From: Flavobacterium rhamnosiphilum
GTDB lineage: Bacteria > Bacteroidota > Bacteroidia > Flavobacteriales > Flavobacteriaceae
Length of the DNA: 64,000 bases
Reading direction: 5' to 3'
Assembly (NCBI RefSeq): GCF_004349195.1
Contig: NZ_SMLG01000011.1
Coordinates: 62,001-126,000, forward strand
Part shown: piece after piece, positions 1 to 64,000 of the stretch
Position numbering within the stretch: position 1 is the first letter of the stretch
Layout: every line of letters begins with the position of its first letter
Notes under the pieces: model-generated
Databases searched by the model: none
Seen by the model: only the letters and a program-made list of their open reading frames with translations
What the model was told of the DNA's origin: nothing
Translations under genes and position numbers: made by a program

Positions 1-1713
1 AGCTTTGATGTCTTTGATGTTCGAAGGATCTTGTGCGTGCCATCCCATGTCTAACAATCCAAAACTCAACTGGCGCATCGTTGCCATTCCTTCTTGAAAA
101 TTGGCACTTTCTTTTATTTTGTGAACTAATTCCATTGGAATCATTTCTCCAGTTTGATAATGATACGCAAATAAAGCTAAGGCTTCCGGTTCGTAGCACC
201 AGTTTTCTAAAATTTGACTTGGTAATTCCACAAAATCCCAATACACGGAAGTTCCGGATAAACTTGGATACGTTGTGTTGGCTAACATTCCGTGTAACGC
301 GTGACCAAATTCATGAAACAAAGTTGTTACTTCGTTAAAAGTTAATAAAGATGGTTTTGTTTCGGTAGGTTTCGTGAAATTGCATACAATAGAAATGTGC
401 GGTCTTTCGTTGATTTCTTTTTTTATGTATTGTGATTTAAAAGACGTCATCCAAGCACCGTTGCGTTTGCCTTTTCTTGGAAAGAAATCAGCATAAAAAA
501 CAGCAACAAGTTGGTCGTCTTCATCTTTTACTGCGTATGTTTTTACTTCTTCATGGTATTTATCGACTTCGAAAATTTCTTCGAAAGTGATTCCATATAG
601 TTTTTGCGCTACTGCAAAAGCACCGTCCAGAACTTTTTCTAATTGAAAATAAGGTTTTAATATTTCATCATCCAAATTGAATAATTGTTGTTTCAATTTT
701 TCCGAATAATATGCGCCGTCCCATTTTTCGAGTTGGTCAATTCCGTGTAACGCTGTTGCGAAAGCGGTCAATTGCGCAAATTCTTTCAAAGCTGCCGGTT
801 TGGCTTTTTCCAATAAGTCGTTCGAAAATGTTTTTACTTTCTCCGGGCTTTCTGCCATTCTTTCTTCAAGAACAAAATGAGCGTGAGTGGCATAACCTAA
901 AACTTGCGCTCGTTCAAAACGTAATTTTGCAATTTTCAGCACGATTTCCTGATTGTCAAATTCATTGTTTTGAAAACCTTTGGCGCCAAAAGCAATTGCC
1001 ATTTTCTTTCTCAATTCACGATTATCAGCATACGTCACAAACGGAACATAACTAGGATAATCCAATGTAAAAATCCAACCTTCTTTTTCTTGGCTTTTAG
1101 CCAAAGAATGAGAGGCTTCGATAGTTCCTTCCGGTAAGCCGGCTAAATCTTCTTTGTTTGTAATGTGCAATTGATACCCTTGCGTTTCAGCCAAAACATT
1201 TTCGCCAAACTGCAAACTCAATTTCGATAATTCTTTGTCGATTTCTCGTAATTGATTTTTTTTATCTTCCGGCAAATTGGCTCCGTTTCTGGAAAAACTT
1301 TTATATTTTTTATCCAAAAGCGTGGTTTGCTCCGGATTTAGATTCAGTTTTTCTCGTTGCTCATAAACTGTTTTTACTCTAGCAAATAAATCTGGATTAA
1401 GGCGAACGTCATTTCCAAATTCAGATAATAAAGGAGAAACTTCCTGAGCTATTTTTTGAATTTCATCATTTGTTTCTGCCGAATTCAAGTTGAAAAAGAT
1501 GCTTGAAATTCGGTCCAAAACATCTCCGCTGAACGCTAATGCTTCAATGGTGTTTTCGAAAGTGGGTTGTATAGGATTTCGTACAATGGCGTCAATTTCG
1601 GCTTTTGCTAATTCGATCCCTTTTTGAAAAGCAGGAAGAAAATCTTCGTTTTTAATTTTCGAAAAAGGCGCAGTATTGTACTTTGTATTGAAATGGTGGG
1701 TTAAGATGCTCAT
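1..1713 (-). CDS. M3 family metallopeptidase (peptidyl-dipeptidase Dcp / oligopeptidase A type), C-terminus cut by window edge
   Basis: This gene reads leftwards and runs off the window. The first 571 codons are present and open throughout; family members are about 680 residues, so roughly the last 100 are missing. The product is a zinc-dependent peptidase that trims oligopeptides. The zinc site HEFGH lies at residues 467-471, and a Glu near residue 496 in the FVELPSQ stretch is the expected third metal ligand. No signal peptide is visible at the start (MSILTHHFNT), so a cytoplasmic location is likely. The ATG at 1713 is the natural start and a TACATTTG promoter element lies about 40 bases upstream. 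Dcp and oligopeptidase A cannot be separated from this part alone. Confidence 0.93.
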   Translation of the reverse strand, partial: MSILTHHFNTKYNTAPFSKIKNEDFLPAFQKGIELAKAEIDAIVRNPIQPTFENTIEALAFSGDVLDRISSIFFNLNSAETNDEIQKIAQEVSPLLSEFGNDVRLNPDLFARVKTVYEQREKLNLNPEQTTLLDKKYKSFSRNGANLPEDKKNQLREIDKELSKLSLQFGENVLAETQGYQLHITNKEDLAGLPEGTIEASHSLAKSQEKEGWIFTLDYPSYVPFVTYADNRELRKKMAIAFGAKGFQNNEFDNQEIVLKIAKLRFERAQVLGYATHAHFVLEERMAESPEKVKTFSNDLLEKAKPAALKEFAQLTAFATALHGIDQLEKWDGAYYSEKLKQQLFNLDDEILKPYFQLEKVLDGAFAVAQKLYGITFEEIFEVDKYHEEVKTYAVKDEDDQLVAVFYADFFPRKGKRNGAWMTSFKSQYIKKEINERPHISIVCNFTKPTETKPSLLTFNEVTTLFHEFGHALHGMLANTTYPSLSGTSVYWDFVELPSQILENWCYEPEALALFAYHYQTGEMIPMELVHKIKESANFQEGMATMRQLSFGLLDMGWHAQDPSNIKDIKA

Positions 1714-1753
1714 TTGTATTTTTTAATAAAAAGAATTCGATGTTTAAAGATAA

Positions 1754-1761
1754 CAAATGTA
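1754..1761 (-). promoter_or_regulatory. Bacteroidota -7 promoter element for the M3 peptidase gene
   Basis: On the minus strand the sequence TACATTTG matches the Bacteroidota consensus TAnnTTTG and sits about 40 bases upstream of the ATG. No clear -33 box was assigned. Confidence 0.55.
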
Positions 1762-1940
1762 CGGATTTAATAAAAAAAATGAAGTTGATAAAGCAATTGA
1801 TTTGCTCCAAAATGGCACTGTTGATTGTGTTATTTAAATGTTATTTATTTCGTTTCGCAGTAATAAAGCCCTAAATTGTAAAAAAAGATTGGTTTCTGAA
1901 GAAACAAATCAAAAATAAGAAATAAATATTCAAAGAAAAT

Positions 1941-2612
1941 ATGAACTATCAAATTACAATAAATAGAGTCAATACTGTAGATGAAATTGAAGAATATTGG
2001 ACAAATGAGGATTACATTAAACTGCTTGAAAAATTCGATTATCCGGATGCTTCCGATGCGGATGCTTCCAGTTTAAGAGAGTTGCTTTTTATGGCAATTT
2101 CTGATTTTGAACCCAAAGAGGCTGCCGTGATTGTATTAGAATATAAATTGTCAGAAGATTTGAATGAAGGTCAAATCCAACAAATATCAAACGATATGTT
2201 TTTGGATAAAGTGTGTGAAGAATATCCTGAGATAGGTTTGCATTCGACTTTATTTCATATCAATCAATTGCTTTTTAAAGCCTATAATGGTAAATTCCCG
2301 AACGCAAAAGCAACAATTATAGCGGTTACAATTGCACCATTAGAAAGTGAAAATGAGATGCAGTTGACCAAAGAGAATGTACTGAAATTATTAAGCAAAG
2401 GATTGTCTGATAGTAATCTTATTAAAAGACTGTTTGATAATGCGATGAATGAAAATGCGCCTTTTCCAGAAGCTGAGGATGTTTTATGGGATTTGACAAC
2501 TACGGATAATCTAAATTATACAATCACTACTTCGGAGTATTGGTTGAATAAAGAAGATATAATCGCTTCGGAATTTGAAGGGGTTTTAGAAATAGCAGAA
2601 AATGTGGAGTAA
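1941..2612 (+). CDS. hypothetical protein
   Basis: A 223-residue protein with no signal peptide or membrane segment, acidic overall. It is not recognised as a known domain family. It contains mixed helical stretches (for example FPNAKATIIAVTIAP, roughly residues 118-132) and ends EIAENVE. It begins at an ATG preceded by an A-rich stretch typical of this genome. It stands alone: the peptidase upstream is divergent and purE downstream is convergent, separated by a shared hairpin terminator. Codon use resembles its neighbours, so there is no sign of transfer. Confidence 0.75.
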   Translation: MNYQITINRVNTVDEIEEYWTNEDYIKLLEKFDYPDASDADASSLRELLFMAISDFEPKEAAVIVLEYKLSEDLNEGQIQQISNDMFLDKVCEEYPEIGLHSTLFHINQLLFKAYNGKFPNAKATIIAVTIAPLESENEMQLTKENVLKLLSKGLSDSNLIKRLFDNAMNENAPFPEAEDVLWDLTTTDNLNYTITTSEYWLNKEDIIASEFEGVLEIAENVE

Positions 2613-2632
2613 ATAAATTCATGATTTAAAAC

Positions 2633-2660
2633 AAGAAAGCTCCTTTATGGAGCTTTTCTT
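2633..2660. terminator. bidirectional intrinsic terminator between the unknown gene and purE
   Basis: The arms AAAGCTCC and GGAGCTTT flank a TTTAT loop, with A-rich sequence on the left and T-rich sequence on the right. It can therefore end transcription from both convergent genes. It abuts the purE stop codon. Confidence 0.75.
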
Positions 2661-3142
2661 TATTTCTTTAGGCTTTCGGAAGCTATGTTAACCGCTTCTT
2701 TCAATCCTGTTTTATACTTAATTATTTTTTCCATCACACTTTTGTCGTGGCTTCCTATGATTTGAGCGGCAAGAATCCCCGCATTTTTGGAGCCATTTAA
2801 AGCTACTGTTGCTACAGGAACTCCGCCTGGCATTTGTAGAATAGACAAAACACTATCCCAGCCATCGATTGAATTACTGGATTTTACAGGAACCCCAATA
2901 ACAGGTAATGGTGACATCGAAGCAACCATTCCTGGTAAATGTGCAGCACCGCCAGCGCCGGCAATAATTACCGAAATACCACGGGTGTGCGCATTTTTAC
3001 TGAAATCAAACAATTTTTCGGGTGTTCTGTGCGCCGATACAATATCGACTTCTATTTCTATATCGAATGCTTTTAGGATGTCTATGGCTTCTTGCATTAC
3101 GGGCATGTCAGAAATGCTTCCCATGATTACGGCTACTTTCAT
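2660..3142 (-). CDS. purE: 5-(carboxyamino)imidazole ribonucleotide mutase PurE
   Basis: A 160-residue class I PurE, the usual length. It converts N5-CAIR to CAIR in de novo purine synthesis and acts with PurK, which is encoded just upstream. Signature segments are MGSISDMPVM near the N-terminus (substrate phosphate loop), SAHRTPE around residue 40 (catalytic His), and the GAGGAAHLPGM loop around residues 62-72. It follows purK after a 108-base AT-rich gap on the same strand, so the two probably form a transcription unit read from the purK promoter. Confidence 0.97.
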   Translation of the reverse strand: MKVAVIMGSISDMPVMQEAIDILKAFDIEIEVDIVSAHRTPEKLFDFSKNAHTRGISVIIAGAGGAAHLPGMVASMSPLPVIGVPVKSSNSIDGWDSVLSILQMPGGVPVATVALNGSKNAGILAAQIIGSHDKSVMEKIIKYKTGLKEAVNIASESLKK

Positions 3143-3250
3143 TATTTTTTATTTTTTATTTAAAGATTTAAGTATTTAAAGATTTTTTGAGAAACTCAAT
3201 TTAGTTGGTGTTCTGAATTTTTCAATCTTTTAATTTTTTCAATCTTTTAA

Positions 3251-4402
3251 TTAACTTATTACTCTTATTGTATTCTTTACATCTTCAGCTATTCTTCGAG
3301 CTTCGTTGATGTCCTGATTTACTATCGTTACATGCCCCATTTTTCTAAAAGGACGTGTCTGTTTTTTGCCATAAATGTGAGGTGTAACACCATTCCAACC
3401 TAATATTTTTTCAATATTTTGATACACTACATCTCCGGAAAAACCTTCTTCACCCGAGAGATTTACCATAATTCCAGCTACTTTACTGTCAGTATTTCCC
3501 AAAGGTAAATTAAGAATCGCACGCAAATGATTTTCGAATTGCGAAGTATAACTGGCTTCAATTGAATAATGTCCTGAATTGTGCGGGCGAGGAGCGACTT
3601 CGTTCACGAGGATTTCATCGTCTTCGGTTTGAAACATTTCAACGGCTAATAAGCCAACATGATTGAACATTTTTGAAACATTCAGGGCGATTGCTCTTGC
3701 TTTTTCAGCAACTTTTTCGTCAATTCGAGCAGGACAGATCACATATTCAACTTGGTTAGCTTCCGGATGAAACTCCATTTCTACTACAGGATAGGTTTTT
3801 ATTTCACCTGATGGATTGCGACAAACGATAACGGCCAATTCATTTTTGAAAGGAACCATTTCTTCGGCAATACATTCTACATTGGCTAAATTATCTAAAT
3901 CCGAGATTTGTCGAATGACTTTAACGCCATTCCCATCATAGCCAAATTCTGTACATTTCCATACAAACGGAAGTTTTGTTTTAGAATCCAAGATGTCAAC
4001 AATTAGACTTTTTAGATTTTCAAATCGCTTGTAATTAGCTGTTGGAATAGCATGTTGAATATAAAAATCTTTCTGAATTCCTTTATTTTGAATCAATTTC
4101 AAAGTTTTAGGGGAAGGATACACTTTTACTCCTTCTTCCTCGAGTTTTACTAAAGCTTCAAGATTTACCAATTCGATTTCGAAAGTTAAAACATCAACCT
4201 TTTTGCCAAAATTATACACCGTTTCAAAATCCATCAAATCGCCTTTGAAGAATTGATTGCAGGCTATTTTGCATGGTGCTTCATCACTTGGATCAAGAAC
4301 ATAAGTTTGTATGTCGAATTTTCGGGTGTCAAACAACAGCATTTTGCCCAGTTGTCCTCCGCCGAGAATTCCCAATTTAAAATCAGAAGAAAAATAATTC
4401 AT
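3251..4402 (-). CDS. purK: 5-(carboxyamino)imidazole ribonucleotide synthase PurK
   Basis: An ATP-grasp enzyme that carboxylates aminoimidazole ribonucleotide with ATP and bicarbonate, supplying N5-CAIR to PurE. The N-terminal dinucleotide-like motif KLGILGGGQLGKML begins near residue 8. The ATP-grasp core follows (WKCTEFGYDGNGV, then EEMVPFKNELAVIV), and NEVAPRPHNSGHYSIEA marks the metal and phosphate-binding end. The frame stays open 39 bases further upstream to a TTG, but that extension runs through a promoter element, so the ATG giving MNYFSSDFKLG is preferred (383 residues). The downstream partner is purE. Confidence 0.96.
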   Translation of the reverse strand: MNYFSSDFKLGILGGGQLGKMLLFDTRKFDIQTYVLDPSDEAPCKIACNQFFKGDLMDFETVYNFGKKVDVLTFEIELVNLEALVKLEEEGVKVYPSPKTLKLIQNKGIQKDFYIQHAIPTANYKRFENLKSLIVDILDSKTKLPFVWKCTEFGYDGNGVKVIRQISDLDNLANVECIAEEMVPFKNELAVIVCRNPSGEIKTYPVVEMEFHPEANQVEYVICPARIDEKVAEKARAIALNVSKMFNHVGLLAVEMFQTEDDEILVNEVAPRPHNSGHYSIEASYTSQFENHLRAILNLPLGNTDSKVAGIMVNLSGEEGFSGDVVYQNIEKILGWNGVTPHIYGKKQTRPFRKMGHVTIVNQDINEARRIAEDVKNTIRVIS

Positions 4403-4418
4403 TGTGTAGTAATTTGTG

Positions 4419-4426
4419 CAAAGATA
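4419..4426 (-). promoter_or_regulatory. -7 promoter element for purK-purE
   Basis: TATCTTTG on the minus strand, about 16 bases upstream of the purK ATG, matches TAnnTTTG. A TTG box lies about 18 bases further upstream. Confidence 0.65.
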
Positions 4427-4874
4427 ATTGATAAAAAACAAATGCCAATTTATTGTTTGTTGATTTGAGTTGGTTAGTGGTATTTTTCAAATTTGAAGGT
4501 AATAATGATATACTCGAGATGCATTTATGGATTAATGGATAAACAGGTGTTTTTACCTGCTTTAGGTTGTTAATTTTCCTTTAGTTTAGCAGACTGATTT
4601 GAGCCAGTTATTGGGTAAAATAAGTCGATTGTTGCTTATTGTATTTGTTAAAGCTTGGTTTTAAAACAAATTAAAAATTAGAAACCAATTAAAAAAGAGC
4701 AAGAAAAGTATTTGTTGTTGCTTCGATCTTGAAAATCGGAAATAGAGACATGTCTAAGTTGGTTTGCTTGCTAAGTTTTTGATTTTAGTGTGATTAACTT
4801 TTAATGTGTAGGTTTATGTTGATAAATAATTTTACATTTGATTTGATTTTTAAAATAACTAAATCGTTATATAC
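4427..4874. other. 448-base intergenic region with no recognised gene
   Basis: AT-rich DNA between the divergent purK and AraC-type genes. I see no open frame of note, no RNA gene and no convincing TAnnTTTG box for the AraC-type gene. Poly-A/T runs are frequent. Confidence 0.6.
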
Positions 4875-5954
4875 ATGACCTTAAATAATTGGCCTAAACA
4901 CATTCAAAAATATCTATTCCTTCTCAAGGATGGCTTTCTTGAATTACCCTATTTGTCCAATTCCCCACAAGCCATGTTGGATAGTTTAGTAAAATTACCG
5001 GTAACCCATCATAAAACTTTGCAACAATCCATTTATTTGAACAATGCTTTCTGTAAAGGGGTAATGCGCTATCGCGAAATGGAAGACGGCTTTTGGCTTT
5101 TGGCAACAGATATAAACATCAAAGAAAATATCATCGCTAAAGCAGTTTATGATGAAAATCAATTAAGGGATTATTATTTCCTGTCATTTTCTGTATTTGA
5201 ATATAAATATCCTTTTAAAAATTCAAATGACATTACGCTTCTAAGTACGTGTTGGACTTTTTACAAACCCGGAACCGAAGTGGCTACCTATTTTTATAAG
5301 GGTACGACAGGTACTTTTTTTAATCTTGCCATTAGTAAAGAATGGGCTGATAAAAATATTCTGTCTAAAAAATTTCCTCAAAAAGAGGCTGTTGAAGATT
5401 TTTTCAACACTAAAAAAGGTTTTTATACTTGGTTAGACATCGCTCCAAAAGCGCATGGTTTGGCCAAAAAAACATCAAAAATTTTAGAAACCGAAAGTGA
5501 AGGTCAATTTAATACTGTAGATTTAAAAAAACAGTGTATGAAATTGATTGCTGCATTTTTTGATAATTCTTTTGAAGACAACCGCATTTTAGATAATGTT
5601 TCGTTAAACAATTTAGATTACTATAACGTTGCCAAGGCCGAGAAAATGATTTTGCACCATTTGCATCTTCCGTTCTTAGGTATCGAGAGTATTGCTGCTC
5701 ATGTAGAGATTTCGCCCACAAAATTAAAGTCTGATTTCAAAACGGTGTTTGGGTTTTCTATGTTGAAATATCACAAAGAAAAAAACATGTTATTGGCGAT
5801 GCAACTGATTATAAATTCGGACATTCCAATTCAAGATATTGCAGCAGTGACGGGTCATGAATGCGGCAGTAAATTTGCCGCCAATTTTAAAAAACGCTTT
5901 GGTAAACTTCCGTCTGAAGCGCGACTTTTTTCAGAAGTAAAAGAAGCGGTGTAA
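4875..5954 (+). CDS. AraC family transcriptional regulator
   Basis: A 359-residue protein with a C-terminal AraC/XylS DNA-binding domain at about residues 255-350. Two helix-turn-helix segments are visible: GIESIAAHVEISPTKLKSDF and IQDIAAVTGHECGSKFAANF, followed by the usual KRFGKLPSEAR ending. The N-terminal 240 residues are a Bacteroidota-type sensing region of unknown ligand. No membrane segment is present, so it is cytoplasmic. It lies 228 bases upstream of the giant HYR surface protein on the same strand; it may regulate it, but that is only inferred from position. Confidence 0.9.
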   Translation: MTLNNWPKHIQKYLFLLKDGFLELPYLSNSPQAMLDSLVKLPVTHHKTLQQSIYLNNAFCKGVMRYREMEDGFWLLATDINIKENIIAKAVYDENQLRDYYFLSFSVFEYKYPFKNSNDITLLSTCWTFYKPGTEVATYFYKGTTGTFFNLAISKEWADKNILSKKFPQKEAVEDFFNTKKGFYTWLDIAPKAHGLAKKTSKILETESEGQFNTVDLKKQCMKLIAAFFDNSFEDNRILDNVSLNNLDYYNVAKAEKMILHHLHLPFLGIESIAAHVEISPTKLKSDFKTVFGFSMLKYHKEKNMLLAMQLIINSDIPIQDIAAVTGHECGSKFAANFKKRFGKLPSEARLFSEVKEAV

Positions 5955-6182
5955 TGCTTTTTTTTGTCTTTTTTCGGGACTGTATCTCTGATTTTAATCA
6001 AATTTTTTAGAATCCTTTTTTGAATTTTAAAATAATAATAAGTTGATTGTCATGTGTTTAAAGTCAAAAGGTAAATTATGATCTACTTTGTTTTTAAGAA
6101 AAAACACGGTCTGTCCTAATGGGCTATTCAATCCTTTTTTTTCCTTTTATTTTTGCTTCCAAATAAATCTAAACAAACCAGT

Positions 6183-9100
6183 ATGAAATTAAAACTACTC
6201 TTTATTACGAGTGTCTTTTGTGTTTTTAATGCAATGAACGCTCAAAGTGGAGATCCCTCCGTTTTTGGCGATAATGTATGGAATGTATATGCCTATAATT
6301 CCACCGACAGTACTTTTCCTGTAAGTAATTATGCGGGATTTTACACAGAATCTAATTTGTCATTTGACACACAGGCAAGATGGAATCAGAATAATAGTCC
6401 ATCTGATGCCTCTGGTTATACAGGAAATGCTGTAGGTAATGACAACCATTCTTATGCCGCTAAACGCACAGGGTTTACTCCGGGGTATTATGCGATTGAT
6501 ATTCCTAGCCATGATGATGGTGCGTATTTATTTGTTAATGGTGTGCAAGTCTGGAATCATATCAGTTGCTGTGATAGTCATTCAGGTGTTTGGAAAGGTA
6601 CCCTTGACGGCGATTCTACCCTTGAATTTAGAGTAATGGATACTGGAGGAGGTGGGTCTCATGGCAGCATTAAAGTTGCTATGGTAACAATTAATGCAGT
6701 TGTTGCCCCCTTTTCGTCTTCTTCATGCGAAACAACCGTTACCATAACAGCTACCGGAGGAATGTCTCCATATACCGGGACTGGTGTATTTACTGTTAGT
6801 CCAGGAACCCACAATTATACCGTTTCTGATGATTCTGGAGCGACATCCAGCACCAGTGTTGAGGTTAAGGACGATAGTAAACCAACTGTTATTACTCAGA
6901 ATATAATAGTTAATTTGGATGCAAATGGTCAAGCGACTGTAACGCCAGCGATGATCAATTATAATTCGACGGACAATTGCGGTATCACAGGTATGAGTTT
7001 AGACAAAACGACTTTCACTTGCTCTGATATTGGGGATGTTTCTGCACAACCTGTGGCATTTACAAATGTAGGTGCCGCTTCTCAAAATATACATTCTTGG
7101 GGTGGTGGATACAATCCCAATACGAATGAATTTTGGTATCCAGCGTGGTCAGGGTCAACAATCTATAAATATGATGCTTCACATAATGCTACCGGAAGTT
7201 TTAATGCTCCAGTATCGCAGATTATGCAGTTGTGGATGGATAAATCAAGTTCGGATTATTACACGGCGAATTGGAGTTATAACACAATTAAGAGGATAAG
7301 CGGGAGTACTGTTGTTTGGTCCTATAATTTAGGCACAACAGCTTCGTCTGTGACCACTAGTGATTTGTACGTGTTTGCAACGAGCCCCTCTACAAATACT
7401 ATTGTCGTATTGGATAAAACTACCGGAGCTTTTGTGAAAAATATTAATCTACCGGGAACCATTAATACATATGGTGGTTTGGTGTATGCCAATGGGATTA
7501 TTTATGTTTCAGGTGTTGCTAATGGTGGTTTCTCAACTGTCCCTTATGCTTGGAATGCTATTCATGCGTTTGATGCCGGCACGGGCGCCTATATCAGCTC
7601 TGTCGCGACTGCTCAAAATTGTTTCAACACCGCTTTTGACGGAGAGACTATTTGGATATCTGATTCTAGCTCAGGTTCAATTACAATTAATGGGTATAAA
7701 ATTTCTAATGGAAATGTGAAGTTGACCGTTACGGATGCGGCCGGAAACACCGCTACAAAAACGGCAAAAGTAATAGTAAAAGACATTACGGCTCCTGTCA
7801 TTACTACCGATGGCGATAAAAATGTAACTACTGATTTGAATGTTTGCGGAGCAAGCGTAGTTGTTTCTGCATCTGCGACAGATAATTGTACTGTTGACGC
7901 ACCAACTGGCGTTCGAAGCGATGACTTGGCATTGGATGCAGTTTACCCAGTGGGAACCACAACGATTACTTGGAATACAAGTGATATTAATGGAAATGCA
8001 GCAGTTGATGTTGTGCAAACCGTTATCGTAACGGATAATCAACTTCCTGTGATTACTTTCAATGGAGATAAAAATGTAGATGTAGATGCAGATGTTTGCG
8101 GAGCAAGCGTACTTGTTTCTGCATCTGCCACAGATAATTGTACTCTTGGTGCATTAACAGGCGTTCGAAGTGATGCATTGGCATTGGATGCCCTTTATCC
8201 AATAGGAACTACAACTATTACTTGGAATGTATTAGATGTTAACAATAATGCAGGAGTCGAAGTTATCCAAACCGTTATCGTAACAGATAATCAACTTCCT
8301 GTGATTACTTTCAATGGAGATAAAAATGTAGATGTAGATGCAGATGTTTGCGGAGCAAGCGTACTTGTTTCTGCATCTGCCACAGATAATTGTACTCTTG
8401 GTGCATTAACAGGCGTTCGAAGTGATGCATTGGCATTGGATGCCCTTTATCCAATAGGAACTACAACTATTACTTGGAATGTATTAGATGTTAACAATAA
8501 TGCAGGAGTCGAAGTTATCCAAACCGTTATCGTAACAGATAATCAACTTCCTGTGATTACTTTCAATGGAGATAAAAATGTAGATGTAGATGCGGATGTT
8601 TGCGGAGCAAGCGTACTTGTTTCTGCATCTGCGACAGATAATTGTACTCTTGGAGCATTAACAGGCGTTCGAAGTGATGCATTGGCATTAGATGCCCTTT
8701 ATCCAATAGGAACTACAATTATTACTTGGAATGTATTAGATGTTAACAATAATGCAGCAGCTGAAGTTATCCAAACCGTTATCGTAACAGATAATCAACT
8801 TCCTGTGATTACTGCTAACGGAGATAAAAATGTTACTACTGATTTAAATGTTTGTGGAGCAACTGTAGTTGTTTCTGCATCTGCGACAGATAATTGTACT
8901 CTTGGTGCACTAACAGGCGTTCGAAGTGATGCATTGGCATTGAATGCCCTTTATCCAAAAGGAACCACAACAATCACTTGGAATGTAAGCGACGCTAATG
9001 GAAATGCGGCAGCGGCAGTAATTCAGAAAGTAACGGTAGTAGATGCGCAAAAGCCAACGATAACGACATTATCAGCAATAAATGTCAATGCAGATGCGGG

Positions 9101-10061
9101 AGTTTGTACGTACGCAAGTTCACAATTAACGGCACCGACAGCGGCAGATAATTGTAGTGTAAGGAGTGTTGTTGCTTCTCCGGCAAGTTTAGTGTCAGGG
9201 GCTAATACCGTTACTTGGACCGTAACCGATGGTTCAGGATTAACGGCTACTTCCACACAAACGGTAACTGTGGTTGACAATGAAGCTCCAATTGTTTTGA
9301 CAAAAAACATCCCGGTTCAATTGGATGCTTCTGGAAATGCATCGATAACGGCAGCTCAAATAAATAATGGATCAACTGATAATTGCGGAATTGCTTCAAT
9401 CAGTTTAAGTAAACTTACTTTTAGTTGTGCCAATGTAGGAGCTAATACGGTTATTCTGACTGTAAGAGATGTCAACGGTAATGTAGCAACGGCTTCTGCG
9501 GTGGTAATGGTTGTTAATACATTTGGTGACAATGATTCTGATGGAATCAAAGACAATTGTGATGATGACGACGACAATGATGGAGTATTAGACGGTAATG
9601 ACAACTGTTCTTTAATAGCGAATGCGAATCAAGCGGATAACGACCAAGATATTCTGGGTGATGTTTGTGATGATGATGATGACAATGATGGAATTCTAGA
9701 CACGGTAGATAACTGTCCGATGACTTACAATCCTAATCAGGAAGACCGTGATCATGATGGTCTGGGGGATCTTTGTGATTTGATCGAGGTTAATGTAGCT
9801 GAGGCAATGACTCCAAACGGAGATGGGGTTAACGATACTTGGGTTATTTACAATATCGAAAATCATCCTAACTCAATGGTGCGCGTTTTCAATCGTTGGG
9901 GAACAGAGGTGTTTTCGGCCAGAAACTACCAAAATGATTGGGATGGTCATAGCAAAAACAATAGCCAGCTGTTACCTGAAGGAAGTTCGTATTATTATCA
10001 AATAGATTTTGAAGGTGATGGAACTATCGATAAAGAAGGTTGGATATACATAAACAGATAG
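6183..10061 (+). CDS. large HYR-repeat surface protein with type B type IX secretion (CHU_C) sorting domain
   Basis: A 1292-residue exported protein. The start is the ATG giving MKLKLLFITSVFC; a TTG ten codons upstream would spoil the signal peptide. Order: signal peptide 1-20; a lectin/PA14-like region to about 180; an Ig-like module interrupted by a propeller-like stretch at 286-511 (FWYPAWSGSTIYKYD, IIYVSGVANGG); five 84-residue HYR repeats at about 537-956; two more Ig-like modules; Asp-rich thrombospondin-type-3 calcium repeats at about 1114-1200; and a C-terminal CHU_C gliding-type domain (MTPNGDGVNDTWVI, VFNRWGTEVF). CHU_C domains direct type IX secretion. The PorP/SprF-like gene follows after 24 bases, probably in one operon. 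The likely role is adhesion or a surface filament; the ligand is unknown. Confidence 0.92.
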   Translation: MKLKLLFITSVFCVFNAMNAQSGDPSVFGDNVWNVYAYNSTDSTFPVSNYAGFYTESNLSFDTQARWNQNNSPSDASGYTGNAVGNDNHSYAAKRTGFTPGYYAIDIPSHDDGAYLFVNGVQVWNHISCCDSHSGVWKGTLDGDSTLEFRVMDTGGGGSHGSIKVAMVTINAVVAPFSSSSCETTVTITATGGMSPYTGTGVFTVSPGTHNYTVSDDSGATSSTSVEVKDDSKPTVITQNIIVNLDANGQATVTPAMINYNSTDNCGITGMSLDKTTFTCSDIGDVSAQPVAFTNVGAASQNIHSWGGGYNPNTNEFWYPAWSGSTIYKYDASHNATGSFNAPVSQIMQLWMDKSSSDYYTANWSYNTIKRISGSTVVWSYNLGTTASSVTTSDLYVFATSPSTNTIVVLDKTTGAFVKNINLPGTINTYGGLVYANGIIYVSGVANGGFSTVPYAWNAIHAFDAGTGAYISSVATAQNCFNTAFDGETIWISDSSSGSITINGYKISNGNVKLTVTDAAGNTATKTAKVIVKDITAPVITTDGDKNVTTDLNVCGASVVVSASATDNCTVDAPTGVRSDDLALDAVYPVGTTTITWNTSDINGNAAVDVVQTVIVTDNQLPVITFNGDKNVDVDADVCGASVLVSASATDNCTLGALTGVRSDALALDALYPIGTTTITWNVLDVNNNAGVEVIQTVIVTDNQLPVITFNGDKNVDVDADVCGASVLVSASATDNCTLGALTGVRSDALALDALYPIGTTTITWNVLDVNNNAGVEVIQTVIVTDNQLPVITFNGDKNVDVDADVCGASVLVSASATDNCTLGALTGVRSDALALDALYPIGTTIITWNVLDVNNNAAAEVIQTVIVTDNQLPVITANGDKNVTTDLNVCGATVVVSASATDNCTLGALTGVRSDALALNALYPKGTTTITWNVSDANGNAAAAVIQKVTVVDAQKPTITTLSAINVNADAGVCTYASSQLTAPTAADNCSVRSVVASPASLVSGANTVTWTVTDGSGLTATSTQTVTVVDNEAPIVLTKNIPVQLDASGNASITAAQINNGSTDNCGIASISLSKLTFSCANVGANTVILTVRDVNGNVATASAVVMVVNTFGDNDSDGIKDNCDDDDDNDGVLDGNDNCSLIANANQADNDQDILGDVCDDDDDNDGILDTVDNCPMTYNPNQEDRDHDGLGDLCDLIEVNVAEAMTPNGDGVNDTWVIYNIENHPNSMVRVFNRWGTEVFSARNYQNDWDGHSKNNSQLLPEGSSYYYQIDFEGDGTIDKEGWIYINR
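7791..9050 (+). repeat. five tandem 252-bp repeats encoding HYR modules
   Basis: Unit starts fall at 7791, 8043, 8295, 8547 and 8799, exactly 252 bases (84 codons) apart. Units two (8043-8294) and three (8295-8546) appear identical base for base. Unit four differs at a handful of positions. The first and fifth are more diverged (NVTTDLNVCGA instead of NVDVDADVCGA). This is coding repeat DNA inside the surface protein gene. Confidence 0.95.
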
Positions 10062-10085
10062 TCGTAAAATAAGAAAACGAAAGAC

Positions 10086-10973
10086 ATGAAAACAGTTAAA
10101 AATATATTGGCAGGAGCACTACTACTTTTAAGTAGTGCCCTTTTCGCCCAGCAGGAAAGTACTTTCACCATGTACAGGTATCATATGAATATGATAAACC
10201 CAGCTTATGCGGGAGTGGATGGTGAAACGGTTGTTACGGGTTCGTTCCGAAGACAATGGACAGGAATCAAGGATGCGCCAGAATCTCAGGCAGTTTCTTT
10301 TGGTACAAATGTTGGGAGTAATTTAGGATTAGGGATTTCTATGGTTAGTGATAAAACGTTTATCGAAAAACAAACCATGTTAGGAATTGATTTTTCGTAT
10401 AAATTAAAAATGAATGAGACGATGGACTTGTACTTGGGATTTAAAGCAGGAGGTAATTTTTATGATGTAAATACATCGGGACTTCAAACTTATTTGTCGC
10501 AATCTGATCCTGCCTTGGAATCTATAAATCATTTTAATCCCAATGTAGGTGTAGGGGCTTTATTAAAAAATGAAAAATTCTTTGTTTCGCTTTCTGTTCC
10601 CAGAATATTAAATACGGAAAGAGCCAAAAATGATGACGGATATGCTTCTGTAGCAACTGACAGACCACATATTTACCTGAGTGGAGGATACGATTTTAAC
10701 TTGAACTCAGATGCGTCTTTGGTATTAAAGCCCTCATTTATGCTAAGGTATGTTAATGGCGCGCCAGTCTCTATTGATATTAACTCGATGATTCAGATTC
10801 AAAATAATTTTGAAATTGGAGCTATGTATCGAACTGATGAAGCCTTTGCAGGTATAGTTGATTTCACAATAAGCAAGCGCATGATGGTAGGTTATGCTTA
10901 TGAGGTGAGTACCAGAACAGAATTGGCAAGTGCAAAAAACACAAATGAATTTTTTATTCGCTTTAAGTTTTAA
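10086..10973 (+). CDS. PorP/SprF family type IX secretion system membrane protein
   Basis: A 295-residue outer-membrane beta-barrel-type protein with a signal peptide (MKTVKNILAGALLLLSSALFAQ). The sequence after the signal, FTMYRYHMNMINPAYAG, is the hallmark of the PorP/SprF family; the conserved SFRRQWTGIKDAPESQ segment and a C-terminal Phe (FFIRFKF) also fit. Family members commonly sit beside genes for CHU_C-domain cargo and are thought to help secrete or anchor that cargo. Here the 24-base gap to the HYR protein supports a dedicated cargo-partner pair. Such accessory copies are distinct from the core secretion gene. Confidence 0.93.
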   Translation: MKTVKNILAGALLLLSSALFAQQESTFTMYRYHMNMINPAYAGVDGETVVTGSFRRQWTGIKDAPESQAVSFGTNVGSNLGLGISMVSDKTFIEKQTMLGIDFSYKLKMNETMDLYLGFKAGGNFYDVNTSGLQTYLSQSDPALESINHFNPNVGVGALLKNEKFFVSLSVPRILNTERAKNDDGYASVATDRPHIYLSGGYDFNLNSDASLVLKPSFMLRYVNGAPVSIDINSMIQIQNNFEIGAMYRTDEAFAGIVDFTISKRMMVGYAYEVSTRTELASAKNTNEFFIRFKF

Positions 10974-11008
10974 TAAGACTATCAAAAAACACTTTTGAAA
11001 TAGTCTTT
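10974..11008 (+). terminator. intrinsic terminator after the PorP/SprF gene
   Basis: The arms AAGACTAT and ATAGTCTT flank an A-rich loop and are followed by TATTTTG. It begins right at the stop codon. Confidence 0.65.
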
Positions 11009-11035
11009 ATTTTGTCAGTCTAATTTAAAAACAGA

Positions 11036-11072
11036 AGGGGTTGTCTATTTATATAGGCAGCCTCTTTTTTTT
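11036..11072 (+). terminator. second, stronger intrinsic terminator
   Basis: A 13-base-pair stem (11036-11048 with 11053-11065, allowing G-T pairs) closes a TTAT loop and is followed by a run of eight T. It backs up the first hairpin. Confidence 0.75.
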
Positions 11073-11121
11073 GAACAGTTATCCAAGTTGTTTAAATTGG
11101 AGAGAAAGGGGATAGTTAATG

Positions 11122-11667
11122 CTATTTTATTTTCTTCAAAATTTCTCGAGCTACTGCTTTATAGGCTGCCGAATGATTTGTGTAATTTTGTTCAAGAATA
11201 ATTTGTAGTTCAGGATGAATCCAATCAAAATGCTTTCCTAATACGTATAAGGTTCGGATAGAATAGCATTTTGAGGCCACTTTAGTGTCGTTTATTAACC
11301 AATCAAAACAAGTTTCTGTAATTTTTTGCAGGTGATTTTCTGAAAGTTGTATTTCTTTGTTTTTAAAATGAGAAGTGACCAGAAGCTGACAAACTTTCGC
11401 TATCGGTCGAATCGCACTTTCGTCTTTTAGTTTTCCAATATTTTCGCAATAAAAATCCATGTGCGGTTGCAACCATTTTAACTTTTCATCAGATACAAAT
11501 TCTAAAATCCAACAGGCTTTATGCGAATTTTTATCAGAAACAGTAAAACAAATTGTAATTAACTCGTCAAGAAAATTTGGATTCTCTAAAATATGGTGTG
11601 CTATTTTTAGTCGGGTTTCTCTGTAAGCTTTAAGGGAATCAAGGTTTTTTTGTAATTCAGTAGGCAT
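11122..11667 (-). CDS. HEAT-like repeat protein of unknown function
   Basis: A 181-residue soluble protein made almost wholly of helices. Paired segments such as KACWILEFVSDEKLKWLQPHM and FDWLINDTKVASKCYSIRTL recall HEAT-type repeats. The first ATG giving MPTELQKN is preferred; the frame extends 16 codons to a TTG, but that overlaps the hpt promoter region. From memory, homologues in related genomes are sometimes labelled adenylosuccinate lyase, but no lyase signature is visible and the length is far too short for that enzyme. It is divergent from hpt. Function unknown. Confidence 0.75.
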   Translation of the reverse strand: MPTELQKNLDSLKAYRETRLKIAHHILENPNFLDELITICFTVSDKNSHKACWILEFVSDEKLKWLQPHMDFYCENIGKLKDESAIRPIAKVCQLLVTSHFKNKEIQLSENHLQKITETCFDWLINDTKVASKCYSIRTLYVLGKHFDWIHPELQIILEQNYTNHSAAYKAVAREILKKIK

Positions 11668-11715
11668 CTCTCTTATAATTTGATTTAAAAATACAAATTT
11701 AGGATCAAGTATCAA

Positions 11716-11742
11716 TTGTCAAATCCGAATTCTGTATCTTTG
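11716..11742 (+). promoter_or_regulatory. promoter of hpt
   Basis: A TTG at 11716-11718 and TATCTTTG at 11735-11742 match the Bacteroidota -33 and -7 elements. The -7 box ends 24 bases before the ATG. Confidence 0.65.
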
Positions 11743-11766
11743 CCCATTATTTTAAACACGAAAATA

Positions 11767-12297
11767 ATGATACAACTTCTCGATAAACAATTTGTTCCGT
11801 TTATTTCTGCTAAAGAAATTGAATTTGCCATCGCAAAAATGGTGGCACAAGTTGAAGATGATTTTGCTGATGAAACACCAGTATTTGTTGGGGTATTGAA
11901 TGGCGCTTTTATGGTAGTTTCTGATTTTATGAAACAATATAAAAAACCATGTGAAGTCTCTTTTATAAAAATGGCATCATATGAGGGAACTTCTTCAACA
12001 AACGAAGTAAAACAATTAATAGGGCTGAATCAGGATTTGACCGGGCGCTCTGTTATTATAATAGAAGATATTGTAGATACCGGGAACACTTTAGTAGAAT
12101 TGAAAGCATTATTCAAAAAACAAAACGTTAAACATTTCAAAATAGCGACACTTTTTTTCAAACCGGAAGCATACACAAAAGACATAAAAATAGATTATGT
12201 TGGGATTAGAATTCCAAATAAATTTATTGTAGGCTACGGTTTAGACTATAATGGACTAGGAAGAAATTTACCAGAAGTATATAAATTGAAAGAGTAA
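11767..12297 (+). CDS. hpt: hypoxanthine phosphoribosyltransferase
   Basis: A 176-residue purine salvage enzyme that joins hypoxanthine or guanine to PRPP. The PRPP-binding motif is VIIIEDIVDTGNTL, around residues 98-111. An upstream pyrophosphate-loop region (VGVLNGAFMVVSDF) and the C-terminal IPNKFIVGYGLDYNGLGRNLP segment are typical. The start at ATG 11767 (MIQLLDKQF) is chosen over a TTG 17 codons upstream because the latter would be the -33 promoter box. adk follows after 76 bases of repetitive spacer; the two may be cotranscribed. Confidence 0.95.
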   Translation: MIQLLDKQFVPFISAKEIEFAIAKMVAQVEDDFADETPVFVGVLNGAFMVVSDFMKQYKKPCEVSFIKMASYEGTSSTNEVKQLIGLNQDLTGRSVIIIEDIVDTGNTLVELKALFKKQNVKHFKIATLFFKPEAYTKDIKIDYVGIRIPNKFIVGYGLDYNGLGRNLPEVYKLKE

Positions 12298-12373
12298 AAG
12301 TTATGAGTAGAAAGCACATAACACCTAACAGAAAACACATAACAAAAAAACGCATAACACATAACTTTAAAAA

Positions 12374-12946
12374 ATGACTAACATTGTTTTATTTGGAAAA
12401 CCAGGAGCAGGTAAGGGAACTCAAGCAGAGTTTTTGAAGGAAAAATACAAATTAACACATATATCCACCGGTGATGTATTTCGTTTTAATTTAAAAAACA
12501 ATACAGAACTAGGCAAACAAGCAAGAATATTCATGGATGCTGGCGATTTAGTGCCGGATGAATTGACAACAAAAATGCTAATTGATGAGGTAAATAAACA
12601 TCCGGATACAAACGGAATTTTGTTTGACGGGTATCCAAGAACAATTTCACAGGCCGAAGCTCTAGACGCATTTCTTACTTCAATAGGTTCTCAAGTTGCT
12701 GCAACAATTGCGCTTGAAGCCGATGATGAAATTCTAGTGCAACGCTTATTGGAAAGAGGAAAAACAAGTGGTAGAGTTGACGATCAAGATGCAGAAAAAA
12801 TCAGAAATCGCTATCAGGAATACAATGAAAAGACAGCTCCTTTAATGAATTATTATCAGGAGCAAGGAAAATTTCACGCAGTAAATGGAATAGGTTCCAT
12901 TGCCGAAATTACCGAAAGAGTGAGCAAAGTAATTGATAATTTATAG
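12374..12946 (+). CDS. adk: adenylate kinase
   Basis: A 190-residue short-form adenylate kinase catalysing ATP + AMP to 2 ADP. The P-loop is GKPGAGKGTQ at residues 8-17. HISTGDVFR forms the AMP site, and FDGYPRTISQAEAL contains the DGYPR motif. The LID is short, with no zinc cysteines (ERGKTSGRVDD). In many bacteria adk sits between secY and infA in the ribosomal cluster; here that cluster lacks it and the gene is next to hpt. Its stop codon touches a dispersed repeat element. Confidence 0.97.
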   Translation: MTNIVLFGKPGAGKGTQAEFLKEKYKLTHISTGDVFRFNLKNNTELGKQARIFMDAGDLVPDELTTKMLIDEVNKHPDTNGILFDGYPRTISQAEALDAFLTSIGSQVAATIALEADDEILVQRLLERGKTSGRVDDQDAEKIRNRYQEYNEKTAPLMNYYQEQGKFHAVNGIGSIAEITERVSKVIDNL

Positions 12947-13088
12947 GAGCAATCCCAGCTGTACGCTGCAAGTCCTGGCTTAAAAAACTATTTTTCTAAG
13001 CCATAAAAGGAGCTTCCTTCGGGCGCTCTTTTCCGGCAAGAAAAAGGAGTTTTTTAAGCTGTGGGCTTTTCACTACCATCTGGGCTAA
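12946..13088. repeat. dispersed intergenic repeat element, copy A
   Basis: The left end (GGAGCAATCCCAGCTGTACG) and the 13-base right end CCATCTGGGCTAA recur at 28379-28463 around a different core. Inside are 11-base inverted arms GCTTAAAAAAC (12978-12988) and GTTTTTTAAGC (13049-13059), plus a smaller hairpin. The element starts within the adk stop codon. No protein is encoded. Confidence 0.7.
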
Positions 13089-13163
13089 AATCCAGATTGG
13101 AGATTTCAGAACATAAAAATTAAGAAATCACATTTTTAATAAAAAAACGAATCAACTAAAAAA

Positions 13164-14435
13164 TTGGAAATACTAATTATATTTTTTCTAATACTATTAA
13201 ACGGGGTTTTCTCTATGTCAGAAATCTCATTGATTTCAGCACGAAAGAATAGATTAGAGACTGCGGCAAAAAAAGGGAACAAAAGTGCTAAAATTGCATT
13301 GGATTTGGCCAATTCTCCAAACAAATTTTTGTCAACGGTACAAATAGGAATCACCTTGATAGGAATACTTACGGGTATTTATAGCGGAGATAAAATAACT
13401 TTGGATGTCGAAACTTTTGTAAGTGGATTTGAAGTGTTAAAACCCTATGCGCATCCAATTGCAGTAGGGATAGTAGTTGTTGTTTTGACCTTTTTCTCCT
13501 TAGTATTGGGTGAATTATTACCTAAACGCATCGGGTTGAATCATCCGGAATCTATCGCCAAAGCTGTCGCATTGCCTATGAAAATAGTTTCGATAGTTAC
13601 CGCGCCATTTATTTGGTTGTTGACACATTCAACGGATTTCTTATTGGATATTTTGCAAATAAAACCAACCGCAGACGGTAAAGTAACCGAAGAAGAAATA
13701 AAAGCAATTATAAAGGAAGGAACCGAAGGTGGGGAAGTACAGGAAATAGAGCAAGATATTGTGGAGCGCGTTTTTCATATTGGAGACAGAAAAATAAACT
13801 CATTGATGACGCACAGGAAGTCAGTGGTTTTTTTACCTTTGCATTCTGATAAAGAACAGGTTAAGGAATTTATGCTCAAAGAATTGCATTCTATTTATCC
13901 TGTTTATGATAAAAACTATGATGATATTGTTGGAGTCGTTAACCTGAAAAATATCTTCGCACATTTTGAAAATGAAAACTTCAATTTGGCCGATATAATG
14001 ACCGAAGCTCCTTTTATGATGGAGCAAACCACCGCTTATATAGCCTTAGAAAACTTCAAAAAAACAGGTATTCATTATGCATTTGTCTCAGATGAATATG
14101 GTGTTTTTCAAGGAGTAATTACTCTGAATGACATTCTGGAAGCCTTAGTAGGTGATGCATCTGAATTTTATAAAGATGATTTTCAGTTGATTGAAAGAGA
14201 AGACGGGACATGGCTGGTTGACGGACATTATTCACTACATGATTTCCTGACTTATTTCGAATTAGACGAATTAAGGAATGATTACGAAGTTACCACGGTG
14301 AGCGGGTTAATAATGACGGAGCTTTCTCACATTCCGAAACAAGGAGAAAAATTAATTTGGCAAAAATTTGAGTTAGAAGTCATCGATATGGATGGCGTGA
14401 AGATTGATAAAGTGATGGTGAAAGCACTTAAATAA
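13164..14435 (+). CDS. hemolysin family protein (CNNM domain, CBS pair, CorC/HlyC C-terminal domain)
   Basis: A 423-residue membrane protein of the CorC/CNNM type, probably linked to magnesium or other cation transport. Residues 1-190 are the CNNM transmembrane domain (MSEISLISARKNRLETAA; GELLPKRIGL). A CBS pair follows at about 205-335 (VYDKNYDDIVGVV; AFVSDEYGVFQGVITLNDILEALVG), and the C-terminal CorC_HlyC domain spans about 345-423. The start is a TTG: the N-terminal hydrophobic helix conserved in the family precedes the first ATG (residue 18). It lies between adk and obgE. It resembles gliding protein GldE in architecture, but the usual GldE neighbours are absent. Confidence 0.88.
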   Translation: MEILIIFFLILLNGVFSMSEISLISARKNRLETAAKKGNKSAKIALDLANSPNKFLSTVQIGITLIGILTGIYSGDKITLDVETFVSGFEVLKPYAHPIAVGIVVVVLTFFSLVLGELLPKRIGLNHPESIAKAVALPMKIVSIVTAPFIWLLTHSTDFLLDILQIKPTADGKVTEEEIKAIIKEGTEGGEVQEIEQDIVERVFHIGDRKINSLMTHRKSVVFLPLHSDKEQVKEFMLKELHSIYPVYDKNYDDIVGVVNLKNIFAHFENENFNLADIMTEAPFMMEQTTAYIALENFKKTGIHYAFVSDEYGVFQGVITLNDILEALVGDASEFYKDDFQLIEREDGTWLVDGHYSLHDFLTYFELDELRNDYEVTTVSGLIMTELSHIPKQGEKLIWQKFELEVIDMDGVKIDKVMVKALK

Positions 14436-14524
14436 TTAATAATAAAAATAGAGGACAGGAGACTGATAGCTTTTTGAATTTTTTCAATCTGAAATCCGAA
14501 ATCTGAAATCTGAAATTAAAAAAA

Positions 14525-15526
14525 ATGACTGAAGGGAATTTTGTAGATTACGTAAAAATATATGTTTCTTCCGGAAAAGGAGGAAAAGGATCTACGCATT
14601 TGCATAGAGAAAAATTTATTGAAAAAGGTGGACCAGATGGAGGAGATGGTGGTCGTGGAGGACATGTTTATCTTGTAGGAAACAAAGGGCTTTGGACATT
14701 ATTTCACCTTAAATTTGCGCGTCATATTAAAGCCGGGAATGGTGGAGATGGAAGTGGTGACAGAAGTACTGGTGCTGATGGTGATGATAAATACATCGAA
14801 GTTCCGCTAGGTACTGTTGTAAAAGATAAAGAAACTGGAGAAATATTATTTGAAATTACCGAAGATGGTGAAAAACAAGTACTTTCTCGTGGAGGAAAAG
14901 GTGGTTTAGGAAACTGGCATTTTAGAAGTTCAACCAATCAAACACCTAGATATTCACAGCCTGGATTACCTGGCTCAGAAATGGATGTGATTTTAGAACT
15001 AAAAGTGCTTGCGGATGTAGGTTTAGTAGGTTTTCCTAACGCAGGAAAATCAACGCTATTGTCAGTATTGACTTCGGCTAAACCAAAAATTGCAGATTAT
15101 CCTTTTACAACTTTAAAACCAAATCTTGGAATTGTAGCGTACAGAGATTTTCAATCTTTTGTAATTGCCGATATTCCCGGAATTATAGAAGGAGCTGCCG
15201 AAGGAAAAGGATTAGGACATTATTTCTTGCGTCATATTGAACGTAATTCAACGTTGCTTTTTCTAGTTCCTGTTGATACTCCGGACATCAAAGCGGAATA
15301 TGATATTTTGGTAAACGAATTGACAAAATACAATCCGGAAATGCTCGACAAAGAACGTTTGTTGGTCATTTCAAAATGCGATATGCTTGATGATGAATTA
15401 AAAGCTGAGCTAAAAGTAGAATTAGACGTTGCTTTCAAAGACATTCCTTATATGTTTATTTCATCTGTTGCGCAACAAGGTTTGACGGAATTGAAAGATA
15501 AATTATGGAAAATGTTGAATGATTAA
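14525..15526 (+). CDS. obgE: GTPase Obg/CgtA
   Basis: A 333-residue GTPase that works in 50S ribosome assembly and stress control. The N-terminal glycine-rich Obg fold spans about residues 1-160 ([33 protein letters not shown]). The G domain follows, with G1 GFPNAGKST near 169, switch motif DYPFTT, G3 DIPGIIEGA near 215, and SKCD as the base-recognition motif. It lacks the variable C-terminal extension of some homologues, which is usual in this phylum. The upstream gap holds short tandem ATCTGAA repeats. Confidence 0.97.
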
Positions 15527-15550
15527 TTCTTAATTTTCTAAATAAATTAT

Positions 15551-15586
15551 AAAAGCCGTCTCGTATTATATATGAGACGGCTTTTT
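15551..15586. terminator. bidirectional intrinsic terminator between obgE and the macroglobulin gene
   Basis: AAAGCCGTCTC pairs with GAGACGGCTTT around an AT loop, with A-rich and T-rich flanks on either side. It serves both convergent genes. Confidence 0.85.
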
Positions 15587-15593
15587 AGTTCTA

Positions 15594-15851
15594 TTACTCT
15601 GTAGTCTTCACTCGAATTCCTTTGGTATGACTCGTGAATTCAGGAGCATACATACTCTGAATAGTCGAAATCCCATTAGAGAAATCTCCAGTGTTATTTA
15701 CCCGAATGTCATATTCTAAAACATAAGTTCCTTTGTTTATCTGATCAAAAAAGAAGTGTGTCGCAGCATCTTTTGTACTGCTGTAAAAACTCAACCCGCC
15801 TTTGTATTTGTATTCTGATAGTACATTTACGGGTTCAAAACAGGAAGCGCG
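15594..15851 (-). pseudogene. detached C-terminal part of the alpha-2-macroglobulin-like gene, out of frame
   Basis: The 85 codons read RASCFEPVNVLSEYKYKGG, continue through YDIRVNNTGDFSNGIST and MYAPEF, and end at a stop at 15594. From family knowledge this is the conserved C-terminal end that normally follows HLKDM in Bacteroidota macroglobulins. It is in a different frame from the upstream part. The junction is at 15851-15854, where AAA-GA is followed directly by CGC-GCT; about four bases (one expected ATG codon plus one) appear missing. It has no convincing start of its own. It could be a sequencing error, a true mutation, or a site of recoding. Confidence 0.8.
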
Positions 15852-18800
15852 TCTTTGAGATGAATAAATTCCATGTTTTCTTTTGCCGCAATAATCAATC
15901 GTACGGTTACTAAATCACCAATTTTTAGCGGATTTGTAGGTGCTATTTTTTGAAGTTCATCGCCTTTGTCAGTGCTTTTCTTTACATACAATTCCTTAGA
16001 AACGGATAAAACAGATTCTGAATTGGTTTTGATTTTATCCAAATATTCAAAATATTGCCAATAAACACCGCCAAAACCTGGAACTTTCGATTTGTTTTCT
16101 ATGATAATTGTTGCCATTTCTTTTTTAATTTCATTTGGTTTCCAGTTTAGTTTTAGGTAACCCGTCTCGGCTTCTTTTTCATTTTCAGATAGCTTTTTTG
16201 TCACTATTTTTTCATCTCCTATTCTGATTACGGTATTGTCTTTCACGCTCAACCAATCGCTGCCCTGCATCAGTAAAGCGTAAACGGCCTCGGTGGTCGC
16301 TTTTGTAGTAGGCCAGTTTTTAGTTTGTTTGTTTTTTAACAACCAAACTTTCATGGCATCCACTGATTTCGTGTCTGAATCGATTTCAGCGAAAGCTTCA
16401 ATAAGTAACGATTGAGTTTCTATTGGGGCCTGATGCCAATACCAACCTGCTTTATTGGTAATCCAATACATACCCCAATCTTCATTGTTGGAGGCTGTTT
16501 CTTTTAAACTTATCAGAATTTTTTTGGCTGCAGCCGATTCTCCAAAACGGTGTAAAGTCAATGCGGCCAATCCTTTTTCGTAAAGAGAATAAGACAACCA
16601 ATTTTCTTTTGCAGTTTCTAAATAACGTTGCGTAACTTTTTTTAACGTATCCGTAAGTGGATAATTTTCTAAATAAAAGCTTCGGGTATAAAAATAATGC
16701 AGGTCAGAGTTTGGATTCGGCCAAATTATTTTTTCTAAATTTGCTCCGTTTTCAATTGTTTTTTTATGATTTTCTAGAAATTTTCGATCCAGGAATGGAA
16801 TTCCTTTTTTTGAGATTTCGGCTATTTTGTCTGTAGTGTTTTTGCTTTTATTAAGTTTAGCCAAATGACCCAAACCTGCCAAGATATGTCTGGTAATGTA
16901 TTCGTTTTCGTCACTTCCATCAAACCAAGGGAATCCTCCCGAAGCATTTTGCTTTTGTTTTAACTTCTTGAAAGTAGCTTCCTGTGCATTTTTCATTTTT
17001 TCTAAATCAAAAAGCAATGCTAGATTTTTCTTCTTTTCGTCTTCACTTTGGGCATCATTCAGCCAAGGTGTTTCGGCAAGGATTATCGATTTTAATTCCT
17101 CGTTTTCTTCCAGTTTGGAGTTTAATTTTCCGTTTGTTCTCCATGTTTCAAAAACCGTGGCGATTTTTGGATTACTCGAAATAATTTCTGAAGCCAAAGC
17201 ATTGGCATAAAAGCGCGCAAAAGTTTGTTCGGCACATTCGTGTTCGTATTCCATTAAATACGGTAACGATTGTATTGCAATCCACGAAGGATTCGAAGTG
17301 TATTCCAATGTGAATTGATGATTGCGTAACGTAGTGGAAGAATTATTCTTTAAATTGTCAAAAGTATATTCTTTTTTGGTGTTTTCTCGAACCCAAATTG
17401 GAATACTTTCCGTTACCAAAATGTTGTTCGTTAAAACGGGTAAAATATTTTCTTCTCCATCCGAATAGTTGCCGGATTTGGCTGAAATTTTATATTGAAT
17501 ACCTTGTAAACCTTCAGGAATTGTAATGGTCCAACTTGCGGTTGTGTTTCCAAGAGCGCCTACGGTAAAGTTCTTGACGTTTTTTACATTCAAGGTTTTT
17601 ATATCTATAGCTTCCATTGTTGTTGCATCAAACAGTTGTAAGACAGCAATTCCTGTTTTGGCTTCGTTCGTAATATTTGAAATTTTTGTAGCGATAACAA
17701 TCGTATCTTTTTCTCTGAAAAAGCGAGGGAAATTAGGAAGAATCATAAGTTCCTTTTGAGTGGCAATACTTTTTTCCAAATAACCGGTAACAGTCTCTTT
17801 ATTATGAGCCAACAATCGAAGTTTCCAGGCCGTTAATGCTTCCGGCGAAGTAAAACTAAAACTCACTTTTCCTTTTGAATCTGTTTTTAGATTCGGATAA
17901 AAGAAAGCGGTTTCAGATAAATTTTTTCTGGCTTTTACTTGCGTTAATGCTTCAAGGGCTTTTTTGGTTGTGATAATGATGACGCCATTTGCTCCTTTGT
18001 TTCCGTATAAAGCCGTGGCTTTGTCGCCTTTTATAACATCAACAGAAATAATATCTGAAGGAGAAATTAATTTCATTTGCTCTACCGTTATTGGTACACC
18101 ATCAACTATATATAATGCGTTTGTGTAATTCCCTGAAATACTTGAGTTTCCTCTAATTGTAATACCACCCGCTTTCCCCTCTAATTTTATATCTATTCCT
18201 GCAGTATTGTAAATTTGATTATCTGCTTCTTCAAGAACTATTGGTACAGCCGCAGTTAAATATTTCTTTTTTACACTCCCATACCCCACAACAACTACTT
18301 CTTCTAAACTATTACCAGATTCCTCTAACTGAACATCTATTGTAGTAGAGTTAACTGTAATTTTTTTGGTTTCAGATCCAATATGAGAGAAACTTAATTC
18401 TTCTCCAAGAGCAGCTTCTATTTGATAATAGCCATCAAAATCAGTTTGAGTGCTACGTTGAATTCCATTTACACTAACATTTACGCCAGTAAATGGCTCT
18501 TCTCCGTAGAAAACAATTCCTGAAATCATTTTTGCATTCAGCGGTTTTTTACTTTTATTGTTTAGCTGTTTTTGATATTCTTTTAGTTGCTGTGTCGTGA
18601 AAGAATCATTGAAGTTGAATCCAAACCACATTAATTGGGTGTTTTCATCATTAAGTTCGATTCGATTTAAAATTGGATTCAGATTTCGGATAGAATTGTA
18701 TGTTTTATCAAACCCTAAACTTGTTTTGAAGTTCGGAGAGTTATAATTGTAATCATTGAATGTCAATCTACTCCAATCTCTCTTGGTAAACTGATCTAGA

Positions 18801-21800
18801 GAACTGTCATACATGGAGGCCAAAACTTCGGCTTCTTTTGTAGTGTTAGATGTTTTTAATTGAAACGACCAATTTTCAGTGCTTCCGGGTTGTATTTTGT
18901 TTCTGAAACTTTCTACGGTAAATTCTAATTCGGGTTCTTCGACTTTGAGAAGTACTTCTATTTCATCGTTAAAAGTTTGATTTTCAAATACACTTTCAAA
19001 ACCAATTTTTATTCTTTTTTCAAATTCTTTTTTTAGCGGAATTTTTACAATAGCTTCATTATTTTGTAAGTGAAAAGTATTCTCAAAATAAAGGAAACTT
19101 TGGTAATTTCCGGTAGCGTTGATGTAAAGTTCAGGAATAACCGAAGTTAATTTTACTAAAACAAAACCATCTTTTTTAGCATCAATATTGATTTGTTCTG
19201 TGACAAATAATTTACTCGAATCGATTTTGTCTTTGCTCTGTATCAATTGAAAATTAGAAATGGTTTCAATTGGATTTTCAAAAGCGTCTTTGGAGGAAAA
19301 GACTACCTTGTAGTTCCCCGATTTGTACTTGGAAATGAAATCCAAAACTAATTTTTTGTCTTTTTCAGTATCTATTTTTTTAGAAAAAACCAGAGTTTCA
19401 GTTGGTTTTACAACATTTGGTTTCTCGTTGTCTTCGTAAGGGAACAATCGCTCAAAATCTTCTTTTGAAATGGTTTCTATTTCTGGTTGTTGAAAAACTC
19501 TAGATTTGAATTTGTTCGAAAAAGGACTTACATAGTAGAGTTTGATTTCGCCTTTAGTGGCTAAAAATTCTCCATTCAGATTGGTGCTTGTCAGTGTAAT
19601 TTCATTTCTATTTTTTGTTTCAATTCGGCGCGGAATAGTGGTGGAAAGTGTCAAAGAATGGTAACCAATCCTTACAGTTGTTTGGGTTTGGTGCGTTTCG
19701 CCATTAATGTCGGTAACGGAGGCTATGATACGGTATTCAAAAACGGGTAAATGTTCTTTAGTCGCATTTTCAAAAGGTTTGGCAATGAAATTTATTTCGA
19801 ATTTTCCCGAAGAATCCGTTTTGGTTTCGCCAACTAAAATATTTTCTGATTTGCCGTTTTGGTTGTAATAGTAGCCGTTGTTTAATGTGTAAGGTATGAG
19901 TATGACTTTGTATTCTACTTTTGCATCGGAAATGTTGCTTCCTGCAAAAGCTTTAGCCAGTCCGGTAATATTGACATTTTGGTTGACGTGATACGCTTTT
20001 TTTACAGGCTCAAAGCTTACTTCAAATTTCGGGCGTTTGTATTCTTCAACTCTAAAAGATATTTCAGAATTGTCATAATTTACATTGTCCCAAAAAGGGT
20101 GTTCGTCTTTTGTTTTGACAAAAATAAAATCTTTTTCATTATCATCGGGTTCATCAGCTGTTATTCTAAAATTTCCTGTCAATTCACTTTTAGGGAGCAT
20201 AAATTCTCCGGAAAATGAGCCGTATTCATTTGTAACCGCATCAAATTCTTTGAAAATAGTACCATTTGGGTCTTGAATTGTAATTTTGAAAGTAGTTTTT
20301 GCAACAACACTCGTTTTGTCTTGTTCTTTACGAAAAGCAACGCCTTTGTAGTAAACCGTTTGTCCCGGGCGATAAATGGCGCGGTCTAAATAAAATTCGA
20401 CTTTGCCTTTAGCTTTCTTGTTTTCTATAGTCGCGTAATCATTATAATAATAGGAGTAACGATTGTTTAGTAGCAGAGAATCGTTTTCTGTTGTAAATTC
20501 AATAAGGCTATAATTGCGGTTGTTATTTTCTTTGAGATACTTTGCTGCGCCGTTTTTGCCGGTTATAATGGTTTGATTTAATAATTCTATCGAAACATCT
20601 TCTAAAGGTTTTCCAGTTTTTCTGTCTAACACCTGATAAATTCCTTTCTTATCGTTTTCTGAAGCTAGAACAGTGATATTTGAAATTGTAATGGTTTCGT
20701 AAGCAAATGCTTTTGTGTTTTTGATATCTGAATCACTTTCAAAATATACTAAATAACTGCCTGTTTTTAATTGCGGTAAAAGTACTTCAGTGCTATATTC
20801 AAAATAATTTTTTTTGTCTTGCAGTTCATAGTTTTTTGAAGCAATTGCTTTTTTGTTTTTAATAATTGCTGTTACTAAACTGTCTTTGTTATAAGGGGAA
20901 TTTCGGAAGTCTTTTGTCGTGTTTTGATCGATTTTGAAGAAAGAAATCGAAAGGTGAGTTAAGTTTTTGTATTGAACAAAAGCTCTTGTGTTTTCATCGG
21001 TATAACTGAATTTTTGAAGTTGAATATTTAGTGATTTTGAACTAATATTTTGTTTCTTTTGTAATGCCAGTTTGTGTGCATTAGAACGGTTGTTCATACT
21101 GATAATACTGTCAAGTGTTGCAATAGCTTGAATGTTGTAATCAGGATGTGTTTCTTTTGAGGCTTGCGCGTTCAGAATAATCGCTTTTTCCAATTGAATG
21201 TTTTGGGTCAAAATAATGTCTTTGGATTCTTTTTGGAGAAGATTTAATGACTTCATAAAAGCATCATTGGACTCAAGCAAATTGGTACTGCAAAATTGAA
21301 TTCTGTCGAATTGGTTTTCTAAATCAGGAGTGTTGATTTCCTGTTTTTGATACAATTCAAGCACTTTTTTTAGTTTTTCATTTTTGACAAAATCAAAATT
21401 TAGTTTTAAAAAGAATTCTGATTTTCCTAAAAGTTCTTTTTCATAGGGTAAGAATTCCTTTTTTTGAATTTCCCATTGCTTAATCTGCGGAGTATGTAAC
21501 GCAATGTTTTCTTTTAGTAAATAGTTAAATAGATTATATTTTTTTATTTTTTCTTCATCAATAAAATCGAAAATAGGAAGGTAATTGCTCAATGATGTTT
21601 CTTTTAATATCGCTTCGTTTAGTATTGTCTTCTCTAAAGCGCTATTTATCTGGTCCAAAAAGTCTTTCGAAGTCCAAGTTAAAAATTCATCATCAAAACT
21701 TACAGTATTGGTTCTGTTGTATATTAAATAGGAATTTTGCTTTTGATAATCGATCAAACATTTCGCATAAACCAAATTCAAAATTGCTTTTGAAGGAACA

Positions 21801-22078
21801 GAGGCTCGATTAATTTTCGTTTTTAAATTGTTTATGATTTTGGTTTGTGCATTTTCGTCAACCACTTGCAAATATTTTGACTCATAAAAAAAGCACTTGA
21901 TGATTTGTACTTCATTTTTATCACGAACTGCTTTTTGATGTATTCTAGAAACAACTTCGTTGGCTGATTTTATTTTTCCATTATTTTCATATTCAATTAC
22001 TTTGATCCAGTTTTTATCATATTGTTGCGCAAATAGGGAAGTAGAAATAAAAAAAAGTACTAAAAAAATAGGTCTCAT
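15827..22078 (-). CDS. alpha-2-macroglobulin family protein with inserted carboxypeptidase-like regulatory and TonB-plug domains (truncated by frameshift)
   Basis: A 2083-codon gene with a signal peptide (MRPIFLVLFFISTSLFAQQ). Domains in order: a helical N-terminal region; an MG2-type region around residue 560 (YLDRAIYRPGQTVYYKG); further MG domains; a carboxypeptidase-regulatory-like fold about 1184-1260 (ISGIVFYGEEPFTGVNVSVN); a SusC-type plug about 1262-1376 (EEVVVVGYGSV, LYIVDGVPI, LYGNKGANGVIIITTKK); the A2M core starting near 1390 (FYPNLKTDSKGKVSFSF); and a thioester-like ECAEQ with Cys 1615 and an alpha-alpha barrel. Bacterial macroglobulins trap proteases at the cell envelope. The reading frame stops at ALPVLNP; the true family C-terminus continues in another frame just downstream. 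Confidence 0.88.
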   Translation of the reverse strand: MRPIFLVLFFISTSLFAQQYDKNWIKVIEYENNGKIKSANEVVSRIHQKAVRDKNEVQIIKCFFYESKYLQVVDENAQTKIINNLKTKINRASVPSKAILNLVYAKCLIDYQKQNSYLIYNRTNTVSFDDEFLTWTSKDFLDQINSALEKTILNEAILKETSLSNYLPIFDFIDEEKIKKYNLFNYLLKENIALHTPQIKQWEIQKKEFLPYEKELLGKSEFFLKLNFDFVKNEKLKKVLELYQKQEINTPDLENQFDRIQFCSTNLLESNDAFMKSLNLLQKESKDIILTQNIQLEKAIILNAQASKETHPDYNIQAIATLDSIISMNNRSNAHKLALQKKQNISSKSLNIQLQKFSYTDENTRAFVQYKNLTHLSISFFKIDQNTTKDFRNSPYNKDSLVTAIIKNKKAIASKNYELQDKKNYFEYSTEVLLPQLKTGSYLVYFESDSDIKNTKAFAYETITISNITVLASENDKKGIYQVLDRKTGKPLEDVSIELLNQTIITGKNGAAKYLKENNNRNYSLIEFTTENDSLLLNNRYSYYYNDYATIENKKAKGKVEFYLDRAIYRPGQTVYYKGVAFRKEQDKTSVVAKTTFKITIQDPNGTIFKEFDAVTNEYGSFSGEFMLPKSELTGNFRITADEPDDNEKDFIFVKTKDEHPFWDNVNYDNSEISFRVEEYKRPKFEVSFEPVKKAYHVNQNVNITGLAKAFAGSNISDAKVEYKVILIPYTLNNGYYYNQNGKSENILVGETKTDSSGKFEINFIAKPFENATKEHLPVFEYRIIASVTDINGETHQTQTTVRIGYHSLTLSTTIPRRIETKNRNEITLTSTNLNGEFLATKGEIKLYYVSPFSNKFKSRVFQQPEIETISKEDFERLFPYEDNEKPNVVKPTETLVFSKKIDTEKDKKLVLDFISKYKSGNYKVVFSSKDAFENPIETISNFQLIQSKDKIDSSKLFVTEQINIDAKKDGFVLVKLTSVIPELYINATGNYQSFLYFENTFHLQNNEAIVKIPLKKEFEKRIKIGFESVFENQTFNDEIEVLLKVEEPELEFTVESFRNKIQPGSTENWSFQLKTSNTTKEAEVLASMYDSSLDQFTKRDWSRLTFNDYNYNSPNFKTSLGFDKTYNSIRNLNPILNRIELNDENTQLMWFGFNFNDSFTTQQLKEYQKQLNNKSKKPLNAKMISGIVFYGEEPFTGVNVSVNGIQRSTQTDFDGYYQIEAALGEELSFSHIGSETKKITVNSTTIDVQLEESGNSLEEVVVVGYGSVKKKYLTAAVPIVLEEADNQIYNTAGIDIKLEGKAGGITIRGNSSISGNYTNALYIVDGVPITVEQMKLISPSDIISVDVIKGDKATALYGNKGANGVIIITTKKALEALTQVKARKNLSETAFFYPNLKTDSKGKVSFSFTSPEALTAWKLRLLAHNKETVTGYLEKSIATQKELMILPNFPRFFREKDTIVIATKISNITNEAKTGIAVLQLFDATTMEAIDIKTLNVKNVKNFTVGALGNTTASWTITIPEGLQGIQYKISAKSGNYSDGEENILPVLTNNILVTESIPIWVRENTKKEYTFDNLKNNSSTTLRNHQFTLEYTSNPSWIAIQSLPYLMEYEHECAEQTFARFYANALASEIISSNPKIATVFETWRTNGKLNSKLEENEELKSIILAETPWLNDAQSEDEKKKNLALLFDLEKMKNAQEATFKKLKQKQNASGGFPWFDGSDENEYITRHILAGLGHLAKLNKSKNTTDKIAEISKKGIPFLDRKFLENHKKTIENGANLEKIIWPNPNSDLHYFYTRSFYLENYPLTDTLKKVTQRYLETAKENWLSYSLYEKGLAALTLHRFGESAAAKKILISLKETASNNEDWGMYWITNKAGWYWHQAPIETQSLLIEAFAEIDSDTKSVDAMKVWLLKNKQTKNWPTTKATTEAVYALLMQGSDWLSVKDNTVIRIGDEKIVTKKLSENEKEAETGYLKLNWKPNEIKKEMATIIIENKSKVPGFGGVYWQYFEYLDKIKTNSESVLSVSKELYVKKSTDKGDELQKIAPTNPLKIGDLVTVRLIIAAKENMEFIHLKDALPVLNP

Positions 22079-22197
22079 AGGGTGGTTTTAAAATAGTAAA
22101 AAAATATTCTCAATAGAGGTTAAAATGAGATTAGAAAATATTTCCTACGAAATTACTAATTTTTGCTTAAAAACAAATCTTACTTCTCATATTTCCT

Positions 22198-22205
22198 TAT
22201 TTTTG
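22198..22205 (+). promoter_or_regulatory. -7 promoter element four bases before the TPR gene start
   Basis: TATTTTTG matches TAnnTTTG and is separated from the ATG by only AACA, so the predicted transcription start falls on or next to the start codon. Confidence 0.55.
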
Positions 22206-22209
22206 AACA

Positions 22210-22917
22210 ATGAAACAGATTCTTTATTTATTTTTATTTCTACCAGTGATGATGTGGGCTCAATCTGATTTTGACAAAGCAGAAAAACTATATAAGGCTG
22301 ATAAAATAGATCAGGCGGAGTCCATTTTTGAATCTGTATTGAAAACAAATTCTTCAGATTTGAAAACAATAGAATATTTAGGAGATATTGCGGGTTATTA
22401 TAAATCATGGGATAAAGCGATTATTTATTACAAAAAGCTGAAAGTTTTAAAACCATCAGAGGCTAATTATCATTATAAATATGGTGGCGCTTTAGGGATG
22501 AAAGCCAAAGAATCTAATAAATTTAAGGCGCTTGGAATGATTGATGAAGTCAAAGGCTCTTTTGAAAAAGCCATAAGCCTTAATCCAAAACACATTGAAT
22601 CCCGTTGGGCATTGATAGAAATATACATTCAGATGCCGGGAATTGTAGGCGGGAGTGAGTCTAAAGCCATCAAATATTCAAATGAATTATTGCGATTGTC
22701 TCCAGTTGACGGTTATTTGTCAAGAGGTCATATTGAGGAATATTTTAAAAGATATAGAGTTGCGGAACAACAGTATAGAAAAGCTATACTTGCAGGAGGT
22801 TCAAAAACAAGTTATCAAAAGTTAGCTAGCTTGTACAAGAACAAAATGAGAGAGCCTGAAAAAGCAAAAACAGTCTTAGAATCATATAACAATAAAGTTC
22901 AGGGGAAATTTAATTGA
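22210..22917 (+). CDS. exported tetratricopeptide-repeat protein
   Basis: A 235-residue protein with a signal peptide (MKQILYLFLFLPVMMWAQ) followed by several TPR-like helix pairs: FDKAEKLYKADKIDQAESIF, then WDKAIIYYKKLKVLKPSEA, KGSFEKAISLNPKHIESRWA and YRVAEQQYRKAILAGG. These form a protein-binding scaffold, probably in the periplasm; the partner is unknown. The segment MPGIVGGSESKA between repeats is also seen in other Bacteroidota TPR proteins. It is read divergently from the macroglobulin gene and lies 36 bases before mpl. Confidence 0.85.
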   Translation: MKQILYLFLFLPVMMWAQSDFDKAEKLYKADKIDQAESIFESVLKTNSSDLKTIEYLGDIAGYYKSWDKAIIYYKKLKVLKPSEANYHYKYGGALGMKAKESNKFKALGMIDEVKGSFEKAISLNPKHIESRWALIEIYIQMPGIVGGSESKAIKYSNELLRLSPVDGYLSRGHIEEYFKRYRVAEQQYRKAILAGGSKTSYQKLASLYKNKMREPEKAKTVLESYNNKVQGKFN

Positions 22918-22953
22918 TCTTGAATACAACAACCTTAAACCAAAATAATTAGA

Positions 22954-24309
22954 ATGCGTACACATTTTATAGCTATTGGCGGAAGCGCCATGCACAATCT
23001 GGCTTTAGCACTACACAACAAAGGATATCAAGTTACAGGAAGTGACGATGCTATTTTTGAACCATCAAAATCAAGATTAGACAAAAAAGGGATTTTACCT
23101 CCAGCATTAGGTTGGTTTCCTGAAAAAATAACATCAGCTATTGAAGCGGTAATTCTTGGGATGCATGCAAAAGCTGATAATCCTGAATTATTAAAAGCAC
23201 AAGAATTAGGGTTGAAAATATACTCTTATCCTGAATTTCTTTACGAACAATCCAAAAACAAAACACGTGTTGTCATTGGCGGTTCTCATGGAAAAACGAC
23301 GATAACTTCTATGATTTTACATGTGATGCATTACCATGATATAGCAGTAGATTATATGGTTGGCGCACAATTGGAAGGTTTCGATACGATGGTGCATCTC
23401 ACTGAAGAGAATGACTTTATCGTTTTGGAAGGGGATGAATATTTGTCTTCGCCAATTGACCGAAGACCCAAATTTCATTTGTATCAACCCAATATCGCAT
23501 TGATTTCAGGGATTGCGTGGGATCATATTAATGTTTTTCCAACGTATGAGAATTATGTAGAACAGTTTGAAATTTTTATTGGTAAAATTACTAATGGTGG
23601 GATTCTCGTTTATAACGAAGACGATGCTGAAGTAAAAAGAGTGTCCGAAGCTGCTACTAACCCAATTCGAAAACTAGCCTATCATACTCCAAAATATACC
23701 GTTAGTGACGGTGTGACGCTTCTAGAAACTCCCGAAGGTGATATGCCGATTGAAGTTTTTGGAGCGCATAATCTTAATAATTTGGCTGGAGCCAAATGGA
23801 TTTGCCAAAATATGGGAGTTGATGAAGCTGATTTTTATGAAGCTATTGCCAGTTTCAAAGGCGCTTCAAAACGATTGGAAAAAATCGCTGAAAGCAAAAC
23901 AAAAGTTGCCTATAAAGATTTTGCCCATTCACCTAGTAAAGTTGCTGCAACTACAAAAGCGGTGAAAGAGCAATATCCAAACAGAACTTTGGTGGCTTGT
24001 TTAGAATTGCATACCTATAGCAGTTTGAATGCTGAATTCCTGAAAGAATATGAAGGCGCATTAGAATATGCCGATAAAGCGGTAGTTTTCTATTCGCCCG
24101 ATGCAGTAAAAATCAAACAGCTTGAAGAAGTTACGTACGAACAAATTGCTAAATCTTTTAATCGTGAAGATTTAATTATTTATACCAATCCAAAAGATTT
24201 CAAAGACTATTTATTCAACTTGAATCTTGAAAATTCTGCTTTGTTGTTGATGAGTTCCGGTAATTATGGTGGATTAAACTTTGATGAAGTAAAGGAATTG
24301 GTGAAATAA
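22954..24309 (+). CDS. mpl: UDP-N-acetylmuramate:L-alanyl-gamma-D-glutamyl-meso-diaminopimelate ligase (Mpl)
   Basis: A 451-residue Mur-ligase-family enzyme that recycles cell-wall tripeptide by joining it to UDP-MurNAc. An N-terminal Rossmann domain opens with HFIAIGGSAMHNLALAL. The ATP loop is GGSHGKTTIT, residues 109-118. The central domain has LEGDEYLSS and SGIAWDHINVFPT, and the C-terminal domain has DFAHSPSKVAATTKAV. The opening IGGSAMHN and the tripeptide-ligase style DFAHSP segment favour Mpl over MurC. It appears to head a run of five same-strand genes with small gaps down to 26948. Confidence 0.93.
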   Translation: MRTHFIAIGGSAMHNLALALHNKGYQVTGSDDAIFEPSKSRLDKKGILPPALGWFPEKITSAIEAVILGMHAKADNPELLKAQELGLKIYSYPEFLYEQSKNKTRVVIGGSHGKTTITSMILHVMHYHDIAVDYMVGAQLEGFDTMVHLTEENDFIVLEGDEYLSSPIDRRPKFHLYQPNIALISGIAWDHINVFPTYENYVEQFEIFIGKITNGGILVYNEDDAEVKRVSEAATNPIRKLAYHTPKYTVSDGVTLLETPEGDMPIEVFGAHNLNNLAGAKWICQNMGVDEADFYEAIASFKGASKRLEKIAESKTKVAYKDFAHSPSKVAATTKAVKEQYPNRTLVACLELHTYSSLNAEFLKEYEGALEYADKAVVFYSPDAVKIKQLEEVTYEQIAKSFNREDLIIYTNPKDFKDYLFNLNLENSALLLMSSGNYGGLNFDEVKELVK

Positions 24310-24316
24310 TAATTAT

Positions 24317-24775
24317 ATGAATGGCGCTATGAAAATTTCTAAAACTACGAGTGAAAATCCAGATTTTGTCAATCTCATTGCTGCACTAGATAAAAGTTTG
24401 TGGGAGCGTTATCCGGAATTAAAAACAAATTATTGGGGTAATAATATTTTGGAATTAAATCCGAATGTTGTTATTATTTATTTGGAGGACAAAGCAGTGG
24501 CTTGTGGTTGTTTTAAAAAATACGATAAAAATGCAATTGAAATAAAGCGTATGTTTGTTTCTCCTGAAGCTCGAGGAATGGGCTTAGCTCAAAATATTTT
24601 ACGTGAATTAGAACTTTGGGCACATGATTTAGGGTATTCGTTTTCTGTTTTGGAAACATTACACAAACAAAAGGAAGCCATCGCTTTATACGAAAAAGCG
24701 GGATATAGTATAGTTGAAAATTACGAGCCTTATGTGGGTTTAGAAAATAGTATTTGCATGCGGAAACAAATTTAA
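24317..24775 (+). CDS. GNAT family N-acetyltransferase
   Basis: A 152-residue acyltransferase that would move an acetyl group from acetyl-CoA to an amine; the substrate is unknown. The core beta4-alpha3 region EIKRMFVSPEARGMGLAQNI (about residues 74-93) contains the CoA pyrophosphate loop. ETLHKQKEAIALYEKAGY is the typical C-terminal helix and strand. A second ATG four codons in (MKISKTTS) is an equally plausible start. It lies 7 bases after mpl and 12 bases before radC, so it is probably cotranscribed. Confidence 0.88.
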   Translation: MNGAMKISKTTSENPDFVNLIAALDKSLWERYPELKTNYWGNNILELNPNVVIIYLEDKAVACGCFKKYDKNAIEIKRMFVSPEARGMGLAQNILRELELWAHDLGYSFSVLETLHKQKEAIALYEKAGYSIVENYEPYVGLENSICMRKQI

Positions 24776-24787
24776 AGAACAAAAAGA

Positions 24788-25483
24788 ATGGCTGAAAACT
24801 CCTTTTTTCCTATAACGAATTGGTCCGAAGATGATAAGCCACGTGAAAAACTAATGCTGAAAGGCAAAAGTGTTTTAAGTGACGCAGAATTGATTGCCAT
24901 TTTGATAGGTTCAGGAAGCAGAAACGAATCAGCGGTTGATTTGAGTAAAAGGATTTTAGCAAGCGTAGAGAATAATTTGAATGCGTTAGGGAAATTGTCC
25001 ATTTCACAATTAATGAATTTCAAAGGAATAGGGGAGGCGAAAGCAATTTCCATTATTGCTGCTTTAGAATTAGGAAGACGAAGAAGGGCAGAAGATGCAG
25101 TGGAGTTAAAGAAAGTTACTTCCAGTAAAATAATTTTCGAAATCATGCAACCTATTATTGGGGAATTGCCACACGAGGAATTTTGGATTATTTACATGAA
25201 TAATTCGAATAAGGTGATTTCGAAATCCCAGTTGAGTAAAGGCGGAATCACCGGAACTTTAGTAGATGTTCGCATCGTTTTCAAGACGGCACTTGAAATG
25301 GGTGCGACAGGATTAATTCTGTGTCATAATCATCCTTCGGGAACTTTGATTCCAAGTGATGCAGACAAACAGATTACAAAAAAATTAAAATTGGCAGGCG
25401 ATAGTTTAGAAATAAAAGTTTTAGATCATTTGATTGTGACTGAAAAGAACTATTTTAGTTTTGTTGATGAAGGAATATTTTAA
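24788..25483 (+). CDS. radC: RadC family JAB-domain protein
   Basis: A 231-residue protein of the RadC (UPF0758) family. An N-terminal helix-hairpin-helix-like region (SQLMNFKGIGEAKAISIIAA) precedes a JAB metalloprotease-like domain with the zinc motif HNHPSG near residue 180 and an Asp downstream (IPSDADKQ). Despite the name, a role in DNA repair is not proven; the biochemical function is uncertain. Full length, with no mobile-element context: its neighbours are housekeeping genes. Confidence 0.95.
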   Translation: MAENSFFPITNWSEDDKPREKLMLKGKSVLSDAELIAILIGSGSRNESAVDLSKRILASVENNLNALGKLSISQLMNFKGIGEAKAISIIAALELGRRRRAEDAVELKKVTSSKIIFEIMQPIIGELPHEEFWIIYMNNSNKVISKSQLSKGGITGTLVDVRIVFKTALEMGATGLILCHNHPSGTLIPSDADKQITKKLKLAGDSLEIKVLDHLIVTEKNYFSFVDEGIF

Positions 25484-25491
25484 AACATAAA

Positions 25492-26181
25492 ATGAAGCAT
25501 ACTATAATAACGGATGTTTTCTTTGATTTAGATCATACACTTTGGGATTTTGATAAAAATTCAGAATTGACATTTGAGACTATTTTTAATAAAAGTCATC
25601 CCGCAATTGAGACTAAAGTATTTATTGAAAAATATGTGCCGATAAACCAAGAATGTTGGAAGCTATATCAATATGATAAAATCACGCATGCAGAATTGCG
25701 TTATAATAGACTGAAGTATTCTTTCGATGCTCTTGATTATTCAATTTCTGATGAAGAAATTAATACTATAGCAAATGATTATATTCGTTTTTTACCCGAA
25801 AATAATCATCTTTTTGATGGAACAATTGAAGTGTTAGACTATTTGAATCAAAAATATAATCTCCATATAATTACTAATGGATTTGCCGAGGTTCAATACA
25901 AAAAAATAAATAATTCTAACATTGGGAGTTATTTTCAAACCATTACAAATTCTGAAATGGCCGGAGTAAAAAAACCAAATCCCATTATTTTTGATTATGC
26001 TTTAGATTTGGCCAAAGCCAAAAAAGAGAACAGCATCATGATAGGGGATAGCTTAGATGCAGATGTTCAGGGTGCTCTTGACTCCGGATTAGATGCTATT
26101 TTTTTTAATGAAAGTAAAATACAGGTTGAACAACATATTAAACAAATTAATCATTTATTAGAACTTAAAAAATATTTATAA
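25492..26181 (+). CDS. YjjG-type HAD hydrolase (non-canonical pyrimidine nucleotidase)
   Basis: A 229-residue HAD phosphatase. Motif I is DVFFDLDHTLWDF with catalytic Asp 12 and Asp 14. Motif II is the ITNG strand near residue 125, Lys lies in GVKKPNPIIFDYAL, and motif IV is MIGDSLDADVQGAL. This pattern matches the YjjG family, which removes phosphate from (modified) pyrimidine nucleoside monophosphates. It starts 8 bases after radC. Confidence 0.88.
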   Translation: MKHTIITDVFFDLDHTLWDFDKNSELTFETIFNKSHPAIETKVFIEKYVPINQECWKLYQYDKITHAELRYNRLKYSFDALDYSISDEEINTIANDYIRFLPENNHLFDGTIEVLDYLNQKYNLHIITNGFAEVQYKKINNSNIGSYFQTITNSEMAGVKKPNPIIFDYALDLAKAKKENSIMIGDSLDADVQGALDSGLDAIFFNESKIQVEQHIKQINHLLELKKYL

Positions 26182-26183
26182 AG

Positions 26184-26948
26184 ATGAAAAAACAATTCCT
26201 ATTCTTGTTACTATTGGTTGTCAGTTATTCCTACTCTCAATCTGTAAACGATTACAAAGCTGTAATAATTCCAGTAAAATACGATTTCCTTAAAAGCGAA
26301 AATCAGTATCGATTGACAACAATGACTAAGTTTAATCTAAATAAAGCGGGTTTTGTGTCATTCTATGCCAGTGAAACTATGGCCAGTGAATATAATGACA
26401 GATGTAGTTTATTATATATTGATGTGGTAAAAGAAAGTGGTTTTTTGACAACTAAGCTTTTTATAACGCTGAAGGATTGTTATGGCAAAATAATTTTCCA
26501 ATCCATAACTGGAAAAAGTAAGGAAAAGGAGTATCAAGTCGCTTATACCGAAGCATTGAACGAAGCCTTCCGGTCTCTTTATGAGTTGAAATATAAATAC
26601 AACGGAAGTGCGACTGCGAAAGTTCAGACTGCGATACAACCGGAAGTTGTTAAACCGATGTCGGCACCTGTTGCTGTAGTTGCGAATGTGGTAAGTGAGT
26701 CCGTTGTAGTTAATACTGTAATTGCAGATTCTAATTTGCTTTATGCACAACCTACGGCTACTGGTTTTCAATTAATCGATAGCACGCCAAAAGTTATTAT
26801 GAAGTTATTAAAAACCTCTCAGCCGAATTCCTTTATCGCAATTAAAGACACGGTTCAAGGGTCATTAATTCTAAAAGACAATCAGTGGTATTTTGAATAT
26901 TATCAAAACGATAAATTAATTTCTGAAAAAGTAGCCGTTAAATTTTAG
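26184..26948 (+). CDS. exported protein of unknown function
   Basis: A 254-residue protein with a clear signal peptide (MKKQFLFLLLLVVSYSYSQ). No known domain is recognised. The first half alternates strands (YKAVIIPVKYDFLKSENQY; FITLKDCYGKIIFQSITGKS). A Val/Ala/Pro-rich linker at about residues 150-180 joins a short C-terminal beta-like region (GSLILKDNQWYFEYYQNDK). It begins two bases after the HAD gene stop, so it is translationally close, and the unit ends at a strong terminator. Confidence 0.8.
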   Translation: MKKQFLFLLLLVVSYSYSQSVNDYKAVIIPVKYDFLKSENQYRLTTMTKFNLNKAGFVSFYASETMASEYNDRCSLLYIDVVKESGFLTTKLFITLKDCYGKIIFQSITGKSKEKEYQVAYTEALNEAFRSLYELKYKYNGSATAKVQTAIQPEVVKPMSAPVAVVANVVSESVVVNTVIADSNLLYAQPTATGFQLIDSTPKVIMKLLKTSQPNSFIAIKDTVQGSLILKDNQWYFEYYQNDKLISEKVAVKF

Positions 26949-26976
26949 CCTTCAGAAATCTGCTATCGAAAATAGT

Positions 26977-27020
26977 CCCATAAAAAAAAGTCTTGATTTT
27001 TCAAGACTTTTTTTTATGGG
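26977..27020. terminator. bidirectional terminator with a perfect 20-bp stem
   Basis: The arms 26977-26996 and 27001-27020 are exact reverse complements (core AAGTCTTGA) around a TTTT loop. The arm sequence carries A8 on one side and T8 on the other, so it can end both the gene above and rarA, whose stop lies 3 bases away. Confidence 0.9.
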
Positions 27021-27022
27021 AT

Positions 27023-28300
27023 TTAATACCCGTATTTATCTTTCCAACGGTTTTTTAGAAATTCCCTAATGCTATTTTCTCTGGAGTTGTTTCCTGGAGT
27101 ATATATTGGTGTCTTGCTTAATGCTTCAGGTAAAAATTCTTGTTCAGCAAAATTATTGGTATAATCGTGTGAATATTTGTATTCTTCACCATAGCCTAAT
27201 TCTTTCATTAATTTTGTTGGTGCATTGCGTAAGTGAATAGGAACCGGTAAATCCCCCGTTTGTTTCACAAGTTGTTGAGCCGTTCCAATTGCTAAATAAG
27301 AAGCGTTACTCTTTGGAGAAGTTGCGAGGTAAACGGCGCACTGGCTCAAAATAATTCTACTTTCAGGATATCCAATTGTAGCAACAGCCTGAAAAGTATT
27401 ATTAGCCATGATAAAAGCAGTTGGATTAGCATTTCCTATATCTTCACTACTTAGAATAAGCATGCGTCGAGCAATAAACTTTACATCTTCACCGCCTTCA
27501 ATCATTCGGGCTAGCCAATATACAGCACCATTAGGATCACTTCCCCGAATTGATTTTATAAAAGCAGAAACTATGTCATAATGTTGTTCGCCAGTTTTGT
27601 CATACAAAACGGTATTTTGCTGCACCAAAGCGAAAACACGATCATTAGTGATTAAAATTTCGTCTTCATTAGACGCATTTACAACAAGTTCAAAAATATT
27701 TAATAGTTTGCGTCCGTCACCGCCGGAAAGTCTTAGTAGGGCTTCTGTTTCGCTTAAAATAATATTTTTTGTAGACAAATAAGTGTCCGTCTTCATAGCG
27801 CGTTCCAGCAGAGATTCCAAATCTTGTTTGGTAAAAGCATTCAAAATATAAACCTGACAACGGGATAGTAATGCAGGAATAACTTCAAAACTGGGATTTT
27901 CTGTAGTGGCGCCAATAAGTGTAATCCAACCTTTTTCTACTGCTGCCAGCAGGGAATCTTGTTGTGATTTGCTGAAACGATGAATCTCATCGATGAATAA
28001 AATAGGATTTTTAGCAGTAAATAAACCACCGCTTTGCTTCGCTTTTTCAATCACGTCACGAATATCTTTGACACCCGAATTGATGGCACTCAAAATATAA
28101 AATGGTCGTTTTGATTCTTGTGCAATAATTTGTGCCAAAGTTGTTTTTCCTGTTCCGGGTGGTCCCCAAAAAATTAATGACGGAATAATTCCTTTTGCAA
28201 TTTGTTGCGTCAATGAGCCATTTGGCCCTACGAGATGGGATTGACTGATGTAGTCTTCTAATTTTTGTGGTCGTATGCGTTCTGCAAGTGGTGCTTCCAT
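27023..28300 (-). CDS. rarA: replication-associated recombination protein A (RarA/MgsA), AAA+ ATPase
   Basis: A 425-residue clamp-loader-like ATPase acting at stalled replication forks. Walker A is GPPGTGKTT at about residues 46-54 and Walker B is [10 protein letters not shown] near 100. Sensor 1 is [10 protein letters not shown]. The C-terminal tetramerisation domain contains [19 protein letters not shown] and [10 protein letters not shown]. The N-terminal [22 protein letters not shown] is diagnostic. Full length. It is convergent with the upstream plus-strand run and preceded by a spacer carrying ATCTGAA repeats and a dispersed element. Confidence 0.97.
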
Positions 28301-28378
28301 TTATTTTTTAAATCTGAAATCTGAATTCGTTAATCATAAATCAAAAATATAACTCTGGTAAAATTACTATTTTTATTT

Positions 28379-28463
28379 GGAGCTATTTCCAGCAGTACAC
28401 TATATCTTTTATATCTCGTTGAAAAAACGAGATATAAAAGGATACCGTTTCCATCTGGGCTAA
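28379..28463. repeat. dispersed intergenic repeat element, copy B
   Basis: It opens with GGAGCTATTTCCAGCAGTAC and closes with CCATCTGGGCTAA, matching both ends of the element at 12946-13088. The core is a hairpin with a 13-base perfect stem (CTTTTATATCTCG at 28406-28418 with its complement at 28428-28440), extended by TATC/GGATA with one bulge. Confidence 0.75.
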
Positions 28464-28571
28464 GCATTCGTTAAAAAAAAACATTTTTAGTTTAAATATG
28501 ACAAAATAGCATTAAATTGCTTTTGGAGAAGTTTTTGAATTAAGACTAGAACATAAAACTTCACGCTATTC

Positions 28572-29360
28572 ATGGAAAAGCATTTTAAATTTACCAATTC
28601 AGTTATTGGACTGCCTCTTTTTTTTGTGGTAATCCTGTGGTTTGTTTTTTGGCTCGAAATCCGATTTGATTTTGACTTTGTGAAAAATGGTATTTATCCA
28701 AGAACTTTTTCAGGTTTACAAGGTGTTTTTCTAAGCCCATTTATTCATGCTGATATGGAGCATCTTTATAATAATTCGATTCCTTTGCTAATTTTATTGG
28801 CAGCTCTGCAATTTTTTTATGCGGACCAATCGATAAAAGTTATTGGATACGGAATTTTAATATCGGGATTTATTACTTGGGTTATTGGTAGAGATAATTA
28901 TCACATAGGGGCAAGCGGATTAATTTATGTCCTCTTTAGTTTTGTTTTTTTTAAAGGCATACAAACTAAATACAATCGATTAGTAGCATTGTCACTTGCC
29001 GTAATAGTTGTGTATGGTGGATTGGTTTGGTATGTTTTTCCTAGCTCTGAAATAACGGGAAATAAATCTATTTCTTGGGAGGGTCATTTGGGAGGATTAC
29101 TTACGGGATTCTTTCTTTCGTTAGTTTATAAAACTCCGGAGTATAAAAAGGTCATTAAGTATGATTGGGAGCACCCAGATTTTGATGCTTCAGAAGATAA
29201 ATTTATGCAACGTTTCGATGCCAATGGAAATTTTGTAAATATTCCAAAAATTGAAGAAAACGAAGAGCGACAGGAATTTTCAACGTATTATACTTCCAAT
29301 TTTCCTGTAGGTTATGAAATTGTAGTAAATAAAAAAAATGAATCAAAACCGGAGTCTTGA
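28572..29360 (+). CDS. rhomboid family intramembrane serine protease
   Basis: A 262-residue membrane protease that cuts substrates within the bilayer. The catalytic Ser is in GASG (HIGASGLIYVLFSFVFF, around residue 115) and the catalytic His is in WEGHLGGLLTGFF, near residue 175. An early HADMEHLYNNSIPLL segment matches the conserved rhomboid loop and helix. About six transmembrane helices are followed by a 65-residue soluble tail (YDWEHPDFDASEDKF). The codons for the last residues overlap a hairpin. Confidence 0.93.
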   Translation: MEKHFKFTNSVIGLPLFFVVILWFVFWLEIRFDFDFVKNGIYPRTFSGLQGVFLSPFIHADMEHLYNNSIPLLILLAALQFFYADQSIKVIGYGILISGFITWVIGRDNYHIGASGLIYVLFSFVFFKGIQTKYNRLVALSLAVIVVYGGLVWYVFPSSEITGNKSISWEGHLGGLLTGFFLSLVYKTPEYKKVIKYDWEHPDFDASEDKFMQRFDANGNFVNIPKIEENEERQEFSTYYTSNFPVGYEIVVNKKNESKPES

Positions 29361-29370
29361 TTCATCTTTC
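29338..29370 (+). terminator. possible terminator hairpin overlapping the end of the rhomboid gene
   Basis: ATGAATCAA (29338-29346) pairs exactly with TTGATTCAT (29357-29365). The following T tract is weak (CTTTC), so termination is uncertain. Confidence 0.4.
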
Positions 29371-29422
29371 AGTGAGGAGTTTATAGCGTGTAAGATTCTA
29401 AAAATCTAAGAAGTCCAACAAT

Positions 29423-30157
29423 CTAAGATCGCTGTCTTACCGCTTCATATAAAAAAGCACCACAAGCCACTGATACATTCAATGAACCAATAGTTCCAAA
29501 CATAGGAAGTTTAGCCTTCTCATCAACAATTTTAAGAACTGATGGGTTTACACCTCGATCTTCTGACCCCATAATGATTGCAACGGGTTCGTTTAGATTA
29601 ATATCATAAATATTTTGATCTGTTTTCTCGGTAGCTGCTACGGTTTTTATACCGCTTGCCTGCAAAAGAAAAATAGCGTCCTTAATGTGTTCTACTTTAC
29701 AAATTGGAATGTTGAAAACTGCTCCGGCTGAAGTTTTTACAGTATCGCCATTAACAGGAGCTGAGCCTGCTTTTTGAACGATTATACCATTAACGCCAGT
29801 ACATTCTGCAGTTCTGATTATAGCACCAAAATTACGGGCATCTGATATTTGGTCTAAAATCAAAAACAACGGTTTTTTTCCATTTTCGATTACCGATTCT
29901 ATCAAAGACTCTAAGTCAAAAAAGGAAATAGGCGAGATAGTCGCCACAGCACCTTGATGATTATTAGGAGTCAATCTATTTAGTTTTTCAACAGGAACAT
30001 AAGAAAAATTAATATTACCACGCTTCATCACTTTCATCAAGTCTTTCATCAGTTCGCTGCTCGCTTCCTTTTGAATATAGACTTTGTCTACTGTTGCGCC
30101 TGCTTGTATAGCTTCAATTATTGCTCTAATCCCGAATATTTGATGTTCTTTTTCCAT
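29423..30157 (-). CDS. rlmB: 23S rRNA (guanosine-2'-O-)-methyltransferase RlmB
   Basis: A 244-residue SPOUT methyltransferase that methylates G2251 of 23S rRNA. An N-terminal substrate-binding domain (EKEHQIFGIRAIIEAIQAG) is joined to the SPOUT knot, with DARNFGAIIRTAECTGV (motif 1), IIMGSEDRGV (motif 2) and SLNVSVACGAFLYEAVR (motif 3). The ATG at 30157 is preferred; the frame continues ten codons upstream, but those bases carry the promoter. The -7 box ends only four bases before the ATG. Confidence 0.95.
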   Translation of the reverse strand: MEKEHQIFGIRAIIEAIQAGATVDKVYIQKEASSELMKDLMKVMKRGNINFSYVPVEKLNRLTPNNHQGAVATISPISFFDLESLIESVIENGKKPLFLILDQISDARNFGAIIRTAECTGVNGIIVQKAGSAPVNGDTVKTSAGAVFNIPICKVEHIKDAIFLLQASGIKTVAATEKTDQNIYDINLNEPVAIIMGSEDRGVNPSVLKIVDEKAKLPMFGTIGSLNVSVACGAFLYEAVRQRS

Positions 30158-30161
30158 GGCG

Positions 30162-30169
30162 CAAAGATA
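30162..30169 (-). promoter_or_regulatory. -7 promoter element four bases before the rlmB start
   Basis: TATCTTTG on the minus strand is followed by CGCC and then the ATG, which predicts transcription starting at the start codon. Confidence 0.6.
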
Positions 30170-30170
30170 T

Positions 30171-30203
30171 AAAAAAAACCACCCCAATATTGAGGTGGTT
30201 TTA
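30171..30203 (-). terminator. distal member of a terminator pair after susD
   Basis: AAAACCACC (30175-30183) pairs with GGTGGTTTT (30194-30202). On the minus strand the stem is followed by a T tract that abuts the rlmB promoter. Confidence 0.7.
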
Positions 30204-30221
30204 AATATTAAATATTTGAAT

Positions 30222-30256
30222 AAAAAAAACCACCCCTAATGAAGGGATGGTTTTTG
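30222..30256 (-). terminator. proximal member of a terminator pair after susD
   Basis: The arms at 30225-30237 and 30243-30255 (AAAAACCACCCCT with AGGGATGGTTTTT, one mismatch) give a stem followed on the minus strand by a T tract. Confidence 0.75.
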
Positions 30257-30276
30257 AGAAAGATACAACTTGTAAA

Positions 30277-31938
30277 TTATTGCAGCCAGAATGGTGATTT
30301 AGTAGTAACATTAAACAAATCACTGTCTGTCAATTGAGGGACGTTCCCTGAATTAGCAACAAACTCTGAAATAGGATACATTAAACGTTTTGGTTTATTT
30401 GGTTGCTCTACACTACTTGCCAGTGGTGTCCAAGGATATCCCGTTCTAATATAATCAATATAATTTTCCAAACCGTGAATTTGCGTAAGAGCTAACCATT
30501 TTTGGAACATAATAGCTTCTAATTTAGTATCGAAAGTGGCACTTGCAGGCCATCCTACACCTGGCTTAGTTGAAATGTAAGTCAAATAGGTTGCCGGATT
30601 TAACGCTGGCGATGTAGGCACTGCATTGCTATAAAACGCAAATGAAGAAGTAATACCAGCTTCAAAGTTACCTTGCGCAGCAGAAAATAATGCTGGCCAA
30701 CGTAATGCGGCTTCCGCTTGCAAGAACAAGCTTTCAGATTGTAACATTACAATCCCTGGCTTAGCAGAAGCTGCTGCCGATCTTGCAGCGTTTGCTGCGG
30801 AGGCTAATGAGTTAGACGTTGAAATACTATTCGTAACACCAGCCCCAATTTTAGAAACTCGAGAGGTTCCAGGACCTGGAGTGTCCCCTTGAGAATTCCC
30901 TTGTACAACCCCAAAAACGTTACTTGGCCCTCCTGAAACTGGTGTAACCAACATAAACATACGACCTCTTCTGCTGTCAATTCCTCCAGCATATCTGGAA
31001 TAATTAGGGTTTGTTTCAGCAGTAGGAACTCCGCCAATTACGGCAACACCACCATTTAAAATTCTGGCAATGTGACCCGATGCAACAATAAGTGTACGTC
31101 CGGTAGCAGCGGCACTAGTATTAAAAACAAAGTTTCCGTAGAATGGATTTTGTTTGTCATCTGTAGAGCCATCATAACCAGGGTTAATGGTAACATCAGT
31201 AGTTACAAATGGTCCGGCAGCGATAGAGGCTAATTTAGCATCTCTATACGTCTGAACGGCTGCTGATGTCGTATTTGACATCCTCATCAACATTCTCAAC
31301 TCAACAGTATTTGCGAATCTAACCCATTTGTCTTTATCGCCATGAAAAATAACATCTGCGCCAGCCGCATCAATTGCATTAACATTTGGATTAGCAATGG
31401 TAGCTCTTCCTTCTTCCAGACCAGTAATCAAATCCTTATAGATTTGAAAATCATCATCATATACAGGGGATAAATTAGCCTGACCTAAGAATGCCTGACT
31501 AAAAGGTGCTTTTCCATATAAATCAACAATATATTGTAAATAATGCGCTTTCATAATTTTAGAAATCGCTACAAAATTATCTTGTTGATGATCCACATTT
31601 TGATATTTAATAATAACATCAAAATTGCCAACACTACGATATAAACCATCCCAAATAGCATTGTAAAAAGTATTATCAACTGTCAGCTTATACTGTTTAG
31701 AATACGGTGAAGCATACGAGTTAACATTCCCTGCCCAAGTGTTCATGAGAATGTTACCCATTTCATTCATATTTATCGCCTGTGTTCTAAACGTATTGGT
31801 CATCGCCCCTGGCAACATCAAACGGGGTGGAACGTTTTCAAAATGAACGTTATTTGGATTGTCATTAATATCCAAATAATCGCTACATGAAAATAGCGCT
31901 AAAGCTATAATCGGAATAAAAAATTTTATTTTTTTCAT
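30277..31938 (-). CDS. SusD/RagB family outer-membrane lipoprotein
   Basis: A 553-residue surface nutrient-binding lipoprotein that caps the SusC transporter encoded just upstream. The signal peptide ends in a lipobox, ALFSC, with Cys 18 lipidated. The next stretch, SDYLDINDNPNNV, is typical of the SusD-like family Pfam calls SusD-like 2. Helical TPR-like segments (YLQYIVDLYGKAPFSQA) and the C-terminal QKWLALTQIHGLENYIDYIR segment agree. A Gly/Ala/Ser-rich stretch at about 370-400 is a likely surface loop. The nutrient is unknown; no glycoside hydrolase or peptidase gene lies next to it. Confidence 0.94.
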   Translation of the reverse strand: MKKIKFFIPIIALALFSCSDYLDINDNPNNVHFENVPPRLMLPGAMTNTFRTQAINMNEMGNILMNTWAGNVNSYASPYSKQYKLTVDNTFYNAIWDGLYRSVGNFDVIIKYQNVDHQQDNFVAISKIMKAHYLQYIVDLYGKAPFSQAFLGQANLSPVYDDDFQIYKDLITGLEEGRATIANPNVNAIDAAGADVIFHGDKDKWVRFANTVELRMLMRMSNTTSAAVQTYRDAKLASIAAGPFVTTDVTINPGYDGSTDDKQNPFYGNFVFNTSAAATGRTLIVASGHIARILNGGVAVIGGVPTAETNPNYSRYAGGIDSRRGRMFMLVTPVSGGPSNVFGVVQGNSQGDTPGPGTSRVSKIGAGVTNSISTSNSLASAANAARSAAASAKPGIVMLQSESLFLQAEAALRWPALFSAAQGNFEAGITSSFAFYSNAVPTSPALNPATYLTYISTKPGVGWPASATFDTKLEAIMFQKWLALTQIHGLENYIDYIRTGYPWTPLASSVEQPNKPKRLMYPISEFVANSGNVPQLTDSDLFNVTTKSPFWLQ

Positions 31939-31948
31939 ATCTATTTAA

Positions 31949-34900
31949 TTAAAATGATAAATTAAGACTGCAACCAACAGTTCTTGTTGTAGGATATTGA
32001 CCCACATTGGCAATACCAGTACCGTTACCTGAGGTATTAGACGCTTCAGGATCTGTGTATCCTTTATTTTCTTTGGCTAAAACAACGAAAGGATTTCTAG
32101 CATTAATTCCAAAACGCAAGGATGTTAAACCTGCTTTCTCAATAAATTTAACAGGAAGACTATAGCTTAAAGCTAGCTCTCTAACTTTGAAAGCACTTGC
32201 ATCAATAACTAAATTTTCACCAGTAGTTACATAATTTCCGCCATAAAAATCAATAAGACCAGGATAATTACCAATCATCATACCTTCTACATTTGGGCTA
32301 CCATTATTGGCATTATTATACCCTACAACATTTGTATTGGGTACATAAACACCTGAACCTGGAGCCGATTCAACAACTGAATTTGGATATACATAACCTA
32401 CTTCACGGTCAATATCGCCTGACTCTTCTAAGTGTCCTGCAAAGGCTAACGCACGGATACTTTCCGCATAAACTTGATGGCCAGTTCTATAATCAATCAC
32501 AGCGGTTAATTTTAGACCTTTGTATTCAAACGAATTTGAAAAACCTAAAATATAATCCGGTGTAGATTTACCTAATTTTTTGAAATTTGTATCTCTTATT
32601 GGATTTCCGGTAGTAGCATCAACAATAACATGACCTTCTGTATCTCTAACATAAGATGTCCCTTTGATCAATGGAAATTCTTCGCCTACTTCGGCAAAAA
32701 TTCCGATAGAAGCGGTTTGTTGTAAGTTAACTTGGGTAGCTCCAGCAGATAGAGATTCAATTACAGATTTATTTGTTGTGTAACTTGCTCTACCTGTCCA
32801 TGTAAAGTCTTTAGTTTTAATAGGAGTAAAACCTAAATCAATTTCAAAACCTGTTGTTTTCATGTCCCCTGCATTATATTGAAACGCAGCAAGACCACTT
32901 GTTGAAGATGTTGTAGCAAAAGTAATCAAATCTTTGGTTTTAGATTGATATGCAGAAGCATCAAGTGTTATACGGTCATTGAAGAAAGCAAGATTTATAG
33001 ATGCTTCAGCTGTTGTAACAAATTCTGGACGAATGTTTTGATCTGTAGGTCTTGTATTAGTAATATAAGAACTCAAGCTGCCAAATGGATATCCAATTGG
33101 GAAAACACCAATATCATCTGTAGCATATGCCGCTACAGCAGATGTACTCGCCACTTGCGTAATGTTTGCCGACACTTTAGCATAACTAAGTACGTCTCCT
33201 TTTATTCCTTCAAAAGCTTTTGTAGGTATAAATGAAACTCCCACTGATGGATAAAAATAAGAGTTTTTAACTACAGAACTTTTTTCAATTCTTGCTGTTG
33301 CGTTTAAGAACAAATAATTTTTATATCCAAAATCCACATTTGCAAATCCGGCAATTTTTCTAGAACCAACATAACGATTGTCTAATTTGTAGGCAGGATC
33401 AGGATTTAATACGTTATTTATATGATACCATCCTGGAATATCCAGATTTTTACCTCCTTGGGATGTAATTCTAAAGGCATTATCTTGGATGTTATTACCA
33501 ACATTTAATTTAAAACTTACGTCATCAGATAACATATAGTCGAAGTTTATCATTAAATCGCCATAGAAATTTCTAGATTTTGTTTGATTGGCATAGTACT
33601 CAGAACCTATTGAGCTACCACCAAGTCCAAGATAAGAATCATCAATTACTGGATAGTCAAAATCGCTGAATTCATTTATATGAGATTGTGCTTCAGTACC
33701 ACGAACTTGAATGTTCCCAACATAATTCACATTGATGTTTTTATTAATCTCGTAATTAAGTGTCGCGATACCATTAAAGAAATCGGATCTGTTATCTTGA
33801 CGATTGTTTTTAATAACCCAAGAAGGATTGTCTACATAAACACTCCATGAGTGTTCTATAGCCTCATTATTAAACAAACTAATAGGAATGTTCGGTGCCG
33901 TTTGCAATAAATCATAATACAATTCTGGGGAAGTTTGAGAGGTACTTTGTGAAATATAGTTCACATTTCCGTCCAAACTAAACTTACCGATTTTCTTACC
34001 TCCTTTAAAAATAAAACTATTTCTTTTTAGTTGATCTCCTTCAACTACAAAATCAGTATGTTGTCTGTTTATAGATAATAAAGCATACGAATCCTCTCCA
34101 CCGGAAGTCATCGTAATACCATTTTGATAAACCGTACCTGTTTTAAAAAAGTCTTTAATATTATCTTTAACAGGAGCCCATGGCAACATTAAAAATTCAC
34201 CATCTGCTTGAGGTAAACCAGTTGCTCGCAAAGTGCCTGCATATGCAGGATCACTAAATGCAGGTCCCCAAGCGCCGTTCTCCCATGGAGTATGACCTTT
34301 AAGATCATCGAATGTTGGGTCATAAGCCCAGCCTTGACCATATTTCATTTGTCTCTTTGGCAAAAAAGAAACAGATTCGAAATCAACTGCTGAATTCACA
34401 GAAACAGCAAGTTTTTCATTTTTAGAACCTTTTTTTGTAGTAACAATAATTACACCATTAACACCCTGTTCGCCATACAAAGCACCACCTTGCATACCTT
34501 TAACAATATTAACAGTTTCAATTATTTCTGGGGGCAATTGTTGTAAGATAGTAGCAGAAGAAACAACATTATCGATAACTACCAAAGCTTGGTTATTACC
34601 TGTAATTGAGCGATTACCTCTTAATACGATTCTTGTAGTAGGATTAGCACCGTTACTGGTTGTGTTAATTTGCAAACCAGAAACCTTACCAGTTAATGAT
34701 TGAACAATATTAGGACTTGCAGCTTGGGTTAACTCTTTAGCTTTAACTACTTGATTGGAAGCTGTAATCTCATCTTGTCTTTTCTTGATACCCAATGCGG
34801 TTACTACAACCCCTTCCAATTCAACTGAATCATCTTTCAGTTTTACATTAAGGTTTGTTGATGTTGCAGCCATCTCTTGGGTTTTCATCCCAATGTAGCT

Positions 34901-35119
34901 AAAAATCAAGACTTGGCTTGACGTTGCTTTGATGGAATATTTTCCGTCAAAATCAGTTTGTGTTCCTGATCTAGTTCCTTTTACTAATACACTCACGCCT
35001 GGTAAAGGCAATCCTGCATTATCAGAAACAACACCTGAAACAGCTCTTTCTTGCGCAAAGGTTAGTTGCGCCATAAGTACTACTAGTAATACTAAGATCC
35101 CATTGAACTTTAGTTTCAT
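31949..35119 (-). CDS. SusC/RagA family TonB-linked outer-membrane protein
   Basis: A 1056-residue TonB-dependent transporter. Order: signal peptide (MKLKFNGILVLLVVLMAQLTFAQ); a carboxypeptidase-regulatory-like domain at about 26-112 (VSGVVSDNAGLPLPGVSVLV; TDFDGKYSI); a plug at about 115-230 (VVTALGIKKRQDEITASNQV; ALYGEQGVNGVIIVTTKKGS); and a 22-stranded barrel to the C-terminal Phe (SLNLSF). Only 10 bases separate it from susD, so the pair is one operon, with susC first. It imports an unknown polymer or peptide. The plug motifs closely resemble those inserted in the macroglobulin gene at 16-22 kb. Confidence 0.96.
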   Translation of the reverse strand: MKLKFNGILVLLVVLMAQLTFAQERAVSGVVSDNAGLPLPGVSVLVKGTRSGTQTDFDGKYSIKATSSQVLIFSYIGMKTQEMAATSTNLNVKLKDDSVELEGVVVTALGIKKRQDEITASNQVVKAKELTQAASPNIVQSLTGKVSGLQINTTSNGANPTTRIVLRGNRSITGNNQALVVIDNVVSSATILQQLPPEIIETVNIVKGMQGGALYGEQGVNGVIIVTTKKGSKNEKLAVSVNSAVDFESVSFLPKRQMKYGQGWAYDPTFDDLKGHTPWENGAWGPAFSDPAYAGTLRATGLPQADGEFLMLPWAPVKDNIKDFFKTGTVYQNGITMTSGGEDSYALLSINRQHTDFVVEGDQLKRNSFIFKGGKKIGKFSLDGNVNYISQSTSQTSPELYYDLLQTAPNIPISLFNNEAIEHSWSVYVDNPSWVIKNNRQDNRSDFFNGIATLNYEINKNINVNYVGNIQVRGTEAQSHINEFSDFDYPVIDDSYLGLGGSSIGSEYYANQTKSRNFYGDLMINFDYMLSDDVSFKLNVGNNIQDNAFRITSQGGKNLDIPGWYHINNVLNPDPAYKLDNRYVGSRKIAGFANVDFGYKNYLFLNATARIEKSSVVKNSYFYPSVGVSFIPTKAFEGIKGDVLSYAKVSANITQVASTSAVAAYATDDIGVFPIGYPFGSLSSYITNTRPTDQNIRPEFVTTAEASINLAFFNDRITLDASAYQSKTKDLITFATTSSTSGLAAFQYNAGDMKTTGFEIDLGFTPIKTKDFTWTGRASYTTNKSVIESLSAGATQVNLQQTASIGIFAEVGEEFPLIKGTSYVRDTEGHVIVDATTGNPIRDTNFKKLGKSTPDYILGFSNSFEYKGLKLTAVIDYRTGHQVYAESIRALAFAGHLEESGDIDREVGYVYPNSVVESAPGSGVYVPNTNVVGYNNANNGSPNVEGMMIGNYPGLIDFYGGNYVTTGENLVIDASAFKVRELALSYSLPVKFIEKAGLTSLRFGINARNPFVVLAKENKGYTDPEASNTSGNGTGIANVGQYPTTRTVGCSLNLSF

Positions 35120-35203
35120 TTTTAAAAATTTTGAATTAGTGTGACAAAACTCTTAATAATTTGTTAACTTTCCTAATAAATGAAACGCTAATTTTCATTG
35201 TGA

Positions 35204-36913
35204 TTAAAATTTAACATTATAACAAATGTGAATAATAGTGTTATAAATTTCTATTTGTTGGTTTTGGGTGCTGCCATTTGCTATAGCAAGTCTTAGTAAG
35301 CCGTTTTTTGTTTGTAGTCCAAGTCCCAGTCCGAGGCCTAGAAGTTTTTTAGTGTTGTCTGTTTGTTCTATGCCAGATTTGTTCTTGTAGATACAGTAAT
35401 CTAAAATGGAGTGGATGTAGAGATTAGGGGAGAGTATGTGTCTATATTCTGTAAGAATTGAGGTCATAAAATAAGCTTGTAAGCTATTTTCTGTAAAGCC
35501 TCTTATGCTGTTGAATCCTCCAAAACGAAAAAGTTCATTTATGATGTACTTGTTGCTTTGTAAATAATAATTCTGACTATTTATATTGATTATATTCTTT
35601 TTATTCAGGTTAAAGTTATGAGTGGCTTGAATATTTAAAAAAAACTGATTGCTTTTCGTGGTATTTTCTGATTGATTGTTAATTTCTCGTTTTCCGGTTC
35701 CGGCAGCTATTGAAAAAATTGATTTTATTGGAAATGTAAAATTAGCTAAGTCTAGTTTTGTATAATTAAAACTGGACGTTAAAAAGGAATTGCTAAAATC
35801 GCTTATCGAAGTGTCGGATGAATTTTGAATATCGCTTGATTCTGTAGTTTGGTATCCTAAATAAAACCGTGTGTTGTAATTTGTAAAGTAGCTTAAGTCA
35901 ATTGCTGTTTTTGTGTTCTGGAAAGTGCTGTCTTGTCTGAATAATTGAATTTGTGCTTTTAATCCTATTGGGGTTTTGAGTAAATAAGGTAGTTCAATGC
36001 TGGAGTTAAATGTTTTTTGATCTTTTCCGTCGCTTTTCCAGTAAACAGATAATTGTTCTCCTGAGCCTAAAATGTTTTCTAGCCTCACGTCTAAGTAGCC
36101 ATTTAGGGTTGTTTTTTTATTTTCATTGTTTGAAAATCCAATAAAGCCGTCAAAAGTATTAGATTTTTTTTTCTCAAGATATACGTAAACTTTCGTCGTG
36201 TCTTTTGTAAGTAAAATTTCGGGATATTTCACTTGGCTAATAAATTCAAATTTTTCAAAATCATTATAAATTTCACCTACTATTTTTTGATTAAAAATGC
36301 TGTTTTTATATTTTCTGTTGATTTGTGCTAAATGTCCACTGGGAAATTTGTTTGACCGGTTGTTTTCTGCGTAATTTATTGTGATGGAGTTTAGTGTTCT
36401 TTTTTCGTCTGATTCCAGTTTTAAATCAGCGTAAATTTCAGTATCGACTCTTTTAAGGTTTATCAGTTTTAATTTTGCTAATGCAAATCCGTTTTGTTCT
36501 AATTTTTGAACGGTTTGTTTTAGAAAAGAATCAATTTCTATATAAGGTAATGCTAAAGTGTCCTTTTTTATGTCTGGGTCTGCTGGGTCGTTAAATAGAT
36601 TATTTGTACCTATATATATATGTATTGATTTTATTTTTTTTCCTAATATAAAATTCGCGACATAACTGGAATCTTTTTTTTTAGTAAACTCAAGTGTGGT
36701 ATTATCTATATAGCCTATTTCGGATAGTTTTTTCGAAAGTTTGTTTATCTCTTCGCTTATTGATTTTGTGTTTTTGTGTTCTGTGTTGTATTTTAGAGAA
36801 TCTATAGTTTTTGTTTCTAATGAATTGCTTCCGGTTATCAATAATCGAAAATTTTGCGCAGAACAATTAAGGCAAAAATTCAGAAGAAATAGTAAAATAA
36901 AAGTGGATTTCAA
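35204..36913 (-). CDS. BamA/TamA-like outer-membrane barrel protein
   Basis: A 569-residue protein with a signal peptide (MKSTFILLFLLNFCLNCSAQ), a periplasmic region resembling POTRA folds (about 25-240), and a C-terminal barrel of the BamA superfamily (about 255-569). The barrel carries the family motif around FRFGGFNSIRGFTENSLQAY and ends in NVKF. It is shorter than BamA itself and lacks five POTRAs, so it is probably an accessory member (TamA- or patatin-barrel-like). No ATG lies near the start; the TTG at 36913 is required to include the signal peptide. It lies 84 bases upstream of susC on the same strand. Confidence 0.82.
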   Translation of the reverse strand: MKSTFILLFLLNFCLNCSAQNFRLLITGSNSLETKTIDSLKYNTEHKNTKSISEEINKLSKKLSEIGYIDNTTLEFTKKKDSSYVANFILGKKIKSIHIYIGTNNLFNDPADPDIKKDTLALPYIEIDSFLKQTVQKLEQNGFALAKLKLINLKRVDTEIYADLKLESDEKRTLNSITINYAENNRSNKFPSGHLAQINRKYKNSIFNQKIVGEIYNDFEKFEFISQVKYPEILLTKDTTKVYVYLEKKKSNTFDGFIGFSNNENKKTTLNGYLDVRLENILGSGEQLSVYWKSDGKDQKTFNSSIELPYLLKTPIGLKAQIQLFRQDSTFQNTKTAIDLSYFTNYNTRFYLGYQTTESSDIQNSSDTSISDFSNSFLTSSFNYTKLDLANFTFPIKSIFSIAAGTGKREINNQSENTTKSNQFFLNIQATHNFNLNKKNIININSQNYYLQSNKYIINELFRFGGFNSIRGFTENSLQAYFMTSILTEYRHILSPNLYIHSILDYCIYKNKSGIEQTDNTKKLLGLGLGLGLQTKNGLLRLAIANGSTQNQQIEIYNTIIHICYNVKF

Positions 36914-37010
36914 ATGAGTGTGTGTTTTTAATAAAAGTAACGCAAATATCTATTGTTTGTGATAAAAATCAAATGATAAAATAATCTTATTGAAAATTAA
37001 TAGATTAACG

Positions 37011-37041
37011 TTTGTAGAGTAAAAAATATTTTCTACATTTG
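37011..37041 (+). promoter_or_regulatory. promoter of the str group (rpsL-rpsG-fusA-rpsJ)
   Basis: TTTG at 37011-37014 and TACATTTG at 37034-37041, spaced 19 bases apart, match the Bacteroidota -33 and -7 elements. A short CCCG/CGGG hairpin follows in the 5' leader. Confidence 0.75.
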
Positions 37042-37094
37042 CAACCCCGTAAAAAGCGGGAATTTAATATAATAAGAAATTTTTAGTATTAATT

Positions 37095-37478
37095 ATGCCA
37101 ACAATTCAACAATTAGTAAGAACAGGAAGAACTCAGATAACTAAGAAGAGTAAATCGGTTGCTTTAGATTCTTGTCCTCAAAGAAGAGGGGTTTGTACGC
37201 GTGTTTACACTACAACACCAAAAAAACCAAACTCTGCAATGCGTAAAGTAGCGCGTGTACGTTTGACAAATGGTAATGAAGTGAATGCTTACATCCCTGG
37301 TGAAGGACACAATTTACAAGAGCACTCGATAGTATTAGTTAGGGGTGGAAGGGTAAAAGATTTACCAGGAGTTAGATATCACATCGTTCGTGGTGCGCTT
37401 GATACGTCAGGAGTAGCAGGAAGAACGCAAAGAAGATCTAAGTACGGAGCGAAACGCCCAAAAGAAGCAAAAAAGTAA
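37095..37478 (+). CDS. rpsL: 30S ribosomal protein S12
   Basis: A 127-residue decoding-centre protein. The sequences [18 protein letters not shown] and [16 protein letters not shown] are the universal S12 segments, including lysines where streptomycin-resistance changes occur; both positions are wild type here (PKKPNSA and VKDLPG). The first gene of the str group, it is separated from rpsG by a 119-base repetitive spacer. Confidence 0.98.
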
Positions 37479-37597
37479 TTTAAAACGTTAAGAGTTAGAG
37501 GTTAGGAGTTAGGAGTTAGGGGTTGGATACGTAAGTTGAAAGCGCATAACGCATAACATTTAACGGATAACCTATAACTTTTTATTAAAAAAAAGAC

Positions 37598-38074
37598 ATG
37601 AGAAAAAGAGCGGCAAAGAAAAGACCACTTTTACCAGATCCAAGGTTTAATGACCAACTGGTAACACGTTTTGTGAACAACTTAATGTGGGATGGAAAAA
37701 AATCGACAGCGTTTAAAGTATTTTATGATGCAATTGACATCATTGAGTCTAAAAAACAAGATGCAGAGAAACCATCATTAGAAATTTGGAAAGATGCGTT
37801 AACCAATGTTATGCCTCACGTAGAAGTACGTAGTCGTAGAGTAGGTGGAGCTACATTTCAGATTCCGATGCAAATTCGTCCAGATAGAAAGATTTCTATG
37901 GCGATGAAGTGGTTAATTCTTTATTCTAGAAGAAGAAATGAGAAGTCTATGGCTCAAAGGTTGGCTTCAGAATGTTTAGCTGCGGCTAAAGAAGAAGGAG
38001 CTGCTGTTAAGAAAAGAATGGATACTCACAAAATGGCAGAAGCTAACAAAGCATTCTCTCACTTTAGATTTTAA
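37598..38074 (+). CDS. rpsG: 30S ribosomal protein S7
   Basis: A 158-residue 16S-rRNA-binding protein that nucleates the 30S head. MRKRAAKKRPLLPDPRFNDQ, then EVRSRRVGGATFQIPMQIR, and the helical end DTHKMAEANKAFSHFRF are typical. It lies 10 bases before fusA. Confidence 0.98.
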   Translation: MRKRAAKKRPLLPDPRFNDQLVTRFVNNLMWDGKKSTAFKVFYDAIDIIESKKQDAEKPSLEIWKDALTNVMPHVEVRSRRVGGATFQIPMQIRPDRKISMAMKWLILYSRRRNEKSMAQRLASECLAAAKEEGAAVKKRMDTHKMAEANKAFSHFRF

Positions 38075-38084
38075 TTCTTAAGAA

Positions 38085-40241
38085 ATGGCTAGAGATCTTA
38101 AATATACAAGAAATATAGGAATTGCTGCTCACATTGATGCTGGTAAAACAACAACAACGGAGCGTATATTGTTCTATACAGGAAAATCACACAAAATTGG
38201 TGAAGTACACGATGGTGCTGCAACAATGGACTGGATGGCACAAGAGCAAGAAAGAGGTATTACAATTACTTCTGCGGCTACAACTTGTGAATGGAATTTT
38301 CCTACTACACAAGGTAAAGTTTTACCTGAAACATTGCCTTATCACTTCAATATTATCGATACCCCGGGACACGTTGACTTTACAGTTGAAGTAAACCGTT
38401 CTTTGCGTGTACTTGATGGTTTGGTTTTCTTATTTAGTGCTGTTGATGGTGTTGAGCCGCAATCAGAAACTAACTGGAGATTGGCAGATCAATACAGAGT
38501 TCCACGTATTGGATTCGTTAATAAAATGGACAGACAAGGATCTAACTTTTTGATGGTTTGTCAACAAGTAAGAGATATGTTAAAATCAAATGCTGTTGCA
38601 ATCACTTTGCCAATTGGTGAAGAAAATGATTTCAAAGGTGTTGTGGATTTAGTTAAAAATCAAGCTATAGTATGGCATGAAGAAGGTTTAGGGGCAACTT
38701 ATGATATTGTGCCTATTCCGGAAGATATGCTTGAAGAAGTGAAAGAATATAGATCGATTCTTATTGAAGCAGTAGCTGATTATGATGAGACTTTGCTTGA
38801 AAAATTCATGGAAGATGAAAGCTCTATTACAGAGGAAGAAATCAACATTGCATTAAGAGCAGCTGTAATGGATATGGCTATCATTCCTATGATCGCTGGT
38901 TCTTCTTTCAAAAACAAAGGAGTTCAATTCATGTTGGATGCAGTATGTAAATATTTGCCATCTCCAATGGATAAAGAAGGTATTCAAGGAATTCATCCTG
39001 ATGATGCTGATTTATTAGAAGAAGATCAAACTAAAATTTTGCGTAAGCCAGATGTTAAAGAGCCATTCGCTGCTTTAGCTTTTAAAATTGCTACTGACCC
39101 ATTCGTAGGTCGTTTAGCTTTCTTCCGTGCTTACTCAGGACGTTTAGATGCGGGTTCTTATGTTTTGAACACACGTTCAGGAAACAAAGAAAGAATTTCT
39201 CGTATCTATCAAATGCATGCTAACAAGCAAAACCCAATCGAATATATCGAGGCAGGTGATATTGGAGCGGCAGTAGGATTTAAAGATATCAAAACTGGAG
39301 ATACATTGTGTGATGAAAAACACCCAATTATTCTTGAGTCTATGAAATTTCCAGCGCCGGTAATTGGTATTGCAATTGAGCCTAAAACTAAAGCTGACGT
39401 TGATAAAATGGGTATGGCTTTGGCTAAATTAGCTGAAGAAGATCCAACATTTACTGTTAGAACAGATGAGGCTTCGGGTCAAACTATTATCTCAGGTATG
39501 GGTGAGCTTCACTTAGATATCTTGGTTGATAGAATGAGACGTGAATTCAAAGTTGAAGTAAACCAAGGAGAGCCTCAAGTTGAATACAAAGAAGCTTTTA
39601 CTAAGAAAGCACAACATAGAGAAACTTACAAAAAACAATCTGGAGGTCGTGGTAAATTCGGTGATATCGTATTTATACTTGAACCAGCGGATGAAGTTGA
39701 CGGTAAAGCTCCAGTTGGATTGCAGTTTGTAAATGCAGTAAAAGGTGGTAACGTTCCTAAAGAATATATTCCATCAGTTGAAAAAGGTTTTAGAGAAGCT
39801 ATGAAAACGGGTCCTTTAGCAGGATACCAAGTAGATAGTTTGAAAGTAACTTTATTAGACGGATCTTTCCACCCGGTGGATTCAGATGCACTTTCTTTTG
39901 AGCTTGCAGCAAGAATGGGGTATAGAGAGGTAGCTAAAGCAGCTGGTGCTGTAATATTAGAGCCAATCATGAAAATGGAAGTGATTACACCAGAAGAAAA
40001 CATGGGAGATATCGTAGGTGATATCAACCGTCGTAGAGGTCAGGTGAATGATATGGGTGATAGAGCTGGTGCAAAAACTATCAAGGCTGATGTGCCATTA
40101 TCTGAAATGTTTGGATACGTTACTACGTTAAGAACGCTTTCATCAGGTAGAGCAACATCTACTATGGAATTTTCACACTACTCTGAAACGCCTTCTAATA
40201 TTTCGGAAGCAGTTATCAAAAAAGCAAAAGGAAACGCATAA
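38085..40241 (+). CDS. fusA: translation elongation factor G
   Basis: A 718-residue GTPase that drives tRNA and mRNA translocation. G1 is [16 protein letters not shown] (about residues 14-29), switch II is [12 protein letters not shown], and the base-recognition motif is NKMD. Domains II-V follow, with [18 protein letters not shown] in domain III and [14 protein letters not shown] in domain V. Unlike the classical str operon, no tuf gene follows; the next gene is rpsJ, 11 bases on. Confidence 0.98.
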
Positions 40242-40252
40242 TCTTTAAGAAA

Positions 40253-40558
40253 ATGAGTCAAAAAATCAGAATAAAATTAAAATCTTACGATCACATGTTA
40301 GTAGACAAGTCTGCTGAGAAGATTGTAAAAACGGTAAAAAGTACCGGTGCAGTTGTTACAGGACCAATTCCATTACCAACACACAAAAAACTTTTTACAG
40401 TTCTACGTTCTCCACACGTTAACAAAAAAGCGAGAGAGCAATTTGAAGTAATGTCATACAAGAGATTAATTGACATTTATTCATCTTCATCAAAAACTAT
40501 TGATGCTTTGATGAAACTTGAATTACCTAGCGGAGTTGAAGTAGAGATCAAAGTTTAA
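40253..40558 (+). CDS. rpsJ: 30S ribosomal protein S10
   Basis: A 101-residue protein of the 30S head that also serves as the NusE antitermination factor. Motifs include [20 protein letters not shown] and [29 protein letters not shown]. It sits at the end of the str group and is split from rplC by a 155-base gap with its own promoter. Confidence 0.98.
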
Positions 40559-40607
40559 GTAGCTTACTAGTAAGAAAAGGACGCTGTTTTTAAGCGAAAA
40601 ATATTTT

Positions 40608-40639
40608 TTTGGTTTGTGTGTAAATAAGTTATACATTTG
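40608..40639 (+). promoter_or_regulatory. promoter before rplC
   Basis: TTTG at 40608-40611 and TACATTTG at 40632-40639 (20-base spacing) fit the Bacteroidota consensus. A second TTTG lies at 40613-40616. The leader to rplC is about 70 bases. Confidence 0.7.
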
Positions 40640-40713
40640 CACCCACTAAAAAAATAGGATTCGGTTAAAAGCTGCGTTCTATATTTATATTTAATAATTA
40701 ATAATTAATATTT

Positions 40714-41331
40714 ATGTCTGGGTTAATTGGTAGAAAAATCGGCATGACTAGCATTTTCGACGAGAACGGGAAGAATATTCCTTGTACGGTAATCGAAGCT
40801 GGTCCATGTGTTGTTACCCAAGTCAGAACCAAAGGTGTTGACGGGTACGAAGCGTTGCAACTTGGTTTCGATGACAAAAACGAGAAACATTCCACAAAAG
40901 CGGCTTTAGGTCACTTTAAAAAAGCGGGAACTGTAGCTAAGAAAAAAGTCGTTGAATTCCAAGATTTCGCAACTGAGCAAAAATTAGGAGATCTTATTGA
41001 TGTTTCTATTTTTTCTGAAGGAGAATTTGTAGATGTACAAGGTGTGTCTAAAGGTAAAGGTTTTCAAGGGGTTGTAAAACGTCACGGTTTTGGTGGTGTT
41101 GGTCAAGCAACTCACGGTCAACACAACCGTTTAAGAGCGCCGGGTTCTGTAGGAGCTTCTTCTTATCCATCTAGAGTATTCAAAGGAATGCGTATGGCTG
41201 GACGTATGGGAGGAGACAATGTAAAAGTTCAAAACCTTAGAGTTTTAAAAGTAGTGGCTGAAAAGAACCTACTTGTTATTAAAGGATGTGTTCCTGGTCA
41301 TAACAACTCTTATGTAATCATTCAGAAGTAA
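40714..41331 (+). CDS. rplC: 50S ribosomal protein L3
   Basis: A 205-residue early-assembly 23S-rRNA-binding protein. [18 protein letters not shown] opens it, and the central [21 protein letters not shown] loop reaches the peptidyl-transferase centre (its Gln is the methylation site in other bacteria). The stop overlaps the ATG of rplD by one base, suggesting coupled translation. Confidence 0.98.
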
Positions 41332-41960
41332 TGGAAGCAAAAGTATTAGATTTCAACGGAAAAGATACTGGAAGAAAAGTTCAACTTTCTGATTCAGTAT
41401 TTGGTATAGAACCAAACAATCACGCAGTATACCTTGATGTTAAGCAATATCTTGCTAATCAAAGACAAGGAACGCACAAAGCTAAAGAAAGAGCTGAAGT
41501 AGCGGGAAGTACGCGTAAGATTAAAAAACAAAAAGGAACTGGTACTGCTCGTGCGGGTAGTGCAAAGAATCCATTGTTTAAAGGTGGTGGAACAGTTTTT
41601 GGACCAAGACCAAGAAGTTATTCATTCAAATTGAATAAAAGCTTGAAACGTTTGGCTAGAAAATCTGCTTTCTCAATCAAAGCAAAAGAGTCGAACATTA
41701 TCGTTCTTGAAGACTTTAATTTTGAAACGCCAAACACTAAAAATTTCATCAACGTTTTGAAAGCTTTAGAGTTAGAGAATAAAAAATCCCTGTTTGTGTT
41801 GGGTGATGTAAATAAAAATGTATATTTGTCGTCACGCAATTTAAAAGGCTCTAGTGTTGTAAGTAGCTTAGAATTAAGTACTTACGCTATATTAAACGCT
41901 AATAATTTAGTGCTTTTAGAGAGTTCTTTGGAGATAATTGAAGAAAATTTAAGTAAATAA
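41331..41960 (+). CDS. rplD: 50S ribosomal protein L4
   Basis: A 209-residue exit-tunnel protein. The tunnel loop KKQKGTGTARAGSAKNPLFKGG and following GPRPRSYSFKLNK segment are conserved. In E. coli L4 controls its own operon; no matching leader was recognised here. Starts at the overlapping ATG with rplC. Confidence 0.98.
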   Translation: MEAKVLDFNGKDTGRKVQLSDSVFGIEPNNHAVYLDVKQYLANQRQGTHKAKERAEVAGSTRKIKKQKGTGTARAGSAKNPLFKGGGTVFGPRPRSYSFKLNKSLKRLARKSAFSIKAKESNIIVLEDFNFETPNTKNFINVLKALELENKKSLFVLGDVNKNVYLSSRNLKGSSVVSSLELSTYAILNANNLVLLESSLEIIEENLSK

Positions 41961-41966
41961 TAGGAT

Positions 41967-42257
41967 ATGAGCATCATAATTAAGCCTATAGTAACGGAAA
42001 AAGTAACCAAAGAAAGTGAAGTTTTAAACCGCTTCGGATTCGTTGTTGACAAAAAAGCAAACAAAGTGCAAATTAAGAAAGCTGTTGAAGCTGCTTATGG
42101 AGTAACTATTTTGAGTGTTAACACGATGAACGTAAGACCGGATAGAACTACTAAATACACTAAAAGTGGTTTAATCAGTGGAAAGACGAATGCAATTAAA
42201 AAAGCAATTGTTCAAGTACAAGAAGGAGAAACAATTGATTTTTACAACAATATCTAA
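41967..42257 (+). CDS. rplW: 50S ribosomal protein L23
   Basis: A 96-residue protein near the tunnel exit that docks trigger factor and SRP. IIKPIVTEKVTKESE and the RPDRTTKYTKSGLISGKTNA loop are typical. Six bases after rplD. Confidence 0.97.
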   Translation: MSIIIKPIVTEKVTKESEVLNRFGFVVDKKANKVQIKKAVEAAYGVTILSVNTMNVRPDRTTKYTKSGLISGKTNAIKKAIVQVQEGETIDFYNNI

Positions 42258-42263
42258 GATAAA

Positions 42264-43088
42264 ATGTCAGTAAGAAAATTAAAACCTATTACCCCAGGTC
42301 AGCGATTTAGAGTTGTGAATGGTTATGACGCCATTACAACTGATAAGCCGGAACGCTCTTTGATAGCGCCGATAAAAAACTCTGGTGGTAGAAATAGTCA
42401 AGGAAAGATGACCATGCGTTATACGGGTGGTGGTCACAAGCAGAGATATCGTATCATTGATTTTAAACGTACAAAAGAAGGAATTCCTGCGACGGTTAAA
42501 TCAATTGAATATGATCCAAATCGTACTGCATTTATCGCTTTGTTAGCTTATGCTGATGGAGAGAAAACGTATGTTATTGCTCAAAACGGATTGAAAGTTG
42601 GTCAGAAATTAGTTTCTGGTCCAGAATCTCAACCTGAAATTGGTAATACTTTACCTTTAAGTAGAGTTCCGCTTGGAACTGTAATTTCTTGTATCGAATT
42701 GAGACCAGGACAGGGAGCTGTAATCGCTCGTTCAGCTGGAACATTTGCTCAATTAATGGCAAGAGATGGAAAATATGCTACAATTAAAATGCCTTCTGGG
42801 GAAACAAGATTAATCTTGTTGACTTGTTCGGCTACAATTGGAGCGGTTTCTAATTCAGACCACCAATTAGTTGTATCAGGAAAAGCTGGTAGAACAAGAT
42901 GGTTAGGAAGAAGACCTAGAACAAGACCTGTTGCAATGAACCCTGTCGATCACCCAATGGGTGGTGGTGAAGGTCGTTCTTCTGGTGGACATCCACGTTC
43001 AAGAAATGGAATACCAGCTAAAGGTTATAGAACTCGTTCTAAGAAAAACCCGAGTAACAAGTATATCGTAGAACGTAGAAAGAAATAA
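42264..43088 (+). CDS. rplB: 50S ribosomal protein L2
   Basis: A 274-residue protein close to the peptidyl-transferase centre. [16 protein letters not shown] opens it, and [19 protein letters not shown] carries the invariant histidine region. Normal length. Confidence 0.98.
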
Positions 43089-43094
43089 TAAGAT

Positions 43095-43373
43095 ATGGCA
43101 CGTTCATTAAAAAAAGGACCTTTCGTTCATTATAAGTTAGACAAGAAAGTTCAAGAAAACATCGCAGGTGGAAATAAAGGAGTGGTTAAGACATGGTCTA
43201 GAGCTTCTATGATTACTCCAGACTTTGTTGGGCAAACTATCGCAGTTCATAACGGTCGTCAATTTGTACCAGTTTACGTAACAGAAAACATGGTAGGTCA
43301 CAAATTAGGAGAATTTTCACCAACTAGATCTTTTAGAGGTCATGCTGGAGCAAAAAATAAAGGTAAAAAATAA
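43095..43373 (+). CDS. rpsS: 30S ribosomal protein S19
   Basis: A 92-residue protein of the 30S head. [19 protein letters not shown] and the [20 protein letters not shown]-type core with the [14 protein letters not shown] end are diagnostic. Six bases after rplB. Confidence 0.98.
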
Positions 43374-43379
43374 GAAGCA

Positions 43380-43793
43380 ATGGGAGTTCGTAAAAGAGAA
43401 ACAGCAGATGCAAGAAAAGAGGCTAATAAGTCTTTGGCCTTCGCAAAGTTAAATAACTGCCCTACTTCACCTAGAAAAATGCGCTTAGTAGCAGATCTAG
43501 TAAGAGGTCAGAAGGTAGAAAGAGCACTTAACATCTTAAGATTCAGTTCTAAAGAAGCTTCAAGAAAATTAGAAAAATTGGTTTTATCAGTAATTGCCAA
43601 CTGGCAAGCTAAAAACCCTGAAGCTAATATGGAAGAAGCTGGTTTATTTGTTAAGGAAATCCGTGTTGATGGTGGAATGATGTTGAAAAGACTTCGTCCA
43701 GCACCACAAGGAAGAGCACACAGAATTAGAAAACGTTCTAATCACGTAACAATCGTGCTTGGAGCTATCAATAACACACAAAGCAATTCTTAA
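43380..43793 (+). CDS. rplV: 50S ribosomal protein L22
   Basis: A 137-residue tunnel-lining protein. [20 protein letters not shown] and the hairpin ending [20 protein letters not shown] are typical; the hairpin is where macrolide-resistance changes are found in other bacteria. It has an N-terminal extension of about 20 residues. Confidence 0.97.
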
Positions 43794-43798
43794 GCAGC

Positions 43799-44557
43799 AT
43801 GGGACAAAAGACAAATCCAATTGGAAATAGACTTGGTATCATCAGAGGGTGGGACTCAAACTGGTATGGTGGAAATGATTACGGTGATAAACTTGCCGAA
43901 GATCACAAAATCAGAAAGTACATCCATGCTCGTTTATCAAAAGCTAGTGTATCAAAAGTAATCATCGAGAGAACTTTGAAACTTGTAACCGTTACTATCA
44001 CTACTGCCAGACCTGGTATCATTATCGGAAAAGGTGGACAAGAGGTAGACAAGTTGAAAGAAGAACTTAAGAAAATTACTGACAAAGAGGTTCAAATCAA
44101 CATCTTTGAAATTAAAAGACCTGAACTTGACGCGTATCTAGTTGCTACAAGCATCTGTCGTCAAATCGAAAGCAGAATTTCTTACAGACGTGCAATCAAA
44201 ATGGCTATTGCTGCTTCTATGCGTATGAACGCTGAAGGTATCAAAGTTTTGATTTCTGGTCGTTTGAATGGTGCTGAGATGGCTCGTTCAGAAGGTTTCA
44301 AAGAAGGTAGAATTCCTCTATCAACTTTCAGAGCTGACATTGATTATGCACTTGCAGAGGCTCATACTACTTATGGTAGAATGGGAATCAAAGTGTGGAT
44401 CATGAAAGGTGAAGTTTATGGAAAGAGAGATCTTTCTCCACTTGCTGGAATGGACAAAAAACAATCTGGTGCTGGTGGTAAAGGTGGTGATTCTCCTAGA
44501 GGAGACAGAAAACCTTTTAATAAAGGTGGAAAACCAGACGCTCGTAAACGAAAGTAA
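43799..44557 (+). CDS. rpsC: 30S ribosomal protein S3
   Basis: A 252-residue mRNA-entry protein. [20 protein letters not shown] opens it and the KH domain contains [20 protein letters not shown]. The C-terminus carries a Gly/Lys/Arg-rich, probably disordered tail ([20 protein letters not shown]) longer than in E. coli. Confidence 0.98.
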
Positions 44558-44576
44558 ATTTTTAAACTAAAGAAAA

Positions 44577-45002
44577 ATGTTACAGCCTAAAAGAACAAAA
44601 TACCGTAAGGTACAAAAAGGTAAAATGAAAGGGAACTCTCAAAGAGGACATGAACTTTCTAATGGAATGTTTGGTATTAAATCTGTACATGAAGATGGAA
44701 TGTTCTTAACCTCTCGTCAAATCGAAGCTGCGCGTATTGCTGCAACTCGTTTTATGAAAAGAGAAGGACAATTATGGATCAAAATATTTCCAGACAAACC
44801 TATCACTAAGAAACCTCTTGAGGTACGTATGGGTAAAGGTAAAGGTGCAGTTGAGTATTGGGCTGCCGTTGTTAAACCCGGAAGAATTATGTTTGAAGTT
44901 GGAGGAGTACCTTTGTCAGTTGCAAAAGAGGCGTTACGTCTTGCAGCTCAAAAGCTTCCAGTAAAAACTAAATTCGTCGTTGCTAGAGATTTCGAAGCAT
45001 AA
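44577..45002 (+). CDS. rplP: 50S ribosomal protein L16
   Basis: A 141-residue protein at the tRNA A site. [21 protein letters not shown] opens the protein; [21 protein letters not shown] and the [20 protein letters not shown] segment are conserved. Confidence 0.97.
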
Positions 45003-45015
45003 TCTATATTATATT

Positions 45016-45207
45016 ATGAAACAATCAGAAATAAAAGATCTTTCTGCAGCGGAGTTGCAAGAAAAACTTAGCCAGACTAAGAAGGCATATGCCGACCTAA
45101 AAATGGCTCACGCTATTTCTCCAATTGAGAATCCACTTCAAATTAGAAGTGTAAGAAGAACAGTTGCAAGATTAGCTACGGAACTTACTAAAAGAGAGTT
45201 GCAATAA
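45016..45207 (+). CDS. rpmC: 50S ribosomal protein L29
   Basis: A 63-residue helical protein beside the tunnel exit. The ATG at 45016 (MKQSEIKDLSAAELQEKL) is preferred; the frame is open 12 codons upstream into the end of rplP, but that region is not conserved. The segment NPLQIRSVRRTVARL is typical. Confidence 0.96.
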   Translation: MKQSEIKDLSAAELQEKLSQTKKAYADLKMAHAISPIENPLQIRSVRRTVARLATELTKRELQ

Positions 45208-45224
45208 TTGTAATCTGCTGAAAG

Positions 45225-45485
45225 ATGGAAGAAAAAAGAAATTTAAGAAAAGAAAGAGTTGGTGTTGTAACTTCAGACAAGATGGATAAATCTATCGTAG
45301 TTGCTGAAGTGCGTAAAGTAAAACACCCATTATACGGTAAGTTCGTGTTGAAAACTAAAAAGTATCACGCACACGACGAAAATAACGACTGTAACATTGG
45401 AGATACTGTAAAGATTAGCGAAACTCGCCCTTTAAGTAAAACAAAATGTTGGAGATTAGTTGAAATCCTAGAAAGAGCTAAATAA
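45225..45485 (+). CDS. rpsQ: 30S ribosomal protein S17
   Basis: An 86-residue primary 16S-binding protein. [20 protein letters not shown] and [19 protein letters not shown] match the family; [19 protein letters not shown] closes it. Confidence 0.97.
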
Positions 45486-45487
45486 TT

Positions 45488-45856
45488 ATGGTACAACAAG
45501 AATCAAGACTAAAAGTAGCAGATAACACGGGAGCAAAAGAAGTTTTAACTATCCGTGTTTTAGGAGGTACCAAAAGAAGGTATGCCTCTGTTGGAGACAA
45601 GATTGTAGTTTCTATAAAAGATACAGCACCTAACGGAAGCGTTAAAAAAGGAGCTGTTTCAACTGCAGTTGTTGTACGTACCAAAAAAGAAGTGAGAAGA
45701 GCCGATGGTTCATACATTAGATTTGATGACAACGCATGTGTGTTATTGAATGCTGCTGGTGAAATGAGAGGAACTCGTGTTTTTGGTCCGGTAGCAAGAG
45801 AACTTCGTGAAAAACAATTCATGAAAATTGTATCATTAGCACCAGAAGTGCTTTAA
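45488..45856 (+). CDS. rplN: 50S ribosomal protein L14
   Basis: A 122-residue interface protein. [20 protein letters not shown] and the [20 protein letters not shown] end are diagnostic. Starts two bases after rpsQ. Confidence 0.98.
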
Positions 45857-45867
45857 TTCGTTTTAAG

Positions 45868-46182
45868 ATGATAAAGCTAAAAATAAAATCAGGTGACATT
45901 GTAAGAGTAATTGCTGGAGACCATAAAGGTGCTGAAGGTAAAGTTTTACGTGTGTACCGTGAGAAAAACAAAGCGATTGTTGAAGGTGTAAACATGGTTT
46001 CAAAACATACGAAACCTAGTGCAAAAAGCCCTCAAGGTGGTATCGTAAAGAAAGAAGCTTCTATACAAATATCTAATATTTCTTTAATTGATCCTAAAAC
46101 TAAGGAAACAACTAGAGTTGGTATTAGAGTAGAAGGAGATAAGAAAGTAAGATTTTCAAAAAAATCTAATCAAGTACTATAG
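45868..46182 (+). CDS. rplX: 50S ribosomal protein L24
   Basis: A 104-residue assembly initiator with a KOW motif ([20 protein letters not shown]). The [20 protein letters not shown] loop is conserved. Confidence 0.97.
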
Positions 46183-46184
46183 TA

Positions 46185-46736
46185 ATGGCGTATATACCTA
46201 GACTAAAAGAAGAATATAAGAGCAGAGTAATCGCTGCTCTTAAAGAGGAATTCGGATACGTAAACGTAATGCAAGTTCCAAAATTGGAAAAAATCGTTTT
46301 AAGTAAAGGAGTTGGTGCAGCTGTATCTGATAAAAAACTAATTGACTATGCAGTTGATGAGTTAACAAAGATCACTGGACAGAAAGCAGTATCTACTATT
46401 TCAAAGAAAGACGTTGCGTCATTCAAATTGAGAAAAGGGATGCCTATTGGAGCAAAAGTTACTTTGCGTGGAGAAAGAATGTATGAGTTTTTAGATAGAC
46501 TTATTACTTCAGCTTTACCACGTGTAAGAGATTTCAGTGGTATTAAAGCTACTGGTTTTGATGGAAGAGGAAATTATAACCTTGGTGTTTTGGAGCAAAT
46601 CATTTTCCCAGAAATTGATATTGATAAAGTAAACAAAATTTCAGGTATGGATATTTCTTTTGTAACTACTGCAAAAACAGATAAGGAAGCAAAATCATTA
46701 TTGGCTGAACTAGGTTTACCTTTTAAAAAGAATTAA
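46185..46736 (+). CDS. rplE: 50S ribosomal protein L5
   Basis: A 183-residue protein that binds 5S rRNA and contacts the P-site t[23 protein letters not shown], the [20 protein letters not shown] loop and the [19 protein letters not shown] end match the family. Confidence 0.98.
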
Positions 46737-46739
46737 GAC

Positions 46740-47009
46740 ATGGCTAAAGAATCAATGAAAGCCCGCGAGGTTAAGAGAGAAAAAACAGTAGCTAAGTATG
46801 CTGAGAAAAGAAAAGCTTTGTTAGAAGCTGGAGATTTCGTAGGTTTGCAAAAGTTACCAAAAAATGCTTCGCCAGTTCGTTTGCACAATCGTTGCAAATT
46901 GACAGGTAGACCAAGAGGGTATATGCGTCAATTCGGTCTTTCACGTGTTACATTTCGTGAAATGGCAAATAACGGATTGATACCAGGTGTTAAAAAAGCA
47001 TCTTGGTAA
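46740..47009 (+). CDS. rpsN: 30S ribosomal protein S14
   Basis: An 89-residue S14 of the zinc-free type: the C-terminal part reads [20 protein letters not shown] and lacks the four-cysteine ribbon. [20 protein letters not shown] closes it. It is followed by a 140-base spacer with a long hairpin, unusual inside this otherwise tight cluster. Confidence 0.97.
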
Positions 47010-47027
47010 AATTCAATTATGAATTAT

Positions 47028-47065
47028 AAATTACGAATTACAATTTAAAACGTAATTCGTAATTT
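47028..47065. repeat. inverted repeat in the rpsN-rpsH spacer
   Basis: The arms AAATTACGAATTAC (47028-47041) and its exact complement (47052-47065) surround a 10-base loop. Neighbouring bases repeat the same ATTCGTAATT words. No T tract follows, so it is not a classical terminator. Confidence 0.8.
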
Positions 47066-47149
47066 GAAATTCGTAATTATAGAAATTTATAAATTGGTTT
47101 CAGGTTCGATGAATAGTTTGTCGAAAACCAAAACCGCAAATTAATACAC

Positions 47150-47548
47150 ATGTATACAGATCCTATTGCCGATTATTTGACAAGAGTTCGTAACGCAGTG
47201 GCTGCAAACCACAAAGTTGTTGAAATTCCTGCGTCTAATCTAAAAAAAGAAATAACAAAGATCTTATTTGATCAAGGTTATATCTTGAGTTACAAATTTG
47301 AAGACAACGCTGTTCAGGGTTCAATCAAAATTGCTTTGAAGTATGATAAAGATACTAAAGAGTCAGTAATTAAAGATATCCAAAGAATTAGTAAACCAGG
47401 TTTACGTAAATATTCAGGTTCTTCAAACATTCCTAGAATCCTTAACGGATTAGGAATTGCTATTGTTTCTACTTCTAAAGGTTTAATGACTGGAAAGAAA
47501 GCTAAACAATTGAATGTTGGTGGCGAAGTAATTTGTTACGTATACTAA
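47150..47548 (+). CDS. rpsH: 30S ribosomal protein S8
   Basis: A 132-residue 16S-binding protein. [20 protein letters not shown] opens it and [20 protein letters not shown] with GGEVICYVY closes it. It is a translational repressor of the spc operon in E. coli; here it follows the longest spacer in the cluster after the one before rplC. Confidence 0.98.
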
Positions 47549-47566
47549 TTTTAAAGACTATATAAG

Positions 47567-48109
47567 ATGTCAAGAATAGGTAAAAGCCCAGTAACAATAC
47601 CAGCTGGAGTAACTGTTTCAGTTGCTGATGGTATTATTACGGTAAAAGGAAAAAATGGTCAACTAACTCAGGAGTTTTCGGACGTAACTGTAACAGTTGA
47701 AGGGGATCTAGTTCAAGTAGAAAGATCTTCTGATCACAAAGACCAAAGAGCAAAACACGGTTTGTACAGATCTTTAATCAATAACATGATTATCGGTGTA
47801 ACAGATGGTTTTACTAAGTCATTAGAATTGGTAGGAGTTGGTTATAGAGCTTCAAATCAAGGACAAAAATTAGATTTAGCACTTGGTTACTCTCACAATA
47901 TAGTTTTAGAAATTGCTCCAGAAGTAACTTTAGAAACTATATCTGAAAAAGGTAAAAACCCTATCGTTAAATTAACATCATTTGACAAACAACTTTTAGG
48001 TCAGGTAGCTGCGAAAATCAGAGGTTTCCGTAAGCCTGAGCCGTACAAAGGAAAAGGTGTTAAATTTGTAGGTGAAGTATTAAGAAGAAAAGCAGGTAAA
48101 TCAGCTTAA
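47567..48109 (+). CDS. rplF: 50S ribosomal protein L6
   Basis: A 180-residue protein near the factor-binding site. [20 protein letters not shown] and the [20 protein letters not shown] end are diagnostic. Confidence 0.98.
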
Positions 48110-48120
48110 AAAATAAGATT

Positions 48121-48471
48121 ATGTCATTAACAAAACCTGAAAGAAGACAACGAATTAGATTCAGAATTAGAAAGACAATTAGTGGTACTGCTACTAATCC
48201 AAGACTATCTGTATTTAGAAGTAACAAAGAAATTTACGCTCAACTTATTGATGACGTAAACGGAGTTACTTTATTGGCGGCTTCTTCAAGAGAAAAAGAA
48301 ATAGGTAACGGTACGAACATTGAAGTTGCTACAGCAGTTGGAAAACTAGTTGCTGAAAAAGCTTTAAAAGCTGGGATAGACGTAGTAACTTTCGATAGAG
48401 GAGGTTATTTATATCACGGACGTATTAAATCATTAGCAGAAGGCGCAAGAGCGGCTGGACTTAAATTCTAA
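48121..48471 (+). CDS. rplR: 50S ribosomal protein L18
   Basis: A 116-residue 5S-rRNA-binding protein. [20 protein letters not shown] and [20 protein letters not shown] match the family. Confidence 0.97.
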
Positions 48472-48477
48472 TATAGT

Positions 48478-49005
48478 ATGTCTAATAGTAAATACAAGAA
48501 TGTAGAGTTAGTAAAACCAAGTGGTCTTGAATTAAAAGATCGTTTGGTAAGTGTAAATCGTGTTACTAAGGTTACAAAGGGTGGTAGAGCTTTTGGTTTT
48601 TCTGCTATTGTAGTTGTAGGTGATGAAAATGGAGTGGTTGGGCACGGATTAGGAAAATCTAAAGACGTTTCTGAAGCAATTGCGAAAGCAGTAGAAGATG
48701 CTAAGAAAAATTTAGTGAAAATTCCTTTGAATGGTCAATCAGTTCCTCACGAACAAAAAGGTAAATTTGGTGGTGCACGTGTATTCTTAATTCCTGCCTC
48801 TCATGGTACAGGAGTTATTGCTGGTGGAGCTGTTCGTTCAGTTCTTGAGTCAGTAGGGATTCATGATGTATTATCTAAATCTCAAGGATCTTCAAATCCT
48901 CACAACGTGGTAAAAGCAACTTTTGATGCTTTATTACAAATGAGAAGCGCTTATACTGTTGCAAAACAAAGAGGTGTTTCTTTAGAAAAAGTTTTTAAAG
49001 GTTAA
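48478..49005 (+). CDS. rpsE: 30S ribosomal protein S5
   Basis: A 175-residue fidelity protein at the mRNA entry. [20 protein letters not shown] and [20 protein letters not shown] form the dsRNA-binding domain; the second domain has [19 protein letters not shown]. Wild-type-looking loop at [10 protein letters not shown]. Confidence 0.98.
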
Positions 49006-49017
49006 TTCAAGGAAATT

Positions 49018-49200
49018 ATGGCTAAATTATTAGTAAAACAAGTTAGAAGCAAAATCAACTGTCCTCTTACTCAAAAGAGAGGATTAGAAGCTTTAGGTCT
49101 ACGTAAAATGGGACAAGTTGTAGAGCATGATTCAAACCCTACAATCCTTGGGATGATAAATAAAGTTAAACACTTAGTTTCTGTTGAAGAAGCTAAATAA
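49018..49200 (+). CDS. rpmD: 50S ribosomal protein L30
   Basis: A 60-residue protein; [20 protein letters not shown] and [20 protein letters not shown] are the typical halves. Present as a separate gene between rpsE and rplO, as in E. coli. Confidence 0.95.
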
Positions 49201-49211
49201 CAAATACTGTT

Positions 49212-49664
49212 ATGAATTTAAGTAACTTACAACCTGCTGAAGGTTCTACACACAATCAAAATAAAAGATTAGGTAGAGGAGAAGGTTCTGGAAAAGGTGG
49301 TACTTCTGCAAGAGGTCACAAAGGAGCAAAATCTCGTTCTGGTTATTCTAAAAAGATTGGTTTTGAAGGTGGGCAAATGCCACTTCAAAGACGTGTGCCT
49401 AAGTTTGGTTTTACAAACATCAATCGTAAAGATTACGAAGGTGTAAATCTTGATACACTGCAACTTTTAGTTGATAATGGTGTTATTAAAGATACTGTTG
49501 ATATGACAGTTTATGTTGCTAATCGTTTAGCTACTAAAAATGAAATCGTTAAGATTTTAGGTAGAGGTGAATTGACAGCAAAATTAAAAGTAACCGCTCA
49601 CAAATTTACTGCTACTGCAAAAGCTGCTATTGAAGCTGCTGGTGGAGAGGCTGTAACAATGTAA
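49212..49664 (+). CDS. rplO: 50S ribosomal protein L15
   Basis: A 150-residue protein. The Gly/Lys/Arg-rich N-terminal arm [20 protein letters not shown] and [20 protein letters not shown] are diagnostic; it ends in the alternating Ala/Thr region [13 protein letters not shown]. Confidence 0.97.
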
Positions 49665-49677
49665 TTTTTCAATTAAT

Positions 49678-51024
49678 ATGAAGAAATTTATTGAATCAAT
49701 AAGTAATGTTTGGAAAATCGAGGAACTGAAAAATAGAATCCTAATAACATTGGGTTTACTTTTAGTGTATCGTTTTGGGGCTCAAGTAACCCTGCCAGGT
49801 ATTGATGCTACACAGTTAGGTAATTTAGCTGGGCAAACTAAAGAAGGAATTGGTTCAATTCTTGACATGTTTACTGGAGGTGCATTTTCTCAAGCTTCTG
49901 TTTTTGCTTTGGGAATTATGCCTTATATTTCTGCTTCTATTGTTGTTCAGTTAATGGGAATTGCGATTCCTTATTTGCAAAAACTTCAAAGTGATGGAGA
50001 AAGCGGTAGAAAAAAGATTAATCAAATTACTCGTTGGTTGACAATAGGAATTACTTTAGTTCAAGGTCCAACTTACATCTATAATTTATATAGAACATTA
50101 CCTAGTAATGCATTTTTATTGGGATTCAATTCATTTGAATTCTTATTTTCTTCAGTAGTTATTTTAGTTACAGGTACAATTTTTGCCATGTGGTTAGGAG
50201 AAAAAATTACTGATAAAGGAATTGGAAATGGTATTTCTTTGTTAATCATGGTTGGAATTTTGGCTAGATTACCTCAGGCTTTTATTCAAGAGTTTACAAC
50301 AAGAGTTACCAATAATAATGGTGGACCAATGTTGTTAGTTATTGAAATTATCATTTGGTTATTAGTTATCATTTGTTGTGTGCTATTGGTAATGGCGATC
50401 AGGAAGATTCCTGTTCAATATGCCCGTCGTACAACATCAGGTGATTTTGAACAAGACATGTTGGGTGGAAACAGACAATGGATTCCTTTAAAGCTTAATG
50501 CTTCTGGGGTTATGCCGATAATTTTTGCGCAAGCAATTATGTTTATTCCAGCAGCCTTAGCAGGTTTGTCTAAATCAGATGCATCACAATCAATCGTTGG
50601 CGCTTTTAGTAATATGTTCGGATTTTGGTATAATTTTGTATTTGCAACTTTAATAATTGTATTTACTTTCTTTTATACTGCAATCACAGTTCCTACTAAC
50701 AAAATGTCTGATGATTTAAAGAGAAGTGGTGGTTTTATTCCGGGTATCAGACCAGGAGTTGAAACTTCTGATTATCTTGATAAAGTGATGTCCTTGATAA
50801 CTTTTCCAGGATCTTTATTTCTTGCTTTGATAGCTGTGTTCCCAGCAATTGTTGTGAGTCTTATGGATGTTCAACAATCTTGGGCAATGTTTTTTGGAGG
50901 TACTTCATTAATAATTATGGTTGGAGTTGCCATAGACACGATGCAGCAAATCAATTCATACTTGTTGAATAAACATTATGATGGTTTGATGAAAAGTGGT
51001 AAAAATAGAAAAGCAGTAGCTTAA
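49678..51024 (+). CDS. secY: protein translocase subunit SecY
   Basis: A 448-residue inner-membrane channel of the Sec translocon with ten predicted transmembrane helices. IRILITLGLLLVYRFG-like helix 1, the plug region GGAFSQASVFALGIMPYISA, and the cytosolic loop VQYARRTTSGDFEQDMLGGN are recognisable. The many signal-peptide proteins in this window would pass through it. It follows rplO by 13 bases. Confidence 0.98.
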   Translation: MKKFIESISNVWKIEELKNRILITLGLLLVYRFGAQVTLPGIDATQLGNLAGQTKEGIGSILDMFTGGAFSQASVFALGIMPYISASIVVQLMGIAIPYLQKLQSDGESGRKKINQITRWLTIGITLVQGPTYIYNLYRTLPSNAFLLGFNSFEFLFSSVVILVTGTIFAMWLGEKITDKGIGNGISLLIMVGILARLPQAFIQEFTTRVTNNNGGPMLLVIEIIIWLLVIICCVLLVMAIRKIPVQYARRTTSGDFEQDMLGGNRQWIPLKLNASGVMPIIFAQAIMFIPAALAGLSKSDASQSIVGAFSNMFGFWYNFVFATLIIVFTFFYTAITVPTNKMSDDLKRSGGFIPGIRPGVETSDYLDKVMSLITFPGSLFLALIAVFPAIVVSLMDVQQSWAMFFGGTSLIIMVGVAIDTMQQINSYLLNKHYDGLMKSGKNRKAVA

Positions 51025-51027
51025 TTT

Positions 51028-51243
51028 ATGGCAAAACAATCAGCAATAGAACAAGACGGATCTATCATTGAAGCATTATCAAATGCTATGTTCCGTGTAG
51101 AGTTAGAAAATGGACATATTGTAATCGCCCATATATCTGGAAAAATGCGTATGCATTACATCAAATTATTACCTGGTGATAAAGTGAAACTAGAAATGAG
51201 CCCTTACGATTTGTCAAAAGCAAGAATTACTTATAGATATTAA
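51028..51243 (+). CDS. infA: translation initiation factor IF-1
   Basis: A 71-residue OB-fold protein binding the 30S A site. [20 protein letters not shown] and the [20 protein letters not shown] core match the family. Directly after secY; the adk and map genes often found here are absent. Confidence 0.97.
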
Positions 51244-51255
51244 AGGATATTCAAA

Positions 51256-51372
51256 ATGAAAGTTAGAGCTTCAGTAAAAAAGAGAAGTCCCGAGTGCAAA
51301 ATTGTGCGAAGAAAAGGGAGATTGTACGTAATAAACAAAAAGAATCCTAGATTTAAACAAAGACAAGGATAA
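51256..51372 (+). CDS. rpmJ: 50S ribosomal protein L36
   Basis: A 38-residue protein, [20 protein letters not shown] then [18 protein letters not shown]. The usual zinc ribbon (C-x2-C...C-x4-H) is reduced: only one Cys remains, with Ser and Arg/Gln in the other positions, so this is the zinc-independent type. It fills the gap between infA and rpsM. Confidence 0.95.
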
Positions 51373-51374
51373 TT

Positions 51375-51749
51375 ATGGCAAGAATAGCAGGGGTAGATAT
51401 CCCAAAAAATAAGAGAGGTGTTATAGCACTTACCTATATCTTTGGATTAGGAAAAAGTAGAGCTGTTGAGATTTTAGAGAAAGCTCAAGTTAGCCAAGAT
51501 AAAAAAGTTCAAGATTGGAATGATGACGAGATCGGAGCAATTCGTGAGGCGGTATCAACTTTCAAAATTGAAGGTGAATTACGTTCTGAAGTTTCTTTAA
51601 ACATCAAACGTTTAATGGATATTGGATGTTATAGAGGTATCCGTCATAGAACTGGTCTTCCTTTAAGAGGGCAAAGAACTAAAAACAACTCTAGAACAAG
51701 AAAAGGTAAGAGAAAAACTGTTGCCAACAAGAAAAAAGCAACTAAATAA
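51375..51749 (+). CDS. rpsM: 30S ribosomal protein S13
   Basis: A 124-residue 30S head protein. [20 protein letters not shown] opens it; [20 protein letters not shown] is the conserved tail that contacts tRNA. Two bases after rpmJ. Confidence 0.98.
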
Positions 51750-51757
51750 TAAGTAAT

Positions 51758-52141
51758 ATGGCTAAAGCAACTGCAAAAAAACGTAAAGTTATCGTTGAAT
51801 CAACGGGAGAAGCTCATATTTCTGCTACTTTTAACAATATCATCATTTCTTTGACAAACAAAAAAGGTGAAGTTATTTCTTGGTCTTCAGCTGGTAAAAT
51901 GGGTTTTAGAGGTTCTAAAAAGAACACTCCATACGCAGCCCAAATGGCAGCAGAAGATTGTAGTAAAGTAGCTCTTGAAGCTGGACTTAAAAAAGTAAAG
52001 GTTTATGTAAAAGGACCAGGAAACGGACGTGAGTCTGCTATCCGTTCTTTGCATAACGGTGGAATTGAAGTTACAGAGATTATCGATGTTACTCCAATGC
52101 CTCACAATGGATGTCGTCCTCCTAAAAGACGTAGAGTTTAA
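51758..52141 (+). CDS. rpsK: 30S ribosomal protein S11
   Basis: A 127-residue platform protein. [20 protein letters not shown] and the [17 protein letters not shown] end are universal. Confidence 0.98.
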
Positions 52142-52161
52142 TTATATATTTAAGTATAACT

Positions 52162-52214
52162 AGGTAGAACATACGATTATCGAAGGATATGACCTGAATT
52201 CATAATCTCTACCT
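52162..52214 (+). promoter_or_regulatory. structured leader before rpsD, possible S4 control site
   Basis: AGGTAGA (52162-52168) pairs with TCTACCT (52208-52214), and inside it GATTAT (52175-52180) pairs with ATAATC (52202-52207) after a 6-base bulge on one side. S4 controls its own operon in several bacteria; a link here is inference from position. Confidence 0.45.
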
Positions 52215-52231
52215 TAATTTAATTTTTAGAA

Positions 52232-52837
52232 ATGGCAAGATATACTGGTCCAAAAACTAGAATTGCTCGTAAATTTGGCGAAGCAATCTTCGGAGATGAC
52301 AAATCTTTCGAAAAAAGAAATTACCCACCTGGACAACACGGGATGGCTAAAAAAAGAGGAAAAAAATCTGAATATGCAATCCAGTTAATGGAAAAGCAAA
52401 AAGCTAAATATTCTTACGGAATTTTAGAAAAACAATTCAGAGGTTTATTCAAAAAAGCATCAGCTACTAAAGGTGTTACTGGTGAAGTTCTTTTACAATT
52501 GTGTGAAGCAAGATTAGATAACGTAGTTTTTAGAATGGGTATTGCTCCTTCTAGAAGAGGCGCTAGACAATTAGTTTCTCACAGACACGTTACCGTTAAC
52601 GGTGATGTAGTAAATATTGCTTCTTACCACCTTAAGCCTGGTGATAAAGTTGCTGTTCGTGAAAAATCTAAATCATTAGAAGCTATCGAACGTTCTTTAT
52701 CTAATTCAAGTCATGTTTATGAATGGATTACTTGGAATAATGATATCAAAGAAGGTACTTTCGTTTCTGTACCTGCGAGACTTCAAATCCCAGAAAACAT
52801 TAAAGAACAATTAATCGTAGAGTTGTACAACAAATAA
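52232..52837 (+). CDS. rpsD: 30S ribosomal protein S4
   Basis: A 201-residue primary assembly protein. [20 protein letters not shown] opens it; the S4 RNA-binding fold contains [20 protein letters not shown] and [20 protein letters not shown]. The N-terminal zinc cysteines of some S4 proteins are absent. A 90-base spacer with a predicted fold lies ahead of it. Confidence 0.98.
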
Positions 52838-52858
52838 TAATTGACTTAGTCGAAATTT

Positions 52859-53851
52859 ATGGCAATATTTAATTTTCAGAAGCCCGATAAAGTTATCATG
52901 ATCGATTCAACCGATTTTGAAGGTAAATTTGAATTTAGACCTTTAGAACCTGGATACGGATTGACCGTTGGTAATGCACTTAGAAGAGTTTTGCTTTCAG
53001 CATTAGAAGGTTATGCAATTACATCTGTTCGCATTGAAGGTGTAGATCATGAATTTTCTACTATCTCAGGAGTTGTTGAGGATGTTACCGAAATTATTCT
53101 TAATCTAAAACAAGTGCGTTTCAAACGTCAAATTGAAGATATAGATAATGAATCAGTTACTATTTCTGTTTCAGGTAAAGATCAATTAACAGCTGGTGAT
53201 TTTCAAAAATTTATTTCAGGTTTCCAAGTTTTGAATCCAGAACTTGTTATCTGTAATTTAGATAGTAAAATCAAACTGAATTTCGATTTAACCATCGAAA
53301 AAGGTAGAGGATATGTTCCTGCTGAAGAGAACAAAAAACAGAATGCTGCAATTGGAACTATTTTTACTGACTCAATTTTTACTCCGGTAAAAAATGTGAA
53401 GTATGCAATTGAAAACTTCCGTGTAGAGCAAAAAACAGATTACGAAAAATTAGTTTTTGAAATAAAAACGGATGGTTCTATTAATCCAAAAGACGCTCTT
53501 ACTGAAGCTGCCAAAGTTCTTATTCACCATTTCATGTTGTTTTCTGACGAAAGAATTACACTTGAGGCTGACGAAATTGCACAAACAGAATCGTATGATG
53601 AAGAGTCATTACATATGAGACAATTGCTTAAAACTAAGCTTGTTGATATGGATTTATCTGTGAGAGCATTAAATTGTTTGAAAGCGGCTGAAGTTGATAC
53701 ACTTGGTGATTTAGTATCGTTCAATAAAAATGACCTAATGAAATTCCGTAATTTTGGTAAAAAATCTTTAACTGAACTTGATGAACTTGTTGCAGTTAAA
53801 AATTTAAACTTCGGAATGGATTTGGCAAAATACAAACTAGATAAAGAATAA
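52859..53851 (+). CDS. rpoA: DNA-directed RNA polymerase subunit alpha
   Basis: A 330-residue subunit. The N-terminal domain dimerises and carries [20 protein letters not shown]. The C-terminal domain has [20 protein letters not shown] and [20 protein letters not shown], which contact promoter DNA and activators. Full length. Confidence 0.98.
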
Positions 53852-53882
53852 TCTAAGCCGCAAGGTTTAAATTTACATAGCA

Positions 53883-54368
53883 ATGAGACACGGAAAAAAA
53901 TTCAATCACTTAAGCAGACAGACTGCACATAGAAAATCTATGTTAGCTAATATGGCTTGTTCTCTTATCGAGCACAAACGTATTAACACTACTGTCGCTA
54001 AAGCAAAAGCGCTTAAACAATTCGTTGAGCCGCTTATAACAAAATCTAAAGCTGATACGACTCACAATCGTCGTATCGTTTTTGCTTACTTACGTAGCAA
54101 ATATGCCGTAACTGACTTGTTCAGAGACGTAGCTGCTAAAGTAGGAGACCGTCCAGGTGGATACACTCGTATCATTAAAGTTGGAAATCGTTTAGGAGAT
54201 AATGCTGATATGGCAATGATCGAATTAGTAGATTTCAATGAACTTTACAATGGTGGTAAAAAAGAAGTTAAAAAAGCAAAAAGCCGTCGTGGTGGTAAAG
54301 CTAAGAAAGATGAAGCTACTGAAGCTCCAGCTGCCGAAACTGAAACACCTACAGAGACTGCTGAGTAA
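53883..54368 (+). CDS. rplQ: 50S ribosomal protein L17
   Basis: A 161-residue protein. [20 protein letters not shown] opens it and [11 protein letters not shown]-like helix ([18 protein letters not shown]) follows. The last 40 residues are an extra low-complexity Lys/Ala/Glu/Thr tail ([17 protein letters not shown]), about 35-40 residues beyond the E. coli length. It closes the ribosomal cluster at a strong terminator. Confidence 0.97.
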
Positions 54369-54396
54369 TTATGAAAATAATCATTCAATAAAAATC

Positions 54397-54431
54397 AAGG
54401 ATAAGCTATTTATAGTTTATCCTTTTTTTTT
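54397..54431 (+). terminator. intrinsic terminator of the ribosomal cluster
   Basis: A 12-base-pair stem (AAGGATAAGCTA with TAGTTTATCCTT, one G-T pair) around TTTA is followed by a long T tract. Confidence 0.88.
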
Positions 54432-54459
54432 GTTATATTTACTATTCTAAATTTAAAAC

Positions 54460-55152
54460 ATGAAAAATAAATTTTTATTAAGCTTACTCTTTTTATTTTG
54501 CTTGCCAGTTTTTTCGCAAGGTACTTTACCGAGAGAAACTGTTGTTGGTAGTTTTGATTCTAATTTAAATGTGAATTCATTAGATGTTTTGCATAAGGTT
54601 AATGTTGGTATGGGTAAAGTTGATTTTGCTTCATATTTGTTTGATAATTGGAATGAAGAATTTGTGTTAATAAAAAAAAATGGTGAATCTAGAAAGCTAA
54701 GTTCTTTAAATTATAATTTAGTATTAAAAACATTAGAGTTTAAGATTTCTAATGATTCTGTTTTGCAGGTTGATTTGCAACAGCTTGATTATATCGTTCA
54801 TTTAAATGAAATTTACAAGATTATTAATACTGATCCATTAAGTGGTATCTATCTTGAAGTTTTCAAAGGAAAGACTTTGCGTTTGTATAAAGAAACTAAA
54901 TTATTTATTGATGAGAGTGAAATTAATCCACTTTTACAAGAAAAAATTAAAAAAGAAAAATATATCCGAAAATTTGTTTATTATCTTATGAAGGATGACA
55001 AGTACGAAAAAATAAGCCTTGGAAAAAAAGACATTCTCAAATTTTTAAATGATAAAGTAGATTTAGTGAAAGTCTATGTCTCTAATAATAATTTAAGTTA
55101 TAAGACTGACGAAGATGTTAATAAGATCTTAACTTATTATGATACGCTTTAA
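54460..55152 (+). CDS. exported protein of unknown function
   Basis: A 230-residue protein with a signal peptide (MKNKFLLSLLFLFCLPVFSQ). It is not recognised as a known family. The mature part is rich in Lys, Asp and Leu, with mixed strand-like parts (FEFKISNDSVLQVDLQQLDY-like) and a helical C-terminus that ends DVNKILTYYDTL. It lies alone between the rplQ terminator and a weak hairpin with a T tract near 55160-55200. Confidence 0.78.
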   Translation: MKNKFLLSLLFLFCLPVFSQGTLPRETVVGSFDSNLNVNSLDVLHKVNVGMGKVDFASYLFDNWNEEFVLIKKNGESRKLSSLNYNLVLKTLEFKISNDSVLQVDLQQLDYIVHLNEIYKIINTDPLSGIYLEVFKGKTLRLYKETKLFIDESEINPLLQEKIKKEKYIRKFVYYLMKDDKYEKISLGKKDILKFLNDKVDLVKVYVSNNNLSYKTDEDVNKILTYYDTL

Positions 55153-55294
55153 GGATATTTTAGAAAAAAGGATGAACTTTTATTAGTTTGTCTTTTTTTT
55201 TGTTTTATTTCGGAATAAACTCACTTCAAATTTGTCGGAGAGTATAATTTCATGTTCATATTAAATTAAATTTTCAAAACCCCTCAAATTGAGT

Positions 55295-55302
55295 TAAATT
55301 TG
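55295..55302 (+). promoter_or_regulatory. -7 promoter element of carA
   Basis: TAAATTTG matches TAnnTTTG and ends 28 bases before the carA ATG. Confidence 0.6.
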
Positions 55303-55330
55303 CACCCAGAACACAACAATCACGATACAA

Positions 55331-56431
55331 ATGAAATACGTAAATAGAAAACAAGCCATACTTTTACTTAGTGACGGAACCATATTCCATGGTAAATCTA
55401 TTGGAATAAGTGGAACCACTTTTGGAGAAGTCTGCTTTAATACAGGAATGACAGGTTACCAAGAAATATTCACTGATCCATCTTATTTTGGACAGTTAAT
55501 GGTAGCGACTAATGCCCATATTGGAAATTATGGGGTGAATGAGAAAGAAATTGAATCAGATAGCATTAAAATTGCTGGATTGGTTTGTAAAAATTTTAGC
55601 TTCAATTATTCTCGTGAAGAGGCGCAAGGGAGTTTAGAAGACTATTTTATTAAACAAAACCTTATTTGTATCTCTGACGTAGATACGCGCGCTCTAGTAA
55701 GTTACATTCGTGATAACGGAGCGATGAATGCAGTAATTTGTACGGATGAAACTTCAATTGAAGATCTAAAAATTGCATTGGCAAAAGTTCCAGACATGAA
55801 TGGGTTAGAATTAGCTTCTAAAGTATCAACTAAGGAACCGTATTTCTTTGGCGACGAGAATGCAACCTATAAGATTTCCGCTCTAGATTTAGGAATTAAA
55901 ATGAATATTCTTCGTAATCTTGCTAAAAGAGATTGTTATATCAAAGTATTTCCTTTTGATTCTTCTTACCAAGATTTAGCCGCATTTAATCCAGATGGAT
56001 ATTTTTTATCCAATGGTCCTGGTGATCCTGAGCCACTTTCTGGTGCTATTCAAGTTGCAAAAGAAATCCTTGAAAACGATAAACCTTTATTCGGAATCTG
56101 TCTTGGACATCAAGTAATTGGTTTGGCAAACGGAATTTCGACTTATAAAATGTTTAATGGTCACAGAGGAATAAACCATCCTGTAAAAAACATCATTACT
56201 GGAAAAGGAGAAATCACTTCTCAAAATCATGGTTTTGCTGTTAACAAAGAACAATTGGATAATCATCCTGATTTGGAAATCACACATCTTCACCTAAATG
56301 ATGGAACGGTTGCCGGTATGCGTATGAAAAACAAAAATTGTTTCTCAGTTCAATACCATCCGGAGGCAAGCCCGGGACCGCATGATTCTTCTTATCTTTT
56401 CGATCAATTTATTGAGAATATAAAAGGTTAA
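55331..56431 (+). CDS. carA: carbamoyl-phosphate synthase small subunit
   Basis: A 366-residue glutaminase subunit feeding ammonia to CarB for pyrimidine and arginine synthesis. The N-terminal domain has LLLSDGTIFHGKSIG and FTDPSYFGQLMVATNAHIGN. The class I amidotransferase domain has the nucleophile Cys 257 in FGICLGHQV and the His/Glu pair in QYHPEASPGPHDSS. No carB is present nearby. Full length. Confidence 0.97.
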   Translation: MKYVNRKQAILLLSDGTIFHGKSIGISGTTFGEVCFNTGMTGYQEIFTDPSYFGQLMVATNAHIGNYGVNEKEIESDSIKIAGLVCKNFSFNYSREEAQGSLEDYFIKQNLICISDVDTRALVSYIRDNGAMNAVICTDETSIEDLKIALAKVPDMNGLELASKVSTKEPYFFGDENATYKISALDLGIKMNILRNLAKRDCYIKVFPFDSSYQDLAAFNPDGYFLSNGPGDPEPLSGAIQVAKEILENDKPLFGICLGHQVIGLANGISTYKMFNGHRGINHPVKNIITGKGEITSQNHGFAVNKEQLDNHPDLEITHLHLNDGTVAGMRMKNKNCFSVQYHPEASPGPHDSSYLFDQFIENIKG

Positions 56432-56461
56432 AATTGGAGTAACCTCCAAGATTAGATATTT

Positions 56462-56503
56462 AAAAAAGGGTTTGACTTAATTGAAAGTCAAACCCTTTTT
56501 TTT
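56462..56503. terminator. bidirectional terminator between carA and the erythromycin-esterase-family gene
   Basis: A perfect 17-base-pair stem (AAAAAAGGGTTTGACTT with its complement) closes an AATTGA loop, with A and T tracts on the two sides. Confidence 0.9.
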
Positions 56504-56514
56504 ATAAAGTATAC

Positions 56515-57852
56515 TTACATGCCAAAGGGATAGGTTTCTGGAATTTGGTTTCCATCCGGTTGGATGTGTATGGGATGTAATGCACTTGTTTCGTCTAGAA
56601 AAATAAAGGCATCGTATCTTTTGGGTAATATTGTTGGGACATAATTTCCGAATCTTTCGTGTTCAGGATTATAAACAACTCCTATTGCACGATGTCCTAT
56701 GTAAGAAGAAAGGCACTTTTCGCCCTTTACTTTATTCATTAATAATAATTTATTTTTTCCATTGCCAGCAAGATGAAAAGCATGTTCCCAACTTCCCACA
56801 ACAGCTTCAGGAACTTTTATTTTTCGCATGGAATCTCCCCATTCTCTACCAGCAACTACACTTCCTTTGTATGATCCAAATCCTACAGCAACAACGCCCT
56901 CGCTTGAATATTGCTCTCTTATTAGCTGTCCTACATTTACCATTCCTTCCGAGGCCATTTCTGTTGCACGTGCGTCACCAATGTGAGTGTTGTGTTCCCA
57001 AACTATGATTTTTGCATCCTTTCCATGAAATTTCATAAGACGTTGTATGGTGGAAACCATGTGTTCATCTCTAATATTCCAAGAGGCCGAACCTCTTTTT
57101 ATCATGGCGCGATAATACTTTTCGGCATTTCTGGTAATGAATGCGTTTTGTTCTGTGCTCAGAACATTTTCAGCATCATGATTGTAATTGGGGACATTTT
57201 TTATAATTTCCGTAAGCATGTGCAAGATTTCTTTTTCGCATAATTCCGGAACGTATGAAGAGGCTCTGGCATAAGATTGTCCTTCGTCTTTATTGTAGGG
57301 CTCAAAACATTTCATGGCTGTTTTTGCAATTGCGAGTGCTTTTGGATCATTTTTTTCTAGATATTGAATGATCGAATGCATAGATTCTCTGAAACTGTAT
57401 ACATCCAATCCGTAAAATCCGATTCTTTTATCTGCCGGAAAATTTTCGTTGAAAACCTTCAGCCAATCTATGAATGCTGCTGTTTCCCAATTTGCCCACA
57501 TCCAAGTAGGCCATCTATTAAATTCATTCATCACGCTAAAGATGTCTTTCCCGGAATCTAAATATCCTTTTGCATACCGATTTAAACGATAACAATCCGG
57601 CCAATCTCCCTCGACTCCTACAAACGAAAAACCCTTTTCCTGAATTAGCCGTTGTGTAATTTTAGCTCTCCAGGTATAATATTCATGCGTGCCATGTGAG
57701 GCTTCACCTAAAAGGACATATTTTGCATCTCCTATATGGTCAATTAATGGGTCTAAATCTTCCACATTTTCCAATGGAGTGGCAGTTCTGTTTAATAAAG
57801 CTACAATTTCACTAGAATTGATTAAATTGTTACGATTTTCTGAAGCTTCCAT
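56515..57852 (-). CDS. erythromycin esterase family protein
   Basis: A 445-residue enzyme of the EreA/EreB-like superfamily. GEASHGTHEYY (about residues 49-59) and WEHNTHIGDARA carry the histidine and glutamate residues used for hydrolysis in the family; DWPDCYRLNRYA and GFYGLDVYSF are also conserved. Start ATG 57852 (MEASENRNN) is chosen over a GTG 20 codons upstream. True macrolide esterases are a minority; chromosomal copies like this have mostly unknown substrates, so resistance should not be assumed. It interrupts the usual carA-eno neighbourhood. Confidence 0.88.
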   Translation of the reverse strand: MEASENRNNLINSSEIVALLNRTATPLENVEDLDPLIDHIGDAKYVLLGEASHGTHEYYTWRAKITQRLIQEKGFSFVGVEGDWPDCYRLNRYAKGYLDSGKDIFSVMNEFNRWPTWMWANWETAAFIDWLKVFNENFPADKRIGFYGLDVYSFRESMHSIIQYLEKNDPKALAIAKTAMKCFEPYNKDEGQSYARASSYVPELCEKEILHMLTEIIKNVPNYNHDAENVLSTEQNAFITRNAEKYYRAMIKRGSASWNIRDEHMVSTIQRLMKFHGKDAKIIVWEHNTHIGDARATEMASEGMVNVGQLIREQYSSEGVVAVGFGSYKGSVVAGREWGDSMRKIKVPEAVVGSWEHAFHLAGNGKNKLLLMNKVKGEKCLSSYIGHRAIGVVYNPEHERFGNYVPTILPKRYDAFIFLDETSALHPIHIQPDGNQIPETYPFGM

Positions 57853-59543
<1,691 letters not shown>

Positions 59544-59564
59544 TTTCTTACGATATTTTTATTT

Positions 59565-59598
59565 AAAGCCATTCACGTATTGTGAGTGGCTTTTTTTT
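59565..59598 (+). terminator. intrinsic terminator of eno
   Basis: AAGCCATTCAC pairs with GTGAGTGGCTT (one G-T pair) around GTATT and is followed by a run of T. Confidence 0.85.
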
Positions 59599-59653
59599 AT
59601 AATATTTAACAATTTCATTGTGGTATTCTCTTTTTAATTAGTGTTTAATTCCC

Positions 59654-59661
59654 TAGATTTG
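59654..59661 (+). promoter_or_regulatory. -7 promoter element of gltA
   Basis: TAGATTTG matches TAnnTTTG and ends 38 bases before the gltA ATG. Confidence 0.5.
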
Positions 59662-59699
59662 ATAAATTATTATTTTAAAAGTTTATTTTCAATTATATT

Positions 59700-60983
59700 A
59701 TGTCAAAAATAGCAACATTAGAAATTGATGGTAAAAAATTTGAACTGCCGATCATTGTAGGAAGTGAAAATGAAGTTGCCATTGATATTAACAAATTACG
59801 TGATTTATCAGGTGTAATTACACTTGATCCAGGTTATAAAAATTCAGGTTCTTGTACCAGCGAAATCACTTTCCTAGATGGTGAACTTGGAATTCTACGT
59901 TACAGAGGATATTCGATTGAAGATTTAGCAGAAAAAGCAGATTTTTTAGAAGTATCTTACCTTTTGATTTTTGGTGAGTTGCCAACTGTTAAGCAGTTAG
60001 CGCAGTTTGAAACTGATATCAGAAAATACACTTTGGTCAATGAAGAAATGAAAAACATCATTGATGGTTTTCCTAAAACAGCTCATCCAATGGGTGTTTT
60101 AGCAGCTTTGACAAGTGCATTGACGGCATTTAACCCTAAATCGGTGAATGTTGAGAATGAAAAAGAAATGTATGAGGCAGTATGTAAAACTATGGGTAAA
60201 TTCCTGGTTATAGCAACTTGGACGTATAGAAAAAGCATGGGGTATCCTTTGAATTATTATGATAATACTAAAGGATATGTAGAGAATTTTATGCGTTTAA
60301 TGTTTGAATTGCCTACAGAACCTTACACTGCAAATCCTGTAGTTATTGATGCATTGGATAAATTGTTCATTCTTCACGGAGATCATGAGCAAAACTGTTC
60401 TACATCTACCGTTAGGATGGTAGGTTCCTCTCACGCAGGATTATTTGCTTCAGTATCTGCTGGAGTTTCTGCACTTTGGGGTCCATTACACGGAGGAGCA
60501 AATCAAGCCGTGCTTGAAATGTTAGAAGAAATCCATAGAAATGGTGGGGATGCGGATAAATATATGGCTAAAGCCAAAGATAAAAATGACCCTTTCAGAT
60601 TGATGGGATTTGGTCATAGAGTCTATAAAAATTTCGATCCAAGAGCGAAAATCATCAAAAAAGCAGCTAATGAAGTTTTAGCTACTTTAGGAGTTGAAGA
60701 TCCAATTCTTGCAATTGCTAAGAAATTAGAAGAGTCAGCTTTAGAAGATGAATACTTCAAATCAAGAAATTTATATCCTAATGTTGATTTCTATTCTGGA
60801 ATCATTTACAGAGCATTAGGAATTCCTACAGATATGTTCACCGTAATGTTTGCCATAGGTCGTTTACCGGGTTGGATAGCACAATGGAAAGAAATGCGTG
60901 AAAATAAGGAGCCTATCGGAAGACCGAGACAAGTTTATACAGGGCACCCTTTGAGGGATTTTGTGCCGACAGATAAAAGATAA
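59700..60983 (+). CDS. gltA: citrate synthase
   Basis: A 427-residue type II citrate synthase joining oxaloacetate and acetyl-CoA at the entry of the TCA cycle. The catalytic His regions are LHGDHEQNCSTSTVRMVGSS and PLHGGANQAVLEMLEE; GFGHRVYKNFDPRAKIIK carries the third. The N-terminal beta domain (about residues 1-60) typical of the long Gram-negative form is present. Confidence 0.98.
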   Translation: MSKIATLEIDGKKFELPIIVGSENEVAIDINKLRDLSGVITLDPGYKNSGSCTSEITFLDGELGILRYRGYSIEDLAEKADFLEVSYLLIFGELPTVKQLAQFETDIRKYTLVNEEMKNIIDGFPKTAHPMGVLAALTSALTAFNPKSVNVENEKEMYEAVCKTMGKFLVIATWTYRKSMGYPLNYYDNTKGYVENFMRLMFELPTEPYTANPVVIDALDKLFILHGDHEQNCSTSTVRMVGSSHAGLFASVSAGVSALWGPLHGGANQAVLEMLEEIHRNGGDADKYMAKAKDKNDPFRLMGFGHRVYKNFDPRAKIIKKAANEVLATLGVEDPILAIAKKLEESALEDEYFKSRNLYPNVDFYSGIIYRALGIPTDMFTVMFAIGRLPGWIAQWKEMRENKEPIGRPRQVYTGHPLRDFVPTDKR

Positions 60984-60992
60984 AATCAGTTT

Positions 60993-61027
60993 AAAAAGCT
61001 TCACAAATTTGTGAAGCTTTTTTTATA
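60993..61027 (+). terminator. intrinsic terminator of gltA overlapping the next promoter
   Basis: A perfect 30-base palindrome (60993-61022; core GCTTCACAAATTTGTGAAGC) ends in a T tract. The -7 box of the next gene starts two bases later. Confidence 0.88.
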
Positions 61028-61031
61028 TTTG
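61024..61031 (+). promoter_or_regulatory. -7 promoter element of the amidinotransferase-fold gene
   Basis: TATATTTG matches TAnnTTTG and ends 17 bases before the ATG at 61049. It directly follows the T tract of the gltA terminator. Confidence 0.6.
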
Positions 61032-61048
61032 CCAAAAGCTAAAAATAC

Positions 61049-61963
61049 ATGTTAGAATTAAATATAAAGAATGAAACTTCGAGACTTAGAGCAGTAGTTC
61101 TGGGTTCAGCAGTCAATAATGGACCTACGCCAAAGGTTGAAGAAGCCTATGACCCAAAATCATTAGAGCATATTTTAGCAGGCACCTATCCGCAGGAGCA
61201 AGACATGGTGAATGAAATGGAAGCATTTAATACCGTGCTGAAAAAATATAATGTGACGGTTTATCGTCCGGAAATGATTGAAAATTACAATCAGATATTC
61301 ACAAGAGACATTGGTTTTGTAATTGATGATGTTTTTGTAAAGTCAAATATTTTGCCAGATAGAGAGCGAGAATTAGATGCTATTCAGTATATAATTGACC
61401 AAATTAATCCTAAAAAAGTAGTGCGTCCTCCGGAGGAAGTTCATATAGAAGGAGGTGATGTCATGTTGTGGAAGGAGTATATTTTCATTGGAACCTATAA
61501 AGGAAGTGATTACAAAGACTATATTACCGCACGAACGAATGTGCAAGGAGTGCAATATATTAAAGACTTATTCCCAAATAAAATTGTTAAAGAATTTGAT
61601 TTGGTAAAATCTAAAATTGAAGCTCGTGACAACGCATTGCATTTAGATTGTTGTTTCCAACCGGTGGGGAATGATAAAGGGATTATCTACAAAAATGGAT
61701 TCCGTGAAGAAGCAGATTATTTGTTTTTGGTGAATCTTTTTGGAAAAGAAAATCTATTTCATATTACCAGAGAAGAAATGTATAATATGAATTCTAATAT
61801 TTTTTCTATTGATACTAATGTTATCGTTTCTGAAAGAAACTTCACAAGACTTAACAATTGGTTGCGTGCAAGCGGTTTTGTGGTTGAAGAAATTCCATAC
61901 GCAGAAATTGCAAAACAAGAAGGATTGTTACGATGTTCTACCTTACCTTTAGTTAGAGATTAA
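61049..61963 (+). CDS. dimethylarginine dimethylaminohydrolase / amidinotransferase family protein
   Basis: A 304-residue guanidino-group-modifying enzyme fold. Conserved parts are IFTRDIGFVIDDVFV, HIEGGDVMLW (substrate Glu/Asp), NALHLDCCFQPV (catalytic His) and the nucleophile Cys 296 in LLRCSTLPLVRD. It could act on arginine, a methylated arginine or a related compound; the exact reaction is not shown by sequence. It is followed after 65 bases by a second member of the same superfamily (CtlX type), suggesting a shared arginine/citrulline role. Confidence 0.85.
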   Translation: MLELNIKNETSRLRAVVLGSAVNNGPTPKVEEAYDPKSLEHILAGTYPQEQDMVNEMEAFNTVLKKYNVTVYRPEMIENYNQIFTRDIGFVIDDVFVKSNILPDRERELDAIQYIIDQINPKKVVRPPEEVHIEGGDVMLWKEYIFIGTYKGSDYKDYITARTNVQGVQYIKDLFPNKIVKEFDLVKSKIEARDNALHLDCCFQPVGNDKGIIYKNGFREEADYLFLVNLFGKENLFHITREEMYNMNSNIFSIDTNVIVSERNFTRLNNWLRASGFVVEEIPYAEIAKQEGLLRCSTLPLVRD

Positions 61964-61971
61964 TTTTGATA

Positions 61972-62009
61972 TAGAGACGCCGTAGAGACGCACTGCAGTG
62001 CGTCTCTAC
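61972..62009. repeat. dispersed palindromic repeat between the two hydrolase genes
   Basis: Positions 61982-62009 form a perfect 28-base palindrome (half-site GTAGAGACGCACTG) with no loop, preceded at 61972-61981 by a partial direct copy of its arm (TAGAGACGCC). From memory, similar sequences recur between genes in Flavobacterium genomes. Confidence 0.8.
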
Positions 62010-62028
62010 AAAAACAAAAAATAAAATC

Positions 62029-62964
62029 ATGAAACAGACAACAAATTCCATATTGATGATTCGCCCGGTTGCGTTTAGAATGAACGAACAAACGGCAGTT
62101 AATAATTATTATCAAAAAGTAGTAGACGGACTTTTGCCTGCAACCGTAAATGCCAAAGCGCAACAAGAATTTGATGCTTTTGTCGAAAAACTTACAGCAG
62201 TTGGGGTTGATGTTACAGTTGTTGAAGATACGTTGAATCCAGATACTCCTGATAGTATTTTTCCAAACAACTGGATTTCTTTTCACGAGAATGGTGATGT
62301 AGCTTTATATCCAATGTTTGCAGAAAATCGCCGTGAGGAACGTCGCGAAGATATTTTGGATATCCTGGAAGATAAAGGTTTTGTGATTAACAACATCGTT
62401 GATTATACATCGGCTGAAGAAGATGGATTTTTCTTGGAAGGAACAGGAAGTTTGCTTTTGGATAGAACCAACGCAAAAGCGTATTGCGCTTTGTCTCCTA
62501 GAGCTGATGAAGAATTATTTATAGAATTCTGCGAGGATTTTGATTATGCACCTGTGATTTTTGAAGCGTTTCAAACTGTTGATTCCGAACGAAAACTGAT
62601 TTATCATACCAATGTGATGATGTGCTTGGGAGAAACTTTTGCGGTAATTTGCTCGGATTGTATCGATGATAAGAAAGAACGTAAAATGGTTCTGGAGAAT
62701 CTAAAAGAAAACGGCAAAGAAGTTATTTTAATCACCGAAGCCCAAATGAACAATTTTGCAGGTAATATGCTTGAAGTTCGTGGAGCAAATGATAAAAGAT
62801 ATTTGGTTATGAGTGCAGCTGCACATCAAAGTTTGACTCCAAAACAAATTGAGCAATTGGAAAAACATGCCGAAATTTTGAGCTCAAGTTTGGATACTAT
62901 TGAAGCTTGTGGCGGAGGAAGTGCCAGATGTATGATGGCGGAAATTTTCTTGCCTAGAAATTAA
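62029..62964 (+). CDS. ctlX: citrulline utilization hydrolase CtlX-type protein
   Basis: A 311-residue member of the amidinotransferase fold. SILMIRPVAFRMNEQTAVNN opens it; DSIFPNNWISFHENG, FFLEGTGSLLLDR and IYHTNVMMCLGE carry the conserved acidic and His residues, and Cys 301 in GGGSARCMMAEIFLP is the nucleophile. The order of motifs matches CtlX, linked to citrulline use. It follows a related gene on the same strand across a palindromic repeat, so they may be cotranscribed. Confidence 0.85.
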   Translation: MKQTTNSILMIRPVAFRMNEQTAVNNYYQKVVDGLLPATVNAKAQQEFDAFVEKLTAVGVDVTVVEDTLNPDTPDSIFPNNWISFHENGDVALYPMFAENRREERREDILDILEDKGFVINNIVDYTSAEEDGFFLEGTGSLLLDRTNAKAYCALSPRADEELFIEFCEDFDYAPVIFEAFQTVDSERKLIYHTNVMMCLGETFAVICSDCIDDKKERKMVLENLKENGKEVILITEAQMNNFAGNMLEVRGANDKRYLVMSAAAHQSLTPKQIEQLEKHAEILSSSLDTIEACGGGSARCMMAEIFLPRN

Positions 62965-62976
62965 TTTTTTTACTCT

Positions 62977-63000
62977 GGGCAAAGTCTAAATTCTTTGCCC
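62977..63000. other. hairpin between ctlX and the MarC-family gene
   Basis: GGGCAAAG pairs with CTTTGCCC around an 8-base loop. Neither side has a strong T tract, so it may stop transcription only weakly. Confidence 0.5.
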
Positions 63001-63012
63001 GGATTAAAATAC

Positions 63013-63642
63013 TTATGCTAAATTCCCCTTTATAATATTGATAATTGCACTTACAATATATTGTATTCCTATCGCAATTACAATGAAACCTACAATTCTT
63101 GATATCGCTACAATTCCAGATGCTCCAAGTATTTTTGCCAAATAATGGGCGCTTTTAAGGATAATGAAAATTGCAACCGCAATGGCAAGAATAGCAATTG
63201 AAGAAATGATAATCTCCATAGTTGTATTGTGTTCCTGATAAAATGCAATAAGTAAAGAAATAGAGCCAGGTCCGGCAAGCATAGGGATTGCAAGCGGAGT
63301 CAAGGCAATATCATTCCTTTTTTGTGCGTCAGTTTCTGCTTTTTTATTGATTCCTCTCTTTTTATTAAACTTTCCTGAAAGCAAGGAAAATCCGGAACTT
63401 ACAATGATAATTCCACCAGCAATTCTTAGCGCATCGATACTGATTCCAAAAAAGATTAAAACATATTGACCTATAAAAAACGAGACGATAAGAATAATAA
63501 ATACATTTATCGCCGTCCATAAAGAAATTCGGGAACGTTCCTTTTTGGTGTCATTTTGTGTAAGTCCTACGAAAATAGGAACGGTACCAATAGGATTTAA
63601 TACCGAAAAAAGCGCGACAAACAGATAAATAAATAGATCCAT
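63013..63642 (-). CDS. MarC family integral membrane protein
   Basis: A 209-residue inner-membrane protein with about six transmembrane helices in two halves. LFSVLNPIGTVPIFVGLT and the second-half ALTPLAIPMLAGPGSISLLI are the paired MarC signatures. Despite the name there is no proven role in multiple antibiotic resistance, and the substrate is unknown. It is convergent with ctlX and divergent from the CoA-binding gene. Confidence 0.93.
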   Translation of the reverse strand: MDLFIYLFVALFSVLNPIGTVPIFVGLTQNDTKKERSRISLWTAINVFIILIVSFFIGQYVLIFFGISIDALRIAGGIIIVSSGFSLLSGKFNKKRGINKKAETDAQKRNDIALTPLAIPMLAGPGSISLLIAFYQEHNTTMEIIISSIAILAIAVAIFIILKSAHYLAKILGASGIVAISRIVGFIVIAIGIQYIVSAIINIIKGNLA

Positions 63643-63758
63643 ATTTTGTTTTTAAGATTGTAAAAATACTCTTTTTTTACTTTTTAATGTTAGGGTAATG
63701 TTTTTTCTTGCTTTTGTAACTAAACCTAATAATTGCTGAACTCATGGACCTTTTTCAT

Positions 63759-63766
63759 TACTTTTG
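63759..63766 (+). promoter_or_regulatory. -7 promoter element of the CoA-binding protein gene
   Basis: TACTTTTG matches TAnnTTTG and ends 19 bases before the ATG at 63786. Confidence 0.6.
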
Positions 63767-63785
63767 CAAAATATAATTACAGAAA

Positions 63786-64000
63786 ATGATAAAAAATAAA
63801 AAAACATTAGTTCTTGGGGCTTCAACAAAGCCAGTTAGATATTCTTTTGTAGCGATTGAGAAATTAGTTGAAAAAGGGCATTCCGTTCTTGCGATTGGTC
63901 AAAACGCAGGAGAAGTAGCCGGAATAAAAATCCAGACTAAAGCTATCCCGCTAAAAAATATCGATACGGTCACTCTTTACCTAAATCCTTTGCGCCAGCG
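63786..64000 (+). CDS. CoA-binding protein (YccU-like), cut by window edge
   Basis: The first 71 codons of a plus-strand gene that runs off the right edge. The N-terminal Rossmann motif LVLGASTKPVRYSFVAIEKL, followed by GHSVLAIGQNAGEVAGIKI, matches the small CoA-binding family, which is usually about 120-140 residues. The function in cells is not established. Confidence 0.85.
   Translation, partial: MIKNKKTLVLGASTKPVRYSFVAIEKLVEKGHSVLAIGQNAGEVAGIKIQTKAIPLKNIDTVTLYLNPLRQ

Follow-up and report, generated by a model that had tools for sequence, protein, structure and literature searches.

A probable recent four-base deletion splits the last domain of the only alpha-2-macroglobulin gene of a Flavobacterium rhamnosiphilum genome

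Among described systems the closest parallels to the gene considered here are the bacterial alpha-2-macroglobulins (A2Ms), namely the type I proteins, represented by Salmonella SaA2M and E. coli ECAM/YfhM, and the type II proteins such as Pseudomonas MagD. Type II A2Ms are described in one source as lacking the thioester cysteine (PMC5764988). For the Salmonella protein, two residues of the C-terminal MG domain (CTMG), Met1625 and Tyr1626, are described as belonging to the pocket that maintains the thioester (PMC4498604). A further point of reference is the ordinary bacterial pseudogene that carries a small frameshift.

The gene at 15827-22078 (minus strand) of the window, by which we mean the whole stretch of 64,000 nucleotides analyzed here, had been assigned to the macroglobulin family from its sequence, and Pfam matches to the MG2, A2M and bMG10 models place it in the A2M family (Table 1). 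The MG2 and A2M domains, together with a CxEQ motif in the form of CAEQ at residues 1615-1618, are features of the type I A2Ms. A SusC/RagA-like module directly precedes the A2M domain, and Plug and/or CarbopepD_reg was recovered in all eight relatives scanned, in one of them as Plug alone, below the Pfam cut-off. This spot just before the A2M domain is presumably the position occupied by the bait region in other macroglobulins. No paper on this A2M architecture was recognizable by title among the literature matches listed. In a whole-genome domain search bMG10 occurs only once in this organism, as the two pieces described below, and a protein search of the whole genome detected no second macroglobulin. 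The 22 other protein matches to the A2M in this genome are all confined to residues 1167-1405, i.e. the plug module and its surroundings, and belong to open frames of 929-1175 codons, as expected of SusC-type receptors. No second A2M copy that might compensate was detected. Seven ORFs near the gene match HGPRTase, adenylate kinase, a CNNM/GldE-like protein, ObgE, a TPR protein, a Mur-ligase-like protein and RadC. Elsewhere in the window (6153-10061, plus strand) lies a large protein with near-identical repeated units, recognized by eye, of the DNCTLGALTGVRSDALALDALYP type.

The main frame runs to ...HLKDALPVLNP and then TAA, and bMG10, the last Pfam domain of the gene, is divided between this frame and the -1 frame at the junction. 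The tail frame comprises 85 sense codons (15851-15597) and a stop (15596-15594), and is open back to 15914, so that the two frames overlap by 88 nt, the main-frame stop counted in. The original prediction, that a frameshift separates the conserved C-terminus from a giant macroglobulin gene whose main frame stops at ALPVLNP, with an 85-residue tail from 15851 to 15594 in another frame, thus holds in its essentials and in its coordinates. The rest of the 2083-codon frame, which it had described as intact, is indeed open throughout. A terminator-like hairpin is found just past the tail stop, between the A2M gene and the convergent obgE.

Table 1. Features of the A2M gene and its surroundings (window coordinates; residues of the main frame).
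Feature	Window position	Residues	Strand	Basis and remarks
A2M-family main frame, 2083 aa	15827..22078		-	ORF and translation; last 7 residues ALPVLNP outside the family frame
MG2		562-648	-	Pfam, E 1.1e-17
SusC/RagA-like CarbopepD_reg (CarbopepD_reg_2) + TonB Plug module	17915..18526	1185-1388	-	Pfam; SusC model below curated cut-off
A2M domain		1390-1475	-	Pfam, E 6.3e-15
CAEQ thioester-type motif	17225..17236	1615-1618	-	Retained in the window
Partial bMG10		2024-2079	-	Pfam, profile 2-52
Junction, site of four-base deficit relative to relatives	15851..15852		-	Comparison with relative loci
Orphaned C-terminal part of bMG10, 85 codons + stop	15594..15851		-	-1 frame; Pfam, E 2.3e-19, profile 51-131
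Met-Tyr of SMYAPE in the lost tail	15648..15653		-	Likely match of CTMG Met1625-Tyr1626 of Salmonella A2M, by motif and place in domain
Terminator-like hairpin	15551..15585		listed on +, nearly symmetric	1 found against 0.3 expected in shuffles

The junction was compared with 109 relative loci, of which 29 came from a draw of 299 genus genomes (172 with a match; 30 loci when the window's own is included) and 80 were named loci (the best 80 of 148) obtained by scanning species genomes. Entries that represent the window's own locus (L001-L003, L113 and L151) were excluded from these counts. The 109 include duplicate genomes, and 94 distinct sequences besides the window remain once identical DNA is removed. 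A further 45 non-own loci derive largely from genomes already in the 109, and among them L181-L187 were chosen for copies that look broken elsewhere. All 109 relatives read through the junction in one frame, as do the 45 further loci (partly duplicates of the 109), which gives 154/154 for two sets that share genomes, and a frame break at this point is common to none of them (0/154). Up to the first R of the tail the 109 relatives display HLKDM (91), HLKDL (12), YLKDM (3), HLKGM, QLKDL or HLKDA (1 each); the position before this R is occupied by M in 95 loci, by L in 13 and by A in one, and is in every case in frame with the preceding HLKD/YLKD/QLKD/HLKG. In the window GA is followed directly by CGC, four bases fewer than in the relatives, in agreement with the suggestion that about four bases were lost between GA and CGC. 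Alignment with these orthologues further shows that all 109 carry after the junction, in one frame, the normal family ending that the tail had been thought to resemble. The tail frame is not a product of chance, because its protein identity is 81-89% to the eight relatives used in the dN/dS test below and 62-90% to all 109. A natural gene end at the stop seen in the window, which the original prediction had named as one of the findings that would overturn it, is rejected, as all 154 non-own loci read on past this point. To judge by the assembled sequences, the frame break is confined to this genome among the loci examined, and within this sample the gene does not naturally end here. No strain of the same species was present in two overlapping genus draws (299 and 398 genomes) or in a draw of 60 relatives, and even the nearest relative in these draws is only ~80-81% identical in DNA along most of the query.

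These observations are probably best understood as a recent four-base deletion in the lineage of this strain, which hit the last domain of its only A2M-family gene and produced what is in effect a loss-of-function allele. Provided that the DNA is correct as assembled, such a deletion would shift the frame inside the last domain (MG10, another name for CTMG), translation would end seven foreign residues later, and the protein would fall short of the family form by roughly 86 C-terminal residues. The extent of this damage can be gauged from an AlphaFold2 model of the C-terminal 786 residues of the intact Flavobacterium xueshanense homologue (mean pLDDT 71, pTM 0.66), in which the junction leaves four strands of the last domain (residue 648 on) on its N-terminal side and eight on its C-terminal side. 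The two best PDB matches of this model in Foldseek are the Salmonella A2M structures 4u4j and 4u48 (E-values 1.1e-23 and 3.6e-23; TM-scores by query 0.47 and 0.49). Loss of most strands of the domain would be expected to prevent the C-terminal beta-sandwich from forming. The lost tail also includes the motif SMYAPE, in which the Tyr is conserved in 109/109 relatives and the Met in 108/109, and this Met-Tyr pair is probably the counterpart of Met1625-Tyr1626 of SaA2M, the thioester shield. The equivalence is drawn from the motif and its place in the domain: a PDB search with the single C-terminal sequence gave no match, and one with a profile gave weak matches, the best with an E-value of 0.039 to YfhM, and among the alignments listed none extended into MG10. 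With the residues that probably cover the thioester gone, the protein may be misfolded, degraded or lose its thioester by hydrolysis. It is thus likely to be non-functional or unstable, although part of its function might survive the loss of the last half domain.

The age of the break was approached through the constraint on the tail. Between the window and eight relatives the tail dN/dS is 0.046-0.132, much like the 0.054-0.146 seen among six relatives (15 pairs), these single ratios being rough as several tail dS values lie above 1, close to saturation. The gene body gives 0.105-0.127 between the window and seven relatives. No stop has been gained within the 85 tail codons, and in 82 of them the window has three residues of its own, with 1-5 such residues in each of seven relatives. 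By rough arithmetic, the body dS of 0.77 to the nearest relative amounts to about 0.38 per lineage, and an unconstrained tail would have been expected to accumulate ~77 changes at its ~200 nonsynonymous sites over that branch, against the three seen. This suggests that the break took place within about the last tenth of the branch since the split from the nearest sampled relative, a rough bound in that window-only residues do not equal all changes. As the tail keeps the purifying selection of the family, the break is either recent or a sequence error, and the unrelaxed tail fits a sequence error equally well as a very young mutation.

A sequencing or assembly error, whereby the gene would be intact in the organism and four bases lost from the consensus, has accordingly to be weighed. 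A tail with constraint indistinguishable from that of the relatives is what it predicts, the gene's frame is otherwise unbroken, and the assembly is a draft of 37 contigs, with an estimated completeness of 99.98%. However, the region 15500-16300 is not repeated in full anywhere else in the genome, and no homopolymer in the frame overlap is longer than 4. For a short-read consensus a clean four-base loss would also not be the usual error, which we count against this explanation. Moreover, a scan for split frames, in which the window was compared with four relatives, flagged the A2M gene in all four and brought up only two other pairs. Both lie on minus-strand frames other than those of the genes listed there and are judged spurious: that at 28071-28476 does not share the frame of the gene 27023-28300, and that at 24627-25191 spans the plus-strand genes 24317-24775 and 24788-25483 (radC). 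Since only the A2M gene is convincingly split, nothing points to general frame errors in the window, a judgement that covers the 38 of its 46 ORFs of at least 150 aa that have a counterpart in the four relatives. We therefore favor a true mutation over a sequence error, which we regard as unlikely.

The distribution of the gene in the genus provides a context for such a mutation. A C-terminal A2M match is present in 55 of 150 genus genomes, including that of the window, and broken or remnant copies, with stops, frame changes or only remnants, occur in at least 8 of the 54 other carriers in this sample. G105, G096, G059, G131 (one of two copies), G054, G142 and G113 were checked at the locus level, and G149, an incomplete genome of 450 contigs, was scored from the genome scan alone, as were the remaining carriers, by its open-frame and stop columns. 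G034, with only A2M fragments in a 60% complete genome, was left unjudged. Some of these broken copies may be assembly errors too. Among the named loci, 76 of 80 have an open frame of at least 1990 codons; the exceptions are L065 (cut by a contig end), L091 (a run of N), L040 (an in-frame stop) and L056 (positions 1-950), the A2M of Flavobacterium sp. I-STPP5a, which is apparently interrupted around codon 421 by an IS1595-type transposase lying at the start of the contig. In two genomes only a C-terminal remnant is left at the searched place (L186 3073-3405 and L187 2535-2939, with alignments of 117 and 137 residues). The gene is thus often dispensable in the genus, and a broken copy is not surprising. 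Separately, two neighboring A2M copies were observed in each of two genomes (G139:C1:276928-285427 and G345:C1:453476-461871). The recent inactivation or shortening already considered in the original prediction is accordingly the reading that we favor, on the basis of the tail constraint and of the breakage in other members of the genus, and the window most likely holds an ordinary recent loss-of-function allele of a gene of known family that the genus often breaks.

A different line of thought starts from the thioester itself. Nine of the 109 relative loci (L005, L008, L009, L020, L034, L047, L058, L083 and L088), which represent six distinct genomes, have Ser or Gly in place of its Cys, and the Tyr of the last domain is kept in them. 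On the tree five of these genomes group together (SH-aLRT 95), apart from the sixth (ACAM 123), pointing to two separate losses, a count that excludes L103, a row not fitting the motif pattern. Several of the named species concerned are, we assume, cold-adapted. It is conceivable that the A2M of this group is leaving the thioester trap by several routes, and that the body, in which a SusC-like plug occupies the bait position, retains another, still selected function which the truncated protein is able to perform; we hold this to be quite improbable. A view of the truncated protein as an adaptive short form that still functions, in a lineage abandoning the thioester mechanism, could be argued from the same replacements, with their two losses on the tree and a gene body still under constraint, but the window itself retains CAEQ, the Cys-less genomes retain the full tail and its Tyr, the cut falls inside the beta-sandwich of the F. 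xueshanense model, and the truncation at this point occurs in one genome only, so that we give it very little credence. Programmed -1 frameshifting or slippage, joining both frames into a full protein, is scarcely believable: the constrained tail, the hairpin after it and the 88-nt overlap might speak for it, but 154/154 non-own loci are single-frame and have no need of such a mechanism, the overlap contains no slippery heptamer (X_XXY_YYZ) and no run longer than 4, the RNA downstream is not unusually stable (z-score -0.99; 29/200 shuffles fold at least as well), and no Rfam family matches the region at gathering score. The unusual decoding that had been entertained for this gene thus finds no support at the sequence level. 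Re-initiation in the tail frame is rejected because its only starts (TTG 15794, ATG 15653 and GTG 15611) all lie within the tail and would have no signal peptide ahead, and phase variation by a tandem repeat is likewise rejected, the site by eye being without a tract apart from a short CG alternation.

The frame break is thereby settled as being, most likely, a routine break of a gene that happened recently, and it drops out as a candidate for unusual decoding. By-products of some use are a sample of the absence and breakage of this giant gene in the genus, the replacement of the thioester Cys within one group of relatives, and the plug-like module before the A2M domain.

Compared with the known systems, the window gene has MG2, A2M, CxEQ and bMG10 in common with the type I A2Ms, and SaA2M is the best fold match of the F. 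xueshanense C-terminal model, the TM-scores of 0.47-0.49 indicating a domain arrangement that is only partly matched. Unlike the type I proteins, it has a SusC-like plug module before the A2M domain; it lacks a lipobox, as there is no Cys in its first residues; and its last domain is broken, which leaves it without a complete C-terminal MG domain bearing the shielding Tyr. No pbpC lies beside it, since the seven nearby ORFs, including both immediate neighbors, do not match the PbpC model; BiPBP_C, taken as the marker of PBP1C, is absent from the genome in the domain search and present in two control genomes. The genomes of six relatives resemble the type II proteins (MagD) in being without the thioester Cys, whereas the window keeps CAEQ, and the seven nearby ORFs, from which this was judged, do not suggest a mag operon. 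No notable difference separates the window gene from the ordinary small-frameshift pseudogenes of bacteria, with which it shares a single small deficit, an open remainder, relatives that are in frame and breaks in other species.
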